41,965 bases of DNA from contig JASHTY010000106.1 of the NCBI GenBank assembly GCA_030040315.1, positions 1-41,965 on the forward strand. Direction: 5' to 3'. The notes under the pieces were generated by a model that was not told where the DNA came from, did not search any database, and saw only the letters and a list, made by a program, of their open reading frames with translations. Source of the stretch: Terriglobia bacterium (lineage in GTDB: Bacteria; Acidobacteriota; Terriglobia; UBA7540). The position numbers and the translations under genes were made by a program. Within the stretch, counting starts at the first letter, position 1. Every line of letters starts with the position of its first letter. Shown in pieces: positions 1 through 41,965 of this stretch.

Positions 1-279
1 AGTAATCTGAAGGTGCGACTCCTTTACAGCCTCTTGAGACGCCGCCAGGGCAAGTTGAATGAACCTGCCCATCTTCTTCACTTCCTTCTTCTCCATGAAG
101 TTGAGCGGTTCGAACCCCTTCACCTCAGCCGCGATGGTGGCTGAGAATCCCGTGGTGTCAAAATGAGTAATGGGCGCAACGCCGGGCTTGCCGGCCAGCA
201 GATTCCGCCACGTTTCCGCGGCGTTCAGGCCGACGGCGCTCACTAATCCGACCCCGGTAACCACCACTCTCCGGTTCAA
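1..279 (-). CDS. fabF: Beta-ketoacyl-ACP synthase II, N-terminal part (cut by window edge)
   Basis: Condensing enzyme of fatty-acid elongation that joins malonyl-ACP to acyl-ACP in the cytoplasm. Only the first 93 codons are visible. The translation opens with RRVVVTGVGLVSAVGLNA, the standard start of KAS II, followed by the W-LLAGKPGV and ITHFDT segments typical of the family; the catalytic Cys-His-His residues lie outside the window. The start is a TTG with a GGAGG about 8 nt upstream; no ATG fits. It follows acpP by about 110 nt on the same strand, the classic acpP-fabF order, so it is probably the last visible gene of the fab cluster. Family call is confident; the start codon is inferred from the ribosome-binding site. 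Confidence 0.9.
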   Translation of the reverse strand, partial: MNRRVVVTGVGLVSAVGLNAAETWRNLLAGKPGVAPITHFDTTGFSATIAAEVKGFEPLNFMEKKEVKKMGRFIQLALAASQEAVKESHLQIT

Positions 280-387
280 TGCCCTGCTCCTCCCTGGGGT
301 TCGGTCCACATGCCACGAGATTGTCCGACCATCGCGTGATGCAGACTTCGACGGCCCGGCACTCCGGCGACTCGACGATTCAACTCG

Positions 388-630
388 TCAGTTTTTCTTT
401 GTGTGGGCCTGAATGTAATCGATTGCATCCTTTACGGTCGTTATTTTCTCGGCGTCCTCGTCGGGAATTTCGATCTCGAAGGCTTCTTCAAATGCCATCA
501 CCAATTCCACGATGTCCAGGGAATCGGCGCCGAGATCATCGACGAAGTGCGCCGTGGGCGTCACCTCCGCCTCATCAACACCCAACTGCTCCACGATTAT
601 TTGTTTCACCTTCTCTTCGGGCGAAGCCAT
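388..630 (-). CDS. acpP: Acyl carrier protein
   Basis: Carries growing acyl chains on a 4'-phosphopantetheine arm for all Fab enzymes. The 80-residue acidic protein has the invariant DSLDIVEL motif with the modified serine at about residue 37, and the length is normal for ACP. A GGAGG lies 8 nt before the ATG. It has its own consensus-like promoter just upstream (666-695), which fits the need for far more ACP than the other Fab proteins. It sits between the 33-codon micro-ORF and fabF on the minus strand. No unusual residues were seen. Confidence 0.97.
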
Positions 631-665
631 TAGTCAGTCCTCCTCAGATTTACATGGGGCCGGTC

Positions 666-695
666 ATTCTATATTCGGGGTCTCAGAAGCGTCAA
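666..695 (-). promoter_or_regulatory. Probable sigma-70 promoter of acpP
   Basis: On the minus strand TTGACG is followed by TATAGA at 16 nt, or by the overlapping TAGAAT at 18 nt. The start site would fall about 25-30 nt before the acpP ATG. Seen by eye; not scored against background. Confidence 0.65.
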
Positions 696-795
696 GCATG
701 GCTGGCGAATAACTGCCTGCCGAACCGATTCATCAACGATTTCCGATTGAACTCAGAATCGGCGGTCAACCTGATGCCCGCACAACCAGTATGAC

Positions 796-897
796 TTATC
801 GGGCCAGAAATCGCCACGCCAGGATGATGAGAAACACGGCAAATCCTATTGCGTAGCCGATCATTCGAACTTTGCCGACTTTTTCCTGTTCCTGCAC
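796..897 (-). CDS. Predicted 33-residue single-pass membrane micro-protein in the fab cluster
   Basis: A short frame missed by usual length cut-offs. It starts with GTG, 6 nt after a clear GGGAGG, and encodes a charged N-terminus (QEQEKVGKVR), one hydrophobic stretch of about 18 residues (MIGYAIGFAVFLIILAWRF) and an Arg-rich end (LAR) before TAA. This is the layout of a small single-pass inner-membrane protein. It begins 33 nt after the fabG stop codon and lies on the same strand, so it is probably co-transcribed with fabD and fabG. No function is recognised. A role linked to membrane lipid synthesis would be inference from position only. The longer overlapping 80-codon frame at 692-934 has no such features. 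Confidence 0.55.
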   Translation of the reverse strand: MQEQEKVGKVRMIGYAIGFAVFLIILAWRFLAR

Positions 898-930
898 GGC
901 AAGCCTCCCAGCGGTTCGGCGAGTCGATGC

Positions 931-1695
931 TCACGCCATATACATTCCACCGTTGATGTTTAATACGTGTCCGGTAATGTAGCTGGCTTCCGGCGACGCC
1001 AAGAACAAAACTCCGTGCGCCACTTCAGCATCAGTGCCCATGCGTCCCACGGGAATTACGCTCAGAATCTTTTCCTTGATATCCGCAGATAACACATCGG
1101 TCATGGGCGTGGCGATGAAGCCCGGTGAAACCGCGTTCACCGTAATGTTGCGCCGCGCCACCTCCGCAGCCACCGCCTTGGTCAATCCGATGATGCCCGC
1201 TTTGGAAGCCACATAATTCACCTGGCCTACATTTCCCGCCTGCGCCACTACGGAGGCGATATTGATGATGCGCCCCCAGCGCTGCTTGACCATGGAGGGC
1301 AGAACGGCGCGCGTGCAGTAAAACGTGCCGTCCAGATTGGTTTTGAGCACCGCTTCCCAATCGGCATTCTTCATGCGCATGGCCAGCGTGTCTTTGGTAA
1401 CGGCGGCGTTGTTCACCAGGATGTCGATCTTGCCCCAGGCCGCAATCGTCTGATCCACCATCTCCTGAACGGCGTCGCCGTTTGAGACATCGGCGCAGAA
1501 TTTCAGGGCCTCGCGGCCCATGGTTTCCAGTTCCTGAACGATCGGGTCAAGCATGGCGCATCGCCGGCTGGTCAGGGCGACGTTGGCGCCGGCTTTTCCC
1601 AAAGCCAGAGCGACGGCCCGGCCAATTCCCTGCCCGCCCCCCGTGACGATGGCTGTGCGCCCTTCCAAACTCAGCATACTCTTACTTGCCCCCAC
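931..1695 (-). CDS. fabG: 3-oxoacyl-ACP reductase
   Basis: NADPH-dependent reduction of 3-ketoacyl-ACP in fatty-acid elongation. It is a short-chain dehydrogenase with the Rossmann motif TGGGQGIG near the N-terminus, the NNA motif (LVNNAAVTKD), the catalytic Ser in NIASVV and the YVASK Tyr/Lys pair, ending GGMYMA as FabG proteins do. Length is normal (about 250 residues). The first ATG gives an extra MGASKS before MLSLEGRTAIV. The second ATG (at 1677) may be the true start, since neither has a strong ribosome-binding site. It lies 63 nt downstream of fabD and 33 nt upstream of the micro-ORF, consistent with one operon. Confidence 0.95.
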   Translation of the reverse strand: MGASKSMLSLEGRTAIVTGGGQGIGRAVALALGKAGANVALTSRRCAMLDPIVQELETMGREALKFCADVSNGDAVQEMVDQTIAAWGKIDILVNNAAVTKDTLAMRMKNADWEAVLKTNLDGTFYCTRAVLPSMVKQRWGRIINIASVVAQAGNVGQVNYVASKAGIIGLTKAVAAEVARRNITVNAVSPGFIATPMTDVLSADIKEKILSVIPVGRMGTDAEVAHGVLFLASPEASYITGHVLNINGGMYMA

Positions 1696-1758
1696 CCCAT
1701 TGGATTACTTTGGTCCCACTGTTGATGCGGTTGCTTCGGGCACCGCGGGGATACATCC

Positions 1759-2745
1759 TCAGGGAAGGCTCTCGCCCGTTCGCACGATAGGTGCGGGATT
1801 GGGCGTCCCCGCGCCGGCCCCCAGCGCGCCGCGAACTTCGTTCAGGGTCGCGGAATCCTCAACGCGCAAACTCACGGCAACACGATCGATTTGCCGCAGC
1901 AGGCCGGAAAGAACCTTGCCGGGGCCAACTTCCACGAACTTCTCCACGCCTTCCTGCCGCATGCGTCGAATCGATTCCTCCCAGCGCACGGGTGCGGTGA
2001 CTTGGCGCTTCAAACCCTCGCGAACCTCGCCGGCGCGGGTCACCGGTTGCGCGCTCACATTGTTGACCAGCGGCACTCGCGGGTTTTCCACACGCGCGGC
2101 ATCCAGATCGACGCTTAAGCGATCCTGCGCAGGCTTCATGAGGGCGCAATGGAATGGCGCGCTCACATTCAAAGGGATGGCGCGCTTGGCGCCCCTAGCT
2201 TTTGCCAGGTCAATGGCTCGGGCCACCGCGCCGGCGCTTCCGGCAATTACCACCTGCCCCGGTGAATTCAAATTTGCGGGGGAGACCACTTCACCCTGCG
2301 CAGCTTCGCGGCAGACTTCCTCGAGCGCCGGACCCTCCAGACCCAGAATCGCCGCCATGGCGCCCTGTCCCACCGGCACGGCTTCCTGCATGTATTTGCC
2401 GCGCTTGTGAACCAGTTGCACCGCGTCAGAGAGCTTCAGAGCGCCGGCGGCAACCAGCGCCGAGTACTCACCCAGACTGTGACCCGCCACGTAATCCGTG
2501 TGGATTCCTTCCTCCTCCAGCACTGCCGCAGCGGCAGCGGAAACCGTCAGAATCGCCGGCTGCGTGTTAGCGGTAAGCTGCAACTCCTCCGCCGGCCCCT
2601 CAAAACAAAGTTTCGAAATCGAGAATCCCAGCGTCGCATCCGCTGCCTCAAAGACTTTGCGCGCGACGGGAAAGTTTTGCGCCAAGTCCCTTCCCATACC
2701 AGGATATTGCGAACCTTGACCGGGAAAAATAAAGGCAATTTTCAA
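1759..2745 (-). CDS. fabD: Malonyl-CoA:ACP transacylase
   Basis: Transfers malonyl from CoA to ACP, supplying the extender unit for FabH and FabF. The 328-residue protein begins KIAFIFPGQGSQYPGMG and carries the nucleophile elbow GHSLGEYSALVAAG, an RGKYMQEA segment with the carboxylate-binding Arg, and the catalytic His in APFHCALM. The start is TTG with an AAGG-type site upstream; no nearby ATG fits the family N-terminus. The last 25 or so residues are Pro/Gly/Ala-rich and look like a lineage-specific tail. The gene follows a 457-nt spacer after fabH, so it may have its own promoter and regulation. Confidence 0.95.
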   Translation of the reverse strand: MKIAFIFPGQGSQYPGMGRDLAQNFPVARKVFEAADATLGFSISKLCFEGPAEELQLTANTQPAILTVSAAAAAVLEEEGIHTDYVAGHSLGEYSALVAAGALKLSDAVQLVHKRGKYMQEAVPVGQGAMAAILGLEGPALEEVCREAAQGEVVSPANLNSPGQVVIAGSAGAVARAIDLAKARGAKRAIPLNVSAPFHCALMKPAQDRLSVDLDAARVENPRVPLVNNVSAQPVTRAGEVREGLKRQVTAPVRWEESIRRMRQEGVEKFVEVGPGKVLSGLLRQIDRVAVSLRVEDSATLNEVRGALGAGAGTPNPAPIVRTGESLP

Positions 2746-2875
2746 TGCGCTACCTTCGCGGCGCGGCGATGACCTACCCCAGGGGCAATTTGTCCGGACG
2801 CCCTAGCCTCCAAAGATAATCTCGTGCACGCGACCTGCGCTGCGCGTGCCGAGCTAAGTCCATTTGGATTCAAAA

Positions 2876-2899
2876 ACATCGTAGGATTGACCGCGTAAC
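2876..2899. repeat. fab-spacer direct repeat, copy 1
   Basis: The core ACATCGTAGGAT is followed by TGACCGCGTAAC. It shares the core exactly with the three other copies, and the GTAAC tail with copy 2. Confidence 0.8.
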
Positions 2900-2916
2900 A
2901 CTCTTATTTTTCATAT

Positions 2917-2940
2917 ACATCGTAGGATCGATCACGTAAC
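2917..2940. repeat. fab-spacer direct repeat, copy 2
   Basis: The core ACATCGTAGGAT is followed by CGATCACGTAAC, 41 nt after copy 1. The inner ATCG...CGAT gives a weak dyad. Confidence 0.8.
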
Positions 2941-2966
2941 AAAAATTTTGCCGTTTCTTTTCAACA

Positions 2967-2983
2967 ACATCGTAGGATCGACC
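2967..2983. repeat. fab-spacer direct repeat, copy 3 (shorter)
   Basis: The core ACATCGTAGGAT is followed by CGACC, after which similarity is lost. It lies 50 nt after copy 2 and is preceded by a T-rich segment, as are the others. Confidence 0.75.
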
Positions 2984-3097
2984 TTAATTTTCAATTCCCT
3001 CGGTGCGGAGCCTTGATTGCCCATCCCCCGTGTTTTCAATTAGATACGCGGAGGCGGCTAGCCCCTTTAATCAGGGATAACTGCTTTATTTTGTATA

Positions 3098-3120
3098 ACA
3101 TCGTAGGATCCACGCATAAC
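3098..3120. repeat. fab-spacer direct repeat, copy 4
   Basis: The core ACATCGTAGGAT is followed by CCACGCATAAC, 131 nt after copy 3 and 83 nt from the 3' end of fabH. The tail matches copies 1 and 2 apart from one substitution and one missing base. Confidence 0.75.
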
Positions 3121-3202
3121 TCGCCACCTTAACTCTCCCGAGGCCGTCTTTCCGAAGACACGAAAACCTTACCCCGCTGCTAACTTCAGTGTCCTGAGCC
3201 GC

Positions 3203-4183
3203 TTACCATCGCATTAGAACCGCACCCCAGGTCACGCCTGCGCCAAACGCCGACATTAGAACCAGGTTCCCCCTCTTCAGGCGGCCGCTCTGCACGCACT
3301 CATCCAAGCAAATAGGAATTGACGCCGAGGAGGTGTTGCCGATGCGGCAGATATTTGAGTAAACCTTCTCCGAGCGTAATCCCAGCCGTTCGCGAATCGC
3401 TTCAGTGATGCGCTGATTCGCCTGGTGGGGGATAAAAAGGTCGATGTCATCAGGCTTCACTCCGGCCTTTTTCATCACCTGGCGGGAAACGTCTTCCAGG
3501 CTGCGGACGGCGACCTTAAAAAGCTCGTTGCCGCGCATCTTGATAAAGTGCGCGCCCTTCTCGACCGTCTGGCAGGAAGCGGGCAGTGCGGTTCCGCCGG
3601 CGGGAATGAAAAGATGCTCCGCGTATTGCCCTTCGGTGTGCAGTTCGTGCCCCAGGATTCCCGAGGGAGGATCGACGGGCCCGAACACGGCCGCCGCCAC
3701 GCCATCACCGAAAATCACGCACGTGGCGCGGTCTTTGTAGTCGAGGTAGCGCGAAAGCAGCTCGGCGCCAATCACCAGCACGTATTTGGAGGCGCCCGTC
3801 CGGATGAATTGCTCGGCCACCGTCATGCCAAATAGAAACCCGGAGCATGCGGCCGCCAGGTCAAACGCGCAGCAGCCGTGTGCACCCAGCTCGCGTTGAA
3901 TCAGCGAGGCTGTGGAAGGCAACGGCATGTCGGGTGAAATGGTCGAGCAGATAATCAGGTCGAGATCGGTGGCTTTGATGCCGGCCCTCTCCAGGGCGCG
4001 ACGCGAAGCCAGCGTGGAGAGCGTGGAAGTGGTTTCATGGGGGGCCGCTTGCCGGCGCTCGCGAATCCCCGTGCGCTCCGTGATCCATTGGTCGGAGGTG
4101 TCCACCAGCTTTTCGAGATCGGCGTTGGAAATTACCTTTTCCGGCAGCGCCGAGCCCGTTCCAAGCACCCCTGCAACAGACAT
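3203..4183 (-). CDS. fabH: Beta-ketoacyl-ACP synthase III
   Basis: Starts fatty-acid synthesis by condensing acetyl- or branched acyl-CoA with malonyl-ACP. The 326-residue protein has the full Cys-His-Asn triad: Cys at about residue 113 in AAACSGFLFG, His in FIPHQANQRI and Asn in RIGNTSSASIP. The C-terminal LVLMSAFGAGVTWGAVL segment is also typical. It follows plsX by 80 nt, the standard plsX-fabH order, with a strong inverted repeat in the gap. Start ATG chosen from the N-terminal VAGVLGTGSALPE signature. No odd residues seen. Confidence 0.96.
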   Translation of the reverse strand: MSVAGVLGTGSALPEKVISNADLEKLVDTSDQWITERTGIRERRQAAPHETTSTLSTLASRRALERAGIKATDLDLIICSTISPDMPLPSTASLIQRELGAHGCCAFDLAAACSGFLFGMTVAEQFIRTGASKYVLVIGAELLSRYLDYKDRATCVIFGDGVAAAVFGPVDPPSGILGHELHTEGQYAEHLFIPAGGTALPASCQTVEKGAHFIKMRGNELFKVAVRSLEDVSRQVMKKAGVKPDDIDLFIPHQANQRITEAIRERLGLRSEKVYSNICRIGNTSSASIPICLDECVQSGRLKRGNLVLMSAFGAGVTWGAVLMRW

Positions 4184-4205
4184 AGAAGCTCCTGTGGGAT
4201 TTTTT

Positions 4206-4253
4206 CATTTGGTCATTTGGCCACCAAGCCCATTGAAATTAAATGACCAAATG
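4206..4253. repeat. Perfect 13-bp inverted repeat between plsX and fabH
   Basis: CATTTGGTCATTT (4206-4218) is the exact reverse complement of AAATGACCAAATG (4241-4253), with a 22-nt loop. The arms are built from near-tandem CATTTGG units, and AATGG-type words continue to about 4270. In the direction of transcription the stem is followed by A residues, not T, so it is not a standard intrinsic terminator. It could act in mRNA processing, or be a remnant of a low-complexity repeat. Confidence 0.75.
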
Positions 4254-4263
4254 GCTGAATGAA

Positions 4264-5274
4264 TCAATGGCCAAGTCTACTTGGCGCTGCCAACTCATGC
4301 TCGATCTTTTCGTTCACTTTTCCGGCGGAAAATTCCGCCGCCACGCGAATCGCATTCTTGATGGCATTGGGGTTCGATCCGCCGTGGCAGATGATGCACA
4401 CGCCTTTCACCCCCAACAGCGGCGCGCCACCGTATTCGGAATAGTCCACACGCTTCTTGAAATTTTTGAAAGCCTGCCGCGCCAGCACGTATCCCACCTT
4501 TGAAGATAGCGTGCTTGAAAGGGCTTCTTTCAAAAGGCTGGACACCGCCTCAATCAAGCCTTCGCTGATCTTCAGCGCCACGTTGCCGATGAAGCCGTCA
4601 CAAACGATAACCTCAACCCGGCCATTGTAAAGATCGCGGCCTTCCACATTGCCGATAAAGTTCAGGGGAAGTTGCCGCAGCAGCGGCAGGGCTTCGCGCG
4701 TCAAGTCGTTTCCCTTCTGATCTTCCTGGCCGATGGACAGCAGCCCGATGCGGGGCTTCTCCATGCCGAAAATAACGTGGTAATAGGTGTGACCCATTAC
4801 CGCAAATTCCACCAGGTGTTGCGGCTTGCAATCCACATTGGCGCCCACATCCAGAAGCACTGCCGCCGTGCCTTTGGAGGTGGGAAAAACCTGGGCAATG
4901 GCCGGCCGGTCCACGCCTTCCAGCGCACCGAGCACAATCTTGGCCGTGGTCATCACCGCGCCGGTGTTGCCGGCGCTGATCATGCCGTCGGCTTTGCCCT
5001 CGTGCACCAACCGCGTCGTGACGCGAATCGAGGAGTCGCGCCGCTGGCGGAAGGCTTTGGTGGCTTTGTCTCCCATGGTGACTGTTTCACTCGCGTGAAC
5101 AATCGTAATGGGAAGCCCCTGCGCCCTGCGCTGGCTGAGTTCGCGGCTCAGGTGATCCTGAGGGCCGACCAGCAATACCTGCGCGTAACCCGCGCGTGCC
5201 GCTTCAATCGCTCCGGCAATTTCCGGCTCGGGTGCCGAGTCGGTGCCCATGGCGTCTACAGCAATCCGTCGCAT
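4264..5274 (-). CDS. plsX: Phosphate acyltransferase PlsX
   Basis: Makes acyl-phosphate from acyl-ACP, the first step of the PlsX/PlsY route to phosphatidic acid at the membrane surface. The 336-residue protein begins [14 protein letters not shown], where the more usual form is DAMGGD-AP, and has the [43 protein letters not shown] and [14 protein letters not shown] segments of the family. Length is normal. It lies between rpmF (upstream) and fabH (downstream), the arrangement rpmF-plsX-fabH found in many bacteria. Call is secure. Confidence 0.96.
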
Positions 5275-5358
5275 GGTGATCAGTTCAAACCGTGGAATCC
5301 GGCCGGCGCGGGAAGAATGGATCGCGCTGGGGCTTTGCTCCGTGGGCCAAAATGACTG

Positions 5359-5544
5359 TTAAGCCGTTTCCTTCACCAGGACTACTTCCTGCCCGTTATA
5401 GTAACCGCAGTGTGGGCAAACCTGGTGAGGCATCTTGCTCTCATGGCAGTGCGGACACTCGGCAATGGCAGGCTTGCTCAGAAAATCGTGGGCCCGCCGC
5501 CGGTTCTTCCGCGCATGTGAATGTCGTCGTTTGGGATTCGGCAT
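5359..5544 (-). CDS. rpmF: Large ribosomal subunit protein bL32
   Basis: Structural protein of the 50S subunit. The 61-residue basic protein begins MPNPKRRHSHARKNRRR and carries a four-cysteine zinc knuckle (CPHCHESKMPHQVCPHCG), so it is the zinc-binding form. It is followed by plsX and preceded by yceD, a widely conserved trio linking ribosome and membrane-lipid synthesis. The spacer to yceD holds a GC-rich palindromic element. Confidence 0.97.
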   Translation of the reverse strand: MPNPKRRHSHARKNRRRAHDFLSKPAIAECPHCHESKMPHQVCPHCGYYNGQEVVLVKETA

Positions 5545-5560
5545 AATCTCTCTTCTTCCT

Positions 5561-5616
5561 GTAGCGTCGCGGCTGTCGCCGCGGGCCCCCGTCGGGTCGA
5601 TCGGGCTGGCCGCTAC
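5561..5616. repeat. Palindromic intergenic element, family A, copy 1
   Basis: Outer arms GTAGCG and CGCTAC enclose an inner GC-rich hairpin (CGCGGCTGTCGCCGCG). Layout and core sequence match the copy at 6795-6850. It lies between yceD and rpmF, so it should be present in their shared transcript. Confidence 0.7.
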
Positions 5617-5619
5617 GTC

Positions 5620-6129
5620 CTACTCCTTCTTCAGCGATGCGAACGGCGAATCGCGCTGCGGGGGAGGGCAGTTACAGGGCGTCAGATTTCGATTCGCTCC
5701 GCACACCGGGCACAATCCCCGGCACACGTCGCTGCAAACCACCTTCATCGGAACCGAAAGAATCACCTGCTCAGTGGCCACATCCGCCAGTTCGATTCCA
5801 TCCCCGGTGTAAAAGCCGATCTCCATCTCGTCGCCGGGGATTTCAACCTCCTCTTCCCTGGCGATGGTTTGCATCGGCCGGTAAAAGAGGTCGAACTTCT
5901 GGCTCACAGGGATCTCAACAGGCCCCAGGCAGCGGTCACAATTCGCTTCGAGACGAGTCTCCAAGTTCCCCTGGATGCGAATTTCATTTCCCAGGAGCTC
6001 TGCGTTGACGTTGATGCTGAGCGGCGCCGTTTGCCTGAACTCGGCCCCGTGGAAGTCCAGCGCCCCCGGGGCAAACGTCTCTGACGCCTTAACTCGGTGA
6101 AGTTCTAATTCTGCAAGGGCTATGCGCAC
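5620..6129 (-). CDS. yceD: YceD/DUF177 family protein
   Basis: Member of the DUF177 (YceD) family, linked in E. coli to 23S rRNA accumulation. The 169-residue protein has the family's CDRCLGPVEIPV motif in the middle (about residue 75) and a C-terminal cysteine cluster (VCSDVCRGLCPVCGANRN), the usual layout. The N-terminus MRIALAELELHRV is also typical. It is the first gene of the rpmF-plsX-fabH transcript and is preceded by a near-consensus promoter about 20 nt before the ATG. The exact molecular role of the family is not settled. Confidence 0.88.
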   Translation of the reverse strand: MRIALAELELHRVKASETFAPGALDFHGAEFRQTAPLSINVNAELLGNEIRIQGNLETRLEANCDRCLGPVEIPVSQKFDLFYRPMQTIAREEEVEIPGDEMEIGFYTGDGIELADVATEQVILSVPMKVVCSDVCRGLCPVCGANRNLTPCNCPPPQRDSPFASLKKE

Positions 6130-6155
6130 CCCAGCCTCATCTACGCAAAACTATA

Positions 6156-6183
6156 ATTATAACCGGCATGCTGACCTTGTCAA
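6156..6183 (-). promoter_or_regulatory. Near-perfect sigma-70 promoter of yceD-rpmF-plsX-fabH
   Basis: On the minus strand TTGACA is separated from TATAAT by 16 nt; both hexamers match consensus exactly. Transcription would start about 20 nt before the yceD ATG. Confidence 0.8.
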
Positions 6184-6302
6184 GAAAACCGATATCGAAT
6201 TGTCGACTTTCCCCTCACCCGTTTTGGCATGCAAGTTGCTGAAGTTAAAGGAATAACCGGAAACTGACCGGCCGCCAGGGCGGGTGAATCAATTGCCGCG
6301 GG

Positions 6303-6617
6303 TCAATCCAAATCGAAATCCCTTATGGGCTTATTTGTCGGCTGGTCCTTGGTCTTCTCGAAGGCTTCCCTGAACTTGCGGTCCAGTAACTCAGATTGAA
6401 TCTTCTGGTCGTCGGAACTCTGCCGGAAGATTGCTTCCCGGCGCTCGGCTTCCTTCTGAAGAAGCTGCGCGGCGGCGCCCAAATCGGGACCTGTCGCCTG
6501 CTTGGGCGGGGCTTGATGGTACAAAACCTTACCGAGCTCGGCGTCTAGGGTGAGCGTAGCGCCGCAGCACGGGCACAGCACTTCGATTTTCCGCGGCTCC
6601 TGTCCCCTTCGCGCCAT
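6303..6617 (-). CDS. Small zinc-ribbon protein of unknown function
   Basis: A 104-residue hydrophilic protein. The N-terminus has a CPCCGATLTLD knuckle, a CxxC as in zinc ribbons but with only one Cys pair, so metal binding may need a dimer or may be lost. The rest is rich in Glu/Lys/Gln (LLQKEAERREAIFRQS, DRKFREAFEKTKD) and probably forms an alpha-helical coiled coil, ending in acidic IRDFDLD. No signal peptide. It stands alone on the minus strand upstream of yceD. The knuckle suggests a nucleic-acid or protein adaptor, but no family is recognised. Coding is supported by the Cys motif and by the absence of a rival frame. Confidence 0.7.
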   Translation of the reverse strand: MARRGQEPRKIEVLCPCCGATLTLDAELGKVLYHQAPPKQATGPDLGAAAQLLQKEAERREAIFRQSSDDQKIQSELLDRKFREAFEKTKDQPTNKPIRDFDLD

Positions 6618-6794
6618 GATAATTCGATGCTACCCCGTCGCGCGTGCTCTGTCAATTTCGGCCTGCCAATTCCCTGCTGATTGGCGGGATGTGAAGTGGG
6701 ATCTCGGCGTCCGACAGTTAAGTATTCCCAGGTTGAACCTTTCTCGAATCATGGTTCAGTGCTAACCTTCCTTGGTCCAATCTCTCGAGGAGTT

Positions 6795-6850
6795 GTAGCG
6801 CGGCTGTCTCGAGCCGCGTCACTGTCGCCGTTGGATAGACCAGCGCTACA
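6795..6850. repeat. Palindromic intergenic element, family A, copy 2
   Basis: Outer arms GTAGCG and CGCTAC enclose an inner hairpin (CGCGGCTGTCTCGAGCCGCG). It ends 11 nt before the amidohydrolase start codon, so it would form the 5' leader of that mRNA if transcription starts upstream. Confidence 0.7.
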
Positions 6851-6861
6851 AGATTCTGAAC

Positions 6862-8205
6862 ATGCATCGAGGATTCAACACCGTGCTGGCGCTAGTAATG
6901 CTGGCGTTTACAGCTAACGCGCAAACCGGTTCCGGAAGAGTAGCGTTAGTGGGTGGGCGAGTAATCGATGGCACCGGCAACGCCCCGATGGAAGATGCCA
7001 CCGTGCTAATTTCCGGCGGCACGATTCAGGCAATCGGCGCCAAGAATGCGATTCGCATTCCTGCCGGTGTGCATAAGATCGACGTCACCGACAGAACTCT
7101 CATGCCCTTGCTGGTGGATGACCACGCCCATCTTGGCCAGACGATCAACGGACTCGATCCTTCACCGGACGCGTACACCGAAGAGAACATTCGCGCGCAA
7201 CTTGAGCACCTGCTCGCTTACGGAGTGGGAACCATCGCGGTGATGGGCACGGACCGCGACCTCATTTACGAATTGCGCTCTGAACAAGAGGCAGGAAAAT
7301 TGCCAGGCGCGCATTTCTACACCGCTGGTCGCGGATTCGGGGTAAAAGGCGGAGCTCCGGGAGGCGCCGGCGCCGCGTGGGACGTCAACCGGCCCGACAC
7401 CGCGGAGGAAGCCCGGGCCGAAGTTCGCGAAGTGGCCGCGCACCATCCCTCATTCGTTAAGATTTGGGTGGATGACAGTTACGGCCGTGCGCCCAAGATG
7501 AAGCCGGAAATCTACCGCGCCATCGTTGATGAAGCTCATCGCCACCAACTGCGCGCGCTGGCTCACGTCTACTATTTGGACGATGCGAAGAGCCTGCTGG
7601 CCGCCGGAATCGACGGCCTGATGCACAGCATTCGCGACCAGCCCGTGGACCCGGAGGTGATCGCAGCCCTTAAGGCGCATAACGTGCTTTATGTACCGAC
7701 GCTGGTGCGCGACGAATCGACCTTCATTTACGCCGACGGCCCGCCCTGGCTGGACGACCCATTCTTCCGCGCCGGTGTCCTGCCCGCCGTACTCGACAAA
7801 CTGCAAAGCGCGGCGTTCCGGCAGCACGCCGCGTCCGATCCGGATGTGGGCAAAAACAGCGACAGCCTGCGCATGGCGGAGGTGAACCTGAAGACGCTCT
7901 TCGATGCCGGCGTGCGAGTGGGCTTTGGAACTGATGCGGGCATGCCCGGACGCTTTCTGGGTTACTTTGAGCACCGCGAGTTGCAATTGATGGTGCAGTC
8001 CGGTCTTACACCCATGCAGGCCATCGTCTGCGCAACGCGCACCGCCGCGGGATTCCTGGCTCGCGACATCGGAACGTTGCAGCCGGGCCAGCGCGCGAAC
8101 ATTATGGTGCTCGATGCGAATCCGCTCGACGACATCCGCAACACTGAAAAAATCTCAGCCATTTGGCGAGGAGGAAATCCGGTCAAGCCGATTTCCCCCG
8201 AGTAG
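6862..8205 (+). CDS. Secreted amidohydrolase (imidazolonepropionase-like)
   Basis: Metal-dependent hydrolase of the amidohydrolase superfamily; substrate unknown, though relatives act on cyclic amides or dipeptides. Residues 1-20 (FNTVLALVMLAFTANAQ) are a Sec signal peptide. The metal ligands are visible: HAH at about residues 88-90 (DDHAHLG), Lys in FVKIWVDD, His in ALAHVYY and DGLMHSI, and Asp in GFGTDAGMPG. It ends with the usual LQPGQRANIMVLDANPL beta-sandwich segment. Length (447) is normal. The ATG has no clear ribosome-binding site and sits just after a family A palindrome. It is convergent with the DUF4097 gene. Confidence 0.88.
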   Translation: MHRGFNTVLALVMLAFTANAQTGSGRVALVGGRVIDGTGNAPMEDATVLISGGTIQAIGAKNAIRIPAGVHKIDVTDRTLMPLLVDDHAHLGQTINGLDPSPDAYTEENIRAQLEHLLAYGVGTIAVMGTDRDLIYELRSEQEAGKLPGAHFYTAGRGFGVKGGAPGGAGAAWDVNRPDTAEEARAEVREVAAHHPSFVKIWVDDSYGRAPKMKPEIYRAIVDEAHRHQLRALAHVYYLDDAKSLLAAGIDGLMHSIRDQPVDPEVIAALKAHNVLYVPTLVRDESTFIYADGPPWLDDPFFRAGVLPAVLDKLQSAAFRQHAASDPDVGKNSDSLRMAEVNLKTLFDAGVRVGFGTDAGMPGRFLGYFEHRELQLMVQSGLTPMQAIVCATRTAAGFLARDIGTLQPGQRANIMVLDANPLDDIRNTEKISAIWRGGNPVKPISPE

Positions 8206-8231
8206 CGTCATCAGCCCTTCAGACTACGCCG

Positions 8232-9215
8232 CTATTCAACGTGAATGTTTCCGGAAACTGTGCTGACGTCCAGCAGGAATCCGCCGCCGCCCACCTTGCC
8301 CTCGATTTCGTGCCCGGCGGAAATGTTCTGCACGGTCATCTCGCGATCCGTATGAATCCCGCCGGAGACGGTTCGCGCGTGCAGAGTGAATCCCTGCTGG
8401 CTGGGCAAGTGAACCTGGACGTTACCGGATGCAGTGGAGAGCCGCCAGGAGCCTTCGCCCTCGCCTTCCACGCTGATGTTGCCGCTGGCCGTCGAGGCGT
8501 GGACTTCTCCCTTGACACCCTCCAGGCGCAGCGTGCCTGAACCCGTGTTCACGTGGACTTCGCCCGGCGCGGTCTGGCGCAGCGTCACGCTGCCGCTGCC
8601 GGTCGAGGCGTGGAGCGCGCCCGCCACGCCCACGGCTTCAATGTCGCCGCTGCCGGTCGACGCGTGCACTTCTCCCTTTACGCCGTCGATGGAGATGCGC
8701 CCCGAGCCCGTCGAGGCCTTCACGGTGTCGCCGGTATTATCCACTTTGACGCTCCCGGAGCCGGAGGAAGCGTCCACAGGGCCAGTGAGCCCGTTAATTT
8801 CCTGGTCGCCGGAGCCGGAGCTCGCGCGCAAACGCGTGGCGGCCGGCACGGTGATTTCATAACTGATGGACACGTTGTGTTCCAGCTCTTCATCCTCAAT
8901 GTGGCCCACCTTGATGATGTTGCCGTCCTGTTCGATGGGCGGATGGGCTTGCAGATAATCCACCTTCTTTTGCGCTTCGTCGCCGCCCGACCAGCCATTC
9001 GAAGCTCGAATCGTGCCGCTGATGTGTACGCTGGAGCCATCGCCCACGCGCACCCCGATGGTCCCGGAGCCGGTTTGGACGCTGAGGTCCACCTGCCCGT
9101 TAACTTGCAGCGTGCGATCAAAATGCCCCTCGGCGGCGCGGGCCGTGGCGGTAATCGTCAACGCCAGCGCGGTACACACCACTATTGCAAATCTGGAAAA
9201 CTGGTTCCTCTTCAT
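8232..9215 (-). CDS. Exported DUF4097-family beta-repeat protein
   Basis: A 327-residue protein with an N-terminal signal peptide (FAIVVCTALALTITATARAA). From about residue 130 it contains about eight imperfect repeats of some 18-20 residues, with the recurring words ASTGSG, GVKGEVHAS and SGNI, which form a right-handed beta-stack in DUF4097/DUF2807 proteins. This is a structural or adhesin-like fold with no known enzyme activity. AAAGGAG lies 9 nt before the ATG. The repeats are also visible in the DNA, so recombination could change their number. Probably periplasmic or outer-surface; function not known. Confidence 0.85.
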   Translation of the reverse strand: MKRNQFSRFAIVVCTALALTITATARAAEGHFDRTLQVNGQVDLSVQTGSGTIGVRVGDGSSVHISGTIRASNGWSGGDEAQKKVDYLQAHPPIEQDGNIIKVGHIEDEELEHNVSISYEITVPAATRLRASSGSGDQEINGLTGPVDASSGSGSVKVDNTGDTVKASTGSGRISIDGVKGEVHASTGSGDIEAVGVAGALHASTGSGSVTLRQTAPGEVHVNTGSGTLRLEGVKGEVHASTASGNISVEGEGEGSWRLSTASGNVQVHLPSQQGFTLHARTVSGGIHTDREMTVQNISAGHEIEGKVGGGGFLLDVSTVSGNIHVE

Positions 9216-9314
9216 GCGTGACTTCTCCTTTCAAAACCGTTTATGCTGGGGTTCTTTAATTGACTAACGAGAATTTAGACGGGTGAGCGCCGGTTTGGTA
9301 AGCCTGCTTTTGTT

Positions 9315-9362
9315 GTGGCATGGCCATCCTGGCCATGCGCACGGGCTGGAAGCCCGTGCCAC
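9315..9362. repeat. Palindromic intergenic element, family B, copy 1
   Basis: GTGGCATGGCCATCCTGGCC opens the element and GCCCGTGCCAC closes it. It has two inner hairpins (GCATGGCCA/TGGCCATGC and ACGGGC/GCCCGT) inside a GTGGCA/TGCCAC outer stem. It lies against the 3' end of the FAD oxidoreductase gene. Confidence 0.8.
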
Positions 9363-9368
9363 TGAGTC

Positions 9369-10979
9369 TTAGCGGGCCAGTTTCTTCCAATCCTTCAAAA
9401 TCTCACGCGCGGCGTTGTGGCCGGGCGCACCCATTACCCCGCCGCCTGGGTGCGTGCCCGAGCCGCACAGATAAAGACCGCGAATGGGCGTGCGATACTT
9501 GGCCCAGCCCGGGACCGGCCGCAAAAAGAAGAGCTGGTCCACGCTCATTTCGCCGTGGAAAATGTTGCCCCCGGTCATTCCATAATCCTGCTCCAGATCG
9601 AGCGGGGAAAGCACGTGGCGATGCAATACGCGATTCCCAAATCCCGGTGCGTATTCCTCAATCATGTTCATGACCAGATCGGCGTAGCTCTCCTTGAGCG
9701 CGTGCCAGTTGGGCGCGACGTCGGGCGAGAGCGTGTAGGGGGTGTATTGCAAGAAGATATTCATCACGTGCTTGCCCGCGGGCGCGAGTGACGGGTCGTA
9801 GGTTGTGGGGATGGTGATTTCGAGCATCGGCCGCGCGCTGGGGCGGCCGTATTTGGAATCATCGTAAGCGCGCTCGATATATTCGAGCGTCGGGCAGATG
9901 TGAATGGTCGTCTTGTGATGAGGCGCGAGCGCCGAGCCGGGCAGGCAGGTGAAGTCCGGCAGGCCGTCAAGCGCCAGGTTGATCTTCATCGATACGCCTT
10001 CGATCTTGAACGCACGTATTGACGCGAGGAATTCGGCGGGAAGTTCGCGTTCTTCCAAAAGCTTCAGGAAAGTGACTTTCGGGTCGGCGTTCGAGCCCAC
10101 GACGCGCGCGAGAATTTCCTCTCCGGTGGTAAGCGCCACGCCTGTCGCGCGGCCATCCTTTGTAAGAATTTTCGCAACGCGCGCGCCGGTGCGAATCTCG
10201 ACTCCTCGTGAACGGGCCGAGGCCCCCATCGCTTGCGTGATGCCTCCCATGCCGCCGCGCACAAATCCCCAAAGGCCGCGCTTGCCGCCCACTCCGCCCA
10301 TGACGTGGTGCATCAGCACGTACGCCGTGCCGGGAGTGTACGGCCCGCCCTTGGTGCCGATCACGCCATCGGTGGCCAGCGCCACTTTGAGCTGTTCCGA
10401 CTCAAACCACGGGTCGAGAAAGTCCCTCACGCTCTGGGACAGAATGTGCAGGTGGCCGATCAATTCTTCCGCAGGCATCCGTGCCACGCGGCGACCGAGA
10501 CCTGCGAGCCCCTGCCAATCGGCAAATCCGCGGCGCGCGATGTCCGGAGGAGTTTCAAGCAGCAGGGGCTCAACGAAGCGCGCCAGGCGGTCGACGTACT
10601 CCTCGTATTGCGGGTAGCGCTCCGCGTCGCGAGCTGAGAATTTGTTGATCTCCCTGCAAGTCATCGCAGTGTCTGAGCCCATGATCAGGTAGCGGCCGTC
10701 GGGAAACGGGCTGAAGAAGGCGGGATCTTTGGGGTATACCGCGAAGCCGAATTTCTCGAGCTCCAGATCGCGCGTCACCTTTTCCTGCAGCAGGCTGCAA
10801 AGGTAGGATGTGGTGGAGAATTTGAATCCCGGAAAAATCTCTTCCGTCACGCAGGCGCCGCCCACCACCGGACGGCTTTCCAGCACCAGCACGCGGCGGC
10901 CCGCGCGAGCCAGATAGCCCGCCGTCACCAGGCCGTTGTGGCCTGCGCCGATGATGAGGATGTCGAATTCATTGGGCAT
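9369..10979 (-). CDS. CrtI/PYROXD2-like FAD-dependent oxidoreductase
   Basis: A phytoene-desaturase-like NAD(P)/FAD oxidoreductase, 536 residues from the chosen start. The N-terminus DILIIGAGHNGLVTAGYLARAG is the FAD-binding Rossmann motif, followed by VLVLESRPVVGGAC. The C-terminus GLYLCGSGTHPGGGVMGAPGHNAAREIL is the second FAD motif. The frame stays open 82 codons further upstream, but MPNEFDILII at 10979 is the natural N-terminus, and the extension would run through the divergent neighbour. No other carotenoid genes are nearby, so carotenoid chemistry is not implied; PYROXD2-like members have unknown substrates. Confidence 0.88.
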   Translation of the reverse strand: MPNEFDILIIGAGHNGLVTAGYLARAGRRVLVLESRPVVGGACVTEEIFPGFKFSTTSYLCSLLQEKVTRDLELEKFGFAVYPKDPAFFSPFPDGRYLIMGSDTAMTCREINKFSARDAERYPQYEEYVDRLARFVEPLLLETPPDIARRGFADWQGLAGLGRRVARMPAEELIGHLHILSQSVRDFLDPWFESEQLKVALATDGVIGTKGGPYTPGTAYVLMHHVMGGVGGKRGLWGFVRGGMGGITQAMGASARSRGVEIRTGARVAKILTKDGRATGVALTTGEEILARVVGSNADPKVTFLKLLEERELPAEFLASIRAFKIEGVSMKINLALDGLPDFTCLPGSALAPHHKTTIHICPTLEYIERAYDDSKYGRPSARPMLEITIPTTYDPSLAPAGKHVMNIFLQYTPYTLSPDVAPNWHALKESYADLVMNMIEEYAPGFGNRVLHRHVLSPLDLEQDYGMTGGNIFHGEMSVDQLFFLRPVPGWAKYRTPIRGLYLCGSGTHPGGGVMGAPGHNAAREILKDWKKLAR

Positions 10980-11058
10980 AGTGTGCCGGACGGTTGCGAT
11001 ATAATCCCGTGGCGAGCTTATCCGAGCGCGAGCGATGGAATCAAGCCGGGAGAATATG

Positions 11059-11577
11059 ATGGGACGATCGCAGGTGCTAGCCGTGGCAATTCTGGGGGCG
11101 TGGATCATGTCCACGCTGTGCATGTGGTTTGCGGCGACGCGCAGCTTTGCCACCGTTGAAACCGTGTTGAAGCGCGCCGAGCCGCAGTTTGTCGCCACCA
11201 CCAAACCCTTGGGCGATGATCCCACACGCGTGGTGCTGCGTTACATGGCGTCAGAGATCAATCGCACTCTCTTTTGGGGCTACGGCGCGCTGCAGATTCT
11301 TCTTGGAGTGATCCTCCTCCTGCTCGTCTGGCGCCAGTCGCCGCGGCCAGCGCTGGACGTGGGAGTGGTCATTGCCATGCTGACCTTGTCCGTGATTCTG
11401 ACCGTAGTTATCACACCCTGGCTCATCTCAATAGGACGAGACATCGATTTCCTGCCGCGCGATCCCCCCCCGCCGATCATGCCGCGCTTCTGGGCGCTGC
11501 ACGGATCGTACACGGGACTCGACGGCGTGAAGCTGCTGGCCGGAATCGGCCTGCTGATCCGGTGGATTTTCCGGTGA
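11059..11577 (+). CDS. Small integral membrane protein (DUF4149-like)
   Basis: A 172-residue membrane protein with about four hydrophobic segments (near residues 3-25, 75-95, 105-125 and 150-168). The C-terminal segment FWALHGSYTGLDGVKLLAGIGLL resembles the His-containing last helices of DUF4149/TMEM205-type proteins, which have no assigned function. GGGAG lies 6 nt before the second of two adjacent ATGs, which decides the start at 11059; the frame continues upstream to 11035. Transcribed divergently from the FAD oxidoreductase. Coding is likely; the family call is tentative. Confidence 0.75.
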   Translation: MGRSQVLAVAILGAWIMSTLCMWFAATRSFATVETVLKRAEPQFVATTKPLGDDPTRVVLRYMASEINRTLFWGYGALQILLGVILLLLVWRQSPRPALDVGVVIAMLTLSVILTVVITPWLISIGRDIDFLPRDPPPPIMPRFWALHGSYTGLDGVKLLAGIGLLIRWIFR

Positions 11578-11679
11578 AATAATCGACCAGACTTCAAACC
11601 CATCCTCTCAAGGCTACCTTCTCCCTTGTGTATAGCAGTTACTTGCATCAGTAAGTGTTTTCATTCTGAGGGCAATGGG

Positions 11680-11810
11680 GGGCGGGGCATCAGCCCCGCC
11701 GTAAAGAGCGGCGTAGTCCTGGGGCTTTAGCACCTGCAGCCCAATTACTTCAGGGCCTAAAGGGCGCCAGCGCTCCTCTCCATATCGGCGGGGCTGAAGC
11801 TCCGCCCTTC
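11680..11810. repeat. Long palindromic element, family C, copy 1
   Basis: The terminal arms are GGGCGGGGC...CCCGCC and GGCGGGGC...CCGCCC, with inner words GGGGCTTTAG and CAGGGCCTAAAGGGC. Ends and inner words match the copy at 23962-24101. No protein-coding capacity. It lies just before the tmRNA promoter. Confidence 0.8.
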
Positions 11811-11819
11811 CAGCGAGAT

Positions 11820-11849
11820 TTGACACCCCAATCCCACAGGGCGTAACCT
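11820..11849 (+). promoter_or_regulatory. Probable promoter of ssrA
   Basis: TTGACA is followed after 18 nt by TAACCT, ending 9 nt before the mature tmRNA 5' end. The -35 is perfect; the -10 is weaker. Confidence 0.6.
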
Positions 11850-11858
11850 AGAAACGAT

Positions 11859-12227
11859 GGGGGCGTACCGGTTTCGACGGGAGCCCTTGCGGTTAGGAGG
11901 CATGCCGGGGGTCCACACCACCCGTGATCGGCGTGGGACAAAGACAACTGCCAACACGCAGTATGCCTATGCTGCCTAATTAATTAGGTAGCCGTTCCCT
12001 TCCTCAGGCCCGCATGAGGGGGAGGGGCGTCGATTGGCGGGATGGCCCGGAACCAGCCGCTTCGGGGTTTCGGGCGAGAGCCCTTCGCGGGGCAGAGGCT
12101 AGCCAGCGGCTCGTTCTTGCCCGTTCCTGAGGGCCGCCGGCGAAGGCAGGAAGCGAACGAGATAAGCATGTAGTCTCCTACTCGTAAGACTCTTCGGACG
12201 GGGGTTCGACTCCCCCCGCCTCCACCA
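11859..12227 (+). ncRNA. ssrA: tmRNA (transfer-messenger RNA)
   Basis: Rescues stalled ribosomes and tags the unfinished protein for degradation, together with SmpB. The 5' GGGGGCG pairs with the 3' CGCCTCC (one G-U), and the 3' end has an encoded CCA. The conserved 5' segment GTACCGGTTTCGACGGG and the T-arm GGGGTTCGACTCCCC are present. The tag reading frame begins at 11950 and gives ANTQYAYAA before TAA. The length of 369 nt and the one-piece order are normal. Several short overlapping frames in this stretch are not genes. Confidence 0.97.
11950..11979 (+). other. tmRNA proteolysis-tag reading frame
   Basis: GCC resume codon, then AAC ACG CAG TAT GCC TAT GCT GCC and a TAA stop, giving ANTQYAYAA. 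The end YAYAA keeps the small, hydrophobic C-terminus recognised by ClpXP-type proteases. The resume codon is assigned by comparison with the usual alanine start. Confidence 0.85.
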
Positions 12228-12457
12228 AAGCATAGTCTCTAACTGTTGGCCAACCACCTGAGCCTCTTTGCCGGGCCCCCCCAAAAATTACTCTGGGTTG
12301 GTAAATTTCTACTTTCAGCACATGAAAACTCTCGCGTGAAAGTTCGCAAGTACAAGATATTGCGCAACTTAGCTAATAGCCTGTTTGGAGTGACGATTGC
12401 TTGAACACTTTGGCTATTACTGGGAATCGAATCCATTGGCAGGTAAGGCAGGGAACC

Positions 12458-12790
12458 ATGTCAACCATTCTGGGGCGAAAGCAATCCACGCGATTGAGTG
12501 CCGAGATGACGGTCGTGCTCTCGCAAGGCGGCGCGATCTATGTGGCGGAGACCAAAAACGTGAGCGACGCGGGTCTGTGCATCCGGTCCGGCGAAAAGTT
12601 CCAGGTCGGCACACAGCTTCACCTGGTGTTCGGCCAGCCGCCCGAACTGCCGCGGCTCAGCACAGAAGGAATTGTGCGATGGTCGGAAGATGGAAAGGGC
12701 CTGGGCGTGGAGTTGATTTCGATTCGCCCGCAGGACCAGCGCGCCCTTGAGCGCTTCATCAGCCTGCAATCGCGTGAGCGCCAAGCTTAG
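12458..12790 (+). CDS. PilZ-domain protein
   Basis: A single-domain PilZ protein of 110 residues, probably a cyclic-di-GMP receptor. The ligand motif is visible as GRKQSTR near residues 6-12 and NVSDAGLCI at about residues 34-42; a beta-barrel with GIVRWSEDGKGLGVELISI follows, as in the family. The frame stays open to 12401, but the ATG at 12458 gives the natural N-terminus and has GGGA upstream. It lies 230 nt after tmRNA with no recognisable gene between. The partner process (motility, polysaccharide) cannot be told from context. Confidence 0.85.
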   Translation: MSTILGRKQSTRLSAEMTVVLSQGGAIYVAETKNVSDAGLCIRSGEKFQVGTQLHLVFGQPPELPRLSTEGIVRWSEDGKGLGVELISIRPQDQRALERFISLQSRERQA

Positions 12791-12892
12791 GCCCGTGGTC
12801 CTTCCAACGAAGCGTCTCAACGCCCTGCACCGGCGCATGGCGAACCCTTCAGGGCACGCAAACTCCAATCAATTAAGCCGCTCGCCTCACGA

Positions 12893-15800
12893 CTAATTCG
12901 GCGTTGAAGTCTTCGTCCCACCCGCGCCCTGGTGGTAGTTGGGATAAGGCGGCTTGTGATAAACGGGCAGCGGGTGTTTGGCCAGTTCATCAAGCAGGAG
13001 CGCCACGGCCTTCTCCAGTTGCGGGTCGTGACCTTCGCGCACGGCCTTGGGATCGAGCTCAACTTCAACGTCCGGCGCGACGCCGTGGTTTTCCACTTCC
13101 CAGGCATTATTGGGGGTCCAGAAGCCGCGGCTGGGCGTCGTCACCTCGCCGCCATCCATCAGGGATTCGGACGGCCCGGAGAATCCCACCAAACCGCCCC
13201 AGGTGCGCTTGCCCACGAGCAATCCGATATGCGCCTGGCGGTAGTGCCAGGGCATGGCATCGCCGCCTGAGCCCGCGTATTCATTGATGATCATCGCCTT
13301 GGGTCCCTGGATCAGGCTGACGGGCGTGGTCATATCTTCGCCGTCGCGCGTGGTGCGGAAATTCATCAGCGTGCGGCGCAGATAATCGATGATGTAATCG
13401 GTGTTGGAGCCGCCGTGGTTGAAGCGCTCGTCAATCACCGCGCCCTGCATTCCCGCCTGCGGGAAGAAGTAGCGGTTGAAGGAAATGTATCCAGCTGCAG
13501 CGGTATCGGGCAGATAGATATACGCCAGCTTCCCGTGGCTCAGCTCGTCCACCTTGCGGCGATTCTGCTCTATCCAATAGCGATTGCGCAGCGCCATTTC
13601 GTTCGCGATCGGAACCACCGTGACCTCGCGCGAGCCCGTGCCCGTGGGGTCCGGTCCCACTCGCAGAACCACAGATTTGCCGGCCGTCATTTCAAAGAAA
13701 CTGTACACATTGCTGGCGGAAGTCACATCGCGGCCATTGACGGCAAGCAGATATTCTCCCTCCACCACATTTACACCCGGCTGGGTAAGCGGCGCGCGCA
13801 GTTGCGGGTTCCAATTCTCGCCGTCGTAAACGTGCGCGAAGCGGTATCGCCCGTTCTCAACCTTGTAGTCCGCGCCCAGCAGGCCCACCGGCACCGGCTC
13901 CACTTCCCGAGCTTCGCCGCCGACCACGAACAAGTGGCCGACAGTCAGGTTGCCGAAGGCTTCGCGGAAAAGATAATTCAGGTCGCCGCGCGAGGCCACG
14001 CCCGCGACGTAGGGCTCATACTTCTTTTCCGCGCCCATCAAGTCGAGGCCGTGGAAATTGCCCTCATAGAAGAAGTCGCGCTCGATTCGGAACGCTTCGT
14101 GATAAATCTCCTCCCACTCGACGTGCGGATCGACATAAACCTCCATGTCCGCAAGGTTCAAGGCCTTCCCTTCAACGTGCGGGGCGGGGCCGCGACCCGG
14201 GGAGTCATCGGCCTTCGGGACCGGAGCGATGGACCAGGACTGCGCGGCACCTGCGGCACCTGCGCCGCCACCGCCTGTGCGGTAAAGCATGTGCTCGCCG
14301 TCGGCGGAAATCTGAAATGCCCTGAGATTCTCAAGCAGCCGGTCCGCCTTGCGCGTCTTCAAAGAAAAGCGAGAAACCGTGACGCCGCTGGGTCCTTCGA
14401 GGGAACCGACCAACGGGCCTTCCGTAAAGAAAACTTCCCCATCCTTGCCGGCAAACAAATCTTCGTAATTCCTCGCCGGAACCGGCAGTGCTAGAATTCG
14501 CTGGCTGATTTTTTCGAAGTCAACTTTCACGGCTGGGGGTGCGGTGGCCTTTGCTTCGTCTTTCTTAGGCGGCTCAGGTTTCGCCTCCTGCTCTTCATCG
14601 CTCTCCGGAGCGAGGGGCGAGGGCAAATCCTTGCGCAAAACTGTGATGTAAACAGCGCTCGTGACCGGCCGCTCATAGCTCAGCATCGAGCCGTCCATCA
14701 GCGGACCGGCATCCGTGCTGGCCAGCAGATACAGGTACTTGCCGCTCTTATCGAAGACCGCCGTAAACGAATCGCTCATTCCATCGGTAACGCGGTGGCT
14801 CTCACCGGTTTCAAGGGAGTAGAGAAACACCGAGCGCATGTGGCTCAACCCCTGCTGGGTATAGGACAACCACTTGCTGTCGGGCGACCAGGCGGCCTGA
14901 AAGATTTGCTCCGGACCAGTAAAGCGGTCGTGAGACACCTTGACGGGCTTTTTCTTTTCGAGATCGACGTACCATAAGTTCAGGCGCTTATCCGTGTAGG
15001 CGATCATCTTGCCGTCCGGCGACCACGTGGGGTAGTAGAAAAACGACGGTGGAGTGCCCAAATCGATCTTCGTCGCCTCGCCCAGGCCGTCCTGGTTCTT
15101 GATGAAGAGCGTGTATTCCCCTGGCTCGTCCGAAAAATATGCGATGCGGTCCCCTTTGGGCGACCAGGCAGGAAAGCGCTCATGAGCGCCCGGAGTGTTC
15201 GTGATGTTCCGGACGTCGCCCTTCTCAGCCGGCACAGTGAAAATCTCGCCACGAGCCTCAAACACCGCGCGCTTGCCGGTGGGCGAAATGTCCGCGTCGC
15301 CGATTCTGCTTGCCACCTTGATGAAGTGCGGCCTTAGCTCCGCCAGGTCGGCATCAACGCGAATGTCGAGCTTGCTGTCCTTGCCGGACTTCAGGTCATA
15401 GAGATGCAGCGAGCCGAACTGCTCAATGACAATTGCCCCCGGCCCGGCGCTGGCGTACTTGAAATCAAATCCATCGTTCTTCAAGACCTGCGTCACGGCA
15501 CCGGTGCGCGTGTCGTAATTGAAAAGCGTGATGGGGCCCTGGCGGTCGGAGAGGAAGAAAATCCGCTGGTCGATCCAGATGGGATTGAAGTCGTTGGTAT
15601 TGTCGCGCGGAATCTTGACGACACTCGAATCGCTCAGTTGCGCGATCCAAATCGGAGACGTTCGGCCACCGCGATAGCGCTTCCAGATTTCGAACGCGTG
15701 GTCGAGCGGCACGTAGGCGATTTGTTTTCCGTCCGGCGAATAAGACCCCTCCGCGGCGATGGGAAATGGCAGTTCCGTTGGAAACCCGCCTTCGCGGGGA

Positions 15801-16216
15801 ATGGTGAACAACCGGCTGTAGGTATCCGTGCTGTTTCGGTTGGAAGTGAACAAAACATTCTTCCCGTCGCGCGTCCAACCGGCCACAAGGTCAGGTGCGG
15901 GGTGATAAGTTAATCGCCTGGGTTCACCTCCGGCGGCAGAGATGATATACACGTCCCCATTAGCATTGTAATTGGCACTAAAGGCAATCTCCTTGCCATC
16001 GGGGGAAAAAGACGGATAGCCCACCGCGCCAACTCCGCTGGTTAAGCGTGTGGCTGAGCCCCCTTCGCGCGGGACAATCCACAGGTTTCCGGCATAGACA
16101 AACGCAATCTGCGTTGCGCTGATCGTGGGGTGCTGCAGAAGCAGTGGAGGCGGACCTTCAGCCCTGCACGCGCCCGCGGTTGCCAGCGCGATCAAAACAG
16201 CAACCGTTCGCTTCAT
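12893..16216 (-). CDS. Tricorn-like S41 peptidase, exported
   Basis: A giant serine peptidase of the tricorn family (1107 residues) that should shorten peptides outside the cytoplasm. In order: a signal peptide (VAVLIALATAGACRA); beta-propeller repeats to about residue 530 with recurring SPDGK and AWSPDSKW words; a Pro/Glu/Lys-rich linker (about 532-562); a core domain with YHEAFRIERDFFYEGNFHG; a PDZ-like region (about 780-860); and the S41 catalytic segment INEYAGSGGDAMPW, with the predicted nucleophile Ser at about 983. It lies 17 nt downstream of the BNR protein gene, so the two are co-transcribed. The archaeal enzyme is cytoplasmic; the signal peptide here argues for periplasmic action. 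Confidence 0.92.
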   Translation of the reverse strand: MKRTVAVLIALATAGACRAEGPPPLLLQHPTISATQIAFVYAGNLWIVPREGGSATRLTSGVGAVGYPSFSPDGKEIAFSANYNANGDVYIISAAGGEPRRLTYHPAPDLVAGWTRDGKNVLFTSNRNSTDTYSRLFTIPREGGFPTELPFPIAAEGSYSPDGKQIAYVPLDHAFEIWKRYRGGRTSPIWIAQLSDSSVVKIPRDNTNDFNPIWIDQRIFFLSDRQGPITLFNYDTRTGAVTQVLKNDGFDFKYASAGPGAIVIEQFGSLHLYDLKSGKDSKLDIRVDADLAELRPHFIKVASRIGDADISPTGKRAVFEARGEIFTVPAEKGDVRNITNTPGAHERFPAWSPKGDRIAYFSDEPGEYTLFIKNQDGLGEATKIDLGTPPSFFYYPTWSPDGKMIAYTDKRLNLWYVDLEKKKPVKVSHDRFTGPEQIFQAAWSPDSKWLSYTQQGLSHMRSVFLYSLETGESHRVTDGMSDSFTAVFDKSGKYLYLLASTDAGPLMDGSMLSYERPVTSAVYITVLRKDLPSPLAPESDEEQEAKPEPPKKDEAKATAPPAVKVDFEKISQRILALPVPARNYEDLFAGKDGEVFFTEGPLVGSLEGPSGVTVSRFSLKTRKADRLLENLRAFQISADGEHMLYRTGGGGAGAAGAAQSWSIAPVPKADDSPGRGPAPHVEGKALNLADMEVYVDPHVEWEEIYHEAFRIERDFFYEGNFHGLDLMGAEKKYEPYVAGVASRGDLNYLFREAFGNLTVGHLFVVGGEAREVEPVPVGLLGADYKVENGRYRFAHVYDGENWNPQLRAPLTQPGVNVVEGEYLLAVNGRDVTSASNVYSFFEMTAGKSVVLRVGPDPTGTGSREVTVVPIANEMALRNRYWIEQNRRKVDELSHGKLAYIYLPDTAAAGYISFNRYFFPQAGMQGAVIDERFNHGGSNTDYIIDYLRRTLMNFRTTRDGEDMTTPVSLIQGPKAMIINEYAGSGGDAMPWHYRQAHIGLLVGKRTWGGLVGFSGPSESLMDGGEVTTPSRGFWTPNNAWEVENHGVAPDVEVELDPKAVREGHDPQLEKAVALLLDELAKHPLPVYHKPPYPNYHQGAGGTKTSTPN

Positions 16217-16233
16217 TTCGAACCTCGTATTCG

Positions 16234-19200
16234 TCAGATCCCCGGCGGCAGCTTCTTCACCGTGATCGGTTCGCCACCATAAATCGTGGGCGCTCCCGCA
16301 GCGAAGGCTTCCTTATTGAACTCCGCCACATCGGACTGAATCAGTTTGTTGAATTCGGCCAGGTGCTCGTCGAGTTGCTTCGTCAGTTCTTCCTTCTCCT
16401 CCAGGGCCAGCTTCGAAGGAGGTTCGCCATAAGCAAACGCGCCGCCTCCGGAAAGCCCGCCGAGTCGGGCATTGAACGCCGCGAGATAGTGGATGTCATC
16501 CTCAGCGCCGGATTGAAGATCCGAGTTATAGACCGAATCCTTCAGCGTGCGAAGTTTCCGCGCAAGAGGGAACGATTTGGTCATGAGCGGCTGGAACTTC
16601 TTCTTCAAGTCGTTGTCATCGCTCGTGCGCACGGTCGTCTGGAAAGCGGTAAGGGTCTTCTGCATCGCATCGACCCGGTTGAGCATTTCGTTGAGCGCGC
16701 TGATGGCGTTGCGGCCTTCGAGCGAAAACCGCAGGGACGCGCGGAAATTCTCCAGATCGATCTTGATGTTCGGATCGGGGTTCACTTCCACATCGCCTTC
16801 CGCCTTGTTTTTCCCGACCGTGATCACAAAGTGGTATTTGCCCGCCACCACCATGGGTCCGCGGCCGCGGCCGAAGAACTCGGCGAATTCGCTGAGTTCC
16901 TGTTGGCGCTCAAACGTCAAACGCGTTGGTCCCTCGTAGCGCATACCCCAGACAAAACGATTGATACCGGCATGGGACGTTCCGTGCTCGGTGGAAATCG
17001 TATTGCCATGCTCATCGGTGAAAACGATGCTGACGGGCCCTCCGCCGCCCCCCGGGCCACCGGGACCTTCACCCTCGCCCTGGCCTCCGCTGCCAGCCAT
17101 GGCTGCGCCGCCACCTCCGCCGGCTCCACCTCCACCGCCGCCGAACCTGCCACCACCTCCGCCGCCGCCCCCAGGGCCTCCCGGACCTCCGCCACCGCGC
17201 CTTTGCTCAATCTCCTTCTTCAGGTAGTAGTCAATCTCCGGGCCCTCGGGCGCGTTGGGAGTGGAGAAATCCGGGGAACCTCCGCCAAATCCGCCACCAC
17301 CGGCGCCGCGCCAGTGGTGGAATATCGTGCCAGGCGCCGTGCTTACGAGTTGAAAATCACTGTCCTGCATCTTCGCGGTCAACAGCTCGATAGGACGAAT
17401 GTTGTCGAGCACCCAAAGTCCGCGGCCGTGCGTCGCCACCACCAGATCGTGCGTGGCTTTGACGAACTTCACATCGTAGACGGGCACAGTGGGGAAATTG
17501 GATTTTAGCGGCTGCCAGTGTTCACCCGCATCCTGGGAGAAAAAGAGTCCGGCATCGTTGCCCAATACCAGGAATCCGCGCTGGTTGGGGTCCTCACGAA
17601 CCACGTGCGCGCAATAATCGGTGGTCAGGCCGCTCGAAATCGGCGTCCAAGTCTTGCCGTAGTCGGAGGTCTTGTAAACGTACGGTTTGGAATCGTCAAG
17701 TTCATGAGCGTCGTAGGTAACGTAGGCCGTTCCCGCGTCAAACGGTGAAACGCCCACTTGATAAACGCGAGCCCATTCCGGCGCACCTGAAACCGCGACG
17801 TTGCTCCAATTCTTGCCCCCGTCGCGCGTCACCTGCACCAGGCCGTCGTCCGTCCCGACCCAGATTACCTTCGCGTCAGTAGGCGCAAGGGTGATGGTCA
17901 GAATCGTGTCATAGCTCTCCGCGCCGCTGATGTCGTGCTGAACGGGAGCGCCCGCGATTTCCTGCTTCGATTTGTCGTTGCGCGTCAGGTCGCCGCTGAT
18001 GGGCGCCCAGTTCCGCCCGCCGTCCGTGGTCTTGAAGACGACATTGCCACCCAGATAAGCCTCATCAGCATTGGTCTCCGAGACGGCGATGGGCGAAGTC
18101 CAATTGAAGCGATATTTCAGGTCCGCGGGCTTCACTTCCTCCACTCCTTCGAGATAGGGCCGAATCGAGCGGGTCAAGTGAGTCTTCTTGTCGAGACGAG
18201 TCATGTCCCCGTTCTGCGAATCGACATAAACAATGTTGGAATCGCTCGGTGCAAAAACTGCATACTCGCCATCGCCGCCCGTAACCGTGTACCAGTCCGC
18301 GGCGCCGACGGCGCGTCCGGCAAGGTTGCTGGCGGGACCGCACCAGGCGCTGTTGTCCTGAAGGCCTCCACAGACGGAATACGGGGTGTCGCTGCTCGTC
18401 GAAACCATGTAGAACTGCTCAATGGGCAGGTTATTGAGGAATCGCCAGGTGTGGGCGCCATCCAGGGTCAGGTTCACGCCACCGTCGTTGCCCTGAATCA
18501 TGCGCAATGGATTTCTGGGGTCAATCCACAGCGCGTGATGATCGGAGTGAACGCCGCGGTCGGCGGTGTGCGACGTTCGTCCGCCATCATCCGATTCCAC
18601 CAGGTTGAATGACATGAAGTAGATCCTGTTCTCGTCATCGGGCGCCACCATCAGGCGGGAAAAGTAGAAGGGTCGAACGTCGTAGGAATGATTGTCACTG
18701 ACCTCGGTCCAGTTGTCGCCCAAGTCCGTGGATTGCCACAGCATTCCGCGCTTGGCCGCCACCAGCGCGTAAAGATGATTGGGATTGGTGGGCGCCACGG
18801 CTACGGCAATGCGCCCCAGGGGAGCTTCGGGAAGCCCCTTGTCAGCTTTCTTCCAGGTGTCGCCGCCATCGGTAGAGCGATAGATGCCGCTGTTGGGGCC
18901 GCCATCCATCAGCGTCCAGGGGTAGCGCCGGAATTCCCACATCGCCGCGAACAAAACCTGGGCGTTGCCCGGCTGAATCGCCATGTCGGCCACGCCCGTC
19001 GAGTCGTTGATGAACAGGATCTTCTTCCATGTCTTTCCGCCGTCAGTGGTCTTGTAGACGCCGCGGTCGGGATTGGGCGCCCAGGCATGTCCCAGTGCTC
19101 CCACGTAGACGATCTCGGGGTTCGTGGGGTCAACAATAATCTGCGCGATCTGGCCAACATTACCCAAACCCATGAACCGCCACGAGTGCCCTGCGTCGCC

Positions 19201-19614
19201 CGACACATAGACCCCGCGACCGTCGATCAGGTCGTTGCGGACCTTCGATTCGCCCGTGCCCACCCAGACGATGTCCGGGTCAGAGGGGGCCAGCGTGACC
19301 ACACCGATGGACGAGGTTGTTTCATGCTCGAAAATCGGCTTCCAGGAGAAGCCGCCGTTTTCGGTTTTGAACACTCCGCCGCCGGCTGCGCCTACATAGT
19401 AAATGTTGGGATTGCCGGGAATGCCGACCACGGAAGCTACGCGGCCTCCGCCGACTGCCGGCCCCAGGTTGCGAAACTCCAGGTTTTTGAAGACGTCCTT
19501 CTCGCCGGTATCAGAATCCTGAGCAGCGGATTGCCCCGCCACTCGCGTCGTGGAAATGCCGAATACCATTGCCAGCGCCATCGCCACGCCCAGGCGCGCC
19601 AGAGTGCGTTTCAT
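16234..19614 (-). CDS. Large exported BNR/sortilin-like beta-propeller protein
   Basis: A 1126-residue protein with a signal peptide ([20 protein letters not shown]). Residues about 40-760 hold many BNR/VPS10-type repeats (words such as DGGKTW, DGGRNW and [11 protein letters not shown]), as in sortilin-like and sialidase-like beta-propellers. Residues about 800-860 are an extreme Gly-rich stretch (runs of G with P, R, F), followed by a domain with [12 protein letters not shown] and [14 protein letters not shown] and a C-terminal helical part ([18 protein letters not shown]). No sialidase active site is evident, so an enzyme role is not claimed. It is first in an operon with the tricorn-like peptidase, which suggests joint work on extracellular proteins or peptides. 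Confidence 0.85.
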
Positions 19615-19792
19615 GAATGTCCTCCAAACAGAGATTAGTGCCAGGGTACGGGCAAATAACTACCCTAAATTTGCCCCTTTGTACAGAGTTTTGAAGCAGT
19701 TTCTCGCCTTGAATACGCGCCAATCGTTGGATTGGGTTACCGTAAGCTTCAGGCGCAAGGCCTCGAACACAATTAGAGACGGAAATGACGAA

Positions 19793-19821
19793 TTGAAAGT
19801 TTCACCGGAAGCCACTAGAAT
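19793..19821 (+). promoter_or_regulatory. Probable promoter of rpmE
   Basis: TTGAAA and TAGAAT are separated by 17 nt. The start site would fall about 28 nt before the rpmE ATG. Confidence 0.65.
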
Positions 19822-19855
19822 GGTGAATTGTCTCAGACGCAAACAAGGAGTCAGT

Positions 19856-20110
19856 ATGAAAGAAAAGATTCATCCCAACTATCATGACGTTACGGTTGTC
19901 TGCGCGTGCGGCAACACCTTCAAGACGCGCTCGACTTATAAGAACGACCTCCTGCACCTGGAAATCTGCTCCAAGTGCCATCCATTCTTTACGGGCAAGC
20001 AGAAGCTGATTGACAGCGCGGGCCGCGTGGAGCGGTTCCAGCGGAAATACGCGGGATTCAAGAAATCCGCACCCGCGCCCGCCGGCACGAAGACGGCCTC
20101 AGGCGGGTAA
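19856..20110 (+). CDS. rpmE: Large ribosomal subunit protein bL31
   Basis: 50S subunit protein. The 84-residue product begins [20 protein letters not shown] and has both Cys pairs (CACG and [10 protein letters not shown]), so it is the zinc-binding (C+) form. The body ends at about RYAGFK; the Ala/Pro/Lys-rich tail after it is an extension of some 18 residues. AAGGAG lies 6 nt before the ATG, which fixes the start inside a longer open frame (from 19550). Confidence 0.95.
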
Positions 20111-20123
20111 CGGAAGAACGCTT

Positions 20124-20158
20124 CACCACAGAGAACACAGAGGAGCACAGAGAAGGAG
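20124..20158. repeat. CACAGAG-type short tandem repeat
   Basis: Three near-copies of CACAGAG (cACCACAGAGAACACAGAGG, then GCACAGAG), with a fourth at about 20199. This kind of word is found scattered between genes in many bacterial genomes. It lies in the rpmE-thyX gap. Confidence 0.5.
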
Positions 20159-20218
20159 CGCAGGCTGGTTCCTCAGGTTCCGTGGATAGAACCCGGGGCA
20201 CAGAGGACACGACTGCGG

Positions 20219-21019
20219 ATGGCCACTACTCCACCCCTTGATCCCTACGTTTGCAAGCCCAAAGTCTATCTGGTCGGGCGGCAGCACGTTGCCGATGAGG
20301 AGGTGGCGCGCTTTCTTGCAGATGAGGGAATGGTGTTTTCCACAGACGCTCCCGCCCCCGCGGAAGCTCTGGCGGAAATCGCCGGGCGTACCTGCTACAT
20401 GTCTTTTGGGAAGGGCCGCAAGTCCAATCGCGAGTACCTGGAAAACATCTTGTCGTCCAAACACGGCAGCGTGCTGGAGCATGCCGTGTGGTGCGTTCTG
20501 ATCACCGGCGTAAGCCGCGCCCTGACGCACGAATTGGTGCGCCATCGCGCGGGCTTCGGCTATTCACAACTTTCCCAGCGCTATGTGGATGAGAGTGACG
20601 CGCGCTACGTGGTGCCGCCGCTTTACCAGCAGAACAGTGAGCTTCAGGAAAAGTGGCGGCATACGATCGACCTGGTTCGCAAGGCGTATGAAGAACTGGC
20701 CGAAGCCACTTCGCAGTATGTCCAGCAAACCCATCCGGACATGACGCCCCGCGACCGCCGCAAATGGGCGCGACAGGCCGCACGTTCCATCCTGCCCAAT
20801 GCCACGGAAACCAAAATCTTCGTGACAGGAAATTCGCGCGCCTGGCGGCACTTTCTCGAATTGCGCGGCAGCGTCCATGCGGACACGGAGATCCGTCTGC
20901 TGGCGGTTGAGGTTTTCCGCGTCTTCAAGAAGGAATCACCGAATATCTTCCAGGACATCGAGCTGGTGGATGAGCCCGATGGCATGCCCTCCGTGCGAGT
21001 CGTCCACTCCAAAGTCTGA
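20219..21019 (+). CDS. thyX: FAD-dependent thymidylate synthase
   Basis: Makes dTMP from dUMP using methylene-tetrahydrofolate and FADH2, replacing ThyA. The 266-residue protein has the signature region as RHRAGFGYSQLSQRYV at about residues 107-122, plus LEHAVWCVLITGVSRALTHE before it and the NARNSRAWRHF-like segment NATETKIFVTGNSRAWRHF near residue 200. The signature has one residue more between RHR and the final Ser than the classic RHR-X7-S form. The start ATG lacks a clear ribosome-binding site. Convergent with cysH; a strong hairpin sits in the 69-nt gap. Confidence 0.95.
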   Translation: MATTPPLDPYVCKPKVYLVGRQHVADEEVARFLADEGMVFSTDAPAPAEALAEIAGRTCYMSFGKGRKSNREYLENILSSKHGSVLEHAVWCVLITGVSRALTHELVRHRAGFGYSQLSQRYVDESDARYVVPPLYQQNSELQEKWRHTIDLVRKAYEELAEATSQYVQQTHPDMTPRDRRKWARQAARSILPNATETKIFVTGNSRAWRHFLELRGSVHADTEIRLLAVEVFRVFKKESPNIFQDIELVDEPDGMPSVRVVHSKV

Positions 21020-21031
21020 TGATAACCTCCG

Positions 21032-21072
21032 CATCGAGGAGTGAGCGCGCTTGCGCGGCCCATTCCTCGATG
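21032..21072. terminator. Long hairpin between convergent thyX and cysH
   Basis: CATCGAGGAGTG (21032-21043) pairs with CATTCCTCGATG (21061-21072) with one G-T wobble, and the loop contains a second stem CGCGC/GCGCG. No T-run follows on either strand, so it would be a non-canonical bidirectional terminator or an mRNA 3'-end stabiliser. Confidence 0.55.
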
Positions 21073-21088
21073 ACAGAGGTCACGTCGC

Positions 21089-21820
21089 TCAGGCCACTTT
21101 GTTGCCCGAGTGGAGGCCGCACTCCTTCCTGGTGGCTTCCTCCCACCACCAGCGGCCCTCGCGCTCGTGTTGCCCGGGCAGAACGGCTCGCGTGCACGGC
21201 TCGCATCCGATGGAGATGAATCCCCGCTCGTGTAGCGGATTGAAGGGAACTTTGTGTTCGCGGATGTAATCCCACACCTGCCTGGAACTCCAATTGGCCA
21301 GGGGATTGAACTTCACCAGTTCATTCGTTGGCGTCGAAAAGGTGGGGTCAGCCTGGATAACCGGCACGAAGGAGCGCGTCGAGGGGCTTTGGTCGCGCCG
21401 TTGCCCCGTGACCCATGCCTTCAGGGTAGAAAGCGCGCGCCGCAAGGGCTCGACCTTGCGAACTCCGCAGCACTCTTGGTGGCCGTCCTGGTAAAACGAG
21501 AAAAGGCCTTTTTCGCGGACGAGTTTCTCCACCGCTTCCGGCCTGGGGAAGAACACCTCCACGGGAACCTGATACCGTTCCCGAACCTGATCGAGGAACC
21601 GCAGCGTCTGCGCGTGGAGCCGCCCCGTGTCGAGCGAGAAGACGCGGAACTTGTGGCCCAGCTTTGACGCCATCTCGACCAGCACGACGTCCTCCGCGCC
21701 GCTGAAGCTGATTCCCACGCTAGGAGAAAACATCTCGAAAGCCAAAGTAAGAATTTCACTCGGATGCCGCTGCGCATAGGTTTCAGCGAGTTCGGCAAAA
21801 TCTGCAACTTCAAGTGGCAT
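21089..21820 (-). CDS. cysH: Assimilatory APS/PAPS reductase
   Basis: Reduces adenylyl sulfate (or PAPS) to sulfite in sulfate assimilation. The 243-residue protein has the P-loop-like [13 protein letters not shown], the [11 protein letters not shown] substrate segment and the C-terminal ECGLH catalytic Cys. The two extra Cys pairs (ECCGVRK and GCEPCTRA) mark the [4Fe-4S] type that normally uses APS. It lies 87 nt downstream of the TauE/SafE permease on the same strand, so both should be controlled by the cysteine-codon leader upstream of the permease. Substrate choice (APS versus PAPS) is inferred from the cluster cysteines. Confidence 0.93.
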
Positions 21821-21907
21821 AATGGTGTTTTCCTTTTTGTTTGTAGTTGCGCCGGAAATCCGGAACGAAGTTCGAAACCGGAGATCAGAAACGCTTCCTT
21901 CCCCAAG

Positions 21908-22678
21908 TCATCCCACAATCAAGCGGGTTCCCAGGGAGAAGTAAAGAATCGTGAATAGCCAACTGAAATAACGCTCGGGAATGACGCGCGTCAAACGGCT
22001 TCCCAACACAACACCCGGCAAAGAACCCGCCACCACGCGCAGGAACAGGCCGCCGTCAAAGTGTCCCATGCGGACGTGCATCGCGCCCGCCAGCGCCATG
22101 GTCGCGAGTCCATACAGAATGTCTGTTCCCACCAACTCTCCCAGCGGATAGGGCGTAAGGAGCAGCAGGAAGATCATCAGCAGGCTTCCGCTGCCGATGG
22201 AAGTGAGGGCCACGAGAAATCCCACTAATGCCCCCGCCACCGCCAGCTTCAGACGCACGCCTACAGACGGCGCATCCACCCAGTCCTTGGGGGTCTTGAT
22301 TTTCCCCAGGCGAACGAAGGGCAGCATGACGGCCACGCTAGACAGAGTTATTCCCAGCACCAGCCGAAGCAAATGGTCCAGCTCGCCGCCCGCCAACCTG
22401 GATTTCAGGTAGCTCAGCAGCAGGATTCCACCCAGCGTGCCTGGAACCGTGCCGGCAATCAGGAACACAGCCAGTCGCCAGCGCACCTGCCCCAGCCGGC
22501 GGTGCTCAAACACCCCGAGCAGCTTAGTGAACGCGCCATTGACAATGTCCGTTCCGATCAGGGTAATGGCGGGGTAGGGGGTCAGCACCATCAGAAGCGG
22601 CGTGAGCAGCACGCCTCCACCTGTACCCGTCAATCCGATCAGCGTACCGGTAATGAATCCCAGAAGTGTTACCAACAT
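21908..22678 (-). CDS. TauE/SafE-family permease
   Basis: A 256-residue integral membrane protein of the TauE/SafE (DUF81) family, whose members move sulfite, sulfonates or other organosulfur anions. It begins VTLLGFITGTLIGLTGTGGGVLLTPLL with the family's Gly-rich first helix, and has a second, related half (KLAVAGALVGFLVALTSIGSGSLLMIFLL), about eight hydrophobic segments in all. Position directly before cysH and after a cysteine-type attenuator supports a role in sulfur uptake or sulfite handling, though the substrate cannot be read from sequence. The ATG has only a weak ribosome-binding site. Confidence 0.88.
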   Translation of the reverse strand: MLVTLLGFITGTLIGLTGTGGGVLLTPLLMVLTPYPAITLIGTDIVNGAFTKLLGVFEHRRLGQVRWRLAVFLIAGTVPGTLGGILLLSYLKSRLAGGELDHLLRLVLGITLSSVAVMLPFVRLGKIKTPKDWVDAPSVGVRLKLAVAGALVGFLVALTSIGSGSLLMIFLLLLTPYPLGELVGTDILYGLATMALAGAMHVRMGHFDGGLFLRVVAGSLPGVVLGSRLTRVIPERYFSWLFTILYFSLGTRLIVG

Positions 22679-22753
22679 TGGGTCCCTGCAAACCTTTCCG
22701 GCCTAATCGTCACCGGCGGCACAGCGCACGATTCGCTTCATCAAATCTGCAGT

Positions 22754-22796
22754 AAAAGCAAAAACGCCCGCTGCGGCTTATGCGTCAGCGGGCGTC
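22754..22796 (-). terminator. Intrinsic terminator in the sulfur-operon leader
   Basis: On the minus strand ACGCCCGCTG (22795-22786) pairs perfectly with CAGCGGGCGT (22773-22764), followed by TTTTTGCTTTT. It lies after the Cys-rich leader ORF and 76 nt before the permease ATG, so it must be read through for TauE/SafE-cysH expression. This is the expected place for an attenuator. Confidence 0.85.
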
Positions 22797-22824
22797 TCAG
22801 GTCTTGAACTTGTATTAGAGTGTG

Positions 22825-22929
22825 CTACGAATCTCTATTCCCTGAGGACAATTCTCCGCTGGCGGATGGCATACAACAGCACATCTGCGCGGCGGCAATG
22901 ATCCTCACGGAGTGGAGATTCGAAGTCAT
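22825..22929 (-). CDS. Cysteine-codon leader peptide of the TauE/SafE-cysH operon
   Basis: A 34-codon ORF, from ATG 22929 to TAG 22825, with three consecutive cysteine codons at 22873-22881 (QMCCCMPS). It starts about 10 nt after the predicted transcription start and has no ribosome-binding site, so translation may be nearly leaderless. The upstream ATG at 22947 in the same frame overlaps the -10 box and is unlikely. The segment just after the Cys codons (CAGCGG, 22856-22861) can pair with CCGCTG in the 5' arm of the terminator (22786-22791). Ribosome stalling for lack of Cys-tRNA would leave it free for that pairing. Function as a cysteine sensor is inference from layout; poly-Cys leader ORFs are known as attenuators in mycobacteria. 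Confidence 0.75.
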   Translation of the reverse strand: MTSNLHSVRIIAAAQMCCCMPSASGELSSGNRDS

Positions 22930-22945
22930 CGATTCAACGGTCAAC

Positions 22946-22974
22946 ATCTTACCACGACTTAAGATCCTCGTCAA
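22946..22974 (-). promoter_or_regulatory. Promoter of the sulfur-operon leader
   Basis: TTGACG and TAAGAT on the minus strand are exactly 17 nt apart, placing the start site near 22939, about 10 nt before the leader-peptide ATG. Confidence 0.8.
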
Positions 22975-23229
22975 CCCATTTCGATGTTCCTCGCGCGAAA
23001 AGGATACTCGGGTCTCGCGAGCACGGGAGATTTCACGCGCGCGGCGCACATTTCATACTAGAATGGACCGTATGGATTTTGCCTTTGGCCAAATCCACGA
23101 TGCGCGGGAAAATCGGTCGCATCTCCCACACTCGAGCCCGCGCTGGAACTTGACTCCATGCGCACTTCCGCTCCCGGATCCCTGCGACTCACGCAAAACC
23201 GTTGACCCCGTCGAATGGAGGACTGACAA

Positions 23230-23955
23230 ATGCGCAAATCCGTCGCCCTATACCTAATGATTGGCTTCGTCCTCTCCGCATCGGCCCACGCCAGCTCGAA
23301 TCGTGAAGACGACGTCCATCGCATGGAGGATTCCGCCCAGATCTTCGACGAAATCATGGGTACTCCGGACAGCGCCATTCCCCGCGACCTGCTCGGCTCC
23401 GCAAAGTGCATTGCCATCATCCCCGCCGAAAAGAAGCTGGCCTTTGTGGTGGGCGGAAATTACGGAAAAGGTCTGGTGACCTGCCGCGCGCCGAAGAGCT
23501 GGAGCGCGCCCGTGTTCCTGACGGTGAGCGGGGGCAGTGTCGGCTTTCAAATCGGCGGCTCGTCCACGGACTTCATTCTGGTCTTTCGCGGGCGGCGCGG
23601 ATTGCAGAAGCTCTTAAGCGACAAATTCCGCATCGGCGGCGATGTTTCCGCTGCAGCGGGGCCCGTGGGCAGAAGCGCCTCTGCCGGCACGGACATTGAG
23701 TTGCATGCTGAAATTCTGACTTACTCGCGCAGCCGCGGCGCTTTTGCGGGAATCAGCTTGAGCGGCGCCGTCGTGCAGCCCGACGACACCGGCAACGAGG
23801 CCCTGTACGGCCATCCCGTGCACCTGGAGAGCATTTTGGACGGGAAGGTCGGTATTCCCGCGGAAGCCAACGAGCTGGTTCAGGCCGTAAGCAAGGCCAC
23901 GGGCTCTCCCGTTCCAGATAGCGCCCCGGCGGCGGCCGAACCCATAGCGCCCTAG
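23230..23955 (+). CDS. Exported SYLF (YSC84) domain lipid-binding protein
   Basis: A 241-residue protein with a signal peptide (VALYLMIGFVLSASAHAS) and a SYLF/Ysc84 domain filling the rest. Family words are visible: IPRDLLGSAKCIAIIPAEKK, GGNYGKGLVTCR, GGSVGFQIGGSSTDFILVF and GPVGRSASAGTDIELHAEILTYSRSRGAFAGISLSGAVV. In eukaryotes the domain binds phosphoinositides; bacterial members are exported and their role is not settled. GGAGG lies 9 nt before the ATG. The tail after about residue 225 is Ala/Pro-rich. Divergent from the sulfur-operon leader, with about 300 nt between in which no further gene is seen. Confidence 0.9.
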   Translation: MRKSVALYLMIGFVLSASAHASSNREDDVHRMEDSAQIFDEIMGTPDSAIPRDLLGSAKCIAIIPAEKKLAFVVGGNYGKGLVTCRAPKSWSAPVFLTVSGGSVGFQIGGSSTDFILVFRGRRGLQKLLSDKFRIGGDVSAAAGPVGRSASAGTDIELHAEILTYSRSRGAFAGISLSGAVVQPDDTGNEALYGHPVHLESILDGKVGIPAEANELVQAVSKATGSPVPDSAPAAAEPIAP

Positions 23956-23961
23956 ACTCCC

Positions 23962-24101
23962 GGAAGGGCGGGGCTTCAGCCCCGCCGTTACGGACGTCGC
24001 GACGAAGCGGGCCTTCAGGCCCTGAAGCAATGCCGCTTCATGGGCTAAAGCCCCCCAAGATGATTCCTTCCCCAGCGGCGGGGTTGAAGCCCCGCCCTTC
24101 C
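23962..24101. repeat. Long palindromic element, family C, copy 2
   Basis: GGAAGGGCGGGGCTTCAGCC opens the element, and the closing arm GGCGGGG...CCCCGCCCTTCC is its near-perfect reverse complement. The inside has CCTTCAGGCCCTGAAG and GGGCTAAAGCCC hairpins. Same organisation as 11680-11810. It begins a few bases after the SYLF gene stop. Confidence 0.85.
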
Positions 24102-24138
24102 ATAGAGGTGCGAACAAGATCGGCTACTAACGTAAGCA

Positions 24139-25374
24139 CTACACGATTTCTTCCTTCTGTGCGTCCCAGCTCACGGTCCGGCCCTGGCGATAAGACTCGA
24201 CTGCCATGCGGCAGGCAACCGCGGAGCGGAATCCCAACTCGAGCGGGCAGTTCGGTTCCTTGCGGCTGCGCACACAATCGAAGAAATTCTGCATGTGGTC
24301 GACCGTAACATCGCTCATGCCCACGATGTCCGGTGCGTGGCCGGGTTCCGCGGCGAGCGCAAGCTCGGAGGACCTCTTCTCCTGCGGCACAAAACGCACA
24401 TTAAACTTCTCGTCGCGAAGAATCGTTCCCTTGGTGCCCAGCGCCTCATCGTAACCGGCGCCCATCAGGTTGTTCCCGAACATTGAATTCCACGTGAACA
24501 TGATCTTCTCATGGTGAATCATCGAGACGTTCATGGTGTCGGGCACCTGCATGTCCGGCGAGAGATAGTTGGCGCCCACCATCGTGGTGTGTTCTGGAAT
24601 CTTCAGGTCTAGCAGTTTGAACCACAGTCCCACCTGGTGAACCATGTTTTCATAAACGTTTCCGCCTGAGTAATCCCAGAAGAACCGCCAGTTGATGAAG
24701 CGATTGGCGTCAAAGGGGTACTGCTTGGCTTCACCCTCGAACGCCTTCCAGTCCACATGCTGCGGGTCGCAATCGGAGGGAATCGGGCGCTTCCAGCCGC
24801 CATAGGGCGCGTTGCGATAATGGAACGTGTGAAGCTGCGTCAGGTCGCCAACGTGGTCCGCGTTCAAGTATTCGCGCGCCTGCGCGACAGCGGCGGAACT
24901 GGTCCCCTGGATGCCCACCTGCACCACGCGTCCCGAGCCTTCAAAAGCCTTACGCATGCGCTTGGCGTGGTCGGGATTGAACGCCATGGTCTTTTCCTGG
25001 TAAACGTCCTTGCCCGCCTGGATGGCCGGGACAAAGTTCAGCGCGTGCAGGTGCTGGGGTGTGGCGATCAGTACCGCGTCAATGCTCTTGTCGTCCAGAA
25101 GGTTTCGGAAATCGGTGTAGGTGGCGAGATACGGGACGTTCGATTTGATTTCATCCAGCCGCCGAGTGTAGATATCCGCCGCGGCTACGCCTTCCACATT
25201 GGGACACTTCAGCGCGGCCTTGAAAATTTGTGACCCGCGACCGCCCGCGCCAATCAGCCCGATTCGAACCCGGTCGTTTGCTCCCAGAACTCGGCTGGAA
25301 GGGAAAAGCCCGTAGGCCGCCAACGTCGCTGAGCCCCCCAAAGCCTTCTGCATGAAATCGCGCCGATTTGACAT
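24139..25374 (-). CDS. Tat-exported Gfo/Idh/MocA-family oxidoreductase
   Basis: A 411-residue NAD(P)-dependent sugar or inositol dehydrogenase-type protein. The N-terminus (SNRRDFMQKALGGSATLAAYGLF) is a twin-arginine signal, so the folded protein is exported with its cofactor. The Rossmann motif is RIGLIGAGGRGS. The usual EKP motif appears as YQEKTMAF, with Thr in place of Pro. The C-terminus has CPLELGFRSAVACRMAVESYRQG, common in this subgroup. The substrate is unknown. A sugar isomerase-like Tat protein lies about 0.9 kb away on the same strand, past the toxin-antitoxin pair, and could act on related sugars. Confidence 0.88.
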   Translation of the reverse strand: MSNRRDFMQKALGGSATLAAYGLFPSSRVLGANDRVRIGLIGAGGRGSQIFKAALKCPNVEGVAAADIYTRRLDEIKSNVPYLATYTDFRNLLDDKSIDAVLIATPQHLHALNFVPAIQAGKDVYQEKTMAFNPDHAKRMRKAFEGSGRVVQVGIQGTSSAAVAQAREYLNADHVGDLTQLHTFHYRNAPYGGWKRPIPSDCDPQHVDWKAFEGEAKQYPFDANRFINWRFFWDYSGGNVYENMVHQVGLWFKLLDLKIPEHTTMVGANYLSPDMQVPDTMNVSMIHHEKIMFTWNSMFGNNLMGAGYDEALGTKGTILRDEKFNVRFVPQEKRSSELALAAEPGHAPDIVGMSDVTVDHMQNFFDCVRSRKEPNCPLELGFRSAVACRMAVESYRQGRTVSWDAQKEEIV

Positions 25375-25635
25375 TTCAAGCTCCTCCTCTCTTGATATTC
25401 CGAAAGATCATTTTAGCAAATTGCCGCCCTTCCGCCCGCAGTTTCTGCGGCGCTGTTCATGCAGGCCGAGGCCAGCATCAAAGTTCCGGCAACCCGGTCA
25501 AGGCCGCCGCAGTCGCCCACGAAGAAGGATGTCATGGCCCCGTAGACTCACGCCGGGCTTTCCGGTGATATTAAGGCGCCGCCGGACACTCGGCGGCGTT
25601 GCCCGCGTTTCTTTCATGTGTTACAGTTTCGCCAT

Positions 25636-25848
25636 ATGAGTCATACAATTACGATCCGTCTTACATCCGAGCTCGCGGAATGGCTTGAGGAAAAGCGCCG
25701 GACAACGGGCCGGCCCGTGGGGGCGATTATCCGCCAGCAACTGGAGCGCGCCCGCACGGCGGCGGGCAGCCAGCGATTCCTGCGCCACGCCGGAAAGCTC
25801 AGCGGCCCACGCGACTTATCCTCACGAAAGGGATTTGCAAAATCATAA
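25636..25848 (+). CDS. Ribbon-helix-helix antitoxin
   Basis: A 70-residue protein with a typical RHH/CopG DNA-binding N-terminus (HTITIRLTSELAEWLEEKRRTTGRPVGAIIRQQLERAR) followed by a basic tail (RHAGKLSGPRDLSSRKGF) that would contact the toxin. Expected to neutralise the PIN toxin encoded next and to repress its own promoter. The frame also has an earlier ATG at 25618; the chosen start gives the family N-terminus. The stop TAA overlaps the point where the toxin gene would be expected to start. Both genes are on the plus strand between two minus-strand genes, consistent with an inserted module. Confidence 0.85.
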   Translation: MSHTITIRLTSELAEWLEEKRRTTGRPVGAIIRQQLERARTAAGSQRFLRHAGKLSGPRDLSSRKGFAKS

Positions 25849-26252
25849 AAGGCATTGCCGACACGGGCTTGATTGTGGCATTCGGCAATCGCGACGACCA
25901 GCACCATACCTGGGCGGTGGAGATCGCCGCCGCCCTGACCGAGCCTCTCCTGACCTGCGACGCGGTGCTGGCGGAGGCGGCCTTTTATCTTCGCTCGACT
26001 TCGTATGTCCTGTCTCTGGTCGAAGATGGAATGCTCCAGCCCGCGTTCGAAGTCGCCAAACATCATCGCCGGCTTGCGCAACTGGCGGAGCGGTTCAGTG
26101 ACCGCGAGCCCGATTTGGCAGATCTGTGCCTCATCCGCATGAGCGAGCTTTATCCCCGGCACCTGATCGTTACGGTGGATGAAAAAGATTTTCGCATTTA
26201 TCGGCGAAACGCTCGCGAGACGATCCCCATTCTGTGCCCGCCGCGGAGTTGA
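25845..26252 (+). CDS. PIN-domain (VapC-like) toxin without a normal start codon
   Basis: A PIN-fold ribonuclease toxin. The frame reads IKGIADTGLIVAFGNRDDQHHTW, where Asp of IADTG is the first catalytic acid. CDAVLAEAAFYL carries the conserved Glu, and DREPDLADLCLIRMSE and TVDEKDFRIYRR the further Asp residues. No ATG, GTG or TTG lies upstream of the catalytic Asp. The likely ancestral start is ATA at 25845, overlapping the antitoxin stop (TCATAAAAG); one G to A change from an ATGA overlap would explain it. The first usable start, TTG at 25869, would delete the catalytic Asp. The protein may be made from a rare AUA/AUU start, or the toxin may be disabled. Confidence 0.75.
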   Translation: MKGIADTGLIVAFGNRDDQHHTWAVEIAAALTEPLLTCDAVLAEAAFYLRSTSYVLSLVEDGMLQPAFEVAKHHRRLAQLAERFSDREPDLADLCLIRMSELYPRHLIVTVDEKDFRIYRRNARETIPILCPPRS

Positions 26253-26264
26253 GGCATTGTAGCT

Positions 26265-27371
26265 CTATGCCAATAATTCCGCGCGGACATTTTTCAGCAC
26301 ATATGCGGAGCGTTCCACTCCTGCAGCGCCCGGAAGCATCGGATCTTCATTTTCGATGCTGAAGATTCCCTGGTAATCCTGCTCCATGTAAGTCTTGACG
26401 ATTTCCTTCCACACTTGCGCGCCGTGGCCGTAACCGACAGCGCGAAAATACACCGAGCCCTCGGTGGACTTCGCAGGATTCTCAGAAAAATTCAGCACAC
26501 CGGTTTCCGCGGCGATCTCCGGGACAATCACCGTGTCTTTCATGTGGGCGTGATAAAGCGCTCCCTGCTTGCCGAGGAATCGCACGGTCTCGATGGGGTC
26601 GCAGCCTTGCCAGAACAGGTGGCTCAGGTCGCAGTTCGCGCCGATCTCTTCGCCCGCCGCCTCGCGCAGTCGAATGAGCGTTTGCGGATTGTAGGCCACG
26701 AAATTCGGGTGCATTTCGAGCGCGATTTTCTGCACGCCGTGCTGGCGCGCGAACGCCGCCGCCTGCTTCCAGTACGGAATCACTTTTTCAGTCCACTGAT
26801 ACTTGTACATTTCCTCAATCTGCGCGGGCCAGCGGTAGGTAATCCAATTCGGAGTCTTATCCTCCGGCGAGCCGCCCGGGCAGCCGGAGAATCCCACCAC
26901 CACCGGGACTTCCAGGAGCTCGGCCAACAGCACGCCGTTGCGGAAAAACTGGTCGTCGCGAGCGGCAATGGCAGGATCAGGATGAATGGGATTCCCGTGG
27001 ATGCTGAACGCTCCCACGCGAATGTTTCGGTCGTCGAATTTTTTCTTCCAGGCGCGAGCCTTCGCGGGATCGGCCAAAAGCTCGGCCGTGGGACAGTGCT
27101 TCGACCCCTTGGCGCCGATTTCCACGGCTTCAAGCCCCAGCTCCGAAAGCTTGTCGAGCATCTCGTCGAGAGAAAGGCTGGCGAGGGCACTATCAAACAC
27201 TCCAATGGGAATTTTGCGAAGCGCCTCGGGCGCGCGGCGGGCGGGCGGAGCCGAGGGTTCGCCTTTGGCCGTCCCTCCGCCCGCCATCCCCGGCGCAGAC
27301 GCCATAAGGCTTCCGGTAGTTGCAAGAAAATTTCTGCGGCTCACTGTGCCTGCTCCTTTCGCCTTTGCCAT
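26265..27371 (-). CDS. Tat-exported sugar phosphate isomerase/epimerase-like TIM barrel
   Basis: A 368-residue protein of the xylose-isomerase-like TIM-barrel superfamily. The N-terminus (TVSRRNFLATTGSLMASA) is a twin-arginine signal, followed by a Pro/Ala-rich linker. The barrel starts at PIGVFDSALASLSLDEML with LGLEAVEIGAKGSK. Metal-ligand-like acidic and His residues are in ALEMHPNF, GANCDLSHLFWQG, YHAHMKDT and FSIENED. GGGAGG lies before the ATG at 27371; the frame stays open upstream to 27482 but runs into a repeat. Substrate unknown; it may work with the Tat-exported Gfo/Idh/MocA protein nearby. Confidence 0.86.
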   Translation of the reverse strand: MAKAKGAGTVSRRNFLATTGSLMASAPGMAGGGTAKGEPSAPPARRAPEALRKIPIGVFDSALASLSLDEMLDKLSELGLEAVEIGAKGSKHCPTAELLADPAKARAWKKKFDDRNIRVGAFSIHGNPIHPDPAIAARDDQFFRNGVLLAELLEVPVVVGFSGCPGGSPEDKTPNWITYRWPAQIEEMYKYQWTEKVIPYWKQAAAFARQHGVQKIALEMHPNFVAYNPQTLIRLREAAGEEIGANCDLSHLFWQGCDPIETVRFLGKQGALYHAHMKDTVIVPEIAAETGVLNFSENPAKSTEGSVYFRAVGYGHGAQVWKEIVKTYMEQDYQGIFSIENEDPMLPGAAGVERSAYVLKNVRAELLA

Positions 27372-27419
27372 TTCCACCTCCCTTGCGTCGCGGAGAGTAT
27401 AAGTCAAAATGCTGCTCTG

Positions 27420-27467
27420 GTGGCATGGGCTTCCTAACGTTGTGTACGGGCAGGATGCCCGTGCCAC
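27420..27467. repeat. Palindromic intergenic element, family B, copy 2
   Basis: GTGGCATGGGCTTCC opens and GCCCGTGCCAC closes the element. The right-hand hairpin (ACGGGC/GCCCGT) is intact; the left one has diverged. Confidence 0.7.
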
Positions 27468-27541
27468 GGATGGTTTCCCCAAGCATCGCTGGACGCGCCC
27501 TCCCCGTGACTCTATAATCCCAACACCTTTGGGGGTGACGT

Positions 27542-29602
27542 ATGGCGACGGGGAGAATCACACATCGCGTGCAAACGATTGTTGCCCCGAAAAGATCCCG
27601 AGTGGCGTGGCATCCTGTCTTGCTGGCTGTAGCGTGGCTGACCTGCGCCTTGGGCTCGGCGATCGGCGCGCCCCCGCAGGCTGCCGTTCAGGCGGCAACG
27701 GACCGCATTACTTACAATGTCGGCGACCCGGTCCAGGTTCGAATTATTCCGCCTGCACCGGCCGACTCGGAAGTTCATTATCACTTCGCGGTGCGCTACG
27801 CCGACGACACGAAACCCGTCGCGGACGGATTGGCCCTGGAAGGCGTGGACGGCCAGCCCGCCATCTACCACCTGCTCTGGAAAATCCCCTTCGACGCGCG
27901 TGCGGGAAAATATGAAATTGACTTGCGCGAAGAAGATCCAAAATCTCATCAGATCACCACGGAAGCTGCCGGGATCTGCACCTTTGTCGTCCATCGGCAA
28001 TTGGTTCGCATCGATTCGGTTGAAGTGGGGGAGGAAAATTACACTTCAGGAGACTCTATTAGCTGTCATGTACGCGTTGCGAACCTGAGCGACAAGGAAC
28101 TTTCAGGATTGCGGGTGGAATTCTCAGAGCGCTACTGGCCATGGATTGTGCAGCAGACCGAACGCGTGGGCGCGGGCATAACCACTGTCCAGGATGGCAT
28201 GACGCTGAAGCCGCACCAAGGGGCGTCTGCAAGTTCCGGGCGCTGCATTGAAGCGCCCAAAGTCGATCAGCCGGGCTTGAGGCAGTACTCCGCGGTGATT
28301 TGGGACCACGCACGCAAGAATGTTTACGCCATCGCCCTCAGCCCGCTGGTGTTCATCAACCCGCCGGGCGTCCAGTCGCCACGGCCTTATCCAGGGCAAT
28401 ACACATACCCCGACCTGAAAACGGTCAACACCACGAGTTACCGGCATTTTCATCCCGAACGCTTCAGCGCCGACGCAATTCAGTTTGAAACTCAGCACAC
28501 CATGTTCGCCCCAGGCGCGGACGCCAAGATTCGATTCTCACTCTCGAACCCAACGGACGCCGCCTGGCAGCAGGTTTCGGTAGATGCGCGCCTGCTTGAT
28601 TCGCAGGGAAAAGAGCTTTCCCGGCACATGCTGGTTGGACACGCTGACCTGCTTCCGCACGCGCCGGCGCTGAAACAGGAAGCCGCCATTGCGCTTCCAA
28701 CCGACGCAGGCATTTATCGCGTCGCCCTGCAAATTCTGGATGCCGCCGGAAACACGCTTGCCGCCAACCTGCTTGAACTGGGCGTCAACCCTCTGCCCCA
28801 ATCGGCGCTGATTTTCTGCGCTCATGAAGATGACGATGGAACGCAGATGGGATTTATCCGCGCGCTAGTGGAAAATCAGATCCCCGTGCACATGGTCTAC
28901 TTTACCAGCGGGGATGCGGGTTCCTGCGACCGCTTCTTTGAGCACTCTTGCGGCCCGGCCGATGCGCTGAATTTCGGCGCGGTGCGGATGCAGGAATCGC
29001 GCGCCGCCATCGGCCACCTGGGCGTTCCTCCTGAGAACTTCATCTTTCTGGGATTGCCGGACGGCGGCACGGGTAAAATCTGGTATGAGCACGTGAGCGC
29101 AAACGACCCCTACCTTGCCGTGCTTCTGGCCAGCGACCACTCGCCCTACAACGGCATGTTCAGGCCCAACCTGCCCTACGCGCGCGATCCTGTGGTGGAA
29201 GCCACGGAGGAGATCATCAAGAAATTCCAGCCGCAGGTCATTTTCACCGTGCATCCCCCGGCCGAAGGCCACATCGACCACATCGTGAACAATTATTTTG
29301 TAGTGAAGGCAATGCAGAACATGCTGCGCGCCGGCACGCTTCCTCCCGGCGTGGAACTGCGCGTGGATCGCATCTTCAATCCCCGCGAGCACCCCTCGAC
29401 GCCTTATCATTATGAAGACCATGAGTTTTACGTTTCCGGTGATGCTATGGCCCTCGCCCAGGAGGCGGGATGGTTCTACCAATCGCAGGGAGGTAATAAG
29501 TCGGAAGGTAACATTCGCGACTGGAACCAACTCCGGCGCACCGAAGGCTATCGCAAGGTGTTAGACTGGAACGAGCACGAAGGCTGGAATGAGAAAGAGT
29601 GA
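27542..29602 (+). CDS. PIG-L family deacetylase with large N-terminal region, exported
   Basis: A zinc-dependent N-acetyl-sugar deacetylase (LmbE/PIG-L fold), 686 residues. A hydrophobic segment near residues 25-42 (HPVLLAVAWLTCALGSAIGA) is a probable signal. The middle (about 50-420) looks like Ig-like/beta-sandwich domains with no enzyme motif. The C-terminal catalytic domain starts at about 420: FCAHEDDDG is the family's HPDD-type motif with Glu in place of Pro, and HPPAEGHIDHIVN is the second metal-binding motif. Substrate unknown, probably an extracellular glycan or glycoconjugate. GGGGTGA precedes the ATG. The next gene starts inside its stop codon. Confidence 0.85.
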   Translation: MATGRITHRVQTIVAPKRSRVAWHPVLLAVAWLTCALGSAIGAPPQAAVQAATDRITYNVGDPVQVRIIPPAPADSEVHYHFAVRYADDTKPVADGLALEGVDGQPAIYHLLWKIPFDARAGKYEIDLREEDPKSHQITTEAAGICTFVVHRQLVRIDSVEVGEENYTSGDSISCHVRVANLSDKELSGLRVEFSERYWPWIVQQTERVGAGITTVQDGMTLKPHQGASASSGRCIEAPKVDQPGLRQYSAVIWDHARKNVYAIALSPLVFINPPGVQSPRPYPGQYTYPDLKTVNTTSYRHFHPERFSADAIQFETQHTMFAPGADAKIRFSLSNPTDAAWQQVSVDARLLDSQGKELSRHMLVGHADLLPHAPALKQEAAIALPTDAGIYRVALQILDAAGNTLAANLLELGVNPLPQSALIFCAHEDDDGTQMGFIRALVENQIPVHMVYFTSGDAGSCDRFFEHSCGPADALNFGAVRMQESRAAIGHLGVPPENFIFLGLPDGGTGKIWYEHVSANDPYLAVLLASDHSPYNGMFRPNLPYARDPVVEATEEIIKKFQPQVIFTVHPPAEGHIDHIVNNYFVVKAMQNMLRAGTLPPGVELRVDRIFNPREHPSTPYHYEDHEFYVSGDAMALAQEAGWFYQSQGGNKSEGNIRDWNQLRRTEGYRKVLDWNEHEGWNEKE

Positions 29603-30390
29603 GCATGGGTGAACGAACCGACCTCGTAAGAAAGGTCTTGCAAGAGTACAACACCACAGAGGTTTCTTCCACTCCGCAAGAGGAGACGGGCGAACATCCC
29701 GCCTCCCCCGCGGAGCCGTTTGCATGCCCGGCGTGCGGGCAGATGCTTGCTCCCTCCTGCCGGGTTTGCGTGGCTTGCAAGCACGTCATCAACCCGGTGG
29801 AAATCGTCAGCGCGCAAGTTGTGCAGACGGCATCCGTCACTTCGGAACCCCCGCAACCAAAGCTAAAACCTGTGCGCTTCTCCTGGCCTTTGTTTTTTGT
29901 GGTCTTCGGAGTCTCGTGCTTCCTGGTTCTCGTCCTTCAGGGGCTGTGGACCGATCAACAGAAAATCCTGCTGGTCATGGGCGGATTACAAACCCTTGCC
30001 GGCGTGTGGGTTTTTTTCGACGCGCTCCGAGAGAGGGTTCCCAAACCCTTGCGCTGGTCGATTGGCTCGATGCTGTTGCCGCTGGTGATTTTCCCCTGGT
30101 ACCTGGCGCGGCGGCGGACTCCCCAGGCGCCCGTGCCTTTCCTGGAGGGAGGGCCGGTGATTCGCCTGGTGATTCTGGCCCTGCTCCTCTTCTTCCTGGC
30201 GAACCTGATTTACTACTTTGTGCAGGGACCACCGCCCGGAAACAACCAGAAGGAGCCCAAAATGGAACTGAAAGGTGCCGGTTCACGAGCCGCGATCCAC
30301 GCGCACCGCCCCCGAAAGGCCCCGCAGTGCATCGCGAATCGAAACGTTCAAGCAGAGACCAACGCTCCATCCGACGCCTGGCACACGTAG
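29599..30390 (+). CDS. Zinc-ribbon membrane protein of unknown function
   Basis: A 263-residue protein. The N-terminal cytoplasmic part has a four-Cys zinc ribbon (CPACGQMLAPSCRVCVACK). Four hydrophobic segments follow (about residues 96-115, 122-142, 152-170 and 188-210), then a basic, poorly ordered tail. The GTG at 29599 overlaps the stop of the PIG-L gene, indicating translational coupling; an ATG at 29605 is an alternative start. The last 43 nt overlap the convergent galK gene. Family not recognised. Coupling suggests a role with the deacetylase, for instance in envelope chemistry, but this is inference. Confidence 0.75.
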   Translation: MSMGERTDLVRKVLQEYNTTEVSSTPQEETGEHPASPAEPFACPACGQMLAPSCRVCVACKHVINPVEIVSAQVVQTASVTSEPPQPKLKPVRFSWPLFFVVFGVSCFLVLVLQGLWTDQQKILLVMGGLQTLAGVWVFFDALRERVPKPLRWSIGSMLLPLVIFPWYLARRRTPQAPVPFLEGGPVIRLVILALLLFFLANLIYYFVQGPPPGNNQKEPKMELKGAGSRAAIHAHRPRKAPQCIANRNVQAETNAPSDAWHT

Positions 30391-31490
30391 ATTTTCGCCG
30401 CCAACGTTCCTGCTTCCCCGTAGCCTTTCCCAACCGCCTGAACAAAACTCTCCGTGGCTTCGGCGCGCACCAGATTCACTGTGCAGCCGCCAAATCCCGC
30501 ACCGGTCATGCGCGCGCCCAGAATTCCCTTCTGCGCGCGGGCAAGCTCCACCAGCTTGTCGAGTTCCACGGAGCTGACCTCGTAATCCTTGCGCAGGCTT
30601 TCGTGCGACTCATTCATTAGCTCGCCGAAGCGCTCCATGTCGCCGGCTTGCAGCACCTTGACGGCCTCCATGGTGCGCTGATTTTCCGATACCACATGCT
30701 GGGCACGCCGCCACAGCAGATCGCCCAACGCTCCGCGCGCTGCCTCCAGGTCAGCGGATTGCACGTCGCGCAGAGACTTCACCGGCCGCCCAGTCGCCGC
30801 GATTTTTTCAACGGCCGCGCGGCACTGCTTCAGCCGAACCTCGTATTCGGATTGCGCCAGTGCGCGCTTAACGCCGGAATCGCAGACTACAATCCGCACG
30901 TCGCAGCGCATCGGCAAGTGGCGATAACTCAGGTCGCGGCAGTCGAGAAAAAGCGCGTGGTCGCGGCGGCCGAGAGCTGAGATGAACTGGTCCATGATTC
31001 CGCAAGGCACGCCTACAAATTCATTTTCCGCGCGGCGCGCCAGCTTGACGACGTAGACGGGATCGAGCCCCAGACCAAGAAGCTTGTTCCAGAATGTCGT
31101 CGCGCCCACTTCCACCGCAGCGGAAGAGCTCAGGCCCGCCTCGCGCGGAACGTTCCCGCCAAAGGCCATGTCCGTGCCGGTCAGGCGGTACCCATCGGAT
31201 TCCAGGAACTTTGTCACGCCCCGAAGATAGTTGCTCCAGGTGTTTTGGGTGTCCTTTTGATTGTTGCCCAGGTCGAATTCCGCCGTGGCGTTGAAATCTT
31301 CGGAATACACGCGCACATGTCGATCGTTGCGGCGCCGCCCCGCGTAAGTTATCGCCCGGTCGATCGCCGCAGGAAGCACAAACCCATCGTTGTAATCCGT
31401 GTGTTCACCGATCAGGTTCACGCGGCCCGGGGCGCGCACAACGACCTCCGGTGACGTACCGAAGGTTTTGCGAAATGTCTCTTCGGTCAT
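30348..31490 (-). CDS. galK: Galactokinase
   Basis: Phosphorylates galactose to galactose-1-phosphate in the Leloir pathway. The 380-residue GHMP kinase has the substrate motif [26 protein letters not shown], the ATP loop [14 protein letters not shown] and the C-terminal [17 protein letters not shown]. The catalytic Asp is in [12 protein letters not shown]. Length is normal. It is the last gene of the galactose operon, only 7 nt after galT, and its 3' end overlaps the convergent zinc-ribbon membrane protein gene. Secure call. Confidence 0.96.
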
Positions 31491-31497
31491 GCTAATC

Positions 31498-32469
31498 TCA
31501 CCCCAGCAATTCTTCCCGGCTCACCGGCTTCACCGCGCGCAGTTCCGCGGCTTTTTCCTCCGCCAGCGAGTCGTTCAGAAATGTTCCCGAGCCGGTCTCC
31601 ACGCTCGCCAGGTATTTTAGCTTCTCCTTGCTGCGGTGGGGCGGATAGAACTCAATGTGAAAATGGAAATACGGATAATGGCCGCGCGCGGGCGCCTGGT
31701 GCAGCAGCATCATGTAGGGAAACGACATTTGGTAGAGGTTGTCATATTTCATCGTGACCCACTTCAGGATTTCCGCCAGCGCCTGCTCCTCCGCGGGGCG
31801 AAAATCTTCCAGCGTGCCCAGGTGGCGGCGCGAGAAAATGTGGACCTCAAAGGGCCAGCGCGCATAAAAAGGAATGAATGCCGTGAAGGCTGAGTTTTCA
31901 GCGATGGTGCGCCGGCCGTCGTGCCGCTCCTTCTTGAGGATATCGCAGAAAAGGCACCGCCGGTGCCGTCGCCGGTGGGCGCGCGCGGCGGACAACTCCC
32001 TTTCCAGGCGCGGAGGGATGAACGGAAATGCGTAAATCTGTCCGTGTGGATGAGGCATGGTGACGCCGATCACCGCGCCTTTGTTTTCGAAAATCAAAAT
32101 GTAGCGAATTCCCGGCGTGGCTTTCAGTTCCAGAAAGCGGCTGCGCCACAAGCGCACCAGCTTGACGAGATGCTCAATGGGAAGCTGTGGCAGCGAGGTG
32201 TGATGATCGGAGCTGTAGAGCACCACATCGCATTTGCCGAGCGATGGGCGGACCTTGTAGAAATTATCGCCCTCGATCGCCGGCGCGGGCGGCGGGACGG
32301 TGAAGGCGGGAAAGTCGTTGGGGTAAATCAGGACGTCATATTTTTCCGGCACGCGCCCGGAGCCCGGACAGAACGGGCACCAATCCTGCGGCATCTGCGG
32401 CCGCCCCTGTCGAAGCGAGGCGGTTGAAACCCATTCCAGCAGCGTGGGATTCCAGCGAAGTTCCGTCAT
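31498..32469 (-). CDS. galT: Galactose-1-phosphate uridylyltransferase
   Basis: Exchanges galactose-1-phosphate with UDP-glucose. The 323-residue HIT-superfamily protein has the active site as [16 protein letters not shown] (about residues 133-148), the Zn-binding CPFCPG and CLFCDIL Cys pairs, and the C-terminal [12 protein letters not shown] segment. The start chosen, [14 protein letters not shown], is at 32469; the frame runs on for 63 codons through the neighbouring gene. Its ATG overlaps the TGA of the upstream small membrane gene by ATGA, so translation is coupled. galK follows directly. Confidence 0.95.
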
Positions 32470-32675
32470 GATCCTGTGCGGCGCGAGGCGCGGAAAGCCT
32501 TGGCTCCCATGAAGACGCCGAACACCAGCATTGCGAGTCCCCACCACAAGTCGATGTTCACGCCCAGGGATTTCTCCACAAACATGGAGGGGTCGGCCAC
32601 CGCTCCATAAATCAGCAGAACGACACCGTAAATCGAAAAAATGATACCAATCGGCCAACGGATATCAAGACCCAT
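32466..32675 (-). CDS. Small two-helix membrane protein in the galactose operon
   Basis: A 69-residue protein starting MGLDIRWPIG, with GAGG 5 nt upstream of the ATG (which selects this start over one 13 codons earlier). Two hydrophobic segments (IGIIFSIYGVVLLIYGAVA and IDLWWGLAMLVFGVFMGAKAF) and a basic C-terminus. Family not recognised. It lies between the symporter (54 nt away) and galT (4-nt overlap), so it is an integral part of the operon. A helper subunit for the symporter is possible but not shown by the sequence. Confidence 0.75.
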   Translation of the reverse strand: MGLDIRWPIGIIFSIYGVVLLIYGAVADPSMFVEKSLGVNIDLWWGLAMLVFGVFMGAKAFRASRRTGS

Positions 32676-32729
32676 GGTTCCCTCTTCTGTGCCAGGCCTC
32701 TTGGAAGCTTCCATTCGGCCCGTGAAGTG

Positions 32730-34349
32730 CTACCAAAAAATGATATTCAACACCACGCAGAGTCCCAATATTCCCAGCGCAAGCATTCCCGGGCGCTGAT
32801 ACCAGGGCAGGTGCGCGGTCTTGGGCCGGGGAGTCAGAGAATAGACCAGGCCCACCAGCTCCTCCTCCTTGCGCGGCTTGGTAAACCAGCTCACTGCCAC
32901 GGTCACCACAAAGCACGTGGCAAACGCGTAGATCGCCTGATAAAAGTTTGCGGTCATGGCGCTGGGATAGTGGATGTAATTGTAGTGGTAAAACAAGTAG
33001 TGCGTTGCTGCGGCCACAATTCCGCAGAGCAGCCCCCAGAATCCTGAGTGCGCGCTGGCGCGCTTCCAGAACATTCCCAGCAGGAACGTGCCGAACAGCG
33101 GCGCATTGAAAAATGCGAACAGGAGTTGGAGATAGTCCATCAGGTTGTTGAACCGGAGAACAATGAACGCGGTGCAGATTCCAACGATGACGGCGAACAA
33201 CGTCGCCGCCCGGCCCATGGTGACGTAGTGCCGGTCGTCCTTCCCAGGATTGATGTGGGTTTGATAGATGTCAAACGTCCAGACGGTGTTGAATGCGGTT
33301 ACGTTGCCGGCCATCCCGGACATAAAGCTGGCCAGCAAGGCGGTCAGGCCGATGCCCAGCAATCCGGAAGGGTAGAAGCGGCCCAGCAGAGCAGGCAGAG
33401 CGTTATCGTATCGTCCGTCCAACAGCAGTTTGGTGGTGGGGTCCAGCGAAATCGCCACTAATCCCGGCAGAACCACCAACAACGGGAAAAACATTTTGGG
33501 GATCGCGGCGATGAGGGGTGTTCGCTCGGCCGCCGCCATGTCCTTCGCCGCCAGGCCGCGCTGGATGACCAGAAAGTCCGTGCACCAGTAGCCGAACGAC
33601 AGGACGAAGCCCAGGCCAAAGATCGTTCCAAACCAGTCGACTCCCAGGGGGTTTTCCGAGGCATGCCAGATGTTCGCCCAGGTGTGCGCGTATCCGGGAG
33701 TGGGCAACGTGGCGAGGGTGGCGTTCAATCCCGCGAACCCTCCCACCGCTTTAAGGCCCAGGATCGCCAGCGGGAGGAAGCCGAAGACAATCAGGAAGAA
33801 TTGCAGAACCTCGTTGTAGATGGATGAAGTCAGCCCGCCCAGATAAATATAGATCGCCACTACCACGGCGGAAGCCACGACGCTGGCATCAAATCGCCAA
33901 TGCAGCAGGCGCTGAAAAAGAATGGCCATTGCGTACAGGTCGACACCGGAAACCAGCAGCGTCATCACGGCAAAAGAGAGCGCATTCAACGTGCGGGTCT
34001 TTTCATCGTAGCGCTTGCGCAGGAATTCTGGCACGCTGCGCACCTTACTGCCGTAATAGAAGGGCATCATGAAGACGCCCACGAAACACATGGCGGGGAT
34101 GGCCGCCAGCCAGTAGAAGTGGTTCACGTACATGCCGTATTTGGCAGCATTGGCTGCCTGGCCGATCACCTCCAGCGCGCCGAGGTTTGCGGACATGAAC
34201 GCCAGCCCGGTAATCCAGCCCGGAATCGAGCGCCCGGAGAGGAAAAAATCCTCGCTGGTTTTCATCCGCCCGCGCAGCGCGAAACCGATTCCCAATACAA
34301 AGATGAAATAAATTGCGATGATGGCGTAATCGACAAGATGCGGTCGCAT
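32730..34349 (-). CDS. Sodium:solute symporter, probably for galactose
   Basis: A 539-residue SSS-family transporter with about 13-14 hydrophobic segments. Family words include YFIFVLGIGFALRGRMKTSEDFFLSGRSIPGW, GLAFMSANLGALEVIGQAANAAKYGM and LASFMSGMAGNVTAFNTVWTFDIY. First gene of an operon with galT and galK, hence galactose (or a galactoside) is the likely cargo, driven by Na+. AGGAGG lies very close (2 nt) to the ATG. The nearest relative by recall is the SGLT subgroup; the substrate is inferred from the neighbours. Confidence 0.9.
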   Translation of the reverse strand: MRPHLVDYAIIAIYFIFVLGIGFALRGRMKTSEDFFLSGRSIPGWITGLAFMSANLGALEVIGQAANAAKYGMYVNHFYWLAAIPAMCFVGVFMMPFYYGSKVRSVPEFLRKRYDEKTRTLNALSFAVMTLLVSGVDLYAMAILFQRLLHWRFDASVVASAVVVAIYIYLGGLTSSIYNEVLQFFLIVFGFLPLAILGLKAVGGFAGLNATLATLPTPGYAHTWANIWHASENPLGVDWFGTIFGLGFVLSFGYWCTDFLVIQRGLAAKDMAAAERTPLIAAIPKMFFPLLVVLPGLVAISLDPTTKLLLDGRYDNALPALLGRFYPSGLLGIGLTALLASFMSGMAGNVTAFNTVWTFDIYQTHINPGKDDRHYVTMGRAATLFAVIVGICTAFIVLRFNNLMDYLQLLFAFFNAPLFGTFLLGMFWKRASAHSGFWGLLCGIVAAATHYLFYHYNYIHYPSAMTANFYQAIYAFATCFVVTVAVSWFTKPRKEEELVGLVYSLTPRPKTAHLPWYQRPGMLALGILGLCVVLNIIFW

Positions 34350-34641
34350 TGCCTCCTCACAAACCGGCGCAACATTATCTCAAACCAGACTTCGAGTAAA
34401 CCCCGGACTGCACAAAGAAGTGATGCCTTCGATTTCGATTCAGTTCAGGCGAGCCTGTTGTTTATTGCAGGGCGAATCCTTCCGTCCGGCTCGCTGAGGC
34501 ATTCCATGCTGTGGCGGTTTCATCCTGAGACGAATACCGGCGAACCATAGGAGCAACGCGCACCGGGACGGCACTCTACCATACGCATGTCTGGGGATCG
34601 TTTTTCAGTTTACCCACTTTTGCTTTGTGCTCGTTGGAAGT
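34350..34641. other. Gene-free region upstream of the galactose operon
   Basis: No frame with a ribosome-binding site or family resemblance. It should hold the promoter and any operator for the galactose operon, but no convincing -35/-10 pair or long dyad was seen. Confidence 0.5.
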
Positions 34642-35355
34642 TCAAGTTCTCCCAAGGACGGGGACGCTTACTGACTGGATGGCTTGCGCATCATCGCTCA
34701 GCAGGAAGTGAATGACCTTGGCAACTTCTGCGGTCGAAACCCACTTGGTGAAGTCAGCCGAAGGCATGGCCCGTCGGTTCGCTTCAGTGTCCATGGTTCC
34801 GGGAAGAACGCAGTGCGCGTGGATATCGTGCCCCTTCAGTTCACTGGCGAGAATCTCCGTGAGCTGAAGGACAGCACCCTTCGAAACGGCGTAAGCGGCA
34901 ATGCCCGCTCCGCCGCCGTTCAGTATCGCTCCACTTGAAACCGTGACAATTCTGCCGAAGTTCCATTTGATCATCGCCGGCACTGCGGCGCGCGCGGCGA
35001 GAAATACCGTCCGCAGGTTCAGATCAAACAAGTGATCCCAGGTTTCCTCGGAGGTTTCGTAAGTTTTGCCTGCCGCAAATCCGCCGGCGATGCACACCAG
35101 GAAATCAATATGCTCCCAGCGGGTAACAACGTCTGCCATCGTGCGATCGACATCGGCGAACCTGGTAAAATCGGCTTTTGTCCCCCAGAGTCGTTCGCGG
35201 GCTGCGTTAGCGCGCTTTTGAAGCGCTGCCCATTCCTCGTCCACGATATACGGCACGGCCACACGCGCGCCGCTATTGGCGAGATCGAGCGCAACGGCGC
35301 TGCCCAACGCGCCCGTTCCGCCCGTCACGATTGCCACTCGATCGCTAAAGTCCAT
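34642..35355 (-). CDS. SDR-family oxidoreductase
   Basis: A 237-residue short-chain dehydrogenase, substrate unknown. Cofactor motif VAIVTGGTGALGSAVALDL; the usual NAG appears as CIAGGFAAG; catalytic Ser in VTVSSGAI and the YAVSK Tyr/Lys pair are present, so it should be active. The cofactor loop GTGALG differs from the GIG form of FabG-like proteins. GGGAGAG lies 9 nt before the ATG. It stands alone, with no linked pathway genes. Confidence 0.88.
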   Translation of the reverse strand: MDFSDRVAIVTGGTGALGSAVALDLANSGARVAVPYIVDEEWAALQKRANAARERLWGTKADFTRFADVDRTMADVVTRWEHIDFLVCIAGGFAAGKTYETSEETWDHLFDLNLRTVFLAARAAVPAMIKWNFGRIVTVSSGAILNGGGAGIAAYAVSKGAVLQLTEILASELKGHDIHAHCVLPGTMDTEANRRAMPSADFTKWVSTAEVAKVIHFLLSDDAQAIQSVSVPVLGRT

Positions 35356-35571
35356 TGAAAAGATCTCTCCCTCAACTAAATTCTTGTAATCCGAATGATA
35401 GCAGACGAAGCATTAAGCCGTGGGGATGAATCAACCCGCACCGATTTTACCCCGCCCTTCGAAAATCGGTTGGCTCGCCCCCACAAAGGTTTGCAGTTGA
35501 TGCTAATTTGACCATGACCTTTTTGACTTACTATCGTCTCGGGAATACCATGGCGCATCGAGGAATTCAAG

Positions 35572-36774
35572 GTGAGCTTGTTGGGCAAGACCCTGGCACA
35601 TTACGAAATTGGAGAGACCCTGGGCGAAGGCGGTTCGGGAGTTGTCTACCGCGGACGCGATTTGCGACTAGATCGGCAGGTAGCGATCAAAGTCCTCGGG
35701 GAGACACGGCGTGACGCCGATCTCGCCTGGGGTCGGGTGCTGCGCGAGGCGCGCCTGGCATCACAGTTGAACCACCCGAATATCGCGGCCATTTACGACC
35801 TTGGAGAAGATGAAGGCCGCGCTTTTGTCGTGATGGAATTTGTTCAGGGCCTGCAGCTCTCAGACCTGATCCCCGAAGGCGGTATGCCTTTGGAGCAAGT
35901 CTTGCGATACGCCGTGCAAATCGCCGCGGCGCTGGCTTATGCCCACCAGCAGGGCGTCATTCACGGTGATCTGAAGGGTTCAAACATCATTGTGACTCCG
36001 GAAGGAAACGTCAAACTTCTGGATTTCGGTCTCGGCCGGATGATTCCGCAGGAGGGCACAGGGGAAATGACAAGTTCGCACCTGCCTCTCACCGAAACCG
36101 GGGCCACGGGTGGCACCCTGCCGTATCTTGCGCCGGAAGTTCTGCGCGGCAGCGCCACAAGCGTTCAAAGCGACGTTTGGGCGCTTGGAGTCATGCTCTA
36201 TCAAATGGTCACAGGCCACCTGCCATTCCGCGGCGCCACGCCATTTGATTTAAGCCTGGAGATTATGGTGGGAGCGCCCGAGAAGTTGGATTCGATTCCC
36301 GAGCCGCTCAGGTCAACGCTGCGACGCTGCATGGAAAAGGATCCTTCGCGCCGGCTCTCGCAGCTGGGTGAAATTGCACAAGCGCTCGGGGGCAGTTCAG
36401 ACGGCGTCGAGTCCACGCCCCAAGCGATTTCGAATGCCGCGGGCGAGCCGATTGTCCCACGCTCGCCTTTGCGGCGGCGAGTGTGGTGGTGGGCAGGAGG
36501 GGCAACGGCAACTCTCGTGTTGGCTCTGGCGGGTTTATATGTTGGGACCCGCCACGATGTGCCACAAAGCCTCCCGATCGCCCCTTCGACCAACGGCGTC
36601 AAGGATTTGCATACGGGAGACCCCCTGGTCAAAGTCTGGGTGAATACCAGTTCAGGGACATATCATTGCCCAGGTTCGCGATGGTACGGTAAGACTCAGG
36701 AAGGGCAATATATGACTCAAAAAGAGGCACAGAGTAAGGGCTATCACGCCGCTTCAAACCGCATGTGCATGTAG
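35572..36774 (+). CDS. Membrane-anchored serine/threonine protein kinase
   Basis: A 400-residue bacterial Hanks-type kinase. The catalytic domain covers residues 11-270: glycine loop LGEGGSGVVYRG, VAIK lysine at about 40, catalytic loop VIHGDLKGSNI at about 128-138 and DFGLG at about 151. The usual HRD Arg is Gly here, so activation-loop control may differ. One membrane helix (about 304-325) is followed by a short external tail with YHCPGSRWYGKTQ and GYHAASNRMCM, a Cys/Tyr pattern like that of small secreted domains, possibly a sensor. Start is GTG with GAGGA 7 nt upstream. The substrate is unknown; a pilin-like gene lies downstream on the other strand. Confidence 0.9.
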   Translation: MSLLGKTLAHYEIGETLGEGGSGVVYRGRDLRLDRQVAIKVLGETRRDADLAWGRVLREARLASQLNHPNIAAIYDLGEDEGRAFVVMEFVQGLQLSDLIPEGGMPLEQVLRYAVQIAAALAYAHQQGVIHGDLKGSNIIVTPEGNVKLLDFGLGRMIPQEGTGEMTSSHLPLTETGATGGTLPYLAPEVLRGSATSVQSDVWALGVMLYQMVTGHLPFRGATPFDLSLEIMVGAPEKLDSIPEPLRSTLRRCMEKDPSRRLSQLGEIAQALGGSSDGVESTPQAISNAAGEPIVPRSPLRRRVWWWAGGATATLVLALAGLYVGTRHDVPQSLPIAPSTNGVKDLHTGDPLVKVWVNTSSGTYHCPGSRWYGKTQEGQYMTQKEAQSKGYHAASNRMCM

Positions 36775-36838
36775 ATGGACAAACTCTCATCGTGGTCTTC
36801 ACGAAGTAAGAGTTATGGACCCACGCAGGATGCCAACT

Positions 36839-37327
36839 CTAGTCGCCCACGGCCGAATCGGTTGAAGCCGCAGGTTGGGTCCCATTGGCAGTAATTACAA
36901 AGCTCTGGTCGGTGTAATAGTACATGCCGCCAGTTTGGCCGTAGGTAGAAGGATTGGCTTGCAGCGTGTACCCATTGGTCGTAGCGTTTGCTGAGTCGTA
37001 CAAGGTGGGGGTATAGAAAAAGCTGTAGCCGCTCTTGTATCCGCCGGCCAGAACTTCGTCAATCAAGCCGGCAGCCGTCGAGGTGGTTTGTTGGCCATTC
37101 GGCGGAGGAGCCAGCAAGGAAAGGGCGCTCGAGAACCCGCCAGGATAAGTGGTTGAATAGGTTACCTCGGCAGTTGAAATCACCCGCAAGCTTTCGATCG
37201 CGGAAGCCTGATTCGCGGCGATTCGGCTGCGCAGAAAGTTGGGGATGGCAATCGCGGCGATGATAAGAATGATGGCGACAACGATTAACAGCTCGATAAG
37301 TGAAAAACCCCGCTGGTCGTGATGCAT
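36839..37327 (-). CDS. Type IV pilin-like protein
   Basis: A 162-residue prepilin. After a short leader (MHHDQRG) comes the processing site and first helix FSLIELLIVVAIILIIAAIAIPNFLRSRIAANQASAIESLR, with Glu at position 5 of the mature form, as in pilins and pseudopilins. The C-terminal domain is rich in Thr/Ser/Tyr/Gly, as in short acidobacterial and Geobacter-like pilins, with no Cys pair. GGAGGG lies 9 nt before the ATG. No assembly genes (pilB/C/D) are present, so major pilin versus pseudopilin cannot be told. Confidence 0.9.
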   Translation of the reverse strand: MHHDQRGFSLIELLIVVAIILIIAAIAIPNFLRSRIAANQASAIESLRVISTAEVTYSTTYPGGFSSALSLLAPPPNGQQTTSTAAGLIDEVLAGGYKSGYSFFYTPTLYDSANATTNGYTLQANPSTYGQTGGMYYYTDQSFVITANGTQPAASTDSAVGD

Positions 37328-37643
37328 GCTCTAACCCTCCCCCACAGACGCAACACCAAGATAGATGCAACCTTCAAGGCTCTCACCCCGGCCTCTCAAC
37401 CCTAAGAGCACGTCAGATACCAACCTTTCCCCTCTCTTCGACTTCTGAGTAGTTGAAAATAGAGAGTTTGCGCAAGCAGCACTCGGGCATCCTACCATAA
37501 CCAGACAAAGGGGGGAAGTGCTATTGACAAAAAATGTCGTAGCCGCGAGCCCGCCGCCCTCTAGAAATCCCCAACCGCCATCGCCGATTACCGTAGGCAA
37601 GAACGCTTGTCAAAATGTAGCCTTCGGGGAGAGGTTCGAACCA
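37328..37643. promoter_or_regulatory. Gene-free region upstream of the pilin gene
   Basis: 316 nt without a credible gene. On the minus strand TTGACA (37608-37613) and TAATCG (37585-37590) are 17 nt apart and could start a leader of about 250 nt for the pilin. A GACA-AAAAA-TGTC dyad sits at about 37526-37538. No known riboswitch consensus (including GEMM) was recognised. Confidence 0.4.
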
Positions 37644-38816
37644 TCAGGATAAGTTTACCTCCGCGCCGCGCCGTTCGGCCGAGACGTATGCGCTGTAGAG
37701 CACCGCAATCGTGTCGCGCGCCAGTTCCCCGCTCGAAAGTGGTGAGCGGTTTGCGGCAAAGCTGGTCATGAAATCCTGGAACTCCTGCGGATAGCCGTGC
37801 TGCCAGTCTTCGTCCGGCGCTGGATTGCTCCAGCCCTGCTTGGTTCCGATTTTTTCCGTCACGTAAACGTCTTTCAGGAACTCCTCGCGAGGGTTGTAGG
37901 TCACCAGCGCATCCACCGGATTCAGGTTGCAGCGCGTGCGATGGTTGTTGGCGAAAACTTCCAGCCAGTTGTGCACTCCGCCCAGAACGATCTCCGTGGA
38001 AAACACGTCAGCCACCGTGCCATCCTCAAACGTCACATGCACCTGCCCGTAGTCTTCGATGTCTTCGTAGTTGGTGCGCAGGAAACCAGCGTCACGAAAA
38101 TTCTTGAGCCGGGTGATTTCGTGCGTGCGAGCGGAGACCGTGGCCGGGCGGATGGCCTTGCCGCCGGTCGCCTCACCCTCCACGCGCTTTAGGTGGAGAA
38201 TGGCCGACAGCGGATGGCATCCCTTACCCACTAGCGACCCGCCGCCGGAGAATTTCCAGATGCCGTAGTAGGGCGAATGCGACCCGCTGTGCGATTCGTC
38301 ACCGATCATCCACAGAATTTGCGCGCCACTTTTCTTCACAATCTCCGCTTCCTTGGTAATGGCGGGCGCGTAGACCCAGTTTTCCGCATATCCAAGCTGC
38401 TTTCCGGCGGCGCGAGCGGCCGTCAGAATGCGGTCGCAGCTTGCCATCGCCTCGCGCAGCATCACTTCTTTGCTGAAAGTGTCGCCGCGGAAATCCTGTG
38501 TGCCCGGGCCGTAGAAGCCCGTAAAAGGTTTTTCGATGATTACGTGCTTGCCGCGCTGGAAGGCCGCCACGGCCAGGGGCTCATGCGCTGAGCCCGGCGT
38601 GCAAAGGTCAATTACATCCACGGCGCCGCACAATGCTTCAAAGGTATCAAACGACTTGATTCCGCGTGTGAGTGCGAATGCCTCGCGCGACTCCGGCGAT
38701 TTCGCCGTAACGCCAACAACTTCAACGTTTACGCCATGGACGCGTCCCAAACCTGTCCAGTGAAATCGCGCCGCAAATTTCGCACCCACTAACCCCACTC
38801 TGATTGTTTTTGCCAT
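37644..38816 (-). CDS. Gfo/Idh/MocA-family oxidoreductase (cytoplasmic)
   Basis: A 390-residue NAD(P)-dependent sugar dehydrogenase-type protein without a signal peptide. The Rossmann motif is IRVGLVGAKFAARFH; the EKP motif is in VIIEKPFTGFYGPG; and KGCHPLSAILHLK and GDESHSGSHSPYYG belong to the substrate pocket. Start ATG at 38816 gives the family N-terminus; the frame has another ATG 4 codons upstream. Unlike the Tat-exported relative at 24139-25374 it stays in the cytoplasm. Substrate unknown; it lies between a pilin and a PHP metallohydrolase with no operon sign. Confidence 0.87.
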   Translation of the reverse strand: MAKTIRVGLVGAKFAARFHWTGLGRVHGVNVEVVGVTAKSPESREAFALTRGIKSFDTFEALCGAVDVIDLCTPGSAHEPLAVAAFQRGKHVIIEKPFTGFYGPGTQDFRGDTFSKEVMLREAMASCDRILTAARAAGKQLGYAENWVYAPAITKEAEIVKKSGAQILWMIGDESHSGSHSPYYGIWKFSGGGSLVGKGCHPLSAILHLKRVEGEATGGKAIRPATVSARTHEITRLKNFRDAGFLRTNYEDIEDYGQVHVTFEDGTVADVFSTEIVLGGVHNWLEVFANNHRTRCNLNPVDALVTYNPREEFLKDVYVTEKIGTKQGWSNPAPDEDWQHGYPQEFQDFMTSFAANRSPLSSGELARDTIAVLYSAYVSAERRGAEVNLS

Positions 38817-38907
38817 TCTGGTCCCCAATGCGGCGCCGGCACGGTCGCGCCGTAATTCAAATCAGGCTCGCTCTTCTGGAAGGAGAGAGATTCTATCACT
38901 TCAGCGG

Positions 38908-38960
38908 GTGGTATGGCCATCCTGGCCGTGTCATGGCACAGCCAAGAATGGCTCTGCCAC
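38908..38960. repeat. Palindromic intergenic element, family B, variant copy 3
   Basis: GTGGTATGGCCATCCTGGCC opens the element; the right half has TGGCACAGCC/GGCTCTGCCA in place of the ACGGGC/GCCCGT hairpin of other copies. Confidence 0.65.
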
Positions 38961-39003
38961 GAAATCTGTATGGGCAAATCGGCGCTTCGTCCTCTTCGCA
39001 CAC

Positions 39004-40737
39004 TTATCCAACAACCTTTATGAAAAACGCTCTTGCCGCCTGTATCGCCTGCAGCAGCGCTTCTCGATTGTGCTCCAAATGATCCGCCTCCACGCCGTCC
39101 GCGGCCTGGGGATCCTGGAGAATGGTCTGGATTCGGTCCTCGGCGAGGCGTGTCTCCAGGTCGGACAGTCGAGAAAGCCACTCACGCGCCACTTCCCTGG
39201 CTCGCGGCTGGGCGGTGAGCGGCGGGCTGCCCTCCACGGTTACATAAATTGCCGCGGAGTGTGCCACCGCGCCACTATTCAGGATCAGAAATGGCCGGTC
39301 GGGCGGGCTGGGTTCATCGATTTTGATCCCCGAAGCCCGGGCGGCAATCCAGCAGGTTTCCCGAACTTCGTAGGAAAACCGGAAGTCAATTTCCGAAACA
39401 TCGACAGCGCGCGGAAAACTTGCCACCACCGTTCCATTCACCACCAACTCCACGCGCTGCACTTCATCGCGCTTGGGATCGAAAAGCGCCTTGCCTTCGA
39501 TCGTTACCGTGCCCGGCTTTTTGAGGTCGATTTCATCACCCACATCGCGCCCATTGACCCGAAACTCCAGCATGGGGCCGTTGGTCACAAACGTTCTGCC
39601 CTTGCGAACCGCCTCCAGCCATGCGGTGTAGGTCAGCGGGCCATCGACTTTGGCGTAAAAGCGTTCGCGCCCGGGAAGGTTTACTCCGGCGCAGGGATAG
39701 TCCGTGCCGGCGGTGGGCGTGATGCGGAAGCCCAGGTTCAGCGCGTCGTACCAGACGTTGTAAACCAGATGCTCAAATTGCAGCACCTCCAGGAAATTCA
39801 GCGTGTCCGTCGGCAGGTCGATGGAAATACCGTACTGCGCGCCCTCGGAGATTCCAAAATGCGCATAGCCGGCAATGGCGCCCTGCTTCTGCGCCTCCTT
39901 GAAAAACAACTGGTAGATGACGTAGGCTTCCGGAAAATTGATGGGCGTGCGCCCGCCCAGAATAATTGCGTGGCCAAGAAAATGCGTGCGGGGATTCTCC
40001 TGCCCCGCCGCGATCAGATAATCGCCTTCGCGGTAGACTCCGGGCTCGCCGAAGGAATACTGTAGGGCGTTGTGAAAGCGCTTTTGCAACCCCCACTGAA
40101 GTAGATTGCCAATGTGCACATCCTCCGCCTGCATCCACTTCGAGAGGAATGGATTCAGCTCCTCAACCGGCCTCGCAATGTGCAGATGGTCGTCTGCGCT
40201 GTACCAGCCGTTGGCCGGCATGTTCACCCAGCGCGTCATCTCAACCGTCAGATTCGCGGTTTCACCGCTGCGAATTTGAATCGTTCGTTCCTGCACGCGG
40301 TACTCGGGCCCTTTGCGGATTTTCAGATGGTATTCGCCCGGCGGCAGTGAACTGACGGACTTGCCCACGCTATAGAACTGCGTCTTGCGATTGTAGGGAT
40401 TGATCAGATTCTTGGACATCACGGCGATGGCGCGTTCGAGCGTATAGTCGGCGGGAATCTCGCGGTCGACGCAGTCACCATCGATGGGCAGAGCGTCCTG
40501 CGCGGCGTGGCCGTGGCCCTCAGCATCAAGCAATTCCACTCGCGCGGGAACTGGGCGGTCGGAACCTTCGTCCGTCACCGTCAGCTCGAGCGTGCCGGAA
40601 TTGCTCTGCGGCGGAGCCGGCGCCGACGGGGCCACTTCGGCAGGCGGCCCAGCATTGGCCAGCAGAGGCGAGGCTCCTATTCCCAATGCGGAGCCTTGAA
40701 GAAAACGACGCCGGCCGATCCGTCGAGTGGGTTTCAT
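39004..40737 (-). CDS. CehA/McbA-type PHP metallohydrolase, Tat-exported
   Basis: A 577-residue protein. The N-terminus (RRIGRRRFLQGSALGIGASPLLANA) is a twin-arginine signal. Residues about 40-170 look like beta-sandwich carbohydrate-binding or carboxypeptidase-regulatory-like domains (GEYHLKIRKGPEYRVQERT). The PHP-type catalytic region follows: YSADDHLHIARP at about 177-188, IAGYAHFG, and TAGTDYPCAGVN as metal-binding motifs. CehA/McbA proteins hydrolyse carbaryl-type esters and phosphoesters, but the true substrate here is unknown. The start ATG agrees with the signal. Its 5' flank holds family B element copy 4. Confidence 0.85.
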   Translation of the reverse strand: MKPTRRIGRRRFLQGSALGIGASPLLANAGPPAEVAPSAPAPPQSNSGTLELTVTDEGSDRPVPARVELLDAEGHGHAAQDALPIDGDCVDREIPADYTLERAIAVMSKNLINPYNRKTQFYSVGKSVSSLPPGEYHLKIRKGPEYRVQERTIQIRSGETANLTVEMTRWVNMPANGWYSADDHLHIARPVEELNPFLSKWMQAEDVHIGNLLQWGLQKRFHNALQYSFGEPGVYREGDYLIAAGQENPRTHFLGHAIILGGRTPINFPEAYVIYQLFFKEAQKQGAIAGYAHFGISEGAQYGISIDLPTDTLNFLEVLQFEHLVYNVWYDALNLGFRITPTAGTDYPCAGVNLPGRERFYAKVDGPLTYTAWLEAVRKGRTFVTNGPMLEFRVNGRDVGDEIDLKKPGTVTIEGKALFDPKRDEVQRVELVVNGTVVASFPRAVDVSEIDFRFSYEVRETCWIAARASGIKIDEPSPPDRPFLILNSGAVAHSAAIYVTVEGSPPLTAQPRAREVAREWLSRLSDLETRLAEDRIQTILQDPQAADGVEADHLEHNREALLQAIQAARAFFIKVVG

Positions 40738-40835
40738 GATGGCGCCTCCCTGCGCAAAGGTTCGCGAATCAAACTCGCGCGGCGCACATCTTTTCCAACG
40801 ACTTCCAGTTTGTCAAAGCCTTTTTGAGGGGTTTC

Positions 40836-40883
40836 GTGGCATGGCCATCCTAGCCATAATCACGGGCAGAATGCCCGTGCCAC
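40836..40883. repeat. Palindromic intergenic element, family B, copy 4
   Basis: GTGGCATGGCCATCCTAGCC opens and GCCCGTGCCAC closes; ACGGGC/GCCCGT hairpin intact. Nearly the same as copy 1. Confidence 0.8.
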
Positions 40884-40909
40884 GGGGCAGGGGCACGCCA
40901 TGGTGCTCG

Positions 40910-41965
40910 CTACTCCGTGTGCAATGCTTCAATCGGCGAAATTGACGCGGCGCGACGCGCGGGAATAATCGCGGCAAAGAATGCGCTGATGGCGAGCGCG
41001 GTTGCAGCCAGCGTGAGCGCGAACGGATCCCAACTTGATACTCCATAGAGTCGTGCGGAGATCAGCCGCCCGGCGCCGACCGCAAGCGGCAGGCCGAGCG
41101 CCACTCCGATGACCACGCGCTGGAAAGCCCCTCGAAGCACCATCTGGATCACTCTCGACTGGTCCGCGCCCAGGGCCATCCGAATTCCAATTTCATTGGT
41201 GAGCTGCGCTACCGTGTAAGCAGTCACTCCATAGAGCCCGACTGCCGCAAGAAGCAGTGCAACCACTCCGAATAGCCCGGCCAGGCTGGCCACGGCGCGC
41301 TCCTGGTCGAATGACAGTTCAATCTGCTCTTGCATGGTCCGAACGCTGGTGATGGTGGAATCAGGATTAAGGTCGGCCACGATCCGGGTGAGCAACGGCT
41401 CCAGCCGGCCGATGGGTTGATGGGTCACCAGCAGAATCCCCCCGATGTCATGCGAGCCCTTCTCAAGATTCTTCATCATGTCCTGCTGGTAATCAACCGT
41501 CTGCGCCAGCGGGACATAAAACATCGGGCGCGCGGGCTTGTCCAATTGAAATCCCGCAAACTTCGCGTCGCGCACCATGCCCACGATGCGAAACGTTCCG
41601 GCATTCTCCGGAAAATCCAGGCCGAAGTGCTGGTCGATGGGGTCTTCGCCTTTCTTGAAAAAGCGTTTTACGAACCCCTCATTCACCACAGCCACCGCCC
41701 CGGCGGTTTCATTGTCAGCAGGGGTGAATTCCCTTCCCCGCACCACAGCCACGCCCAGGTTCTGAAGGTAGTTGGCGCTGACGCGATCCCACGACGCCCC
41801 TTGCTCTCCATCTCCTGTGGGTGGAGCATGGCCTTCTACATAAACCATTTCTCCCCAATTGTTGGTCAGCGGGTTGTAGAGTGCCAGCCCGCTTCCCTGC
41901 ACCCCCGGAATCTGGTTAAGGCGCCCTTCCAAATCACGATAAAGCGAGGCTAATTTTGCCGGAGA
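40910..41965 (-). CDS. MacB/ADOP-like ABC transporter permease, C-terminal part (cut by window edge)
   Basis: The visible 351 residues are the end of a MacB-type permease. The first part is the periplasmic core domain (ending near DQERAVASLAGLF). The C-terminal FtsX domain has three membrane segments: FGVVALLLAAVGLYGVTAY, VVIGVALGLPLAVGAG and FALTLAATALAISAFFAAI, with the EIGIRMALGA coupling motif between the first two and the end PARRAASISPIEALHTE. Such permeases are very common in Acidobacteriota (the ADOP family, acidobacterial duplicated orphan permease), usually without their own ATPase. The coding frame runs through the right edge, so the start is outside the window. Confidence 0.92.
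   Translation of the reverse strand, partial: SPAKLASLYRDLEGRLNQIPGVQGSGLALYNPLTNNWGEMVYVEGHAPPTGDGEQGASWDRVSANYLQNLGVAVVRGREFTPADNETAGAVAVVNEGFVKRFFKKGEDPIDQHFGLDFPENAGTFRIVGMVRDAKFAGFQLDKPARPMFYVPLAQTVDYQQDMMKNLEKGSHDIGGILLVTHQPIGRLEPLLTRIVADLNPDSTITSVRTMQEQIELSFDQERAVASLAGLFGVVALLLAAVGLYGVTAYTVAQLTNEIGIRMALGADQSRVIQMVLRGAFQRVVIGVALGLPLAVGAGRLISARLYGVSSWDPFALTLAATALAISAFFAAIIPARRAASISPIEALHTE

Follow-up and report, generated by a model that had tools for sequence, protein, structure and literature searches.

A predicted cysteine-sensing transcription attenuator ahead of a TauE-cysH operon in Acidobacteriota

The trp, his, leu, and thr leaders of enterobacteria are the classical ribosome-mediated transcription attenuators. 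In the literature examined, leader-peptide attenuation is described mainly in Proteobacteria, Actinobacteria, and Firmicutes, and almost no acidobacterial attenuator predicted in a 2010 survey had an assigned function (PMC2965389). For cysteine, a transcription attenuator (uORFC-8-2) has been predicted before cysS in Rhodobacterales (PMC8632094). Poly-Cys leader peptides have been predicted in actinobacteria without conserved terminators (PMC1262725), and it has been suggested that poly-Cys leaders would represent the first bacterial example of cysteine-directed attenuation (PMC4633059). According to the passages that cite Canestrari 2020 (in PMC9031893 and PMC13236596), poly-Cys open reading frames (ORFs) of M. 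smegmatis regulate the translation of downstream genes. No earlier account of cysteine attenuation in Acidobacteriota, or of its use on sulfate assimilation through an intrinsic terminator, was found in the open-access literature.

Here we describe a leader from a Terriglobia bacterium that, on the evidence of its sequence and of ribosome modeling, is very probably a ribosome-mediated transcription attenuator that gauges how much cysteinyl-tRNA is available and regulates a TauE-cysH operon accordingly. The window (the whole stretch of DNA analyzed) comprises 41,965 nucleotides. Leader and operon lie entirely on its minus strand and comprise the following features, in the order of transcription:

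22946..22974, minus strand: sigma-70-like promoter TTGACG-N17-TAAGAT (TTGACG 22974-22969, TAAGAT 22951-22946, 17-nt spacer)
22825..22929, minus strand: leader ORF of 34 codons plus stop (ATG 22929-22927, TAG 22827-22825)
22902..22922, minus strand: 5' arm of stem P1 (region 1), CGAATCTC...TGAGGA, 5' of the Cys codons (from the swap test and minimum free energy fold)
22873..22881, minus strand: control codons TGC TGT TGT (Cys-Cys-Cys)
22856..22866, minus strand: antiterminator strand AT1, TCCGCCAGCGG, a near-copy of the terminator 3' arm
22841..22849, minus strand: antiterminator strand AT2, GTCCTCAGG, overlapping the P1 3' arm
22828..22848, minus strand: 3' arm of P1, TCCTCA...GAGATTCG, ending at the stop codon (from the swap test and minimum free energy fold)
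22782..22800, minus strand: region 3, CTGAGACGCCCGCTGACGC, partner of AT1 and AT2 or, in part, of the terminator 3' arm
22754..22795, minus strand: intrinsic terminator with T-tract (perfect 10-bp stem 22795-22786 / 22773-22764, tail TTTTTGCTTTT)
21908..22678, minus strand: TauE/SafE-family membrane protein (PF01925, Pfam 2.7e-41)
21089..21820, minus strand: cysH, APS/PAPS reductase (PF01507 9e-53; TIGR02055 and NF002537 above cut-off)

An earlier, sequence-only reading of this DNA had named the promoter, the 34-codon ORF with its three consecutive Cys codons, the perfect 10-bp terminator with T-tract, and several complementary segments, and all of these are exact in the sequence. The TauE/SafE permease and cysH that it placed downstream are confirmed by Pfam and, for cysH, also by NCBIfam. 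The next gene after cysH, of thyX type (PF02511), is on the opposite strand, and the operon therefore comprises TauE and cysH. The Cys run precedes the leader stop codon by 15 codons, and the peptide (MTSNLHSVRIIAAAQMCCCMPSASGELSSGNRDS) has no match in NCBIfam or Pfam. Its ATG lies 16 nt 3' of the -10 box and about 8-10 nt from the predicted transcription start, such that the 5' untranslated region (UTR) would be too short for a Shine-Dalgarno site and the ORF nearly leaderless. A lone promoter-like match in the window is at chance level. Elsewhere in the window, palindromic GC-rich repeats (GGGCGGGGCTTCAACCCCGCC with variants) cluster between genes at positions 23950-24110, resembling a REP or intergenic repeat element.

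Two pairs of segments that flank the Cys codons are exact complements, namely CGAATCTC (22922-22915) with GAGATTCG (22835-22828) and TGAGGA (22907-22902) with TCCTCA (22848-22843). The sequence-only reading had listed both pairings; they hold, with the correction that together they make up a stem, P1, which competes with the antiterminator by overlapping it through its 3' arm and which holds the control codons in its loop. The antiterminator that it proposed, CAGCGG (22861-22856, 11 nt 3' of the last Cys codon) with CCGCTG (22791-22786), likewise exists but is only the inner half of the structure, which also includes a further helix formed by approximately 22849-22841 and 22800-22794. The TCCTCA strand is common to P1 and the antiterminator, and region 3 is common to the antiterminator and the terminator. 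Because of these shared strands, the three structures are mutually exclusive. The leader of the window folds at -76.3 kcal/mol, compared to a mean of -52.5 kcal/mol for shuffled sequences (z -5.4); for the antiterminator fold in the RNA of the window alone, the advantage over shuffled sequences is slight (z -1.4).

Covariation of the pairings was evaluated by a swap test, in which each strand was folded, without alignment, with the partner from its own genus (matched) or from another genus (swapped), using one sequence from each of 13 genera and 20,000 permutations. Matched partners folded better than swapped partners for P1 (-28.1 versus -19.8 kcal/mol), the antiterminator (-24.7 versus -20.9 kcal/mol), and the terminator (-25.1 versus -22.3 kcal/mol), each with p 5e-5, which is the floor of 20,000 permutations. 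The pairings of this element (type 1) thus coevolve across the 13 genera. AT2 alone gave p 0.004. As controls, the P1 5' arm against the spacer gave p 0.09, whereas AT2 against the spacer also reached significance (p 0.009), a signal that may come from the AT2 partner reaching into the spacer in the genus of the window. In a second element before sulfite reductase genes (type 2, described below), the swap test gave p 0.0004, 0.003, and 0.0002 for P1, antiterminator, and terminator, respectively. RNAalifold applied to a sequence alignment recovered only the terminator and one weak local hairpin, since the P1 and antiterminator helices are out of register in such an alignment. Judged from sequence, the leader RNA is shown to be capable of three mutually exclusive structures, each coevolving, as in the 1:2, 2:3, and 3:4 pairings of an attenuator.

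The distribution of the type-1 element in the family was determined with a covariance model (R1) built from sequence and the terminator only, without P1 or antiterminator pairs. R1 gave full-length strong matches, one per genome, in 29 of 39 family genomes representing 13 genera (E <= 5.4e-10); these are draft assemblies, and some of the 10 genomes without a strong match are incomplete. The Cys codons and the terminator, whose loss in related genomes would have spoken against the sequence-only reading, are kept in all 29 elements, with runs of three or more Cys codons in 27 and of two in G032 and G062. All 13 genera preserve the reading frame, with the ATG mostly 48-57 nt 5' of the Cys run. 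The first Cys codon is 54 nt from the stop in 20 of the 29 elements, and the stop is 28-44 nt from the terminator. Outside the Cys run and the antiterminator-encoding stretch, the peptide is free to vary from genus to genus. When 61 genomes were searched at the DNA level, the region was detected in six of eight genus-mates, with weaker matches in other genera of the family. All but one of these matches combined a Cys-run ORF, a segment copying the terminator 3' arm, and a terminator; the exception (L021) is a spurious partial match. The fold far below shuffles and the conservation across 13 genera confirm that the arrangement as a whole is more than chance.

The genes downstream of the leaders belong mostly to sulfur assimilation. 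Most type-1 leaders are followed by TauE and cysH, by cysH alone, or by a protein starting with MIEPHGG or a similar sequence and then TauE and/or cysH. From its start and gene context, this protein is taken to be a putative sulfate adenylyltransferase (sat-like). One type-1 leader (L069, G010:C202) is followed by an ORF that by eye resembles a carbonic anhydrase rather than TauE, cysH, or the sat-like gene.

Weak matches to R1 comprised a distinct leader, with the terminator AACCCACCGTCGG...GGTGGGTTTTTT, before proteins with PF03460, the nitrite/sulfite reductase ferredoxin-like domain. A model built from these type-2 leaders (R2) identified 26 of the 39 family genomes as carrying Cys leaders ahead of ORFs of the sulfite reductase type. 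The source genome of the window also carries one (L101, G000:C544:10103-10243), with the peptide MVGNLQPGMAMCCCCICCTATVPACGGFAT and the run CCCCICC, before sulfite reductase. The terminator of type 2 differs in sequence from that of type 1, and the logic is the same. Two copies of the type-2 leader, L110 (G001:C248) and L114 (G003:C13), stand before large secreted proteins that resemble TonB-dependent receptors, and in L114 the Cys run has shrunk to two separated Cys codons.

Short ORFs with clustered Cys codons and a downstream terminator, which the sequence-only reading had proposed to look for in other Acidobacteriota, were found in at least six other families of the phylum (f10, f19, f27, f31, f68, and f92). 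Those outside the home family are more divergent, and the distribution there is a lower bound given that the searches are insensitive; R1, with eight candidates scored in each genome, found little phylum-wide, and R2 together with a scan 5' of sulfite reductase genes was more productive. Gene names outside the family come from reading the proteins, with profile searches for sulfite reductase only. The loci are as follows:

G143, G162, and G189 (one family, same class), G086, and G445: Cys leader with terminator before sulfite reductase
G080 and G187: Cys leader with terminator before a PAPS-reductase-like gene just 5' of sulfite reductase
G388: Cys leader with terminator before a cysteine-synthase-like gene
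G070: Cys leader with terminator before a siroheme-type methyltransferase
G190: two Cys leaders of similar sequence (L206 and L052), before a YeeE/YedE-like gene and one other gene

Three of nine Cys-ORF loci 5' of sulfite reductase were discarded, two lying inside a coding region and one having no terminator.

Leaders rich in other amino acids were also observed. Histidine-rich leaders of similar design (e.g., MRRTLTHHAHHFSHRATCQWAAA), with the terminator AGCCCGCTGAC...GGGCTTTTT, occur at L082 (G062:C110), L085 (G011:C280), and L090 (G027:C165), and attenuation in the home family is therefore not limited to cysteine. In another family, a Trp-rich short frame (YYWWWCH) with a terminator precedes a trpE-like gene (L205, G160:C9:18050-18175).

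Codon choice in the Cys runs is reversed relative to the surrounding genes. In 50 elements of both types, TGT outnumbers TGC by 145 to 15, whereas TGC outnumbers TGT by 189 to 23 in the genes just 3' of the leaders and by 61 to 11 in the large ORFs of the window. The elements counted are related by descent and are not independent events; the bias is alike in types 1 and 2. Such a reversal would be expected if slow codons sensitive to tRNA charging were selected, or it could reflect a need to keep the Cys stretch free of stable pairing. A promoter match with its -10 box 9-18 nt 5' of the ATG is present in 26 of 28 type-1 and 19 of 21 type-2 elements, from which a 5' UTR of 2-10 nt is estimated (start sites being predicted). 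This spacing suggests that initiation on the leader ORF is probably leaderless or nearly so.

The effect of ribosome position was modeled by equilibrium folding, with a footprint assumed to extend 14 nt downstream of the A site. For the nascent transcript as it stands before the terminator 3' arm is synthesized, the mean probability without a ribosome was 0.50 for P1 versus 0.19 for the antiterminator. The antiterminator mean was 0.55 with a ribosome on the Cys codons when P1 was still allowed to span it, 0.03 with a ribosome on the antiterminator strand, and 0.42 with a ribosome parked at the stop codon. With the ribosome treated as a barrier, the antiterminator mean for type 1 was 0.87, 0.86, and 0.77 when Cys codons 1-3 occupied the A site, fell to 0.52, 0.27, and 0.20 over the three following codons, and was about 0.1 beyond them. 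Type 2 had the same shape (0.91, 0.92, and 0.87 at the Cys codons, then 0.69, 0.55, and 0.33). In this model, the Cys codons would mark the downstream edge of the interval in which a stalled ribosome leaves the antiterminator free; the sequence-only reading had guessed the same geometry. The complete leader at equilibrium always prefers the terminator (0.95), and the switch must therefore be kinetic, as in known attenuators. Because the antiterminator still reaches 0.42 with a ribosome at the stop codon, default termination relies on quick ribosome release, which we assume.

We propose that, without translation, P1 would form first and mask part of the antiterminator, such that the terminator halts RNA polymerase; P1 would thus represent a no-translation, terminate-by-default state. 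With ample cysteine, the ribosome would translate through the antiterminator strand as far as the stop codon; upon its release, P1 would re-form, again leading to termination. When charged tRNA-Cys is scarce, the ribosome would stall at the consecutive rare TGT codons, holding P1 apart with its body, which would end just before the antiterminator strand. The freed strand could then capture the emerging 5' arm of the terminator, allowing polymerase to read into TauE and cysH.

Other explanations can be weighed against these data. Translation attenuation as in mycobacteria, where slow Cys codons would alter ribosome access downstream and the terminator would be incidental, draws on M. smegmatis poly-Cys ORFs with short or no 5' UTR, which act in this way in the account given by citing papers (PMC9031893, PMC13236596), and on the probably near-leaderless nature of the acidobacterial ORF. 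We nonetheless consider it very unlikely given that a strong intrinsic terminator is present in every element and coevolves with the alternative pairings, that the Cys codons lie 15 codons before the stop, where a stall exposes the antiterminator, and that sister elements with another terminator sequence follow the same logic. Somewhat less probable again is that the short ORF encodes a functional Cys-rich peptide, with a role in metal binding or redox, and that the terminator simply ends its transcript. A short conserved ORF with a CCC(C) motif and its own promoter and terminator would suit such a peptide. Against this stand a sequence that is free to vary outside the Cys run and the antiterminator-encoding stretch, nucleotides in the second half that obey base-pairing, and Cys codons that are the rare synonym, which a peptide product alone would not require.

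Riboswitches also sit in structured, terminator-bearing leaders ahead of sulfur genes, and a metabolite-binding riboswitch or tRNA-binding T-box could overlap a short ORF by chance. Rfam at a relaxed threshold returned only sub-threshold noise, the best hit lying on the opposite strand and scoring 21.3 bits where the cut-off is 70; moreover, conservation resides in the Cys codons, antiterminator, and terminator rather than in a ligand pocket, and the frame is kept in 13 genera, which together make this reading highly improbable. Lowest in probability is that a Cys-rich ORF and a terminator came together by chance. One CCC ORF is indeed unremarkable alone (about 1.5 are expected in a Markov shuffle of the 42-kb window), yet chance is refuted by the 29 homologous loci with coevolving pairings. 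A scan for a Cys-run ORF with a terminator at 80 cysH loci of named genomes, which recovers 23 of the 29 known elements, likewise found only the acidobacterial L122 and none among the 78 loci from other groups.

Attenuation by ribosomes stalled at cysteine codons thus remains the reading that we favor for the TauE-cysH leader. Whether such attenuation is a common control of sulfur assimilation in Acidobacteriota is, in our estimate, evenly balanced. The regulon would comprise a number of leaders built separately from one another, before TauE-cysH (alone or with the sat-like gene), sulfite reductase, cysteine-synthase-like, siroheme-type, and YeeE/YedE-like genes; rare TGT codons would make it over-sensitive, and it would perhaps replace a CysB- or CymR-like regulator. 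One acidobacterial attenuator gains a likely function, a sensed amino acid, target genes, and a testable mechanism, and cysteine, via an intrinsic terminator on sulfate assimilation, would join the attenuation signals. The rare-codon bias and the predicted near-absence of a 5' UTR lead to testable predictions on sensitivity and initiation, and the leader offers a handle for recognizing cysteine-controlled genes in an abundant, hard-to-grow soil phylum.

The leader has every sequence-testable feature of the trp and his attenuators, with codon placement judged through the assumed-footprint model. Like the trp, his, leu, and thr attenuators, it combines clustered control codons in a leader ORF, three mutually exclusive hairpins, and an intrinsic terminator, and the genes downstream serve biosynthesis of the sensed amino acid. 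Unlike trp and his, it senses cysteine and belongs to a different phylum, its control codons lie in the P1 loop rather than inside region 1, and its ORF, which by prediction has nearly no 5' UTR, spans the antiterminator strand as far as the P1 3' arm.

The mycobacterial precedent invoked by the sequence-only reading holds as an analog: there too, sulfur or cysteine genes are preceded by a poly-Cys leader ORF whose 5' UTR is short or absent, as is also probable for the acidobacterial ORF. It is not the same device, being reported as translational and without a conserved terminator. The mycobacterial Cys run is near the stop codon and has no conserved terminator (PMC1262725), whereas the acidobacterial run is mid-ORF and has one. 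Closer in mechanism is uORFC-8-2 (PMC8632094), likewise a predicted attenuator of transcription, which combines an intrinsic terminator with tandem Cys codons. That element controls cysteinyl-tRNA synthetase in Alphaproteobacteria and has two Cys codons, mostly UGC, in its first stem, while the acidobacterial leader precedes sulfur-assimilation genes and usually has three or more Cys codons, mostly TGT. The acidobacterial leader is a variant of a known attenuator type; its occurrence in Acidobacteriota and the placement of sulfate assimilation behind an intrinsic terminator appear new within the open-access literature.
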